This document shows, piece after piece, positions 1 through 38,459 of a DNA stretch of 38,459 nucleotides. Made by a program: the position numbers and the translations under genes. The notes below the pieces were generated by a model. It had not been told where the DNA came from and did not search any database. It worked only from the letters and a program-made list of their open reading frames with translations. Source of the stretch: Sedimentisphaerales bacterium. Lineage in GTDB: Bacteria > Planctomycetota > Phycisphaerae > Sedimentisphaerales > Anaerobacaceae. The stretch lies in the NCBI GenBank assembly GCA_030611315.1, contig JAUWPZ010000015.1, positions 1 through 38,459 on the forward strand. The letters run 5' to 3'. Position 1 is the stretch's first letter. Every line of letters begins with the position of its first letter.

Positions 1-225
1 CTATATTGGCTCAGGTCAAGCCCTGCTTGCAAAACCCTCTTAAGTTCGATAACCTCTATACTGGCAGCAGGTTACGGCAATTTTGGTCCAGCCGAAACCA
101 TATGGCAGAATTACGTAAAACCGAACCTGCACCCATTATTATCTATCCAGGTAGCTAAAAGCGATAAACTCCAGCCCGCCTCTGGTGGGCTGATAAAAGC
201 AGTTAAGCGTTGCGCTTCAGGTTAA
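1..225 (+). CDS. possible 3' end of an unidentified gene
   Basis: Frame 1 is open from the first base to a TAA at 223-225, giving 74 codons without a start inside the window. The end includes residues such as YGNFGPAETIWQNYVKPN. I do not recognise a family, and an open stretch of this length arises by chance a few percent of the time, so this may be non-coding. A hairpin at 172-192 (nine-base arms with one G-T pair, loop TCT) overlaps the end of the frame. The first 479 bases otherwise hold only the repeat element at 258-466. Confidence 0.2.
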   Translation, partial: LYWLRSSPACKTLLSSITSILAAGYGNFGPAETIWQNYVKPNLHPLLSIQVAKSDKLQPASGGLIKAVKRCASG

Positions 226-257
226 AATTTTCGAAAGTTTTTACCGGCCGTGATTTT

Positions 258-466
258 GGGTGTGTCCAGATTTTCCGGCACACTGTAACCTTATTGACAG
301 TAATGATTTTGTCATTCTGAGCGCCAGCGAAGAATCTGGCCTGCGGACTGAGAGTCTCCTTTGTTCGGTCAGTAACATCTCATTCTGGGGCCGGATGCTT
401 CGCTTCGCCTTGCTGCGCTCAGCATGACACGAGAAAACTGCGATGCCGGAAAAATCAACCACACCC
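258..466. mobile_element. MITE-like palindromic repeat element, copy 1
   Basis: The element has imperfect terminal inverted repeats. The left end begins GGGTGTG at 258 and the right end is CACACCC at 460-466. Inside is a second pair of inverted arms: TGTCATTCTGAGCG from 310, matching the complement of CGCTCAGCATGACA ending at 429. A second, inverted copy lies at 38320-38459 and matches across both arms and the central part near TCAGTAACATCTCATTCT. There is no open reading frame for a transposase, so it would be non-autonomous. It starts 14 bases beyond the stop codon of the minus-strand oxidoreductase gene and could also act as a transcription-ending hairpin. No clear target-site duplication was seen. 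Confidence 0.6.
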
Positions 467-479
467 AATTTGGCGAAAG

Positions 480-1841
480 CTAAACCTTAAACTCCTCCGG
501 TTTGAATTGAAGCTTTTTCCCGGCTTTTACCGCCTCATTAACCTTCAGTACGGCGACCGCCGTTTCGTACCCGACCTCCGCGGGGCAGTTGAGTTTTACC
601 TTGCCGCCGCTGCGTATCGCCTCGAAAAAATTCTCCAGATGCGCCTGGTGGAACAGCTTGTGCGTTTCCACAGAGAAATCGTACTTCGGCGGGCGAGGCG
701 ACGTCCTGATGTCTCCGGCCGTATCTTCCTCCTTCGGCTGGTTTAATCCCTCGGCCTTGGCTAGGTATCCCTTCTTGACCCATTTGTCCCACTTGGTCTC
801 GTCCACCCACTTTTCCCGATAGACGCTGCAGCGAGAGGCCGGGTGCTCGGTGATTAAAAGCGTCCCTTCGTCGCCCATAAAGCTCTCGAAGAATCCCTGG
901 GCGCTGTTCGTTGTCGTGGTCTGATAAAAGGCCCTGACCGCTCCCTGTTTTGTTTGGTACTCAAAAATCGCCATAACGTTGTCGTACCACTCGTGGTCTT
1001 TCCAGTAATCGACACCGCCGTCGGCAACCACAGACTTGGGATGGCCGCCCAGGAACCAGTTGTAAATATCGATTTGGTGCGAGCCGAGGTCAACTATGGG
1101 GCCGCCGCCCAGGCCCTTAAACCAGCGCCAGTTGCGGAACTGGTGCATCGACTTGAAACCGTACTTCTCAAGTACGGCCTGCTCAACAGGATATTTTTCA
1201 GGAAAGCCCAAATCTTCGCACGCCATCTTGCTTCGATTCCACTGCCCGTTGACTGTGGTGATGCGGTTCAGCAAGTTCGCCTCTTTGATTAGCTTTTCAT
1301 AGCAGAATATATAACGCGGATTGCTCCGCCTCTGATGGCCTATCTGCAGCAGCTTGCCGGTTTGCTTAGCGGCCTGCACCATCTTGCGGGCGCCTTCGAG
1401 CGTATTGGACATTTCCTTTTCGCAGTACACGTGCAGGCCCGCCTTGAGGCATGCCACGGTATGCTCGGCGTGCCGGAAGTCGGGCGTCGCAACAATCACG
1501 GCATCGAGGTCCTTCTCCGCATCGAGCATCTCTCTATAATCCACGTAAGCGTTGTTCTCGTGCCCGTATCTTTTCAGCAGGCGAGAGATGTTTCCCTGGC
1601 TCCAGGCGGTCCAGATGTCGCAGACGGCCTTGAAGCGAATCCCCGGTATCTGTCGGCATGCAACCATCAGGACTTTACCCTGGGCGCCTGCGCCGAGCAG
1701 AGCCACGTTTATTTCATCTTTCTTTTTGTTGTCTGAATTTGCCAGAACCATCGGCGACAATACCACGCCGGCACCGGCGACAGCGGCCGAATGCAGGAAT
1801 CGACGCCTGTTTAAATCCTGTTTTTTCCCGTGAGTGCCCAT
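480..1841 (-). CDS. Gfo/Idh/MocA-family NAD(P)-dependent oxidoreductase, Tat-exported
   Basis: The 453-residue protein starts with a twin-arginine signal (RRRF at about residues 12-15, then a hydrophobic stretch ending near VLANSD). A Rossmann nucleotide-binding motif GAGAQG follows at 50-55. The family signature EKP is here EKE (141-143): the catalytic lysine is kept and the proline is replaced. The C-terminal domain contains VDLGSHQIDIYNW near 250-262, with the His expected in the active site. Family members oxidise or reduce sugars, inositols and related polyols; the substrate cannot be read from sequence. The start is supported by AAGGAG seven bases upstream of the ATG. It is transcribed alone, convergent to nothing in the window. 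Planctomycetes carry many such Tat-exported paralogues. Confidence 0.93.
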   Translation of the reverse strand: MGTHGKKQDLNRRRFLHSAAVAGAGVVLSPMVLANSDNKKKDEINVALLGAGAQGKVLMVACRQIPGIRFKAVCDIWTAWSQGNISRLLKRYGHENNAYVDYREMLDAEKDLDAVIVATPDFRHAEHTVACLKAGLHVYCEKEMSNTLEGARKMVQAAKQTGKLLQIGHQRRSNPRYIFCYEKLIKEANLLNRITTVNGQWNRSKMACEDLGFPEKYPVEQAVLEKYGFKSMHQFRNWRWFKGLGGGPIVDLGSHQIDIYNWFLGGHPKSVVADGGVDYWKDHEWYDNVMAIFEYQTKQGAVRAFYQTTTTNSAQGFFESFMGDEGTLLITEHPASRCSVYREKWVDETKWDKWVKKGYLAKAEGLNQPKEEDTAGDIRTSPRPPKYDFSVETHKLFHQAHLENFFEAIRSGGKVKLNCPAEVGYETAVAVLKVNEAVKAGKKLQFKPEEFKV

Positions 1842-2057
1842 TTTTTGTGCTCCTTTCGTCGGTTGCCGGGCCGATTGCCGGTTTTTTCCGGCATAGTTGT
1901 TTTTAATACCTTTGCGTTATTACAATTGCGCGAACAGGTGAAAAGTTACAAAAAATCTCTCGCGAAATGCACCAAACGCCTAACCTGTATTTCTCACCGC
2001 GCCAGACCGCAGAAATATTCGTTATGTAAAGGCTTGCTTGTGAAAAAGGACAGAACG

Positions 2058-2468
2058 TTACTTCACATACACGATAACGTATGCCCAGTTGGCAAAAAAC
2101 AGCGCAACAGCCACAATCCATGCAATTATGCGCTCTGTGCGAGTCAGGCGAATTCGCACAGCCCGGGCGAAGAAGACCCGCATTGCCGTGGCGATGAAGA
2201 ATAAGGCAAATACGGAAAAAAGAAGGGGATTGTAAAACCAGGCGCGAAAGACCTTGCCTTGCAGAACAGACAGTCCGCCCCGCGTGAACCCGCAGGTCGG
2301 GCACGGAATGCCGCTGAGCCGTTTGAGTATGCAAAGCGTCACCGGCCTGCCAAGATGCGCGCTGAGCAATAATGCCACAACACCCATGAACAGCCATGCC
2401 AACACTATAACAATAGCCCAGAGTGGCCATTGCGGACGCCGTGAAACTTTTATTAGTTCAATTTTCAT
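2058..2468 (-). CDS. DUF2752 family membrane protein
   Basis: A 136-residue protein with three predicted membrane segments (about residues 14-36, 77-97 and 112-133). Between the first two lies CPTCGFTRG, the CPxCGxTR signature of DUF2752. Function of the family is unknown; the paired cysteines suggest metal or redox chemistry at the membrane face, which is inference. It lies just downstream of four DUF4190-type genes on the same strand. In other genomes DUF2752 genes often sit near small TM2, CD225 or DUF4190 membrane proteins, so the neighbourhood may be functional. No strong ribosome binding site precedes the ATG. Confidence 0.85.
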   Translation of the reverse strand: MKIELIKVSRRPQWPLWAIVIVLAWLFMGVVALLLSAHLGRPVTLCILKRLSGIPCPTCGFTRGGLSVLQGKVFRAWFYNPLLFSVFALFFIATAMRVFFARAVRIRLTRTERIIAWIVAVALFFANWAYVIVYVK

Positions 2469-2569
2469 CTATGTGATTTTTTAACATACTCCGGTAGTTG
2501 CCACGAGAAACGTTACTACTGGAAAGATTAGAATACCAGCAACAAAACGACAGGAAAAATCACGCTGGA

Positions 2570-2938
2570 TTACGATGTATCTGCGTACATGAGCGTGGCG
2601 AGTTGAACAAGAATAAGAATCAATGATATAGCAAGGGCTACGATTGCGAGTATGACGCTGATGATACCGCATATTTTGCCCGCCTTGGTCAAACCCTCGC
2701 CGGATGGGTCTATTCTGCCGGCGGCCATTTCTCGCAGATCGTTCTTTCCCATTATCCATGCGACAATCCCGCAGGCAAGCGGTATGATGTCCAAAAGAAC
2801 ACAACAGAAACAACCAGGAAATGCGAAAACAAGACCGCATATCCCAAGAATCAAAATGACAACGCCGCGATGAGGCGCAAGCTGTGACGGGATTACAGTT
2901 ACCGTTTGCGCGACTGTATCTTCTTGTTCTTCGGCCAT
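2570..2938 (-). CDS. DUF4190-type small membrane protein, paralogue 4 of the array
   Basis: 122 residues. The order of parts is a short acidic N-terminus (MAEEQED), the LAPHRGVV entry motif, a cysteine-rich membrane hairpin, the conserved cytoplasm-facing loop (MGKNDLREMAAGRIDPSG), then GLTKAGKICG and a second membrane segment. This is the arrangement of DUF4190 domains. It is the most divergent of the MAEEQ-type copies, with a longer first hydrophobic segment (GCFCCVLLDIIPLACG). Function is unknown. It is last in transcription order, just before the DUF2752 gene, 101 bases away. Confidence 0.85.
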   Translation of the reverse strand: MAEEQEDTVAQTVTVIPSQLAPHRGVVILILGICGLVFAFPGCFCCVLLDIIPLACGIVAWIMGKNDLREMAAGRIDPSGEGLTKAGKICGIISVILAIVALAISLILILVQLATLMYADTS

Positions 2939-3078
2939 AAAAACATCCTAAGGATAAAATCAGAACGAGATTTCAGCGATACTGACGCGCCGCCCAGGCA
3001 TAGTCATTTCGATATTAAAGACACAACCCAAAGCAGTCATTGCTTCAAGTCAAAAAATCTTAAGCCGCTCGATTTTTA

Positions 3079-3408
3079 TTAGAATTGGACTGAAGTTGAA
3101 CTGCCGCTTGCCGCAAAAATACTACCCAGGATAACAATGAGCAGCCACCCGACTAATGCAACGATGTTCCATATGACGCCAATCATACCGCAGATTTTAC
3201 CTGCCTTGGTCAAACCCTCGCCGGAGGGGTCCATTCTGCCGGCAGCCATTTCCCTGAGGTCATTTTTCCCCATTACCCATGCGATAATCCCGCAGATAAC
3301 GCAGCAGACGATGCCGAGTATCCCGAGAATCAAAATGACAACGCCGCGATGGGGCGCAAGCGCCTGTGGCTCTACCGGCACAACGCGGGCTTCTTGTTCT
3401 TCCGCCAT
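3079..3408 (-). CDS. DUF4190-type small membrane protein, paralogue 3 of the array
   Basis: 109 residues with the same plan as its neighbours: acidic N-terminus, APHRGVVILILGILGIVCC first membrane segment, the NDLREMAAGRMDPSGEGL loop, then GKICGMIGVI and a second membrane segment. It is nearly identical to the copy at 3563-3883 over the loop and first helix, also at DNA level, which suggests a recent duplication or gene conversion. GGGAG lies about eight bases upstream of the ATG. Function is unknown. Confidence 0.87.
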   Translation of the reverse strand: MAEEQEARVVPVEPQALAPHRGVVILILGILGIVCCVICGIIAWVMGKNDLREMAAGRMDPSGEGLTKAGKICGMIGVIWNIVALVGWLLIVILGSIFAASGSSTSVQF

Positions 3409-3562
3409 AATAATCTCCCATAAAAAAATCAGTGTTAGATTTCAGTAGTGCTGGCGCACCGTACAATCCCAGCCAAGTCAATATTAAAGACACGGTCCGA
3501 AACGGCCATCGCTTAACGCCATGAAACCTGAACCACTTCAATTTCCGTCGGAATTAGTAAGG

Positions 3563-3883
3563 CTACGACTGTATCGCAACCATACCGCCTCCCGCAAGCA
3601 ACATAAGCAGCCAAATGACAAATCCAATGATTTGAATTATGACGCTTATCATACCGCAGATTTTACCCGCCTTGGTCAAACCCTCGCCGGAGGGGTCCAT
3701 TCTGCCGGCAGCCATTTCTCTTAAGTCGTTGTTGCCCATTACCCACGCGATAATCCCGCAGATAAAGCAGCAGACGATGCCGATTATCCCGAGAACCAAA
3801 ATGACAACGCCGCGATGAGGAGCAAGCTGTGACGGGGCCTCGGTTACCGTTTGTGCGGCCGGGGCTTGTTGTTCTTCTGCCAT
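3563..3883 (-). CDS. DUF4190-type small membrane protein, paralogue 2 of the array
   Basis: 106 residues. It starts MAEEQQAPAAQ, has the LAPHRGVVILVLGIIG segment and CCFICGIIAWVMG, the NDLREMAAGRMDPSGEGL loop (with MGNN where others have MGKN) and a final glycine-rich membrane segment. AGGAG is placed eight bases upstream of the ATG. The sequence upstream of this gene differs, but the spacer downstream shares the block ATATTAAAGACAC with the next spacer of the array, so the duplicated unit included intergenic DNA. Function is unknown. Confidence 0.87.
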   Translation of the reverse strand: MAEEQQAPAAQTVTEAPSQLAPHRGVVILVLGIIGIVCCFICGIIAWVMGNNDLREMAAGRMDPSGEGLTKAGKICGMISVIIQIIGFVIWLLMLLAGGGMVAIQS

Positions 3884-4105
3884 AATAATCTCCTAACAAA
3901 TAAAAATCCCAATATGAAAGTTCATTGTTTACATAACTTCACCGCCACTCGCCCGGACAAGCGTCACCGCGATTACGGCACTAAGTATATCAACTGTAAA
4001 ATACCCGAAACCTGCCAAAACGACAAGGCAAATTCCGTTGCCGTCCGGTCATAACCGTATATTGGTCTGCTGTCAACAGTTGTCAATTGCGCAACGAAAT
4101 GCCGA

Positions 4106-4408
4106 TTAAGCTAAGCATGCGGCAAAAACGCCGCCAATCAACGCCACCACAAGCAGGCACAATATCAAAATGGTGGGTATGACACTGATTATTCCACAAA
4201 TTTTACCCGCCTGTGTCAATCCCCGCCCGCGCGGGTCCATTGTCCCCGCGGCCATTTCTCTCAGGTCGTTGTTTGCCATCACCCACGCAATAATGCCGCA
4301 GATGAAGCAGCAAAGCAGCCCAACTATCCCAAGAACCACGATGCCCTGCCCACGATGCGGCTTAAGCTCTTGCCAGGTTTCCTCCGAGACTTGCAGATTC
4401 CCTTTCAT
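4106..4408 (-). CDS. DUF4190-type small membrane protein, paralogue 1 of the array
   Basis: About 100 residues from the start MKGNLQVSEE, chosen because AGGAG (complement of 4414-4418) lies five bases upstream; an ATG five codons earlier would overlap that site. It has LKPHRGQGIVVLGIVG, CCFICGIIAWVMANNDLREM and the loop variant GTMDPRGRGLTQAGKICG. It is the most diverged in its N-terminus and loop (RGRG for SGEG), so it is probably the oldest split in the array. It is first in transcription order. Function is unknown. Confidence 0.85.
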   Translation of the reverse strand: MKGNLQVSEETWQELKPHRGQGIVVLGIVGLLCCFICGIIAWVMANNDLREMAAGTMDPRGRGLTQAGKICGIISVIPTILILCLLVVALIGGVFAACLA

Positions 4409-4620
4409 GATAGTCTCCTGCAAATATTCCCTTATAATCCATAAACTTATCGCGATTTCGATAGTGCCCGGCAGAAAGTTACAGCCAATCGGCTCTACGG
4501 ACAGTTCGAACGTAAATTACCTGAATTCTCCGGCAGCGCCAAGCTAAAACCGCCGGATTGTTCGTCACGGCGTGATTTTTGCGGGTTGATTAGCGAATGA
4601 CGGCGGCAGAAAAAACTTGT

Positions 4621-4983
4621 TTATGATTTTCTAAAGACAGCGACTACGTTTTCAATTTCCACGACAAACAAGCGATTATCACCCTCGAAATCGACCGGGA
4701 TGGCGCCTTTGGGATTGAAGAGCACTTTGTCGTATTGACGCAGCGGGATATCCGGCGAGTTTTCCACCTCAGCGGAGATAGTTATGATTCGGCCGGTTAT
4801 CGTGGGGATTTCTATGTTGTCGGGCAGTTGGATGCCGCCTTTGGTTTGTTTCTTGTCCTCATCCTTGCGAATCAAGGCGCGTTTGCCTATCGGCTCGACC
4901 GTCTCAAGCGGTTGTGTTTTGGTTTGGTCTTTTTTACCCATTTTGCGTCGGTCCCGGTAAACAACCTGCCTCGAATACGACAT
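4621..4983 (-). CDS. GroES-like co-chaperonin (Cpn10 family), orphan
   Basis: 120 residues if started at MSYSRQ; a second in-frame ATG gives MGKKDQ from 4941 (106 residues), and neither has a clear ribosome binding site. The Cpn10 fold is recognisable: VEPIGKRALIRKDEDK (first strand), a mobile-loop region TKGGIQLPDN with the hydrophobic tripeptide that contacts GroEL, then TGRIITIS, YDKVLFNPKGAIPV and the ending VVEIENVVAVF. No groEL is adjacent, whereas canonical groES is almost always followed by groL. A basic N-terminal extension is absent from standard GroES. It may be a second, specialised co-chaperonin; that is inference. Confidence 0.75.
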   Translation of the reverse strand: MSYSRQVVYRDRRKMGKKDQTKTQPLETVEPIGKRALIRKDEDKKQTKGGIQLPDNIEIPTITGRIITISAEVENSPDIPLRQYDKVLFNPKGAIPVDFEGDNRLFVVEIENVVAVFRKS

Positions 4984-5135
4984 CCATCCCTTACTGTCCG
5001 ATGTGAACTTATTATCTCATACTGACCGATTTTAACGTTGTTATTGCGATAACATTCTTGAAAACAATAACTTATAGCAATGTGCCGAAAAGACAAATTG
5101 CCCGCTATGATTCTTAATTTGCTGTAAAATCCTTA

Positions 5136-5205
5136 TTCTGACTTCTAACTTCTGTCATCTGACTTCTGTCATCTGTTTTCTGTTTTCTGACTCCTGACTT
5201 CTACC
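5136..5205. repeat. 7-bp repeat array, TTCTGAC type, 10 units
   Basis: Ten consecutive heptamers without a gap: TTCTGAC, TTCTAAC, TTCTGTC, ATCTGAC, TTCTGTC, ATCTGTT, TTCTGTT, TTCTGAC, TCCTGAC, TTCTACC. Units differ at one to three positions but the period is exact. It lies between divergent genes. It is too short and has no spacers, so it is not a CRISPR. Confidence 0.85.
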
Positions 5206-5210
5206 CTTTT

Positions 5211-5234
5211 CAAACTGGCCGACCGGTCAGTTTG
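5211..5234. promoter_or_regulatory. 24-bp palindrome resembling a TetR-family operator
   Basis: CAAACTG at 5211-5217 pairs with CAGTTTG at 5228-5234 around a GACCGGTC-like core, with only two mismatched base pairs in the whole palindrome. Operators with an ACTGACCGGTCAGT-type core are typical of TetR-family repressors. A TATTAT-like hexamer follows within about ten bases, as expected for a repressor site beside a promoter. No regulator gene is near it, so the assignment rests on symmetry alone. Confidence 0.35.
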
Positions 5235-5458
5235 AGTTATTATACCTTCCGCGAAGCAATTTTGCAACTTTTGTATTTTCTTGAGAACCCGCCGGATTAG
5301 GCAAAAAAAAGTGCATATTTCCCCCCAACCATGTAGAATGAAGCCGTTGCAATTGGGTGCTGATATTGACGGCAGGGCAGGATGATTTTAAGTTTGAAAA
5401 AACCGGCTGTACTGAGAAAAGAAATATTCTATGCAAGAGCCAAGAGGAGGCAGCCTTA

Positions 5459-6835
5459 ATGGCATACCGCAAATTACTCACAATTCTAATAGCCATTTTT
5501 GTAATGGTGTGTGTGCATACCGCAATTGGAAACGATATAGAGATTTACAAGTCGAATCCGGCGTATTGGCAATATCACGGCAGGGCAGTGCTTTTGTTGG
5601 GAGGAACGGTCGATGACAACCTGTTTCAGATTCCCGACCTGAAAGAGCATTTGGACCTGCTTAAGTCAGTCGGTGGTAACTACGTGCGCAATACCATGTC
5701 AAGCCGGGACGTTGGTAACATCCGGCCTTTCAGGAAAGTGAACGCCAAATACGACCTGGACCGATGGAACAATGAATACTGGCGGAGGTTTGAGAGGTTT
5801 CTCGGCTTAACTTACGAGCGGGACATTATCGTGCAGATTGAGGTCTGGGCGACTTTCGACTACTATCGCGACAACTGGGCGGCCAATCCGTTCAATCCGA
5901 AAAACAACATCAACTACACCGCCGCCGAGACCGGACTGCCGGAACAGGTTACAACCCACCCCACCCGCACGGAGAATAATTTTTTCCGGTCGGTGCCGGC
6001 GGAAAGAAACCGGAAGACCGTGCTGAAGCACCAGCAGCGATTCGTTGATAAGATGCTTTCGTATTCGCTGAAGTTCGGTAACGTCCTGTACTGCATGGAC
6101 AACGAGACATCGGTAACGGCCCAGTGGGGTAAATACTGGTCGGAATATATCAAGGCCGGGGCGAAAGCGGCCGGCGTTTCGGTCCATACGACCGAGATGT
6201 GGGACCCGTGGGACCTGGCGCATCGGATGCACAGCGCGACCTTCGACCATCCGGAGACCTACTCGTTTGTGGACATTTCTCAGAACAATCATCAAAAGGG
6301 ACAACAACACTGGGACAATGCACAGCGTCAGCGCTCGCGAATAGCCGGGAAGATTCGCCCGCTGAACAACGTGAAAATCTACGGGGCCGATGCGGGCAGG
6401 TTCGGCAGCGACAGAGACGGCATGGAACGGTTCTGGCGCAATATCTTCGGAGGGATGGCCTCGGCACGGTTCCATCGGCCGGAGTCGGGACTCGGGCTGG
6501 GTAAAAAGGCGCAGGCGAATATACGCAGTATGCGGATGCTTACGGATAAGATGGACGTCTTTTCGTGTGGGCCCGGCAATGATTTGCTCTCGGACAGAAA
6601 ACCCAACGAAGCTTATTGCCTGGCGAATCCGGGCAGGGAGTACGCGGTCTATTTCCCGGACGGCGCCGAAGTAACGCTGGATATCGGAGCGTTGAAAAAG
6701 CCGGCCACGGTGAGGTGGCTCGATATAATGAAATCTAAATGGTCGGAGGCCAGCCGAATTGAGGCCATGAGCAAGCTGACCCTGCGGTGCCCGTCGCGAG
6801 GGTATTGGGCGGTCCTGATAACAGGTAACCGATAA
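5459..6835 (+). CDS. secreted glycoside-hydrolase-like protein (DUF4038/collagenase-like C-terminus)
   Basis: 458 residues from the ATG at 5459, chosen because AGGAGG at 5445-5450 sits eight bases upstream and the product then starts with a clean signal peptide (MAYRKLLTILIAIFVMVCVH). The mature part starts with KSNPAYWQYHGRAVLLLGGT, the entry of TIM-barrel glycosidases related to DUF4038. Acidic candidates include the Glu in IVQIEVWATFDYY and Asp-Glu in CMDNETS. The last about 90 residues (NPGREYAVYFPDG through RWLDI to GYWAVLI) resemble the putative collagen-binding beta domain that follows DUF4038 barrels. Substrate is unknown, probably a plant or algal polysaccharide side chain. It is followed 32 bases later by xseA. 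Confidence 0.7.
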   Translation: MAYRKLLTILIAIFVMVCVHTAIGNDIEIYKSNPAYWQYHGRAVLLLGGTVDDNLFQIPDLKEHLDLLKSVGGNYVRNTMSSRDVGNIRPFRKVNAKYDLDRWNNEYWRRFERFLGLTYERDIIVQIEVWATFDYYRDNWAANPFNPKNNINYTAAETGLPEQVTTHPTRTENNFFRSVPAERNRKTVLKHQQRFVDKMLSYSLKFGNVLYCMDNETSVTAQWGKYWSEYIKAGAKAAGVSVHTTEMWDPWDLAHRMHSATFDHPETYSFVDISQNNHQKGQQHWDNAQRQRSRIAGKIRPLNNVKIYGADAGRFGSDRDGMERFWRNIFGGMASARFHRPESGLGLGKKAQANIRSMRMLTDKMDVFSCGPGNDLLSDRKPNEAYCLANPGREYAVYFPDGAEVTLDIGALKKPATVRWLDIMKSKWSEASRIEAMSKLTLRCPSRGYWAVLITGNR

Positions 6836-6867
6836 ACAAAGGCTTAGGGCGTATCATCAGCAAACCG

Positions 6868-8217
6868 ATGCAAAACAAAACCAGGATATATACCGTCAGC
6901 CAGATTAACTCGCTAATCAAAGCGGCCCTCGAGGAGAAGCTCCCTTCGCGAATGTCCGTTACCGGCGAAATCACGAACTGGATGATTGCCCAAAGCGGAC
7001 ACGCCTATTTTGACCTGAAGGATGAAAACGCCCTGCTGCCCTGCGTTATATGGAAAAGTAAATTGGGCAGGGTTAAATTCGGGCCGGAGAACGGCCAGGC
7101 GGTAATTGTTAAAGGCCACATCGACATTTATTCTCCACAGGGCAAGTATCAGTTCTACGCTGAGTCGATGGCCCCGGCGGGCATCGGGGCTTTGCAGTTA
7201 GCTTTCGAGCAAATGGTCAAAAAGCTCCGCGCCGAAGGGCTCTTTGACGATAAGCACAAAAAAACGCTGCCGGCGTATCCCCAGAGAATAGGCATACTGA
7301 CAAGCGAATCGGGAGCGGCGGTACACGATATAACCGATAGTATTCATAACCGCTGGCCTTGCGCGAAGCTGTTCTTGTATCCGGTTCCGGTGCAGGGCGA
7401 AAGGGCCGCCGAGAAAATCGCCAAAGCGCTAAGAGACGTCAACAAGCGTAACAGAAAACTCAGGCTCGATGTTCTGATTGTCGGCAGGGGAGGCGGCTCG
7501 CTGGAAGACTTATGGGCGTTTAACGAGGAGGTCTTGGCCAGGGCGATTTTTCACTCGACAATCCCCATCATAAGCGCGGTCGGCCACGAGGTCGATACGA
7601 CAATAGCCGATTTGGTCGCAGACGCCAGGGCTTCTACACCGACAAAAGCCGGGATGGAGGCGGTCCCTGACGTGCGGGAGGTTTTAGATGGATTGGCCGG
7701 TGCGCATATCAGACTAAAGGGCAATATCAACGCCAGAGTAAAACTCGCACACCAGAATCTGGAAACGCTCTTAGCCAGTTCCGTATTCAGAAACCCTCTT
7801 TTGCCTGTTCGTAACGGCCAGCAGCAGTTGGATGAGCTGGCCGCAGAACTGACAGAAGCCGCAAAAGAGCTGCTCACCGAGGCCCGCGCAAAGCTGCACA
7901 GAAGTTACGAGCAGGTCGTCAGGATTGAGCCGCATCGGCTGTTAGGCAGAAAAACGCTCGGCCTGAATAACCTGCAAAATCGGGCCAATGCGCTGATTTC
8001 AGCAATCGTCAATAACTGCCGGATGCAGCTCACCGCCCGGGCGAACAAGCTGGAAGGCTTGAATCCAAAATCAGTCCTGCAGCGAGGCTACAGCATTACA
8101 ACCAACAAAAAAACGGGTTTGGTGATAAGAAAACCCCTGGACGTGCAAATCGGAGATTTGCTCATCACCGAACTCGCAGACGAAAATCTGATTGAAAGTA
8201 AGGTAACAAAAAAGTAA
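6868..8217 (+). CDS. xseA: exodeoxyribonuclease VII large subunit
   Basis: 449 residues, the usual length. The N-terminal OB fold is seen in YTVSQINSLIKAALEEKL, VTGEITNW and GHAYFDLKDENA. The catalytic domain has PQRIGILTSESGAAVHDI, VGRGGGSLEDLWAFN and SAVGHEVDTTIADLVADARA, all XseA signatures. The C-terminus is a long helical region that binds the small subunit, ending with the GYSITTNKKTG beta motif. The enzyme degrades single-stranded DNA to oligonucleotides in repair. The small-subunit gene xseB is not adjacent; in many genomes it is the next gene. Ribosome binding site is weak. Confidence 0.96.
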   Translation: MQNKTRIYTVSQINSLIKAALEEKLPSRMSVTGEITNWMIAQSGHAYFDLKDENALLPCVIWKSKLGRVKFGPENGQAVIVKGHIDIYSPQGKYQFYAESMAPAGIGALQLAFEQMVKKLRAEGLFDDKHKKTLPAYPQRIGILTSESGAAVHDITDSIHNRWPCAKLFLYPVPVQGERAAEKIAKALRDVNKRNRKLRLDVLIVGRGGGSLEDLWAFNEEVLARAIFHSTIPIISAVGHEVDTTIADLVADARASTPTKAGMEAVPDVREVLDGLAGAHIRLKGNINARVKLAHQNLETLLASSVFRNPLLPVRNGQQQLDELAAELTEAAKELLTEARAKLHRSYEQVVRIEPHRLLGRKTLGLNNLQNRANALISAIVNNCRMQLTARANKLEGLNPKSVLQRGYSITTNKKTGLVIRKPLDVQIGDLLITELADENLIESKVTKK

Positions 8218-8356
8218 AAATGCAAGATTGTGTAATCACGACTCTGTCGGAATGGCTGTTTCTGTTATTTGAGTAACAAAAATCGGGCTTTGCGAGCGGC
8301 TATGTCCTGATCAGGGAGTATTGTATTATTATGCTGGCTAATCAAAAGGAATAATT

Positions 8357-8779
8357 ATGGATCCGTCTAATTATATTGGGATTGCTGTGGGCATTATAGG
8401 AATTGTTTATGCTGTATATGAAAATAGGACTAAGAAAAAGCTTTCAAACTACATTCGAGCTCAAAATTGGCATCTTTATTCAAAAGCCAACAATGCAAGT
8501 GGCTCAGTTCAGCTTGCTTTAAATAAATACAAGGAAATGTCACAAGATTGTATAAATCCTGAGGCGTTAGAGTGGTTATCTAAAGCCGACGCATTCAGCC
8601 AGGATGTATTTAAAGATGTAATTCGTCAAATACAGGTTTCTGAGCCAGTTTTCGACTACAAAACGATTAAGAGATGGGTTGCCGAAGGGCGTGTTGCAGC
8701 AAAACATGCACCGCATTTCAAAATGCTTATACCAGCAAACCAATTGCCGGAGAGGGACAGCGTAGAGCGCCGTCCATGA
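8357..8779 (+). CDS. membrane-anchored hypothetical protein
   Basis: 140 residues with one N-terminal membrane segment (about 6-22, IGIAVGIIGIVYAVYE) followed by a basic stretch (NRTKKK) and a helical soluble domain with no recognised family. AAGGAAT lies six bases before the ATG. The gene is visibly more A+T-rich than xseA. It is followed by a likely intrinsic terminator at 8806-8829, so it is probably its own unit. The C-terminus is hydrophilic (PERDSVERRP). I do not recognise a function. Confidence 0.65.
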   Translation: MDPSNYIGIAVGIIGIVYAVYENRTKKKLSNYIRAQNWHLYSKANNASGSVQLALNKYKEMSQDCINPEALEWLSKADAFSQDVFKDVIRQIQVSEPVFDYKTIKRWVAEGRVAAKHAPHFKMLIPANQLPERDSVERRP

Positions 8780-8805
8780 GCCGCAGCATTATCATCCGTT
8801 GTTTG

Positions 8806-8829
8806 TCCGCCTGGGGCGGATAAATTTTT
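8806..8829 (+). terminator. probable intrinsic terminator
   Basis: TCCGCC and GGCGGA form a six-pair stem around TGG, followed by TAAATTTTT. It lies 27 bases after the stop of the gene at 8357-8779. Confidence 0.5.
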
Positions 8830-8917
8830 AATCAGTTCGTTGATATAGTACATGCTTTGATTCACAAAAGAAGTATAATGGCAGCATAAAATCAGTGTTT
8901 AACTTGTGCCATAGGTA

Positions 8918-8964
8918 CCCGTGAGATGTCGGCTTTACCTATCTCACGGGCTGAAGTGTTTTTT
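8918..8964 (+). promoter_or_regulatory. perfect 10-bp inverted repeat followed by a T-run
   Basis: CCCGTGAGAT at 8918-8927 and ATCTCACGGG at 8941-8950 pair perfectly around a 13-base loop, then TTTTTT at 8959-8964, 25 bases before the RDD start. The T-run begins eight bases after the stem, which is far for a standard terminator. It may be a 5' leader control hairpin of the RDD gene or a second terminator for the upstream gene. Confidence 0.4.
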
Positions 8965-8989
8965 ATATTATTATGTTGGAGAAGGAGAA

Positions 8990-9445
8990 ATGAGTGAATC
9001 AACACAAGAATTGGCAAGTCGTTGGAAACGACTGGGAGGCGCGTTGCTTGACAGCGTCATCGCGATGGGTATCAACTTTCCTTTCATGATGTTTGCCGGT
9101 GTATTCAAACAGTTAACTCAAGGCCAACGGATGACCATTGGTCAATATATCTTCTTCTTCTTTTTCGGTTTAGCCGTTTTCCTTGTCGTCAACGGGTATC
9201 TCCTTGCGAAACATGGTCAGACTGTGGGCAAGAAGCTCGTTGGCACACGCATTGTCGCTAATGCCGACGAGCAGATTCTCTCACTTGGCAGAGTGTTTGG
9301 TCTTCGCTATCTGCCTTTGTCTCTGATCGTACAGATCCCCATCGTCGGCGGTCTGTTCTGCTTTGTTGATGTTCTTTTCATCTTCCGGAAAGACAAGCGA
9401 TGTATCCATGATCTGATCGCTGGAAGCAAAGTTGTAAATGCATAG
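8990..9445 (+). CDS. RDD family membrane protein
   Basis: 151 residues from the ATG at 8990, which has GGAGAAGGAG just upstream; a GTG-type start at 8921 would lie inside the leader hairpin. The RDD signature is present: ASRWKRLGGALLDS (Arg and two Asp-region motif in the first helix), three or four membrane segments, then the loop QTVGKKLVGTRIV and the end KDKRCIHDLIAGSKVV. Family members are small integral membrane proteins, a few linked to Na+/H+ exchange, but most uncharacterised. Downstream to 9702 no gene is seen, only a small CCTCC-TTGA-GGAGG hairpin near 9639. Confidence 0.88.
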   Translation: MSESTQELASRWKRLGGALLDSVIAMGINFPFMMFAGVFKQLTQGQRMTIGQYIFFFFFGLAVFLVVNGYLLAKHGQTVGKKLVGTRIVANADEQILSLGRVFGLRYLPLSLIVQIPIVGGLFCFVDVLFIFRKDKRCIHDLIAGSKVVNA

Positions 9446-9702
9446 AGACTTTCGAACCACCGCGTTATGCCTTGAATTAGTCTCGACAGCTAAATCGGCC
9501 TGAATCAGCCCAAAAGCGCGTTTTTGGCCAATACATGAGGTTTTGGGTATTTGCAACGTCATAAAGTCAATTCACTTTGCCTCTGCACAGTGTGCGCAAT
9601 CACAAAGTAAGCCTTCTTTGCCGTGTTGGGTGATAGCCTCCTTGAGGAGGACATGTTTCCCTAACGCAAGATGTAGTGAATAGGACTTAATCTGACATAA
9701 TA

Positions 9703-11160
9703 TCAGGGTCTTTCGGGGAGACGGTCTTGCCCGTGACGGCGTGCTTCTTTGTCCATCAGCTTTGTCAAATCATTTTTAGCTGTCTCAGGCAATCTGCTCG
9801 GCTGATAGCTTTTCAGCAACTTGTCCACTTCATCATGCAGTCGCCGGGCAAGGTTTTTGGCGCCCTGCTGTTTCCACCGTTCTCTGTTTGCACGGTCAAT
9901 GGCCGGACCCGGAAACCATATCTCTTTATCACGGTGCCGCAGGGTGTGTTCGGAAATCAGCAAGTGCTTCTCTCTGAGAAGTTCCTGGAGAATCGGCACA
10001 GCGGGAAAATCCTCTCTGGGTGTAATGCCCTCGAGCATTCGATAAGTCATACGGCAAATTTCGTTGTCCAATACCAGTTTTTCCAGCGACTGGCAACTTT
10101 CAAAATCAATCATACCCGGGCCTGATATGCTGTTTATTCCGGCCAAAGCCGCTAAAGTCGCCCCCATACCGCTTTCCAGTCCCGCTTGAGCATCAAGTTG
10201 TTTCGCGTCACTCATGGAAATATAAGCCTGCGTGGGCAAATTAAGATATTTTCCAATTTCATTATAGGCGCAGTCTATCATCATTGTCTCGACGGCTCCC
10301 ATGGGCGGTGTCTCATAACGAACATCAAAAACAGCCGGTGAACCCCCATATAGAATCGGAGCACCTGGACAGGCCAACTGGCTTATAACAATGCCGCTGA
10401 GCGTTTCAGCCGTATGTTGAATAAGTGTTCCCGTAAGCGTTACAGGAGCTATGAAGCCGGACAGAGGCATCGCAATGAATTCCACCGGTATATGGTATCG
10501 GGAGCAGTCAAGCAGGTTTTGTGACGTCACTTCACTCCATTTCAACGGCGACGTCGGACAGCAGGAGAAAATAGTAAGCGGCTTTTCCTCCAATGCCTCC
10601 TCCGTCCCTCTGACGGCAAGCTGAAAATCCTTCATGACATCGAACGATTCAATCGTGAAAGCTCCCGTGACCACCGGTTTCTCACAGTAGAGCAGGCTCA
10701 GGAAAAGTCGATAGCTGTCGGAGATCATTTCGCAAACATCTGAAGTTATGAAGGCAGTGCTGCTCGAGGCGATGTGTTCAAGCCGACTTATCAGTTTGGA
10801 AAAATCAATGAAGTCCGCGGTATCCGCTTTGCGCATATCTCCTGTCTTATAATCAAGGATGTTCAGCGCCGTGGAGCCGGGCGTATAATATACGTTCTGA
10901 CCGGCAAGATTATGCGTTTCATTTCCCAGCACATCGTACAGTTTGAATGACTTCGGCGCCGTCTCCAATGCCTTCTGTATATTCTCTTCCGTCAAAACCG
11001 CATGGAATCGGTCCATGTCAACTTTGCATCCGTAATCTGAAAGCAGAGACAGAACCTCTTTATTGTGAATTTCTACTCCAAGCCTACCCAGGACATTGAC
11101 AGCCTCATCGATAATCTGTTTGATAAGTTCGTCGTTCAAGAATCTAACTGTTGGTCTCAT
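9703..11160 (-). CDS. MttB-family (trimethylamine methyltransferase-like) protein without pyrrolysine
   Basis: 485 residues, the usual family length. It has the MttB N-terminus (INDEL-type start LNDELIKQIIDEAVNVLGRLG), YYTPGSTALNILDY, the core TGTLIQHTAETLSGIV, GGSPAVFDVRYETPPMGAVE and the GPGMIDFE segment. MttB enzymes transfer a methyl group from a quaternary or tertiary amine to a corrinoid protein. True trimethylamine enzymes carry an in-frame amber codon read as pyrrolysine; this frame is open with sense codons throughout, so it belongs to the wider MtgB-like branch acting on betaine-type substrates. No corrinoid protein or MtbA-like gene is adjacent, so the substrate stays open. It is transcribed alone. 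Confidence 0.85.
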   Translation of the reverse strand: MRPTVRFLNDELIKQIIDEAVNVLGRLGVEIHNKEVLSLLSDYGCKVDMDRFHAVLTEENIQKALETAPKSFKLYDVLGNETHNLAGQNVYYTPGSTALNILDYKTGDMRKADTADFIDFSKLISRLEHIASSSTAFITSDVCEMISDSYRLFLSLLYCEKPVVTGAFTIESFDVMKDFQLAVRGTEEALEEKPLTIFSCCPTSPLKWSEVTSQNLLDCSRYHIPVEFIAMPLSGFIAPVTLTGTLIQHTAETLSGIVISQLACPGAPILYGGSPAVFDVRYETPPMGAVETMMIDCAYNEIGKYLNLPTQAYISMSDAKQLDAQAGLESGMGATLAALAGINSISGPGMIDFESCQSLEKLVLDNEICRMTYRMLEGITPREDFPAVPILQELLREKHLLISEHTLRHRDKEIWFPGPAIDRANRERWKQQGAKNLARRLHDEVDKLLKSYQPSRLPETAKNDLTKLMDKEARRHGQDRLPERP

Positions 11161-11331
11161 TGCAAAGGGCCTTTCTGGGGATAATTAAAGGGGCCAGGAA
11201 CCTTTTCTGTAAACTAAGGACAGTCACCTATTCTTCTTCTCCATTCTAATTCGTTCATCGATTTCAAACAACCTTCATCCACTATATCACCCCTCCGCCC
11301 GGTAAGCAACCAGTAATTTCAATACCCAGTT

Positions 11332-11359
11332 CGTCATCCGCCGTCCGTCATCCGCGACT
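11332..11359. repeat. 7-bp repeat array, CGTCATC type, 4 units
   Basis: CGTCATC, CGCCGTC, CGTCATC, CGCGACT in exact seven-base register. It lies 38 bases past the end of the ABC transporter remnant at 11397-11513. Confidence 0.6.
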
Positions 11360-11396
11360 CTATTTCTTTGTATATCGCTGCTTTTTGTACGAAGGG

Positions 11397-11513
11397 TTAT
11401 TCAGGGACGAGCAGTTGTGTTTCATACAGACTTTGATACAATGCACAGTCCTTTATCAGCTCCTCGTGCTGTCCCTGGGCGATAATTCGGCCATTATCCA
11501 TCACAACTATACG
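11397..11513 (-). pseudogene. 3' remnant of an ABC transporter ATPase gene
   Basis: On the minus strand an open frame ending at TAA (11397-11399) encodes 38 residues: RIVVMDNGRIIAQGQHEEL, then IKDCALYQSLYETQLLVPE. This is the exact C-terminal end of fused membrane/ATPase ABC exporters, the part after the H-loop. The preceding Walker motifs, ABC signature and the AHRLST H-loop segment are absent: upstream in the same frame the sequence turns into non-homologous codons and then the end of the subtilase gene (stop at 11563-11565). The rest of the gene has been lost or moved. No ribosome binding site is present, so it is a dead fragment. The region 11161-11562 holds nothing else except the heptad array. 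Confidence 0.7.
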
Positions 11514-11562
11514 GAATATGATTGTTTGTCCGGGTGTTTCAAGGTCCTGTTTTATGCGCGGA

Positions 11563-13332
11563 CTATTCGGAAGAATTATCTTGTTTCGTGTACCAATCGG
11601 CCTCGAGATTTGTGTGGTTTAAGAGGATTGCCACATCATTGAAGTCGATGACGCCGCTGGTATTGATATCGCCGAGCAGATAACTTTCGGACGTTTGCTG
11701 GCTCCTTATCAAATTTTCAATCAAAATAAAAATATCCAGCTCGTTGACAATGCCGTCGGCATTGAGGTCATACCAGAAGATATTGTTGCTTTCCTGCCGG
11801 TCGCTGAAGTTCCAGGCCAGACCGTAACGCTCAGTTGCGTCCGTTTGGTTGTCAATATCGCTGTAGGAGACGACGATTTCATAATCGGTATAGTTGGCGT
11901 CCGCGGGGGTGTAAATGTGCTCCACGTTGTCAATGCTGCTGTCGCTGTAATCGAGCAAATAATCGTTGTCGGGATTGTTTGGGTCGATGGCCCAAAGTTC
12001 GAGTCGGAGGTTGGAGTCTTTCTCGGGTGCCGGCTCGAAAGGATAAACGTTGTTGTAGTGCATGTTCCAAACGACTGTGGCGGTAATGAATTTGTCAGCC
12101 GGTTCCGTGAGAGTAATTTTGTAGATATTTTGCGGTGTTTTGTCTTTTTGCAGCAGGTTATTGTCCCAGCCTGTTGTCTTGACGCTGCCGGGTTTGTTTT
12201 CTCCGGCAATCAGATGTTCGTATGCGCCGAGGGCATTTACCATGCCTGCTCCCTGAATATGGTCCAGGGGTGAGGTGTGGTCGTCGTCGGTATGGAGTTG
12301 ACCTTTGTGCCAGTAGGGCAGTTTGGTTGCGGAGTTCAACAAAAGAGCTTTGATTACGCAATTGCCGCCTTGCGGTGAAACAGCCGGGTTCAAATCCGGT
12401 TCCTGCTTGGCCTTTTGGACGAGCAGCCCGATGGTTCCTGTTACTATCGGGGTCGAGAAACTCGACCAGTTACCGGTTGGCTCGTAGCGGTTGGGCTCGT
12501 TTGCATCTGCTGCGAGGCAGTTGCCGGGGGCAACGATGTCGGGCTTGCATCGTCCGCTGCCGGTCGGGCCGAAACTCGAATGCTCCGGATAGGCCAGGGC
12601 GAAATTTTCGAGATTAGCTGCGGGATTTTCGGTGTTTATCGAATTGACTACACCAACTCCAATGACGTTTGCCGCGGCGGCGGGATAAAGAGGAGGGTCA
12701 TAAGCATTGGTGCCGTTTCCTATTCCGGCCACGACGATAAGGCCGAAATGTTCGACCATTGATTCGATGCCCCTCGTCCACCAGTCTTCCAACTGGTTGC
12801 CTATGCTTGCGGTTAAAATATCCGCATCCGGCGGTGAGTTCGGGAATACATTATTGATTAAGAAATGCCAAAATTCATAGACATCGGCCTGGGCTTGCGG
12901 GACTGTGCCCTGGTAGTAAAATTCTCCTGCACCCATCGGCGCGGGATTGGATGCGTTGGGGTCCTCGCCGAAAAGTATGGAGCAGATGGCTGTCGAATGT
13001 GGTGAAATGCCCGCCGGTAAACTACCATGGTCATGGAAACTAAGTTGAGCGGCCCGGAAGCAGTTATGCTCGATATTGGGGCGGTAATCGTTTTGTGGTT
13101 CGCCGTCGATGTAAGTAAAGCTTCGAGCGATAACGGCGAATTTGACCCCAGCACCTGTCAAATTAGGGTCTATCTGTCTTAGGGCATAGATGCCGGCGTG
13201 GTTGAGTCCTTGCGGCTGCAGAGGTTTTATCCGGGGCTCTTCGACTCCGGCGACGGCGCTGAAAGGGATTATCAGTGCTGCCAGGCAAGCTATCAGGCCC
13301 GGCACGAGGTTTTTATTTACAATTTGTACCAT
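11563..13332 (-). CDS. subtilisin-like (S8) protein with dockerin, catalytic Asp apparently missing
   Basis: 589 residues from the ATG at 13332, chosen because GGAG lies nine bases upstream and a signal peptide follows (VPGLIACLAALIIPFSAVAG). The S8 fold is seen in VKFAVIARSF (normally VAVIDTG), then HSTAICSILFG (His112), GIGNG (oxyanion Asn206) and WSSFSTPIVTG (Ser291). The Asp of the triad is replaced by Ala69; an Asp seven residues later (YIDGE) is the only nearby candidate. After a beta domain, residues about 520-575 form a type I dockerin with two Ca-binding loops (DLNADGIVNELD and DINTSGVIDFND). It may be an inactive or shifted-triad protease bound to the cell surface or a complex by its dockerin. 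No cohesin gene is visible here. Confidence 0.85.
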   Translation of the reverse strand: MVQIVNKNLVPGLIACLAALIIPFSAVAGVEEPRIKPLQPQGLNHAGIYALRQIDPNLTGAGVKFAVIARSFTYIDGEPQNDYRPNIEHNCFRAAQLSFHDHGSLPAGISPHSTAICSILFGEDPNASNPAPMGAGEFYYQGTVPQAQADVYEFWHFLINNVFPNSPPDADILTASIGNQLEDWWTRGIESMVEHFGLIVVAGIGNGTNAYDPPLYPAAAANVIGVGVVNSINTENPAANLENFALAYPEHSSFGPTGSGRCKPDIVAPGNCLAADANEPNRYEPTGNWSSFSTPIVTGTIGLLVQKAKQEPDLNPAVSPQGGNCVIKALLLNSATKLPYWHKGQLHTDDDHTSPLDHIQGAGMVNALGAYEHLIAGENKPGSVKTTGWDNNLLQKDKTPQNIYKITLTEPADKFITATVVWNMHYNNVYPFEPAPEKDSNLRLELWAIDPNNPDNDYLLDYSDSSIDNVEHIYTPADANYTDYEIVVSYSDIDNQTDATERYGLAWNFSDRQESNNIFWYDLNADGIVNELDIFILIENLIRSQQTSESYLLGDINTSGVIDFNDVAILLNHTNLEADWYTKQDNSSE

Positions 13333-13614
13333 TCCATCACTCCGGGGCGGCGGTAAAACCCAAAAGGACAAAGTTATAACCCCCGGTCGCAAGCATCCTT
13401 AGCCCTTTTCATTGTCTCCTTTACATGTCATTATGATACCATAACGCGTCATCGATTTCAAGGAAATTATCCGGTTTGTTCTTGTAATTATAGCGTTTTT
13501 AGTATTGAAAAAGGGGATATTGAAAAGTTATGTGAGAAATCTTGCCTTTATCGGCCGCAGTTGCTATACTCTGGGAGATATTTGGATTTATTTGAATATA
13601 GGTTTGCCGTAATT

Positions 13615-14142
13615 ATGAAGATAATTTTGGATTCCGGACAAATCGAGCAAATTCTCAACGATTTGGCAGAACGTATTATCTCTCAAATCCCGCCCGAGTT
13701 CGATATTGCTACAATTGGTATTCGCAGCAGAGGCGAGGTCCTCGCCCAGCGATTGTCGAGCCTGTTATCAAAGAAACTCGGCAAAGAAGTTCCGTGCGGG
13801 ACTTTGGATATCACTCTTTACCGTGACGACTTGAATTTGCCCCAGGGCGCCGCCCAGCCGCAGGTTCGAACCACTGAAATCGGCTTCGATGTAGATGATA
13901 AAATCATAATTCTGGTTGATGATGTTCTATATACCGGACGGTCGGCGCGCGCAGCGATGGATGCTCTTATAGATTTAGGCAGACCCAGGGCGATTAAGCT
14001 GGCAGTCCTTGTTGACAGGGTGGGCAGAGAGCTGCCGATACAGGCAGACTTCGCCGGCTATAAAAGCGATGCAGACCCCGGCAGATTAGTGCAGGTCAGT
14101 CTTGTCGAATCGGACGGGAAAGACGAAGTCGTTATTGAATAA
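13615..14142 (+). CDS. pyrR: PyrR-type bifunctional uracil phosphoribosyltransferase/regulator
   Basis: 175 residues from the ATG at 13615 (an upstream frame extension has no ribosome binding site and no homology). The PRPP-binding motif ILVDDVLYTGRSARAA is intact, as are IGIRSRGEVLAQRL and LYRDDL, all PyrR features. In Firmicutes PyrR attenuates pyr transcription by binding an RNA stem-loop when UMP is high; PyrR homologues also show uracil phosphoribosyltransferase activity. It is the first gene of a pyr cluster. The spacer to pyrB is filled by a heptad array rather than an obvious PyrR-binding loop, so regulation by the known mechanism is uncertain. Confidence 0.92.
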   Translation: MKIILDSGQIEQILNDLAERIISQIPPEFDIATIGIRSRGEVLAQRLSSLLSKKLGKEVPCGTLDITLYRDDLNLPQGAAQPQVRTTEIGFDVDDKIIILVDDVLYTGRSARAAMDALIDLGRPRAIKLAVLVDRVGRELPIQADFAGYKSDADPGRLVQVSLVESDGKDEVVIE

Positions 14143-14145
14143 TGA

Positions 14146-14201
14146 ATATCGAATCTCGAATTTCGAAGTACGCAATACGCAATACGCAATACGCAACACG
14201 A
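14146..14201. repeat. 7-bp repeat array, AATACGC type, 8 units
   Basis: ATATCGA, ATCTCGA, ATTTCGA, AGTACGC, AATACGC, AATACGC, AATACGC, AACACGA. The exact seven-base register is kept while the unit drifts from a TCGA type to a TACGC type. It starts three bases after the pyrR stop and ends four bases before the pyrB ATG, filling the whole spacer and leaving no room for an ordinary ribosome binding site. Confidence 0.85.
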
Positions 14202-14205
14202 GATT

Positions 14206-15165
14206 ATGGCATTAAAAAGAAAAATTAAACAATTCAAGTGGCATCGTAAGCATTTACTCGGCCTGCGTGAGCTAAGCGCCGAGGAGATAACATTTATTCT
14301 TGACACGGCCGAGGGCTTTGAGCAGATAAGCACGCGCTCGGTTAAAAAAGCTCCACCTTTGCGCGGCAAGGTAGTGGTGAATCTGTTCTTCGAGGACAGT
14401 ACCCGCACTCGAAACAGTTTTGCCCTGGCCGCGAGCCGATTGAGCGCTGATATTATCGAGTTCACGGAAAAGTCCAGCTCCGTCAGTAAGGGCGAGACGC
14501 TGTTAGATACTGCCAGGAACCTCGAGGCGATGGGGATTGATATTGTTGTGATTCGGCACGGCGCCGGTGGTGCGGCCAAGCTTCTGAGCAGAAGTATCAA
14601 TGCCTGCGTGGTCAATGCCGGTGACGGATACTGTGAGCACCCGACGCAGGGGCTTCTGGATGTCTATACCATTCGTAAAATCAAGGGGACGCTTGAGGGC
14701 TTGAAGATAGCGATTGTCGGTGATATAGCACACTCACGCGTCGCCCGGAGTGATATGTGGGCCATGACCAAGCTCGGCGCGGAGGTGATATTCGTTGGGC
14801 CGCCGACCCTTATGCCGACACAGGCAAGCCGGCTGCCGGTCAGTGTATGTTATTCACTTGACGAGATTATTGAAAAGGTTGACGTTATAAATATGCTTCG
14901 GATTCAGTTTGAACGGCTCGGCGGCAATCCCTTCCCGTCCATACGGGAATATTCCCATTATTTCGGACTGACGGTCGAGCGTATGAAGAGGGCAAAATCC
15001 GATATTATGGTGATGCATCCGGGGCCGATTAACAGGGGACTGGAGATGGAAAGCGAGGTGGCTGACGGGCAGAACAGCGTTATCCTTGAGCAGGTAACCA
15101 ACGGCTTGGCTGTACGAATGGCGGTGCTGTTCCTGGTCAATCAGGCGGCAGCACAGAAAGCGTAA
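14206..15165 (+). CDS. pyrB: aspartate carbamoyltransferase catalytic subunit
   Basis: 319 residues. Carbamoyl-phosphate binding motif FEDSTRTRNSFALAA is intact, followed by KSSSVSKGETLLDTARNLEAMG, HPTQGLLDVYTIRK and the HPGPINRG motif near the C-terminus, all class-typical. The enzyme condenses carbamoyl phosphate with aspartate, the committed step of pyrimidine synthesis. No regulatory pyrI gene is adjacent. Its start codon directly follows the heptad array, and no good ribosome binding site is visible. Translational coupling to pyrR is possible. Confidence 0.97.
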   Translation: MALKRKIKQFKWHRKHLLGLRELSAEEITFILDTAEGFEQISTRSVKKAPPLRGKVVVNLFFEDSTRTRNSFALAASRLSADIIEFTEKSSSVSKGETLLDTARNLEAMGIDIVVIRHGAGGAAKLLSRSINACVVNAGDGYCEHPTQGLLDVYTIRKIKGTLEGLKIAIVGDIAHSRVARSDMWAMTKLGAEVIFVGPPTLMPTQASRLPVSVCYSLDEIIEKVDVINMLRIQFERLGGNPFPSIREYSHYFGLTVERMKRAKSDIMVMHPGPINRGLEMESEVADGQNSVILEQVTNGLAVRMAVLFLVNQAAAQKA

Positions 15166-15346
15166 AACTGAAAACTAAAAATGCGAAGCCAAAACTCAAA
15201 AGTTAAAACGCTTCGTGGAAAATGTCAGGCAGGAGATTGCCACGGCCCTTCGGGCCTCGCAATGACATTTTACAAAGGTTTCAACAGAGCTTTTTGAGTT
15301 TTAAGCTGTGGTTTTCAGATTTTAACTTTAGGTTTTTAGTTTAAAA
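15163..15346. repeat. composite intergenic repeat: heptads, central REP hairpin, inverted heptads
   Basis: From the pyrB stop, seven AAAACT-type heptamers occupy 15163-15211. A long imperfect palindrome follows at 15219-15271, with AAAATGTCA and TGACATTTT ends, ATTGC/GCAAT inner arms and a GGCCC-TTCG-GGCC centre. Then eight TTTTNAG-type heptamers fill 15292-15346 up to the pyrC ATG. The right array is roughly the complementary type of the left one, so the whole 180-base spacer has mirror symmetry. The TTCG hairpin could slow or end transcription between pyrB and pyrC. Confidence 0.75.
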
Positions 15347-16651
15347 ATGAATCCTGAACTTCTGATAAAAAACGGGCGTGTAATTGACCCTGCCAACGGC
15401 ATCGACAAAAAATGTGATGTTCTTGTTGTCGATGGCAGGATAGCCGAAATCGGCAGCATCGAAGGGCCTCTGGCCAGCTCGGCCGAGAAGACTATCGACG
15501 CAGCCGGCAAGCTCGTTACGCCGGGGCTGATTGATATTCACGTTCATTTTCGCGAGCCCGGGGATGAGGAGGAAGAGACGATAGCGAGCGGCTCGACGGC
15601 GGCGGTGGCGGCGGGTTTTACTTCGGTCGTCTGTATGCCGAATACCAACCCTGCCATCGAAAATGAGACCGACGTCGAATATATACATCGAAAGGGCCGG
15701 AAGACGAGGAAGACACACGTCTATACGATGGGGAGCATAACGAAAAAAAGGGAGGGCGTTGAATTAGCGGAGATGGGGTTGATGACCGAGGCAGGCGCGG
15801 TCGGCTTTACCGATGACGGCAGGGGGGTGCAGGACCCGGCGGTTATGCTGCGGGCTTTGAAATACGCTTCGATGTTCGATGTTGTTGTGGCCCAGCACTG
15901 CCAGGACGATGGTTTTGCAGGCGAAGGCGTGATGAACGCGGGCTATTATTCGACGATACTGGGCCTGCCGGGGATAGATGCATTAGCTGAAGATGCGATG
16001 CTATGGCGGGACATTCAGCTTGTCAAAAAATTTCCACCACAGCGGATTCGCTACCACGCCCAGCATATATCCACGGCCGGGTCGGTCGAGCTTATCAGGG
16101 CCGCCAAGTCCGAATCTCTTCCGATTAGCTGTGAGGTAACGCCGCATCATCTGCTCTTGACCGAGGAATGCTGCGCCGAATACGACACCAATTACAAGGT
16201 CAATCCGCCTCTGCGGGGGGCAAAGGACATCGAGGCCCTCAAGCAGGCCGTCGCCGAAGGTCTCATCGACGCTCTTGTGACCGACCACGCTCCGCATCTT
16301 CAGAGCGAGAAGGAGCTGGAGTTCCTGGCCGCTCCATTTGGGATAGCGAGCCTGGAGTGTGCTTTGGCCCTTTACGTCAAGGCCCTGATTGAGCCGGGCG
16401 TTCTGGATTGGCCGGGCCTTATCGGATTGATGACGGCAAAGCCGGCCAAGATAATCAATATCGACAAGGGCACACTTTCCAAAGGCGCCCAGGCCGATAT
16501 CACCATCATCGACCCGGATGCCGAGTACAGGGTCGATGTCAACAAGTTCCGCTCAAAGAGCAGAAACTGCCCCTACCACGGCTGGACACTAAAAGCAAAA
16601 GTCGAAAAAACAATCGTCCAGGGCGAGATAAGATTTTCTGCTGGTGACTGA
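15347..16651 (+). CDS. pyrC: dihydroorotase
   Basis: 434 residues, class I dihydroorotase length. Metal-binding DIHVHFREPGDEEEETI is at about residues 61-77, with substrate motif MPNTNP, then QHCQD, EVTPHH and DHAPH, the set of metal ligands and active-site residues of the amidohydrolase fold. The enzyme closes carbamoyl aspartate into dihydroorotate. It is third in the pyr cluster but separated from pyrB by the composite repeat. The next gene begins four bases after its stop. Confidence 0.97.
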   Translation: MNPELLIKNGRVIDPANGIDKKCDVLVVDGRIAEIGSIEGPLASSAEKTIDAAGKLVTPGLIDIHVHFREPGDEEEETIASGSTAAVAAGFTSVVCMPNTNPAIENETDVEYIHRKGRKTRKTHVYTMGSITKKREGVELAEMGLMTEAGAVGFTDDGRGVQDPAVMLRALKYASMFDVVVAQHCQDDGFAGEGVMNAGYYSTILGLPGIDALAEDAMLWRDIQLVKKFPPQRIRYHAQHISTAGSVELIRAAKSESLPISCEVTPHHLLLTEECCAEYDTNYKVNPPLRGAKDIEALKQAVAEGLIDALVTDHAPHLQSEKELEFLAAPFGIASLECALALYVKALIEPGVLDWPGLIGLMTAKPAKIINIDKGTLSKGAQADITIIDPDAEYRVDVNKFRSKSRNCPYHGWTLKAKVEKTIVQGEIRFSAGD

Positions 16652-16655
16652 ATAG

Positions 16656-17138
16656 ATGCCGTTCGTTATTGATGGTTACAATCTGTTGTATTCGATTGGC
16701 AATGTGGACGAGGAATCTGAGAACATAAGTGATGTCGGGTTGTGCAGGATTGTCGGGCGATACTTGAAGCAGATAGGCCAGGCGGGGGAAATTATTTTTG
16801 ATGGGACCGGGCCCAGGGATACGAGTGCCTTTGATAATATGGATGGTGTCGAGGTGTTTTTTGCCGGCTACGGGACCGATACCGACACGGTGATAGAGGA
16901 CAAGATAAAGGCGAGCACGGCGTCGAAACGCCTGATAATAGTCAGCAGCGACAGAAGGCTGCGAAAAGCGGCCAGAGCGAGAAGCGCCACAGCGAAGAAG
17001 TCGGAGGATTTCTGGGTCGAATTACAAAAGCAGCTTAGCCGGAAAAGGCCTAAAGGAACGAGAGAGCCGCCGGCCAAATCCCAGGGACTGAGCCAGAGCG
17101 AGACCGACCAATGGCTTGATTTCTTCGGTCTTGAGTAG
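16656..17138 (+). CDS. YacP-like NYN domain protein
   Basis: 160 residues. The NYN (PIN-like) nuclease domain begins MPFVIDGYNLLYSIGN, with an acidic active-site set from Asp6, the DTDTVIEDKI segment and VSSDRRLRKAARA. The family includes Rae1/YacP, a ribosome-associated endoribonuclease in Bacillus. The C-terminus is basic and proline-containing, then LSQSETDQWLDFFGLE. It sits four bases after pyrC and is probably cotranscribed; the link with pyrimidine synthesis is positional only. Confidence 0.85.
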   Translation: MPFVIDGYNLLYSIGNVDEESENISDVGLCRIVGRYLKQIGQAGEIIFDGTGPRDTSAFDNMDGVEVFFAGYGTDTDTVIEDKIKASTASKRLIIVSSDRRLRKAARARSATAKKSEDFWVELQKQLSRKRPKGTREPPAKSQGLSQSETDQWLDFFGLE

Positions 17139-17265
17139 TAGCCTTGGGGCAGGTGGACTGCATTTTTCTTTGGTTTTGGGCTAATTTTTGGGGACAGCGG
17201 GATAAATCGCCGATACTTATGGGGACAATGGACTTTATGTGGACCTTTTTGGAGGATTACAGAAA

Positions 17266-17793
17266 ATGAAGTGTCCGGCGTGTGGAAATGAGTTAGAGGA
17301 AATGACAGCAGGTGATGTAGCGGTAGATGTGTGCAAAGGCGGCTGCGGGGGAATTTGGTTTGACTGGCTCGAGATGAAGAAATTCGATGAGCCGCATGAG
17401 TCTGCCGGCGAGGCCATCCTGGAAGTCGAACGGGACGACAGCGTAACCGTGGACCACAGCAAAAGGTTGAATTGTCCGAAATGTGACGGCATTGTGATGA
17501 TGAGGCACTTTTTCAGTATTAAAAAGGAAGTCGAAGTGGATGAGTGCCCGGGCTGTGGGGGCTTTTGGCTGGATGCCGGCGAACTGGGAAAAATACGCAG
17601 TCTTTTCAGTACCGAAGAGGAAAGGCACAAAGCTGCCAAAGAGTATTTTGATGAGGTTTTCGGTGAGGAGCTGACTGCGATGCAGGCTGAAGATGAAGCC
17701 AAACTTGCCAAGGCGAAAAAGGTCACGAATATGTTCCGGTTTATTTGCCCATCGTATTACATACCGGGCAAACAGGAGGGAGCGGCTTTTTAG
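17266..17793 (+). CDS. protein with two zf-TFIIB-type zinc ribbons
   Basis: 175 residues from the ATG at 17266, preceded by GGAGG ten bases upstream. First ribbon: CPACGNELEEM with CKGGCGGIWFDWLEM. Second ribbon: CPKCDGIVMMRHFFS with CPGCGGFWLDAGEL. Each has the two Cys pairs and GGxWxD/E motif of the zf-TFIIB family. The C-terminal helical tail is acidic, ending in YYIPGKQEGAAF. Family members are small bacterial zinc ribbons of unknown role. It is 127 bases after the NYN gene on the same strand. Confidence 0.85.
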   Translation: MKCPACGNELEEMTAGDVAVDVCKGGCGGIWFDWLEMKKFDEPHESAGEAILEVERDDSVTVDHSKRLNCPKCDGIVMMRHFFSIKKEVEVDECPGCGGFWLDAGELGKIRSLFSTEEERHKAAKEYFDEVFGEELTAMQAEDEAKLAKAKKVTNMFRFICPSYYIPGKQEGAAF

Positions 17794-18203
17794 CTTTGCC
17801 GGATAGTATTTGCACAAAGTGCCGCAACTGATATTTGCTTTGCCTGTGCTCGGCGGACAGGGGCCGTAAAGGCAAATTGGGTATTTCTTGCGGCATTTTT
17901 CACAATTTGCCGGTGATAACGGCGGGGGAGTGGTGCTTAGCTTCTTACCTCGGAGGGGCCTGTAACGCGGGGGTGTCAAATCGCAATTAAGTTGCAGTGA
18001 AATTTTATATTGCCAAATTTGGGAAAAGCCTGTATAAAGGTTTTTCCCCGGTGTGCTGGGCAATGCTTGAAGGCTGATGTACTTTTTTCTTTACGTTGAG
18101 TGTATCGGATTAGAAATTTCGTTGCAGGCGGTGTGCAAGCCTGCCGAGAGGGGCGTTTTGGGATAAATATTTTGGGGTTCTTAGATTAAAAAATGGAGAA
18201 ACT
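17794..18203. other. intergenic region upstream of nifJ
   Basis: 410 bases with no supported gene. A nested hairpin lies near 17839-17877 (TTTGCCT and AGGCAAA outer arms), perhaps ending the pyr transcript, and a GCAGGC/GCCTGC hairpin near 18125-18145 lies upstream of nifJ. The nifJ promoter should be here, but I cannot pick hexamers with confidence. Confidence 0.5.
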
Positions 18204-21200
18204 ATGAGTCGCAGAATGATTACGATTGATGGTAATGCGGTGGCGGCGTATGTAGCCCATGCCACGAATGAAGTTATTGCAATTTATCCGATTACTCCGA
18301 GTTCGTCTATGGGAGAGATTGCCGATGCAAGGTCGGCCGAGGGCCAGGCGAATATATGGGGGACGGTCCCTTCGGTTACAGAGATGCAGTCGGAAGGCGG
18401 AGCGGCCGGGGCCGTTCACGGTGCATTGGCGACCGGAGCTTTGACGACGACTTTCACGGCTTCGCAGGGACTTTTGTTGATGATTCCCAATATGTACAAA
18501 ATTGCCGGCGAACTGCTGCCCACTGTTTTTCACATCTCAGCTCGCTCGTTGGCGTGCCAGGCGCTTTCGATATTCGGCGACCATTCCGACGTGATGACCT
18601 GTCGTGAGACCGGCTATGCTTTACTTGCTTCGTGCAGCATTCAGGAGATTATGGATTTTGCGCTTATCGCTCAGCAGGCGACATTGGCCACGCGAGTGCC
18701 TTTTATTCATTTCTTTGACGGCTTTAGAAACAGCCACGAGGTCCAGAAGGTCGAGGAATTAACGTTTGATGATATGCGGGCGATAATCGACGACGAGCTT
18801 GTCGCAGCGCATAGAGCCCGAGCGCTGACGCCGGACAGACCTATGCTCAGCGGCACGGCCCAGAATCCCGACGTTTACTTCCAGGGCAGAGAAACAGTGA
18901 ATAAATACTATTTACCTGTGCCGCAGATTGTTCAGCAGACTATGGATAAGTTCGCCAGGCTCGTTGGCCGCCAGTATCATTTATTTGATTATATCGGGCC
19001 GGAAGATGCCGACAAAGTCATCGTCATTATGGCCTCAGGGGCCGATACCGCCCACGAGACCGTAGAGTATCTGGCTGACAAAGGCGAGAAAGTAGGCGTT
19101 GTGAAGGTTCGGCTGTACAGGCCGTTCAGCACTAAGGATTTCATTGCAGCTCTGCCAAAGACCGTAAAGAAAATAGCCGTCCTGGACAGAACGAAAGAGC
19201 CCGGCTCTCTCGGGGAGCCTTTGTATATGGATGTTCGCACCGCCATCGGCGAAGCGATGGACGAGGGGAAGACGTTCTTTGATGACTATCCGCTGATTGT
19301 AGGCGGGCGGTATGGGCTGGGCTCGAAGGAGTTTACGCCGGCCATGGTAAAAGCCGTTTTTGATAATCTCGATACCGCAAAACCAAAGAAAGGTTTTACT
19401 GTGGGTATCATCGACGATGTAACGAATACCAGCCTGGAAGTTGACGAATCTTTCGAGATTTCCAGTGAGGGATTCTACTCTGCAATGTTTTACGGCCTCG
19501 GCTCAGACGGGACGGTGGGGGCAAACAGAAACTCCATCAAGATAATCGGTGAGCAGACGGATAATTATGCCCAGGCTTACTTCGTATATGATTCGAGGAA
19601 AGCCGGTGCCGTTACCATATCACATCTGCGGTTTGGAAAGGGAATTATCCGAAGGCCCTACCTCGTGAGCAAAGCCGATTTTGTTGCGTGTCATAACCCG
19701 AGTTTCCTGGAAAAGTATGATATGCTCTCTGCTGCGCGTGAAGGGGCCACATTCCTGTTGACCAGCAGCCACGGAAAGGATGAGGTCTGGGACACTTTGC
19801 CGCAGGAGGTGCAAAGGCAGCTCATCGACAAGAAGCTGAAGTTTTATGTTATTGATGCGATTGGGCTTGCTCAGGAGCTTGGCCTCGGGGCGCGAATCAA
19901 TGTAATTATGCAGACGGCCTTTTTCAAGATAAGCAATATTATCCCGCTTGATACCGCTGTCGAAGCTATCAAGGACGCTATCAAGAAGACTTACGGCAAA
20001 AAAGGCCGGAAGGTCGTCGATATGAACAACGCCGCTGTTGACGGTGCCCTTGACAAAATCTATGAGATAGCTGTCCTGGATGAGGTTACGAGCGAAATCA
20101 AGATGCCGCCGGTCGTTCCGGCCGATGCGCCTGATTTTGTCAAAGAGGTAACCGCCGAGCTTATGGCGCGTCGCGGGGATAAGCTGCCCGTGAGCAAGAT
20201 GCCGGTTGACGGTAAGTTCCCGACCGGAACAACCAAATTCGAGAAACGCAACATCGCCGTAAATATACCTCAGTGGGAACCGGATGTTTGTATTCAGTGT
20301 GCGACGTGCTCTTTGGTTTGTCCACACGCTGCAATTAGGATAAAGGTTTATGGGCAAGAGAATCTTAAAGATGCCCCATCGACTTTCAAGAGCGCCGACG
20401 CCAAGGGTAAGGACTTTGCCGGTATGAAGTGTACGGTTCAGGTGGCTCCGGAAGACTGCACCGGTTGTGGAGCATGTGTCGCCAAATGCCCCGCTCAGGA
20501 AAAGGACGAGAATAAACAGCCGACCGGCCGAAAGGCGATAAATATGGTGCCGCAGGAGCCCATTCGAGCCTCCGAGCGTGAGAATTACGACCATTTCCTC
20601 TCCATTCCGAATACCGACCCCGAGCTTTTCAAAGCCGGCACCGTGAAGGGAAGCCAGTTGATAGAGCCGTTGTTTGAGTATTCCGGCGCTTGTGCCGGTT
20701 GTGGTGAGACGCCTTATGTCAAGCTGCTGACACAATTGTTTGGAGACAGGGCTTACATCGGAAATGCGACCGGCTGCTCGTCGATTTACGGCGGCAATCT
20801 GCCGACGACGCCTTACACGAAGCGCTCTGACGGCAGGGGGCCGACCTGGAGCAACAGCTTGTTCGAGGACACTGCTGAATTTGCGATGGGTATGCGGCTG
20901 ACAATTAACAAGTTCAAGCAAAGTGCTCTTGAGCTGTTGGACAAGGTCGTAGCTAATGGATGCGTCGATGCTAAGCTGGCTGGAGAAATCAGCGAGGTGA
21001 CATTGGCCGATGACTCCGCGCAGGATGCTATTGAACAGCAGCGAAGCAGGGTGGATAAGCTCAAAGAACAGTGCACCGGGAGCGGCTGTGACGAATGCAG
21101 GCGACTACTAAGCGTTGCGGATTATCTTGTACGCAAAAGCGTTTGGGCTCTCGGTGGTGACGGATGGGCCTATGATATCGGATATGGCGGACTTGACCAT

Positions 21201-21785
21201 GTCCTGGCCAGCGGGGCGGATGTCAACATGCTTGTTCTGGATACGGAGGTGTATTCGAATACGGGCGGGCAGATGTCGAAGTCCACACCCAGGGCGGCGG
21301 TAGCCAAATTTGCTGCTGGCGGAAAACCGGGGCCCAAAAAAGACCTCGGACTATTGGCTATGACTTATGGTAATATTTATGTTGCAAAGGTTGCGATGGG
21401 TGCGAATACCAATCAGACGGTAAAGGCGTTTATAGAGGCCGAAGCCTACCCGGGTCCATCGCTCTTAATTGCGTACTCCCATTGTATCGCTCACGGCTAC
21501 AATCTTGTGAACGGTTATGACCATCAGAAACAGGCGGTCGCCACGGGGCACTGGCCTTTGTACAGATTCGACCCGCGACTTAAAGACCAGGGTAAAAATC
21601 CGCTGCAGCTCGATTCGAAGGCCCCGACGCTCGCCTTCGAGGAGTATGCTTACGGCGAGAACCGTTATCGTTCGCTGAAGCAGTCGAAGCCGGAAGTGGC
21701 GGCGGAGTTGATGAAACTTGCCGGCAGCGATGCGGCCCATAGGTATGCTTTGATGGAGCAGCTCTCGAAACTGACCTGCGGATGA
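18204..21785 (+). CDS. nifJ: pyruvate:ferredoxin (flavodoxin) oxidoreductase, single chain
   Basis: 1193 residues, full length for the fused homodimeric enzyme. Domain order: N-terminal pyrimidine-binding domain (IDGNAVAAYVAHATNEVIAI, YPITPSSSMGE), domain II with KVRLYRPFS, the gamma domain with FFGLGSDGTVGANRNSIKI-type motif, then two 4Fe-4S clusters (CIQCATCSLVCP near 695 and CTGCGACVAKCP near 752), CAGCGETPYVK near 830, and TPP binding with GGDGWAYDIGYGGLDH near 984. It oxidises pyruvate to acetyl-CoA and CO2 and reduces ferredoxin, pointing to anaerobic or fermentative life. GGAG lies six bases upstream of the ATG. Confidence 0.98.
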   Translation: MSRRMITIDGNAVAAYVAHATNEVIAIYPITPSSSMGEIADARSAEGQANIWGTVPSVTEMQSEGGAAGAVHGALATGALTTTFTASQGLLLMIPNMYKIAGELLPTVFHISARSLACQALSIFGDHSDVMTCRETGYALLASCSIQEIMDFALIAQQATLATRVPFIHFFDGFRNSHEVQKVEELTFDDMRAIIDDELVAAHRARALTPDRPMLSGTAQNPDVYFQGRETVNKYYLPVPQIVQQTMDKFARLVGRQYHLFDYIGPEDADKVIVIMASGADTAHETVEYLADKGEKVGVVKVRLYRPFSTKDFIAALPKTVKKIAVLDRTKEPGSLGEPLYMDVRTAIGEAMDEGKTFFDDYPLIVGGRYGLGSKEFTPAMVKAVFDNLDTAKPKKGFTVGIIDDVTNTSLEVDESFEISSEGFYSAMFYGLGSDGTVGANRNSIKIIGEQTDNYAQAYFVYDSRKAGAVTISHLRFGKGIIRRPYLVSKADFVACHNPSFLEKYDMLSAAREGATFLLTSSHGKDEVWDTLPQEVQRQLIDKKLKFYVIDAIGLAQELGLGARINVIMQTAFFKISNIIPLDTAVEAIKDAIKKTYGKKGRKVVDMNNAAVDGALDKIYEIAVLDEVTSEIKMPPVVPADAPDFVKEVTAELMARRGDKLPVSKMPVDGKFPTGTTKFEKRNIAVNIPQWEPDVCIQCATCSLVCPHAAIRIKVYGQENLKDAPSTFKSADAKGKDFAGMKCTVQVAPEDCTGCGACVAKCPAQEKDENKQPTGRKAINMVPQEPIRASERENYDHFLSIPNTDPELFKAGTVKGSQLIEPLFEYSGACAGCGETPYVKLLTQLFGDRAYIGNATGCSSIYGGNLPTTPYTKRSDGRGPTWSNSLFEDTAEFAMGMRLTINKFKQSALELLDKVVANGCVDAKLAGEISEVTLADDSAQDAIEQQRSRVDKLKEQCTGSGCDECRRLLSVADYLVRKSVWALGGDGWAYDIGYGGLDHVLASGADVNMLVLDTEVYSNTGGQMSKSTPRAAVAKFAAGGKPGPKKDLGLLAMTYGNIYVAKVAMGANTNQTVKAFIEAEAYPGPSLLIAYSHCIAHGYNLVNGYDHQKQAVATGHWPLYRFDPRLKDQGKNPLQLDSKAPTLAFEEYAYGENRYRSLKQSKPEVAAELMKLAGSDAAHRYALMEQLSKLTCG

Positions 21786-21786
21786 G

Positions 21787-21842
21787 TTTATAGTTGTGAG
21801 TTCGTAGATTACGAACAATGAACAACGAACAATGAACAAAAT
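21787..21842. repeat. 7-bp repeat array with a switch of strand, 8 units
   Basis: TTTATAG, TTGTGAG, TTCGTAG, ATTACGA, ACAATGA, ACAACGA, ACAATGA, ACAAAAT in exact register. The first units are of the complementary type to the later ones, so GTTCGT-AGATT-ACGAAC makes a small hairpin at the switch point. It fills most of the spacer between nifJ and the lipoprotein gene. Confidence 0.8.
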
Positions 21843-21860
21843 ATAAGGCAGGGGATTAAA

Positions 21861-22658
21861 ATGATGAACGGGTTTTCAAAGACAATTTGTTTGGTTCTTG
21901 TGGCGGCTTTTTTGGCCGCGGGATGTGAACGCCAATATCGGCAAAAAGAGTTGGCTTACGGGCCCGACCCGGAGACGCTTGTTGTTCCGGCCGATTATGC
22001 GGCCCGGGCGATTGAAGCGACCGGGGGGATGAAAACCTGGACTGAAACGAAAGAGCTGGAGCTTGATTGTGTTGTTTCTTTTGACCAGCCGGACGGCAGC
22101 TTTTACCTGACAGAGCACCACTATGAAATTTACCCGTGGTCGAATTCGATTCGAATCTCAACCCGGGAGCCGCAGGGAAAATTTGTCTGGCAGTTATCGC
22201 AGGGTCAGCTAAGTGTTTTGGAACGAGCCGCGCCGGATGATGCCCTGCCAATTGCGATGGACAGTCGCAGATTTGCTGATGTGATATTAAATGCCGTGAC
22301 GGCGCCGGTACGTTTTGTAGATACATCGACTCGATTTGTGAAAAGGACCACGCCCGTCAAGGTCGAAGGACTTTTGTATGAGCAGCTTGAGCGATTCGCC
22401 GTTGCCGACGAAAAGCCGCAAAAAATCGAAATTGAGCCGTGTTGGTCCAAAGCGGTTTTCTATCAGAACGAGGCCAGCTCTTTGGTGGATATACTTTGGT
22501 TTGTCGAAATTGATAAAAACAAATTGTATGTTGTTCGCGGATATGACTATAGCGAGGTTGGAAAAGGAGCAGTTTCGATTCCCACAAGGATAGAAATATT
22601 TGGAGCTGATATGCAGGGCGCTTCGTCGAAGCGACTGGCCAAAATTGTTTTCAAGTAG
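21861..22658 (+). CDS. predicted lipoprotein, function unknown
   Basis: 265 residues starting MMNGFSKTICLVLVAAFLAAGC; LAAGC is a lipobox with the modified Cys near residue 22. AGGGG lies just upstream of the ATG. The mature part begins with AIEATGGMKTWTETK, then beta-strand-rich sequence, a pattern reminiscent of LolA-like lipoprotein-binding folds; this is a weak resemblance and not a call. It follows nifJ and the heptad array and may have its own promoter. The C-terminus ends in a strand-rich KIVFK. Confidence 0.65.
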   Translation: MMNGFSKTICLVLVAAFLAAGCERQYRQKELAYGPDPETLVVPADYAARAIEATGGMKTWTETKELELDCVVSFDQPDGSFYLTEHHYEIYPWSNSIRISTREPQGKFVWQLSQGQLSVLERAAPDDALPIAMDSRRFADVILNAVTAPVRFVDTSTRFVKRTTPVKVEGLLYEQLERFAVADEKPQKIEIEPCWSKAVFYQNEASSLVDILWFVEIDKNKLYVVRGYDYSEVGKGAVSIPTRIEIFGADMQGASSKRLAKIVFK

Positions 22659-23288
22659 TCTGCTCGTCACTCAAAAAGGACACAGTTGATATTGGGTACA
22701 TCTCAAGAACGACCGGGATGTTGCTTTGTTCTGATTGAGAGGATTTTTTCTCCACCTGCGTTGGGATTCTCAACTCTTTATAAGAATAAAGACCGGTTTA
22801 GATATAAACAGTTTTTATCGGTTTTGGGATTTTTTTTTCAATCGAGACGGTCATTTTGACTACACTGGTATAGCAATAATTATCGGCCCTAAGCAGATGG
22901 GGACGATTGAACAAGAGCTGCATTCAAAAAACATAAATAAAATTCTTGAACATTTCTTAGCAAACAAACATCACTCTCTTAGGTTCATCGGGCGGAGCTG
23001 TTAGTTTCATAACTGCCTTATCAGCTTATAGTTATAACAACAAAATAGTCTAAAATCTTTTCCTGGTGCTTTGGTGTTATCATCCGGTAATTACAGCCAT
23101 GTTGGTGTTTTTGAGCGTGCATCAATAGCGATGTCGATTTCCTTGGAAATATTGCCTTTAAGGCGGCGAAAAAAGTTAAGCGGGCGCACTATTGAACCGA
23201 TAAATTTCATCGTGTGAAAAGGTATTTTGAACATTTTAGAGCTTTTGGGCTAACTGGGAGCTCGGTATTTTTTTGGAAGTGTAGAGCT
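22659..23288. other. A+T-rich region upstream of the exopolysaccharide operon
   Basis: 630 bases with no supported gene. An 89-codon plus frame at 22735-23004 has no ribosome binding site or recognisable family. The region is richer in A+T than its flanks and must hold the promoter of the exopolysaccharide operon. I found no sigma-54 type GG-N10-GC site. Confidence 0.5.
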
Positions 23289-25505
23289 ATGAAAAGGATA
23301 CGAAATACAACTAAAGACAAAGCAGTTTACTTCTTGTTCGCTACCTGCATTTTATTTTCCCTGATTTTCTCAGCTGGTTGCGGCAATAAGTTTTTTGACC
23401 CGAGACAGACCGGCAGGTTTCGTTCTGTTCCTGTGGTCAATGTGATACTGGACTCATTGGGTGTGGCGGAGGAAGAACCATCACTCTGGGAAGCTGCTGA
23501 AGAACCGCGATTAGATGATGTAGTAGCCCGTGATGGCGACTATGTGTTTAGTTCCGGTGATACTGTGATGGTATCCATTTTTGAACTGCTTCAAAGTGGA
23601 GTACTTTTTGTAAACCAATATGTAATTACCGAGACCGGCAGGATGTCCACCATACCGGAAGTTGGGGCAGTTCAGGCCAGAGGATTGACCGAATCGCAAC
23701 TCGAAGAAGAGATAAAGCGAATTCTCGATCCGAGCATACTGAAAGACCCGCAGGTTACCGTAACGTTGGTTGGCTCACAACAGCGTACGTTTTCAATATC
23801 GGGCACCGGTGTGCCGGTACCCGGCAGATACGCTATTCCGCGATATGATTTCAGGTTACTCGAAGCGATAGCGACTGCCGGGGGAATAAGCCAGTTTAAC
23901 ATTGACAATGTTTATGTCACACGTTCTGTTCAGGATGAAGGGGTGCCGGCCGAAAGGATTGGGATGCCGGGGCTTGGTGAGTTGGAACTTATTGAACCCG
24001 GGATAACTGAACCGGAAAATATTGAGCCGGAGAACTTAATCGAACCTGAGAGGGAGATGCTGGAGATTATAGCGCCTCGGGTGCAAAAAAATCGATATAA
24101 GTGGCCTGAAAGTAAGGTGGTTGTCACTTCTTCGGAAATGGCGACGGATGGGGAATATGAAATAGTCGTTATGCCGGAAGCTTTTGGACGGGTAAACAAT
24201 AGAAGGCGGGGCTGGGATGGTGCCAGAACAGTACCGAAGTTATCTGCCGGGCCGGTTGATTCGGATACGGTGGATGAGCCGCTAAAAGATGAGCCGGTGA
24301 GTGTCAAAGACATTTTGAGAACGCTGGCCGAGAAGTCTCGTCAAGACAACGCCGTCGAGCCGCAGGTGGGCGTCCAGGACTCGATGAAAACACCGATGGC
24401 AACGGACTCGCCTGGTGAAGAGAATACGGAAAATGAGATAAATGTCGATGAGATATTGAGGACATTGTCCGAGCGGTCCGCTCAGGACAGGGCGGATGAC
24501 CGAATTGCCCCGGAGAAAGTGGATGAGCAGATAGATGTCGACGACATACTCAAATCATTCGATGAGCCGGAGCGCCCTGGAGAGGTAGAAGAACCGATAG
24601 GTGTCGAAGAACTGCTCAGATCGCTCGACCAATCGGAATCGGCTCCTCCAGCCGAAACTAAGGAGGAGCAGATAGATATCGAAGAGATGCTCAAAACGCT
24701 GGGCCGGCCCGATGAGCCGGGGATGATAGATGAACAAATAGGGATGGAGGGCGTAGTAGATATATTGGATTCGACTGAAAAGCCGGTGGAAACAGAATTA
24801 GGGATGGTTCAGGATGAGGAGGAAGCCGGGCGAATTGAGTGGATTTTCCAGGATGGCAAGTGGATTCCTGTACAAGTCGGTAAGCCGAAAGTACAGGAGC
24901 CGGTGATTGAGATTGAAACGGAACAGCAGCCTATTGTTCCGAGCCCGGGTCCGTTCGTGAAGAAGTTGGTGATGGAGTTAGAAGGTGCTCCGGGAACTCG
25001 AACGCGCGTTATCAAGATTCCTGCCCGTAAACTGAGTTCCGGTGACCCTCGGTATAATATTGTGATAAAACCGGGTGATGATATTCAAGTGCCTGTTAAT
25101 GTTATTGGTGAATTCTGCATTATGGGTAACGTCAATCAACAGGGATACGTTAATATGACAGGCCGACCAATGACTTTGAAAATGGCTATAGCTGCCGCCG
25201 GCGGCTTGGGACCGCTGGCATGGCCAAAACGCTGTGAGGTGGTTAGAAGGATAGGCAATAAGAAAGAGGAAATAGTCAGAGTGGATTTGGATAAAATCGC
25301 CAGTGGCGAGCAGCCGGACTTCTTTATTAAACCAAACGATTTAATCAATGTCGGCACGCACTATAGCGCCCAATGGCGTGCAGTCTTGAGAAATGCCTTC
25401 AGGGCTACTTATGGATTCGGCTTCCTTTATGACCGTAATTTTGCTTATGACGATTACTACAGCAGTCGCCGCATTGATTTAAAGGAAGCTATTAAGTTGT
25501 TTTAA
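23289..25505 (+). CDS. outer-membrane polysaccharide export lipoprotein (Wza/OPX family) with a long acidic repeat insert
   Basis: 738 residues from the ATG at 23289 (lipobox FSAGC; an upstream GTG at 23214 would put the lipobox too deep). The poly-export domain is seen in YVFSSGDTVMVSIFE and RMSTIPEVGAVQARGLTESQLEEEI, followed by SLBB-like GTGVPVPGRYAIPRYDF and LLEAIATAGGIS. Then about 330 residues of acidic low-complexity insert appear (about 220-550) with six related repeats. The C-terminus has a second SLBB unit (IKPGDDIQVPVNVIGEFCIMG, AIAAAGGLGPLAW) and IKPNDLINVGT. Normal family members are about 350-400 residues without this insert. It is the first gene of the operon and would form the outer-membrane channel. 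Confidence 0.9.
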   Translation: MKRIRNTTKDKAVYFLFATCILFSLIFSAGCGNKFFDPRQTGRFRSVPVVNVILDSLGVAEEEPSLWEAAEEPRLDDVVARDGDYVFSSGDTVMVSIFELLQSGVLFVNQYVITETGRMSTIPEVGAVQARGLTESQLEEEIKRILDPSILKDPQVTVTLVGSQQRTFSISGTGVPVPGRYAIPRYDFRLLEAIATAGGISQFNIDNVYVTRSVQDEGVPAERIGMPGLGELELIEPGITEPENIEPENLIEPEREMLEIIAPRVQKNRYKWPESKVVVTSSEMATDGEYEIVVMPEAFGRVNNRRRGWDGARTVPKLSAGPVDSDTVDEPLKDEPVSVKDILRTLAEKSRQDNAVEPQVGVQDSMKTPMATDSPGEENTENEINVDEILRTLSERSAQDRADDRIAPEKVDEQIDVDDILKSFDEPERPGEVEEPIGVEELLRSLDQSESAPPAETKEEQIDIEEMLKTLGRPDEPGMIDEQIGMEGVVDILDSTEKPVETELGMVQDEEEAGRIEWIFQDGKWIPVQVGKPKVQEPVIEIETEQQPIVPSPGPFVKKLVMELEGAPGTRTRVIKIPARKLSSGDPRYNIVIKPGDDIQVPVNVIGEFCIMGNVNQQGYVNMTGRPMTLKMAIAAAGGLGPLAWPKRCEVVRRIGNKKEEIVRVDLDKIASGEQPDFFIKPNDLINVGTHYSAQWRAVLRNAFRATYGFGFLYDRNFAYDDYYSSRRIDLKEAIKLF
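24288..24767 (+). repeat. six acidic helical repeats coded within the export protein gene
   Basis: Six related stretches: DEPVSVKDILRTL, ENEINVDEILRTL, DEQIDVDDILKSF, EEPIGVEELLRSL, EEQIDIEEMLKTL, DEQIGMEGVVDIL. They begin near residues 334, 381, 412, 434, 459 and 481 of the protein. Each is an acidic pair, a hydrophobic position, then a short amphipathic helix ending I/L-L-[RK]-[TS]-[LF]; the last lacks the basic residue. The linkers between them are proline- and glutamate-rich and differ in length. Confidence 0.8.
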
Positions 25506-25572
25506 CGGTCTCCGCTTGGGAAGGAAGGTTTTGGTTTAAAGTAAGCCGCAAAGCGGGGACGTGGCCGACAAT

Positions 25573-25588
25573 CCCTGCGAAAGCAGGG
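25573..25588 (+). promoter_or_regulatory. GAAA-tetraloop hairpin just upstream of the exosortase start
   Basis: CCCTGC-GAAA-GCAGGG forms a perfect six-pair stem ending nine bases before the ATG at 25598, where the ribosome binding site should be. A shorter related copy (CTGCGAAAGCAGG) recurs inside the coding region at about 25652-25664. It could limit exosortase translation or be a dispersed repeat. Confidence 0.4.
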
Positions 25589-25597
25589 GGCTTAGTT

Positions 25598-26587
25598 ATG
25601 GTGGACAAAATTGCCTCTTCTGTTGCTGAAATGCCTGGAACAAGTACACCTCTGCGAAAGCAGGAGTGGCGCGAGCTTGGACTGCATAGTTATATTAAGC
25701 TCCTGATAATAGGGGGGCTGTTCGTCTATCTTTTTTACAATGAGATTAGCGTTATTGTCAACAAATGGATGACAGACAGCAGTTGGTCGCACGGTTTTCT
25801 AATCCCCGGTTTTAGTTTATACTTCATCAACCAGCACAAAAAAGAGATTCTCAACCTTTACAGCAGCGGTCTTACCAGGCCGAATTACTTAGGTTTGGCC
25901 CTGCTGATTCTCGCGATTTTGTTTTATCTGTTCAACAAGGTCAGCCCATCCGGCTATGCATACTTCCAGCGTATTAGCGTAATAATGGCTCTTGGAGCCG
26001 TGGTATTGTTTTTAGGTGGGTGGCCTTTGACAAGATACATGTGGTTTCCAGTCGCATTTTTGATTTTTGCCGTGTCATTGCCGCAGAGATACTATGTTAG
26101 CCTGACTATGCCGATGCGGCATCTTGCTGCTTATGTAGCATCTACCTTGCTTAATTTGGTCGATAGTATAGAAACAACTGTCAGCGGCGTGGTTATAGAG
26201 GTGTTTTATAAAGGCCAGCCGGTGGAGCCTCCGCTCAATGTGGCCGAGGCCTGCAGCGGAATGAGGCTGCTGATGGCATTTTTGGCCTTGGGCGTTGCTA
26301 TGGCATACTTGCATTACAGGCCTATATGGCAGCGACTTGTCCTGTTGGCAAGCACAATACCGATAGCGATTGCCTGTAATGTCGTACGCGTTACAGTTAC
26401 AGGCTTTATTTATGTGCTGATACATCCGAAGTACACTCAGGGTGTTTATCACGATGCGCTTGGGCTGTCAATGTTGCCGTTGGCGTTTGCCCTGTATGGT
26501 TTTCTTGCCTGGTTTATGTCAAGCTTATTTATTGATGAGGCCGAGGCGGTTGCCGAGGATATTGTGGTTCGAAAGCATAATGCGTGA
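25598..26587 (+). CDS. exosortase (archaeosortase/exosortase family)
   Basis: 329 residues, about eight membrane segments. The three invariant residues of the family are present: Cys219 in ACSGMRLLMAF, Arg264 in CNVVRVTVTGF and His285 in YHDALG. The early SSWSHGFLIPGFSLYF motif is also typical. Exosortases are membrane transpeptidase-like enzymes that process PEP-CTERM proteins for sorting to the cell surface in exopolysaccharide-producing bacteria. The gene starts after a hairpin and has a weak ribosome binding site. It overlaps the next gene by eight bases. No PEP-CTERM protein is in the window. Confidence 0.95.
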   Translation: MVDKIASSVAEMPGTSTPLRKQEWRELGLHSYIKLLIIGGLFVYLFYNEISVIVNKWMTDSSWSHGFLIPGFSLYFINQHKKEILNLYSSGLTRPNYLGLALLILAILFYLFNKVSPSGYAYFQRISVIMALGAVVLFLGGWPLTRYMWFPVAFLIFAVSLPQRYYVSLTMPMRHLAAYVASTLLNLVDSIETTVSGVVIEVFYKGQPVEPPLNVAEACSGMRLLMAFLALGVAMAYLHYRPIWQRLVLLASTIPIAIACNVVRVTVTGFIYVLIHPKYTQGVYHDALGLSMLPLAFALYGFLAWFMSSLFIDEAEAVAEDIVVRKHNA

Positions 26588-26603
26588 TGCGAGATGCGAC
26601 ATA
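26576..26603. repeat. 7-bp repeat array running into a coding start, 4 units
   Basis: CATAATG, CGTGATG, CGAGATG, CGACATA, followed by a partial CGAGTTT. The array supplies the exosortase stop codon and the start codon and first residues (MRDARCDIR) of the next gene. Confidence 0.7.
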
Positions 26604-27332
26604 CGAGTTTATTTACAGCCGGCCTTTGTGATATGTGCAGTTGTGCTTATAGTAAGTAGCGTCGTTATCTCGAAAATAGAGATAGAACCCGAACCCTGGC
26701 CGTTGAAAAAGCCTTTAGACCTTTTGGATGAGGATGACTTGGCGCCTTATAAAGTAATAGAAAAAATAAAAATACAAAATGAAGAAATAGTCGAAGCATT
26801 AGGCACGAAAGACTATATTCAATGGGTTCTGGAAGATACAGATGAGGCGGCCGGCAGTAACGTCAAAAAATGCCTGCTGTTTATTACTTATTATGAGCTT
26901 GCCGATAGGATACCGCATGAGCCCAAGTTTTGCCATTTAGGGACCGGACATCAATTGCTGGCAGAGGATGGCTTGTCGGTCGAAATAAATGGACAAGACG
27001 GTAATGAGAATATACCGGGAAGGCATCTTGTTTTTTCGAGGACAAACTCCGGTATATGGCACCGGGGCACTAAGTTCTCAGTTTTTTACCTTTTTAGTGT
27101 AAACAGGATTTATGCCAACAGCAGAGATAGTGCTCGTTTGGCTCTTAATAGGAATATTTTTAGCAAACATTCGTACTTTTCCAAAGTCGAATGGAATTTT
27201 TTAACGAATGCCGGTGTGAAGACTTACTTGAGTAAAGAAAAGGCTGTTGCAGCGAGCGAAAAGCTTTTAGCTGTAGTTTTGCCTATTTTGGAAAGAGATC
27301 ATTGGCCTGAGTGGGAAAAGGCCGTGGAGTGA
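26580..27332 (+). CDS. EpsI-like exosortase-associated protein (DUF3485 type)
   Basis: 250 residues from the ATG at 26580, which overlaps the exosortase stop. One N-terminal membrane segment (about 11-29) is followed by an extracytoplasmic domain. The segment LLFITYYELADRIPHEPKFC with its HxPxxC motif matches the EpsI/DUF3485 pattern, as does the FSVFYLFSVNRIYANSRDSAR region. EpsI proteins are coded beside exosortases in exopolysaccharide loci; the precise role is unknown. An upstream frame extension lies inside the exosortase gene and is not used. Confidence 0.8.
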   Translation: MRDARCDIRVYLQPAFVICAVVLIVSSVVISKIEIEPEPWPLKKPLDLLDEDDLAPYKVIEKIKIQNEEIVEALGTKDYIQWVLEDTDEAAGSNVKKCLLFITYYELADRIPHEPKFCHLGTGHQLLAEDGLSVEINGQDGNENIPGRHLVFSRTNSGIWHRGTKFSVFYLFSVNRIYANSRDSARLALNRNIFSKHSYFSKVEWNFLTNAGVKTYLSKEKAVAASEKLLAVVLPILERDHWPEWEKAVE

Positions 27333-27498
27333 AAAATTGGAGTGTATAGTAACCTATAAAATAGATAACCATGCCCTGTTATTGTAGTTTATCGCAAAAT
27401 GGGGCCCTGCAAAGCTGCTGGAGATGCTATTTGAGTAAAAGGTCAGGAAAGACAATCTCCGTGGCAGTTGGCTTTGACAGAAGAAAAGGAGAAGATTT

Positions 27499-30400
27499 AT
27501 GGCAAAGAGGAGGTTGAATAAAAAAGTCGCACTTGTCGGCTTGGCGATTTTTGTGGTCGTTGTCTTGATTGCCATTTGGGCGATTTTGCATTTGAGCAGA
27601 GACCCGGAACCGTTTATCGAAGACGGAAATGCAGCATTGCTCGCAAAGGATTACAAAAAGGCCGAAATCAGTTTTCGCAATGCATATCAGCGGGCGAAGG
27701 ATGATTCGCTCAGAGAAGAGATACTTGTCAAGCTTGTGAATATGTATATCGAAAGTGACCAATGGAGCTTTGTGCCGTCGTACTGGGACCAAATAATCAG
27801 AATAAATCCGAAGAATGCGAAAGCTCGATACGGCCTGTTGAAGTACTTTTACACATGGGCTAACAGCGGTAGTAGGGGAGCTTGGCAGCAGGTTCGTGAG
27901 CGGGCATCGGATTTCCTGGAAGTTGCCGAAGGTACAAACCTGCTTATGGAAGAGACAGACAAGTTGGAATCTTTTGGAAAACGGGAAAAAGCAACTCAAG
28001 GACGCCTCCTCGGCCCATATTTGTACCTGCTAAGGGGAAGAGCTGCCTTTGAGATGACAAGGCTGGGAATGGTAACAAACAAGGAAGAAACGCTTGCCCT
28101 GGCAGTCGAAGATTTGGAGAAGGTCAAGGAGCTTGATAAGGGTAATCTCGATGCATACTTGTATTTGGCGCAGGCAGCCATCACAAGGTGGGAAATTTTC
28201 GGTTATTCTGGCAACATTGAAGAAAGGGACAAAGCTGCAGAGCAAGCCTTGGCGTTTTTAGCCGAAGCAGTTGAAAATGCAGGTGATAAACCGCAAGCAC
28301 ACATTAATCTTCTTGCACTGAAGCTTTCGTTAGCTCAACAGAGCGGCGCTACGCCCGTGAAAGAGAGAATTGAATTGCTTGAGCCTGAATATGTATCAAT
28401 GGCTGACAAGTTCCCCTCCAGTGCTGAAGTATTTACGGCGATTTCCGGATTCTATGCAATCTATTCAGCATATTCAGGTCCTCAAATCAGCTCAAAATAT
28501 CTTGATAAGGCTATTGAGTCGATAGAAGAAGCGATTAAGCTGGACAATGAAGAGGTAGCTTATGCAATAAATGCGGCCAATTTGTACTATCGGAGATTCT
28601 CTGTTTATGGACAAAAATCGGCGATTGACAAAGCAACAAAAGCGGCGAAGGATGCACTGACTTTACCGGATACACAAGATACGGAAGGGCCGCGAAGTTA
28701 CGCAAACAAAGTTAATAAATTTTTGTTACATTCTTTTCTTGCGCATTGCTGCATCGAGCAGGTAATCGAGCCTGCCGAGAAACAAACGAAGTCTCAAAAA
28801 GAAGCCTTGCTGAGAGATGCTGAGCAGGCAGTGCACGAAGTTGAGCAAATCCTTGGTATGGGCGAGGACCCGAAGGTTATGAAGTGGCGGGGAATGCTTG
28901 AGCTTGCGAGGGGCAATAAATACAGTGCCGTCAAGCAACTGTATGCGGCTTATGAACAGCTTAAAGCGGTTAAACCACCCGAACCACCTTGGCCGAAGGA
29001 TATAGGATTTGCGAGACTTTCTTACACCCTTGCGAAAATTTTTCAGAATACTTCCGAGGTTGGGGCAGCTATGGAATTTATGGCAAGTGCGCTTTATTCG
29101 GGCATTACCGATGACAAACCCGATGCGCGTTTGGATTATGTTGAGGCGCTTTTCAAGCTCAATGTATGGGCAGTGGCTTTGGGTAACATCAATGCTTATG
29201 AGCAGAATCATGGTCCTAGCGAGAGAAGTGAAATACTTCGCGTCAAGACTTATATCGGTGCAAACCAGTTTGATGAGGCCGCAACGGAATTGGCAAAAAG
29301 ACCTGACCCGGATGACCCCGAAATAATTAAGCTTAGCTTTGCTCTGGTGCAGGCCAAGATTGGGCAAATTAAACTTGCTATTGCAAGGCAAGCCAGAGGC
29401 CAGACAGCTCTTGACCTACAGGAGACGGAATCCGACGACAAAAGGACTGTTGAATACAGAGCTTCTTTGCAGTTAATGAAAACTGAATTGAACGACCACA
29501 TAAAACTTCGAGACCAGTTGGTGGAAAGACTACTGCCAAAAGAGCCGAATTCCATCGGACAGTCTTTACTTCTGAGTATTTGCGAAGATTACATACAGCA
29601 AGGCCTGACGAGTGAAGCCAAAGCTTTGGCCAATCAATTTTTGAAGTATTTTCCGGATAGTACAGCAGTTCTGATTTACGAAAAGATGCTTCATGAGCCT
29701 GAGCCCAGAGATATCTCGCAACAAAGGCGCAGGGAAATAGAAGAGCAGACACTGTTGAAAGTTGCTGACCCCGTTAGTAGGGCTTTGAAACTTGGCATAT
29801 TTTATGGCAGAACCAGAGAAACTGAGAAAGCCATTGCGGAATTCAAGAAGGTCCTTGAAGCGGGAACTTTGCCAAAGGTTGCGCCTGATGGGAAGACTTC
29901 TGAGAATACGGAAGAAGCAGATATGCGGCGCCTTGCAGCGAGCTATCTTTTTGATATAGCAATTCAGAAGAAGGATTGGGATCTGGCAGGACAAGTTATA
30001 GATAAGGCCAAACAAGAAAATCTCGATAATTGTGAAGGCCGGGTTTTTGTGGCCCGTTTCGCTGTGGCTAAAGAAGATTACAAGGATGCGTTGGAAGAGC
30101 TTAACGAATGCTTGAAGCAAAGGCCTATTTTTTCACGCGCTTATATGCTCAGAAGTCGGGTCAATGCCGCTCTTGGAGTTGAACGGGCGGCTATTGATGA
30201 TGCGCGAAAAGCGGTGTCGTTGAACCCTCTGGATAGAGCTATTGCAAAGGGCTTGGCCGATGTATTATACCGTGGCTATCAAAAGCTTGGCTCCGATGCC
30301 TCGCCCGAACAAACGCTTAAAACCAAGGTCGCTTTGGAAAGAGCAATCGCACTGAACCGCGGTGATGTTCAGTTACTTAGTCGCTACACCGAATTTATAA

Positions 30401-32484
30401 AATCGAAAGAACCAATAAAAGCAATAGCGATTCTGCAGGATTTACAAAGGGCCGCCCCGAGTCTACAGAATGCTTTGCGCCTTGGGCGACTGGCAACGAA
30501 ATCGGCACTTGAAGAAACGGATTCGACAAAAAAGGACGCATTGTTTGATATTGCTGAATCAACTTATGCTTGGGCCTTGAACGTACAACCAAACGAGCAG
30601 GAGGTGCTCTACAATTATGGAGAGTGCCTTCGAGCCAGGGGACGGTATAAAGAAGCCGAGGAAATGTTCCAGAAATCGAAAGACAGCGAATTGCTCTGGG
30701 ACCATTATTATCAGCAAGGTAAATATGAGGATGCCAAAAAGGTTTTAGAGCAGTTATATAGAAGCGGAAAAAAAGATATTAATGTGGTCAGAGGCCTCTT
30801 CCTTATTGCTGAAAAAACCAACGACAAGGAGGGTGTGAAGCAATATTCCGAAGAACTCTTATTACTTGATAACAATATAGAATACCGCCTTCTGCAAATT
30901 CAGGTTTTTCTCAAGGTTGGTCTTATCAAGGAAGCTGAATATAAATTGCAGGCTGTTCAGGAAAAGTTCCCGGGTGAATCAAGGACACTGCTGCTTGAGG
31001 CGTGGTTGACGATGAGGCAGGGTCAACTTGAAAAGGCATTGAAATTGATAAATCTAAGTCTTGAGAGTGATAGGGACAACGCGGCAGCGTGGCAGTTAAG
31101 AGGCGAGCTGCACTTCTTCAGTTCAAATTATGACCTGGCGATAAATGACCTTAAGAGAAGTAAGGAATTGTTAAGCAAGCCTTCTACTCAACTGTCTCTG
31201 GCGAAGGCTTATCTGCTGGCGGGCCGGGGTGATGATGCTATGACCGAACTTAAAAATACCATTGATGCACCCGGTGCTCCCCCACAGGCCAGGCTGTTGC
31301 TTGAGCAGCTTTACTTGCAGTCCGGCAGGAGAGCCGCGCTAGAAAGATTGTATGAGGATACGCTGAAGAAATTTCCCGATAGTGTACGCTGGCATAATCG
31401 GGCGGGGGCTTTGGCCATGACTACAGGTGAATACGTCAATGCAGAGCAATTGTACTTAGAAGCGTATCGCAAGAAACAGCAGGAATATCTGGGGAAAAAT
31501 ACGAAAGACTGGATGGAGGATGTGCAATACGTAACGGCGTTCGACGGCTATTTGAGGGCGCTTGTGGTGGGTGCCGGGACTCCCAATAAAGTGGGGTGGA
31601 ACCCACAAAAGTTGGACAAGGTCTTTGAGGAGTGTGAAAAATATCTTGACGGTGTTTTTGCTCCAATAGCTTTTTTAAGAATGGCTGAGGCGAAGTTGAA
31701 GCTTGATGATAGCAAAACCGCCACAGAATATTTCCAAAAAGCTGTCGAAAAGTCGGGAACCAATGAGGTGCTTGCCTCGGAAGTTTTGCTGAGAATGTTC
31801 CTGATGCTCGGCCCTGATGAAGTTTCAAGATATTGCAGGCAGAAGCTTGAAACCGACCCTGATTCGCTCGCCGCCTATTTTACACTGTTTAACCTGGCGA
31901 AGATTAACTCCCAGTACGACAAGGCTATCGTGTATATTGATAAGTGCATTCAACTCTCCGACCCGTGCAGCTTGGGCATGATTGATTACACGCTGAAAAG
32001 AGCGGAAATCTTGACCATGGCATATGAAAAAACTTCCGATAATAATTATCTTGAAATGGCTATCACAGATTACGAAAGTTTATTGGCTAAAATGCCGAAT
32101 AATATCAGTGTTCTGAATAATTATGCGTATATGCTCGCTGAGAACAATGAAAGGCTTCCACTGGCTCTTCAGTGTGCCCAGCAGGTAATTGGCTTAAAGC
32201 CGAACGAGCCGACTTTTTTGGATACTTATGGTTATGTGTTGTATAAAAACGGAAAAACTCAGCAGGCTGCCGAGTCCATGGTGGCCGCAATACAACAGTA
32301 TGACCGGGACCAAATTTCCATACCACCGGAGGTATATGAACATTTAGGTATGGTAAGAGAAAAACTTGACGCAAAAAATGAGGCGCTCACTGCTTATAAG
32401 CAAGCGCTGGAAGCGGGAGCAAATAGGTTGTCAGCGAAAAGTAAGGAGCGAATACAGAAAGCTATTGAACGTCTTTCGCCATGA
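27499..32484 (+). CDS. very large membrane-anchored TPR protein
   Basis: 1661 residues, with one membrane segment near residues 9-31 (VALVGLAIFVVVVLIAIWAI) and no lipobox. The rest is almost all helical TPR-like repeats, such as LYNYGECLRARGRYKEAEEM and AINDLKRSKELLS. The C-terminus (FLDTYGYVLYKNGKTQQAAE) matches the last repeats of the TPR proteins of PEP-CTERM loci (PrsT-like), which are usually about 900 residues; this one is nearly double. AAGGAG lies eight bases before the ATG. It probably scaffolds polysaccharide machinery in the periplasm. The gene is noticeably more A+T-rich than nifJ or the pyr genes. Confidence 0.88.
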   Translation: MAKRRLNKKVALVGLAIFVVVVLIAIWAILHLSRDPEPFIEDGNAALLAKDYKKAEISFRNAYQRAKDDSLREEILVKLVNMYIESDQWSFVPSYWDQIIRINPKNAKARYGLLKYFYTWANSGSRGAWQQVRERASDFLEVAEGTNLLMEETDKLESFGKREKATQGRLLGPYLYLLRGRAAFEMTRLGMVTNKEETLALAVEDLEKVKELDKGNLDAYLYLAQAAITRWEIFGYSGNIEERDKAAEQALAFLAEAVENAGDKPQAHINLLALKLSLAQQSGATPVKERIELLEPEYVSMADKFPSSAEVFTAISGFYAIYSAYSGPQISSKYLDKAIESIEEAIKLDNEEVAYAINAANLYYRRFSVYGQKSAIDKATKAAKDALTLPDTQDTEGPRSYANKVNKFLLHSFLAHCCIEQVIEPAEKQTKSQKEALLRDAEQAVHEVEQILGMGEDPKVMKWRGMLELARGNKYSAVKQLYAAYEQLKAVKPPEPPWPKDIGFARLSYTLAKIFQNTSEVGAAMEFMASALYSGITDDKPDARLDYVEALFKLNVWAVALGNINAYEQNHGPSERSEILRVKTYIGANQFDEAATELAKRPDPDDPEIIKLSFALVQAKIGQIKLAIARQARGQTALDLQETESDDKRTVEYRASLQLMKTELNDHIKLRDQLVERLLPKEPNSIGQSLLLSICEDYIQQGLTSEAKALANQFLKYFPDSTAVLIYEKMLHEPEPRDISQQRRREIEEQTLLKVADPVSRALKLGIFYGRTRETEKAIAEFKKVLEAGTLPKVAPDGKTSENTEEADMRRLAASYLFDIAIQKKDWDLAGQVIDKAKQENLDNCEGRVFVARFAVAKEDYKDALEELNECLKQRPIFSRAYMLRSRVNAALGVERAAIDDARKAVSLNPLDRAIAKGLADVLYRGYQKLGSDASPEQTLKTKVALERAIALNRGDVQLLSRYTEFIKSKEPIKAIAILQDLQRAAPSLQNALRLGRLATKSALEETDSTKKDALFDIAESTYAWALNVQPNEQEVLYNYGECLRARGRYKEAEEMFQKSKDSELLWDHYYQQGKYEDAKKVLEQLYRSGKKDINVVRGLFLIAEKTNDKEGVKQYSEELLLLDNNIEYRLLQIQVFLKVGLIKEAEYKLQAVQEKFPGESRTLLLEAWLTMRQGQLEKALKLINLSLESDRDNAAAWQLRGELHFFSSNYDLAINDLKRSKELLSKPSTQLSLAKAYLLAGRGDDAMTELKNTIDAPGAPPQARLLLEQLYLQSGRRAALERLYEDTLKKFPDSVRWHNRAGALAMTTGEYVNAEQLYLEAYRKKQQEYLGKNTKDWMEDVQYVTAFDGYLRALVVGAGTPNKVGWNPQKLDKVFEECEKYLDGVFAPIAFLRMAEAKLKLDDSKTATEYFQKAVEKSGTNEVLASEVLLRMFLMLGPDEVSRYCRQKLETDPDSLAAYFTLFNLAKINSQYDKAIVYIDKCIQLSDPCSLGMIDYTLKRAEILTMAYEKTSDNNYLEMAITDYESLLAKMPNNISVLNNYAYMLAENNERLPLALQCAQQVIGLKPNEPTFLDTYGYVLYKNGKTQQAAESMVAAIQQYDRDQISIPPEVYEHLGMVREKLDAKNEALTAYKQALEAGANRLSAKSKERIQKAIERLSP

Positions 32485-32573
32485 TGTGCCGTACCTGACG
32501 CATCGTGCGGAAAAATATACGTGATAATGATAAGATGTTTGCTTTATTTGCTTAGTTCTGATTGGAGATTAAA

Positions 32574-34814
32574 ATGGTTGAAGAAAGGCCAATAGCTTTA
32601 AATAAAACAACAGCACCGGCTGGGCGTAAGCCCCCGGTTGCTGCCGGGATGACACCTAAAGAAGTTCTGGGCGTATTGCGACGGCACGTGTTGTTGATTG
32701 TTGCTCTGACTATATCGGGTTTGTTAATAGGCGGCGCCAGTTGGTATCTTTTGCGCGAATATAGCCCAAAATATGCCGCGAGAACTTATATGGAAGTTCT
32801 CCCGTCCGTCGATGTAGACCCTACAGTCATTGAGCCAGCTGTGGTCCAGAAGGAGATTCGATACGGCTATCGTCTGACAATAGCCAGCCTCATCAAACAG
32901 CAGAGTAGTTTGCAGAGATTGCTTGGGAGCGACGAAGTTAAGAATACCAAGTGGTTTCGAAGCAAAGGCAATGAGCGAAAACGCGTTAAGGATTTGGAGC
33001 GCAATTTTGAGGCTGTCGCTTACAGAGACGGTGATTTTGTCGAGATATCAATGACCTGTAGTGGCGAGGACGCCGATAGAGAGTCGGCATTGATAGTCAA
33101 CGAAATGTTGGACCAGTTTGTCGGTCAACAAGGCGTTACTAAAAAAGCAGAAATCAAAGGAAAGCTGACACAGCTTAATGATCGGTTCAGAATTGTTCAA
33201 ACAGAGCTGGACCGTGCCAACGCGGAGTTGGATGCGGTTCGTAGGGATAAGAATATATATGATCTTGATATGCCTGCCGGCTACGAGTACAGGCACACAA
33301 TCACAATAAGATTGAATGATTTGGAACTTGAGCAGAGTGATCTTCTTCTGGCAATAAGCCAGCTTAGAGCTGTCGTAGCAAATTATGTGGAACAGGCGCA
33401 GGGGGCTTATAGCGACCAGGTTGAAATTCTAATACAGAATGATCCTATTATGCTTTTGCTTGCTCAGCAGCTTGCTCTTCAAGAGGCTGACCGTCAGGGC
33501 AAATTAACAAGGCTCGGGCTAAATCACAGAACAATGCGTCAACAGCAGGATACCATGAATAAAATCAGCGAGGAGATAGAAAAGAGGAGAAAAGAAATTG
33601 CAGAGCGGACCCGGCAGGCGAATCTCGAAAATGCAAATGATGGCTTGATCGTGTTGCAGCAGAGGTCTATGGAGCTGGAAAAATTGCGGCAGAAAGCGGA
33701 AGATGAAAAGAGAGACCTTGACATGGCCCGCATACAGTATGCGGAGCGGGTGGCTCGAAGAGACGAGAGAATCATAATGCTTGACTCGATCAAGCAGCAA
33801 ATCGAGAAGTTGAACATAATACATGATGACCCGGAGACGCCTAAGGTGAGAAAAACCGGAGATGCTCCGGTACCTTTGGATATGGTGCTATCCCGGCAGT
33901 GGCACGTTTGGTGCCCCAGTGGAGCGGTGCTGGGATTTCTCCTTAGTGTGGGTCTTGCCTTCCTTATTGAGTTGGCCAATGACCTCGTGAGGACGCCAAG
34001 AGACGTAGGAAGATATTTGCATGTTCCGCTTCTGGGTGTTATTCCTGATGCGGCTGAAGATAACCAGGTTCGGGGTGTCGAGCTTTGTCACGTTGTCCGT
34101 CAGGCGCCTTATTCTATTATAAGCGAATCCTACAGGCGGTGTCGGACCAACTTAAAACTTTCCACGCCGGCGGAATCTTTGAAGACCGTTCTTGTCGGCA
34201 GTGGTATGGCAGGGGACGGCAGGACATCGGTGGCCGCTAATCTCGCGGCAACTTTTGTTGCTGAAGACAAGAAGGTGCTGTTGATAGACGCTAACTTCAG
34301 GCAGCCGAGCTTGCATACGCTGTTTCCGAAGTCGGCAGGCGAAGACATGGGAATCGAGAGTTTTGATTTCGGCTTGAGCAGTGTGCTGACCAAGCAGTGC
34401 GGTTATAATGATGCGGTAAGGTCCAGCGGTATTGAGGGACTTGATATAATCGATTCGGGGCCGGTGCCGAGTAATCCGGCTGAACTGCTCGGAAGCACAC
34501 GCATGGAAGAACTGCTGAAAGAGCAGCGCAACAACTATGATTATATTATAATTGACACACCGCCGGTGTTGCTTGTCAGTGATGCCAAGGTCTTCGCAAA
34601 GCTGGTTGATGCGACATTATTGGTATTTAATGCTGCCGCTACAAAGAGAGGCGCCGCTCTGAGGACCATTCGCGAAATGAGAGAAGTCGGCGCCACGGTA
34701 GTTGGCTGTGTGCTCTTCGGCGTAAGGTCTATGAAGGGTGGCTATTTCCAGGAGCAGTTCAAGTCTTACAGAAAGTATCAAAAGGTGCAGCTCGCTGCTG
34801 CTGGCACGGCCTAA
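32574..34814 (+). CDS. Wzz chain-length determinant fused to BY-type tyrosine kinase
   Basis: 746 residues from the ATG at 32574 with GGAG upstream. Wzz part: first membrane segment about 45-65 (VLLIVALTISGLLIGGASWY), a long coiled-coil periplasmic region, and a second membrane segment about 445-465 (AVLGFLLSVGLAFLIELAND). Kinase part: Walker A reads GMAGDGRTS with Arg550 where the family has Lys, Walker A' LLIDANFRQP, and Walker B YIIIDTPPVLLVSDA. The tail has three Tyr (GYFQEQF, SYRKYQ) suited to autophosphorylation. Such proteins control polymer length and export. It is the last gene of the operon, ending at the terminator at 34888. Confidence 0.93.
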   Translation: MVEERPIALNKTTAPAGRKPPVAAGMTPKEVLGVLRRHVLLIVALTISGLLIGGASWYLLREYSPKYAARTYMEVLPSVDVDPTVIEPAVVQKEIRYGYRLTIASLIKQQSSLQRLLGSDEVKNTKWFRSKGNERKRVKDLERNFEAVAYRDGDFVEISMTCSGEDADRESALIVNEMLDQFVGQQGVTKKAEIKGKLTQLNDRFRIVQTELDRANAELDAVRRDKNIYDLDMPAGYEYRHTITIRLNDLELEQSDLLLAISQLRAVVANYVEQAQGAYSDQVEILIQNDPIMLLLAQQLALQEADRQGKLTRLGLNHRTMRQQQDTMNKISEEIEKRRKEIAERTRQANLENANDGLIVLQQRSMELEKLRQKAEDEKRDLDMARIQYAERVARRDERIIMLDSIKQQIEKLNIIHDDPETPKVRKTGDAPVPLDMVLSRQWHVWCPSGAVLGFLLSVGLAFLIELANDLVRTPRDVGRYLHVPLLGVIPDAAEDNQVRGVELCHVVRQAPYSIISESYRRCRTNLKLSTPAESLKTVLVGSGMAGDGRTSVAANLAATFVAEDKKVLLIDANFRQPSLHTLFPKSAGEDMGIESFDFGLSSVLTKQCGYNDAVRSSGIEGLDIIDSGPVPSNPAELLGSTRMEELLKEQRNNYDYIIIDTPPVLLVSDAKVFAKLVDATLLVFNAAATKRGAALRTIREMREVGATVVGCVLFGVRSMKGGYFQEQFKSYRKYQKVQLAAAGTA

Positions 34815-34887
34815 AAAGAATCCCGAACGTGAAAATGGGCGTTGAGGGATTAGGAACGCTTCTTGGCAGTAGCTGATATTAATATCG

Positions 34888-34928
34888 GGTTCCCATTTTG
34901 CGATAATCCGCAAAATGGGAACCTTTTT
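34888..34928 (+). terminator. strong intrinsic terminator ending the exopolysaccharide operon
   Basis: GGTTCCCATTTTGCG and CGCAAAATGGGAACC form a perfect 15-pair stem around ATAATC, followed directly by TTTTT. It is 73 bases after the stop of the Wzz/kinase gene and separates it from the epimerase gene. Confidence 0.9.
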
Positions 34929-34960
34929 ATACACCAAAGCTTGGTTTAAGAGGCAGCTTA

Positions 34961-35899
34961 ATGGAGAAGTTTTTAGTCACCGGCGGAGCCGGTTTCATCG
35001 GCTCGAATATCGCAGCCAAACTGGTTTCACAAGAATGCTTTGTTCGGGTCATTGATAATCTGCTCACAGGCAAAAAAAGCAACCTTGCCGCTGTTTCAGA
35101 CAAAATTGAGTTTATTGAAGCCGATATGGGCGATGAGGCAGCCGCCCGTGAGGCGATGAAGGATATCGATGTCGTTCTGCATCAGGGCGCCTTGCCCTCG
35201 GTGCCGCGCAGCGTTGACGACCCTGCCGCAACGCACAAGCACTGTGTCGATGCGACCTTCACACTTCTTTTGGCCGCTCGCGATGCCGGAGTAAAACGTT
35301 TTGTGTTCGCCGCAAGTTCTTCAGCTTACGGAGACACGCCGACTCTGCCAAAGGTCGAGACCATGCTGCCCGGACCTCTTTCGCCTTATGCAGCGGCCAA
35401 GCTCGTCGGCGAGTACTATGCTAAAGTTTTCTCCGATGTATTCGGCCTTGAGACTATTTCGCTGCGGTATTTTAATATTTTCGGTCCGAATCAGGACCCG
35501 ACCAGCCAGTATGCCGCCGCCATACCGGCTTTTGTTACCGCTATAATAAAAGACCAGCCGCCAACTATCTATGGCGACGGCGAGCAGAGCCGAGATTTCA
35601 CGTATATTGACAACGTTGTCGAGGCCAATTTACTCGCCGCAAGGGCCAAGCAAACCGCCGGCCAGGTAATAAATATCGCCTGCGGCCGGGCCGTAACTGT
35701 CAACGAGATTATTGATATGATTAACACGTCCCTCGGCAAAAGCATAAAGCCGACATATACCGACCCACGCCCCGGTGACGTAAAGCATTCCCTCGCCGAC
35801 GTTACCGCCGCCAAAAAACTAATCGGCTACAAACCGATAGTGCAGTTTGAACAGGGGTTGAAAAAAGCTATTCGCTGGTATCGCGATAACCTTTTGTAA
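34961..35899 (+). CDS. NAD-dependent UDP-sugar 4-epimerase (extended SDR)
   Basis: 312 residues. The Rossmann motif TGGAGFIGSN is near residues 7-16. The catalytic set is SSSAYGDTP with YAAAK (Tyr and Lys), and HQGALPSVPRSVDDP follows the WbpP-type pattern of UDP-GlcNAc/GalNAc 4-epimerases. The C-terminus ends in GLKKAIRWYRDNLL. It converts UDP-glucose or UDP-GlcNAc to the galacto form, a likely polysaccharide precursor, but sits after the terminator, so it has its own promoter or reads through. GAGG lies upstream of the ATG. The substrate preference is inferred from the SVPRS motif. Confidence 0.9.
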   Translation: MEKFLVTGGAGFIGSNIAAKLVSQECFVRVIDNLLTGKKSNLAAVSDKIEFIEADMGDEAAAREAMKDIDVVLHQGALPSVPRSVDDPAATHKHCVDATFTLLLAARDAGVKRFVFAASSSAYGDTPTLPKVETMLPGPLSPYAAAKLVGEYYAKVFSDVFGLETISLRYFNIFGPNQDPTSQYAAAIPAFVTAIIKDQPPTIYGDGEQSRDFTYIDNVVEANLLAARAKQTAGQVINIACGRAVTVNEIIDMINTSLGKSIKPTYTDPRPGDVKHSLADVTAAKKLIGYKPIVQFEQGLKKAIRWYRDNLL

Positions 35900-35916
35900 C
35901 CTCCGTCCTGTTCACT

Positions 35917-35937
35917 GCACGCTATTCGATATACGCT
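35917..35937. repeat. short 7-bp repeat array, 3 units
   Basis: GCACGCT, ATTCGAT, ATACGCT directly before the epimerase remnant at 35938. Only three units, supported mainly by its match to the array at 36058-36092. Confidence 0.45.
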
Positions 35938-35988
35938 AACAAGGGCCTGAAACTGGCAATAGGTTGGTATAGGGATAATCTGCTGTAA
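35938..35988 (+). pseudogene. 3' remnant of a second epimerase gene
   Basis: The frame reads NKGLKLAIGWYRDNLL then TAA. The intact gene just upstream ends EQGLKKAIRWYRDNLL then TAA. The two fragments differ by many silent changes, so this is not a recent copy but the tail of a diverged paralogue. Nothing upstream of residue N matches; a heptad array abuts it directly. Confidence 0.7.
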
Positions 35989-35997
35989 GTAATCGGG

Positions 35998-36092
35998 TTA
36001 CGGGCCACGAGTGACAAGTTACGGTCTGTCATTCTGAACGCAGTTGAAAGTCTCTTGGTACGCAATACGATATACGCACGACGCGATACGAA
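35998..36092. repeat. 7-bp repeats flanking a partial dispersed repeat
   Basis: TTACGGG, CCACGAG, TGACAAG, TTACGGT at 35998-36025, then CTGTCATTCTGAACGCAG, similar to the arm of the element at 310-429, then GTACGCA, ATACGAT, ATACGCA, CGACGCG, ATACGAA at 36058-36092. The layout, heptads around a palindrome-type repeat, resembles the pyrB-pyrC spacer. Confidence 0.6.
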
Positions 36093-36141
36093 TATGCCAT
36101 TGCGGCCTTCTGCTTTTGGTCTCTGGTGTGATTGTGGAGCG

Positions 36142-36546
36142 CTATTCCAGCTGTTTTTTGAGTTCCTGGGCTTTTTTGATGAGTTCTTCCCGGCTAATTT
36201 CTTTCTTGGGGGCCAGCTCGAACATCCATTCGTACTCATCGACGATTCTCTTCGGATTGAGGATTTGTGCGAAGAAATCCCACGGAAACTTGTCATGCCC
36301 GGGTCTTTCCAGTTCGCGGTGGGTTTTTAAGGTTTGGTAGCCCTCTTTACTTATTCGGACGTTGTAATCCCCATACCAGTTAAACGGCACCGTAACGGGC
36401 GATTCGCCTATTTCCTCATCGTTTAGCACCACTACCGCACCGGATGGATTGGTGTTGATTGTCAGCTTTCTCTCGACACAGCCGCCCAGAAGTACGCTCA
36501 GAATTGCGCCAGCAGCCGCCAGAGCCAATATACTGCGATTTACCAT
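36142..36546 (-). CDS. PEGA-domain lipoprotein
   Basis: 134 residues. The signal ends with a lipobox (LLGGC, modified Cys near residue 23). A PEGA domain follows: KLTINTNPSGAVVVLNDEEI, then GESPVTVPFNWYGDYNVRI and KEGYQTL. PEGA domains are surface beta domains of unknown role in many planctomycetes. The C-terminus has WDFFAQILNPKRIVDEYEW and a charged helix. GAGGG is seven bases upstream of the ATG. It is transcribed in the same direction as, and downstream of, the AAA ATPase, 181 bases away. Confidence 0.85.
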   Translation of the reverse strand: MVNRSILALAAAGAILSVLLGGCVERKLTINTNPSGAVVVLNDEEIGESPVTVPFNWYGDYNVRISKEGYQTLKTHRELERPGHDKFPWDFFAQILNPKRIVDEYEWMFELAPKKEISREELIKKAQELKKQLE

Positions 36547-36727
36547 ACCAGTACCCTCAAATCGTTTTTTTGCGTTACAGGCTGTATTATAGATAAATCT
36601 CGAAAAGATAAAAGCCCAAAGTTTCCTAACTTGAGTGTATAGGAATTCGTATTTTTCGGACAGGATTTACAGGATAAGATACGATTTAAAAGAAATCTTG
36701 TTAATCCCGTCAAAAATAAATTGTTTT

Positions 36728-38215
36728 TCAATCAGCCGGGACGCATCTGCCCTTGGCCCAGGCAAGCAGGCATTGTACGCTTTCAGCCATTGTTACCGAC
36801 AGCGGCGGTGAAGTCTCTACCGCCGAGATTATTCGGCTCGTATCCAGCTTGGCTTTGTCCGCATAGGCCTCGTGCAGGGCCGATATGACGGCCTGTTCTA
36901 TTTCGGAACCGCTGTAGCCTTCGGATGCCTCGGCGAGGGCCTTGAGGTCGAATTTCGACACGTCCCGTCCGCGTTTCTTCAGATGGATGGCGAATATCTC
37001 CTTGCGCACCGTCTTGTCCGGCAGGTCAACGAAGAATATCTCGTCGAATCGCCCTTTGCGAAGCAGCTCGGGAGGCAGCGCCTCGATGTCGTTGGCCGTA
37101 GCAACGAGAAAGACCGGCGCTTCATGCTCCTGCATCCACGTCAAAAGGCTCCCGAACATCCTCTGCGACAGACCTCCGTCGGCGCTGCGACTGGCAGCCG
37201 AAGCGAATGCCTTTTCGATTTCATCAATCCACAGAATCACCGGCGACATCGCTTCGGTTTGCCGCAGCGCCTCGCGCAGGTTGCGTTCGGATTCACCGAT
37301 AAAGCTGGCGTATAGCGCCCCCGGATCCATTCTCAACAGCGGCTGATGCCACGCCGTTGCGATTGCCTTGGCGCACAGGCTCTTTCCTGCGCCCTGAACG
37401 CCGAGCATAAGCACGCCTCTCGGCGCTTCGAGCCCGAACTCGGTCGCATCCCGGCCGAATGCGTCTTTACGCTGGTTGAGCCATTTCTTCAACTGCCTCA
37501 TTCCGCCGATTTCGCTCAGGTCCAGCGGCGTCTTGACGTACTCGAGCAGACCTCCCTGTTGAATCATTTGCCGCTTGTTCGCGATTACGACGTTTATGTC
37601 ATTGTCGTCGAATCGCTGGTCGGCGGTTACCGTATCGCTGATAATTCTCACCGCCTGCCGCCGGGTCAGCCCGCGAAGATTGCGTACTATTGTATTCAGG
37701 CCTCTTTTGGTAATGCCGACCTCGATGGGCTTCTTGCGGTGCAGGCGCAGCAGCGTCGCGCGGATGATGCCCTTGAGTTCTTCTTCGTCGGGAAAGGAGA
37801 TTTCAAAAGGCCTCGTATATGATTTTATGACGTCGGGCACTTTGTCGGTGCTGTCTATCATTACCACTGTTACGCCGGTCTTGTCGTAGTTCTCTATCAT
37901 ATCTCGCAAAAACCGCAGCGCCTTGCCGCCCTTGAGGTGCTCGGCTAAGTCGAGCGTTACGCAGATTGAACCCGGTTTGGCGCCGGAAAGGTTCGCCAGG
38001 CCCGCCGCGGGTGTATCGGTACTGTTTATACCGGGGCTGCCGGCCAGAATGCCTTCCTTAACTCCCTCGGCGACCGACCATATCCACATATCACGGTCCA
38101 TACTCATCGCTGTCTGCCGCACTATTTCCAGGGCATACCGCTCCTCGTGCGTAGCGATGGATATACAGGGATAACCGCCGTTCATAAGTTGTCTAAAACG
38201 CTCGAAATCGTCCAT
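36728..38215 (-). CDS. Ycf46-like AAA+ ATPase
   Basis: 495 residues from the ATG at 38215, with GGAG nine bases upstream; a GTG five codons earlier would overlap that site. The N-terminal half is a degenerate domain (FRQLMNGGYPCISIATHEER through DSTDKVPDVIKSYTRPFEI). The AAA domain follows with Walker A GVQGAGKSLCAKAIA, Walker B VILWIDEIEKAF, sensor VATANDIEALPPELLRKGRFDE with Arg finger, and YSGSEIEQAVISA. This two-part layout is that of Ycf46-type ATPases, some linked to regulation of CO2 uptake in cyanobacteria; the role here is unknown. The second element copy starts 105 bases upstream of its start. Confidence 0.9.
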   Translation of the reverse strand: MDDFERFRQLMNGGYPCISIATHEERYALEIVRQTAMSMDRDMWIWSVAEGVKEGILAGSPGINSTDTPAAGLANLSGAKPGSICVTLDLAEHLKGGKALRFLRDMIENYDKTGVTVVMIDSTDKVPDVIKSYTRPFEISFPDEEELKGIIRATLLRLHRKKPIEVGITKRGLNTIVRNLRGLTRRQAVRIISDTVTADQRFDDNDINVVIANKRQMIQQGGLLEYVKTPLDLSEIGGMRQLKKWLNQRKDAFGRDATEFGLEAPRGVLMLGVQGAGKSLCAKAIATAWHQPLLRMDPGALYASFIGESERNLREALRQTEAMSPVILWIDEIEKAFASAASRSADGGLSQRMFGSLLTWMQEHEAPVFLVATANDIEALPPELLRKGRFDEIFFVDLPDKTVRKEIFAIHLKKRGRDVSKFDLKALAEASEGYSGSEIEQAVISALHEAYADKAKLDTSRIISAVETSPPLSVTMAESVQCLLAWAKGRCVPAD

Positions 38216-38319
38216 TGGACGGTTCTCCACTTCTTTCCATAATCTGCACTATATAATAGCCTGACAAACCCTATTATAACCCAAAACTAAGCAGGCAAAA
38301 CTACAAAGTTGATATTATC

Positions 38320-38459
38320 GGGTGCGACCAGATTTTCTGGCGGGGCGATTTCTTCGTGTCATGCTGAGCGCAGCAAGGTGAAGCGAAGCATCTGGCCAGA
38401 GAATGAGATGTTACTGACCAAGCGAAGGAGCCTCTCGGTCCGAAAGCCGGATGCTTCAC
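38320..38459. mobile_element. MITE-like palindromic element, copy 2, cut by the window edge
   Basis: Starts GGGTGCGACCAGATTTTCTGG and continues through TGTCATGCTGAGCGCAGCAA at 38357 into GAGAATGAGATGTTACTGA, which is the reverse complement of the centre of copy 1. It is therefore in inverted orientation to the copy at 258-466. Divergence of roughly one base in six suggests it is not a recent copy. Confidence 0.6.

Follow-up and report, generated by a model that had tools for sequence, protein, structure and literature searches.

Repeated predicted helices in a long SLBB1 loop of a planctomycete polysaccharide export lipoprotein

Introduction

What is the role of a long, acidic insert in a polysaccharide export protein, and why does it carry a repeated helical motif? 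The question is raised by a polysaccharide export lipoprotein gene at 23289-25505 (+ strand) in a stretch of DNA of 38,459 nucleotides (hereafter, the window) from a Sedimentisphaerales bacterium, a Phycisphaerae-type planctomycete. OPX proteins form rings, with eight subunits in the case of Wza. To our knowledge, it is an open question how export rings in the outer membrane are attached to the other components of polysaccharide systems linked to exosortases. A previous sequence-only reading of this DNA suggested that an array of short helices in the insert may bind a large TPR protein encoded in the same operon.

The export protein and its operon

The gene and its neighbors are as follows.

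23289-25505, + strand: OPX (Wza-like) polysaccharide export lipoprotein, 738 aa (Pfam Poly_export and two SLBB_2; Foldseek Wza)
23379-23381, + strand: lipobox Cys31 of OPX (lipobox FSAGC)
23529-23768, + strand: Poly_export (PES) domain (PF02563, E 6e-15)
25598-26587, + strand: exosortase, EpsH family (PF09721, E 1e-54; TIGR02602 above cut-off)
26442-27332, + strand: EpsI-like ORF 3' of the exosortase (conserved in 36/36 loci; family name by position only)
27499-32484, + strand: TPR protein, 1661 aa, with an N-terminal membrane anchor (TPR_16, E 6e-26)
32562-34814, + strand: Wzc-like chain-length determinant/tyrosine autokinase (TIGR01007 above cut-off)

The protein scores 55.6 bits against Poly_export (PF02563, Pfam cut-off 28), and SLBB domains follow downstream, with two stretches matching PF22461 (64.4 bits) and a corresponding fold in the AlphaFold2 (AF2) model. 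The Wza fold is recovered by Foldseek comparison of this model with 2w8h, 9r64, 2j58 and 9n9a (E about 1e-8 to 1e-7). At the C-terminal end there is no Pfam match to Wza_C, the outer-membrane helix domain of OPX class 1, and short helices are predicted at residues 696-708, 717-725 and 731-737. Translation probably starts at ATG 23289, which is followed by a signal peptide and the lipobox, rather than at GTG 23214 of the longer ORF (23214-25505, + strand). Similarly, the listed start of the EpsI-like ORF overlaps the exosortase gene, and its true start is probably later. The OPX gene comes first in a block that continues with exosortase, EpsI, TPR and Wzc, and this block is intact at each of the 36 loci inspected, the majority of which lack the motif described below. 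The same order and content are seen throughout the sampled order (36 loci, e.g. L076-L109).

The insert lies within the first SLBB domain

23775-23930, + strand: first half of SLBB1, comprising strands, helix and R-strand (AF2 strands 167-171, 179-182 and 207-214; sequence match to SLBB2)
23931-24998, + strand: acidic insert of about 356 aa occupying the SLBB1 hairpin loop, pLDDT <50 over most of its length (AF2 model, alignment)
24999-25100, + strand: closing half of SLBB1, RVIKIPARKL..NIVIKPGDDIQVPV (AF2 strands 571-578 and 598-600; sequence match)
25101-25358, + strand: SLBB2, with an uninterrupted hairpin loop of 3 residues (PF22461, E 1e-17; loop of 3 in 56/56)

SLBB1 is opened after its R-strand (...NVYVTR) and resumes at RVIKIPARKL..PGDDIQVPV, with about 356 residues between. 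The equivalent hairpin loop is 3 residues long in SLBB2 of 56/56 homologues and 123-432 residues long in SLBB1. Thus, the insert is the SLBB1 loop rather than a linker between SLBB domains. The sequence-only reading was right that the protein carries a long insert, and it had placed that insert between two whole SLBB domains, an arrangement that is rejected by the AF2 model and the alignment.

The insert has a net charge of -49 over 360 aa, within a range of +1 to -57 among relatives, and the 56 homologue inserts combined contain a single cysteine. No known family is found in the insert in Pfam at E up to 10. A stretch conserved across the family, EREMLEIIAPRxQ..WPESKVVIxSSEM, opens the insert (23985-24240, residues about 233-317).

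A repeated motif within the insert

24294-24341, + strand: motif copy 1, PVSVKDILRTLAEKSR (VSVKDILRTL at 24297; predicted helix 339-354, pLDDT about 83)
24363-24392, + strand: degenerate copy QVGVQDSMKT, after copy 1 (by inspection; aligns with the second helix, VDVENAMESF, of the G035 lineage)
24435-24482, + strand: motif copy 2, EINVDEILRTLSERSA (INVDEILRTL at 24438; strict and matrix scans, AF2 model)
24528-24575, + strand: motif copy 3, QIDVDDILKSFDEPER (IDVDDILKSF at 24531; strict and matrix scans, AF2 model)
24594-24641, + strand: motif copy 4, PIGVEELLRSLDQSES (IGVEELLRSL at 24597; strict and matrix scans, AF2 model)
24669-24716, + strand: motif copy 5, QIDIEEMLKTLGRPDE (IDIEEMLKTL at 24672; strict and matrix scans, AF2 model)
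24735-24782, + strand: degenerate "copy 6", QIGMEGVVDILDSTEK (missed by strict, loose and profile scans)

Pfam, the net charge and the motif scans all bear out the earlier description of an OPX gene with a long acidic insert and a repeated motif within 24288-24767. That region holds five strict copies of a 16-residue consensus, [PQ]-[VI]-[SDGN]-V-[DEK]-[DE]-[IL]-L-[KR]-[ST]-[LF]-x-E-[RP]-S-R. Six copies had been counted; the sixth (IGMEGVVDIL) is degenerate, lacking the I/L-L-[RK]-[TS]-[LF] core and falling below threshold. The core itself was correctly recognized, while the preceding "acidic pair, hydrophobic" is better described as [SDGN], an N-cap position with a hydrophobic residue on either side. 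The order of N-cap residue, capping acidic residue and cap-flanking hydrophobics suggests a well-started amphipathic helix. All five copies are predicted by AF2 as isolated helices, with a pLDDT of about 83 for copy 1 and about 51-61 for copies 2-5, and their hydrophobic moment is 0.57-0.69, against a mean of 0.28 over the insert.

When the insert was shuffled 20,000 times with its composition preserved, no shuffle reached five strict copies (mean 0.0006). This comparison is post hoc because the pattern was taken from the same sequence; hence, homologues provide the real test. The last three copies are spaced by 22 and 25 residues, and late successive copies show a period of 21-25 aa in separate lineages. 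Aligned copies are 65%-74% identical to a reference copy at the DNA level, so the duplications look old. When the PDB was searched by sequence with profiles of the helix and the hairpin, all matches were attributable to chance or to designed helices; the N-terminal half of the motif is an idealized helix start that is also found in designed proteins.

Distribution and selection of the motif

Homologues were scanned with a position matrix trained on the window copies only, at a threshold passed by 0.5% of shuffled inserts. Matches were found in 20 of 55 homologue inserts, where 0.3 would be expected, and most are far over threshold. A second pass gave at least one match in 23/56 proteins, with some of the new singles (L017, L018) weak, and none in 33/56. 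Retention of the insert without the motif had been named in advance as evidence against a docking array, and this is what the 33 proteins show; the other 23 match. Since those 33 homologues keep the insert, the array is a lineage-specific elaboration rather than the main function of the insert. In most relatives with one copy, this copy lies near insert residue 100, at the place of copy 1, which is probably its equivalent. Four to five copies are found in the G033, G013 and G080 lineages and in the window, and the G035 genus has two strong copies accompanied by weaker second helices, arranged as tandem helix-turn-helix units. The inserts of L004, L042, L046, L047 and L048 contain tandem repeats of a two-helix unit of about 70 aa, SVRDILKTLEKRSRNQxKWLNG followed by VDVENARESFQELARS, predicted as helix-turn-helix with pLDDT up to 85 per block. 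The motif is confined to OPX proteins in the material searched: 28 of 28 profile matches of at least 16 bits fall in OPX (2162 ORFs, 36 operon loci), and in four genomes the profile has no match below E 0.04 except the OPX copies.

In a tree of the TPR proteins, the motif-bearing genomes, including the window, form one clade (SH-aLRT 100). This clade also includes genome G018, with a decayed copy in its OPX, RVSVEETLKRVSG. In the OPX core tree the window falls outside the motif group, on a long branch among motif-less rows, and AU tests do not reject a single motif clade (p 0.07-0.27). The OPX core thus groups with motif-less relatives and the TPR protein with motif-bearing ones, with weak support; recombination of the N-terminal half could produce such a pattern. 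Given the AU values, a recombinant origin of the window OPX is not claimed. Traces of an ancestral motif in motif-less relatives give a weak combined signal (Fisher p 0.005) from few cases, such as L008 and L015, and are suggestive only.

Is the motif under selection? In three pairs from the G033 genus, pN/pS is 0.20-0.37 for the motif, 0.51-0.63 for the linkers and 0.16-0.22 for the core, and pairs from the G035 genus mostly agree. The only single-copy pair tested, L028/L049, has a motif pN/pS of 1.05, i.e. unconstrained. When the window is aligned with relatives, conservation in motif windows does not significantly exceed that in other insert windows (p 0.08-0.37). Selection is partly shown by these data: within the best-sampled genus, the motif is under purifying selection and evolves like the folded core. 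The motif repeats are genuine, and selection acts on them in one bacterial lineage. The earlier suggestion of amphipathic helices recurring along an acidic, disordered tether stands, given the helix predictions for all five copies, the conservation across genera and the purifying selection in one genus.

A tryptophan hairpin retained across the order

24828-24881, + strand: EW hairpin, RIEWIFQDGKWIPVQVG, near the insert end (predicted beta-hairpin 515-521/524-530; order-wide insert element)

A second element of the insert is far more widespread. W518, G523 and W525 are invariant in 56/56 homologues, within the pattern xEWxFxDGKWVPVQVG. There are one to three copies per protein, with two or three in many (L013, L020, L053). 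Among 248 sampled genomes of the class, the hairpin profile is found in 42 of the same order and 3 others; family f5 has a degenerate form only. The hairpin matches no known family in Pfam and no PDB entry. Its two tryptophans might contact sugar or take part in beta-augmentation, judging from the residues themselves. Compared with the motif, the hairpin is the better candidate for any order-wide function that the insert may have.

What does the array do?

The explanation that we tentatively favor, at somewhat less than an even chance, is a lineage-specific multivalent array of conditional helices that binds another periplasmic part of the export machine. A long flexible loop, presumably disordered in vivo, would extend into the periplasm from SLBB1 of the OPX ring, with the Trp hairpin near its end retained across the order. 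A short amphipathic helix with good capping would have arisen in this loop within one lineage and then duplicated, giving five in the window. Each helix would probably be loose alone and fold on meeting its partner. Because OPX proteins form rings, a translocon with the presumed number of subunits would display tens of copies, acting as a multivalent clamp. The likeliest partner would be a periplasmic part of the same machine: the TPR protein first, with the Wzc-like protein or neighboring OPX subunits next.

There is evidence on both sides of this reading. The motif is repeated and conserved in a tether predicted to be disordered, as expected of a docking array, and a high-pLDDT helix within a low-confidence loop has been linked to conditional folding (PMC10622901). 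However, copies 2-5 fall under the pLDDT of 70 used for conditional folders, and most relatives that have this operon lack the motif. Moreover, because the N-terminal half of the motif is an idealized helix start, its conservation may reflect nothing beyond helix stability. That generic, well-capped start also fits an elastic spacer grown by near-neutral tandem duplication, with the helix as a stiffener and a 22-25 aa unit lengthening a drifting loop without specific binding. The wide variation in insert length (127-436 aa) and copy number, the absence of the motif from most relatives and the unconstrained single-copy pair would all follow, but retention of the same motif over many genera would not, nor would a motif pN/pS near that of the folded core with linkers evolving at roughly double the rate (G033 genus and several G035-genus pairs). 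We consider a mere spacer fairly unlikely. The helices could instead pack with those of adjacent OPX subunits into a collar that steadies the ring, with no outside partner. Their strong amphipathicity would suit such packing, as would the helix-turn-helix pairing of the G035 motif with a second helix, whereas the range of 1-5 units and of net charge among relatives would be odd for a packed, symmetric collar, and a model of the paired unit has a pTM of 0.19. We regard self-association as unlikely.

Could the partner be the very large TPR protein of the periplasm? Such docking is one form of the array reading and is already counted within our confidence in it. The N-terminal membrane anchor implies that the TPR protein should face the periplasm, its gene lies in the OPX block in 36/36 loci, and in the TPR tree the window protein clusters with those from genomes that have the motif. 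There is also a precedent in alginate export, where an N-terminal AlgX peptide docks in TPRs 9-10 of AlgK (PMC9734138). In both cases a flexible peptide of an export component would be held by periplasmic TPRs, although AlgX provides a single extended peptide rather than a helix array, and the comparison is one of function, not of sequence relation. Topology, operon and precedent are the grounds for considering this docking. On the other hand, the same TPR gene is present in every motif-less relative inspected, and the grouping in the TPR tree is equally expected from species descent. Co-occurrence of motif and TPR gene, proposed earlier as a check, is uninformative on binding because the block is present in all 36 loci with or without the motif. 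We think this specific partner rather unlikely. A further extension, in which the array, as a graft in the SLBB1 loop, would link the OPX ring across the periplasm to the TPR scaffold anchored in the inner membrane, with copy number tuning the grip, is improbable. We know of no description of such coupling of two membranes for capsule-type export. Partners can be sought directly with short peptides from the conserved loop, i.e. from the universal Trp hairpin and the lineage-specific array, and relatives that naturally have 0, 1, 2 or 5 copies allow comparison.

Relation to known export systems

The protein is an OPX variant with an array of predicted helices in the SLBB1 loop. It shares the lipobox, Poly_export domain, two SLBB domains and fold of Wza/OPX proteins (classes 1-3, PMC9603273), and differs in the SLBB1 hairpin insert, which SLBB2 lacks; Pfam gives no Wza_C match. 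The terms "planctomycete" and "disordered" are absent from the main text of that OPX survey, and no such insert is described in the papers searched, whose coverage was incomplete. The same genome encodes another OPX-like protein, a distant one (G000:C82:24610-25179; 27% identity, in an alignment that leaves the insert uncovered).

The locus also resembles the XrtA/PEP-CTERM exopolysaccharide locus (EpsH, PrsT, EpsE-type; PMC1569441), in which OPX, exosortase, TPR and chain-length/kinase genes are likewise grouped. Its OPX and TPR proteins, however, score well below the family cut-offs: 55.0 bits against 180 for TIGR03027 (XrtA/PEP-CTERM export protein), 62.5 against 262.65 for TIGR03028 (EpsE) and 144.5 against 312.2 for TIGR02917 (PrsT). 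A further likeness is that the PEP-CTERM cut-off is passed at 19 or more places in this genome, so the operon exosortase has many likely substrates.
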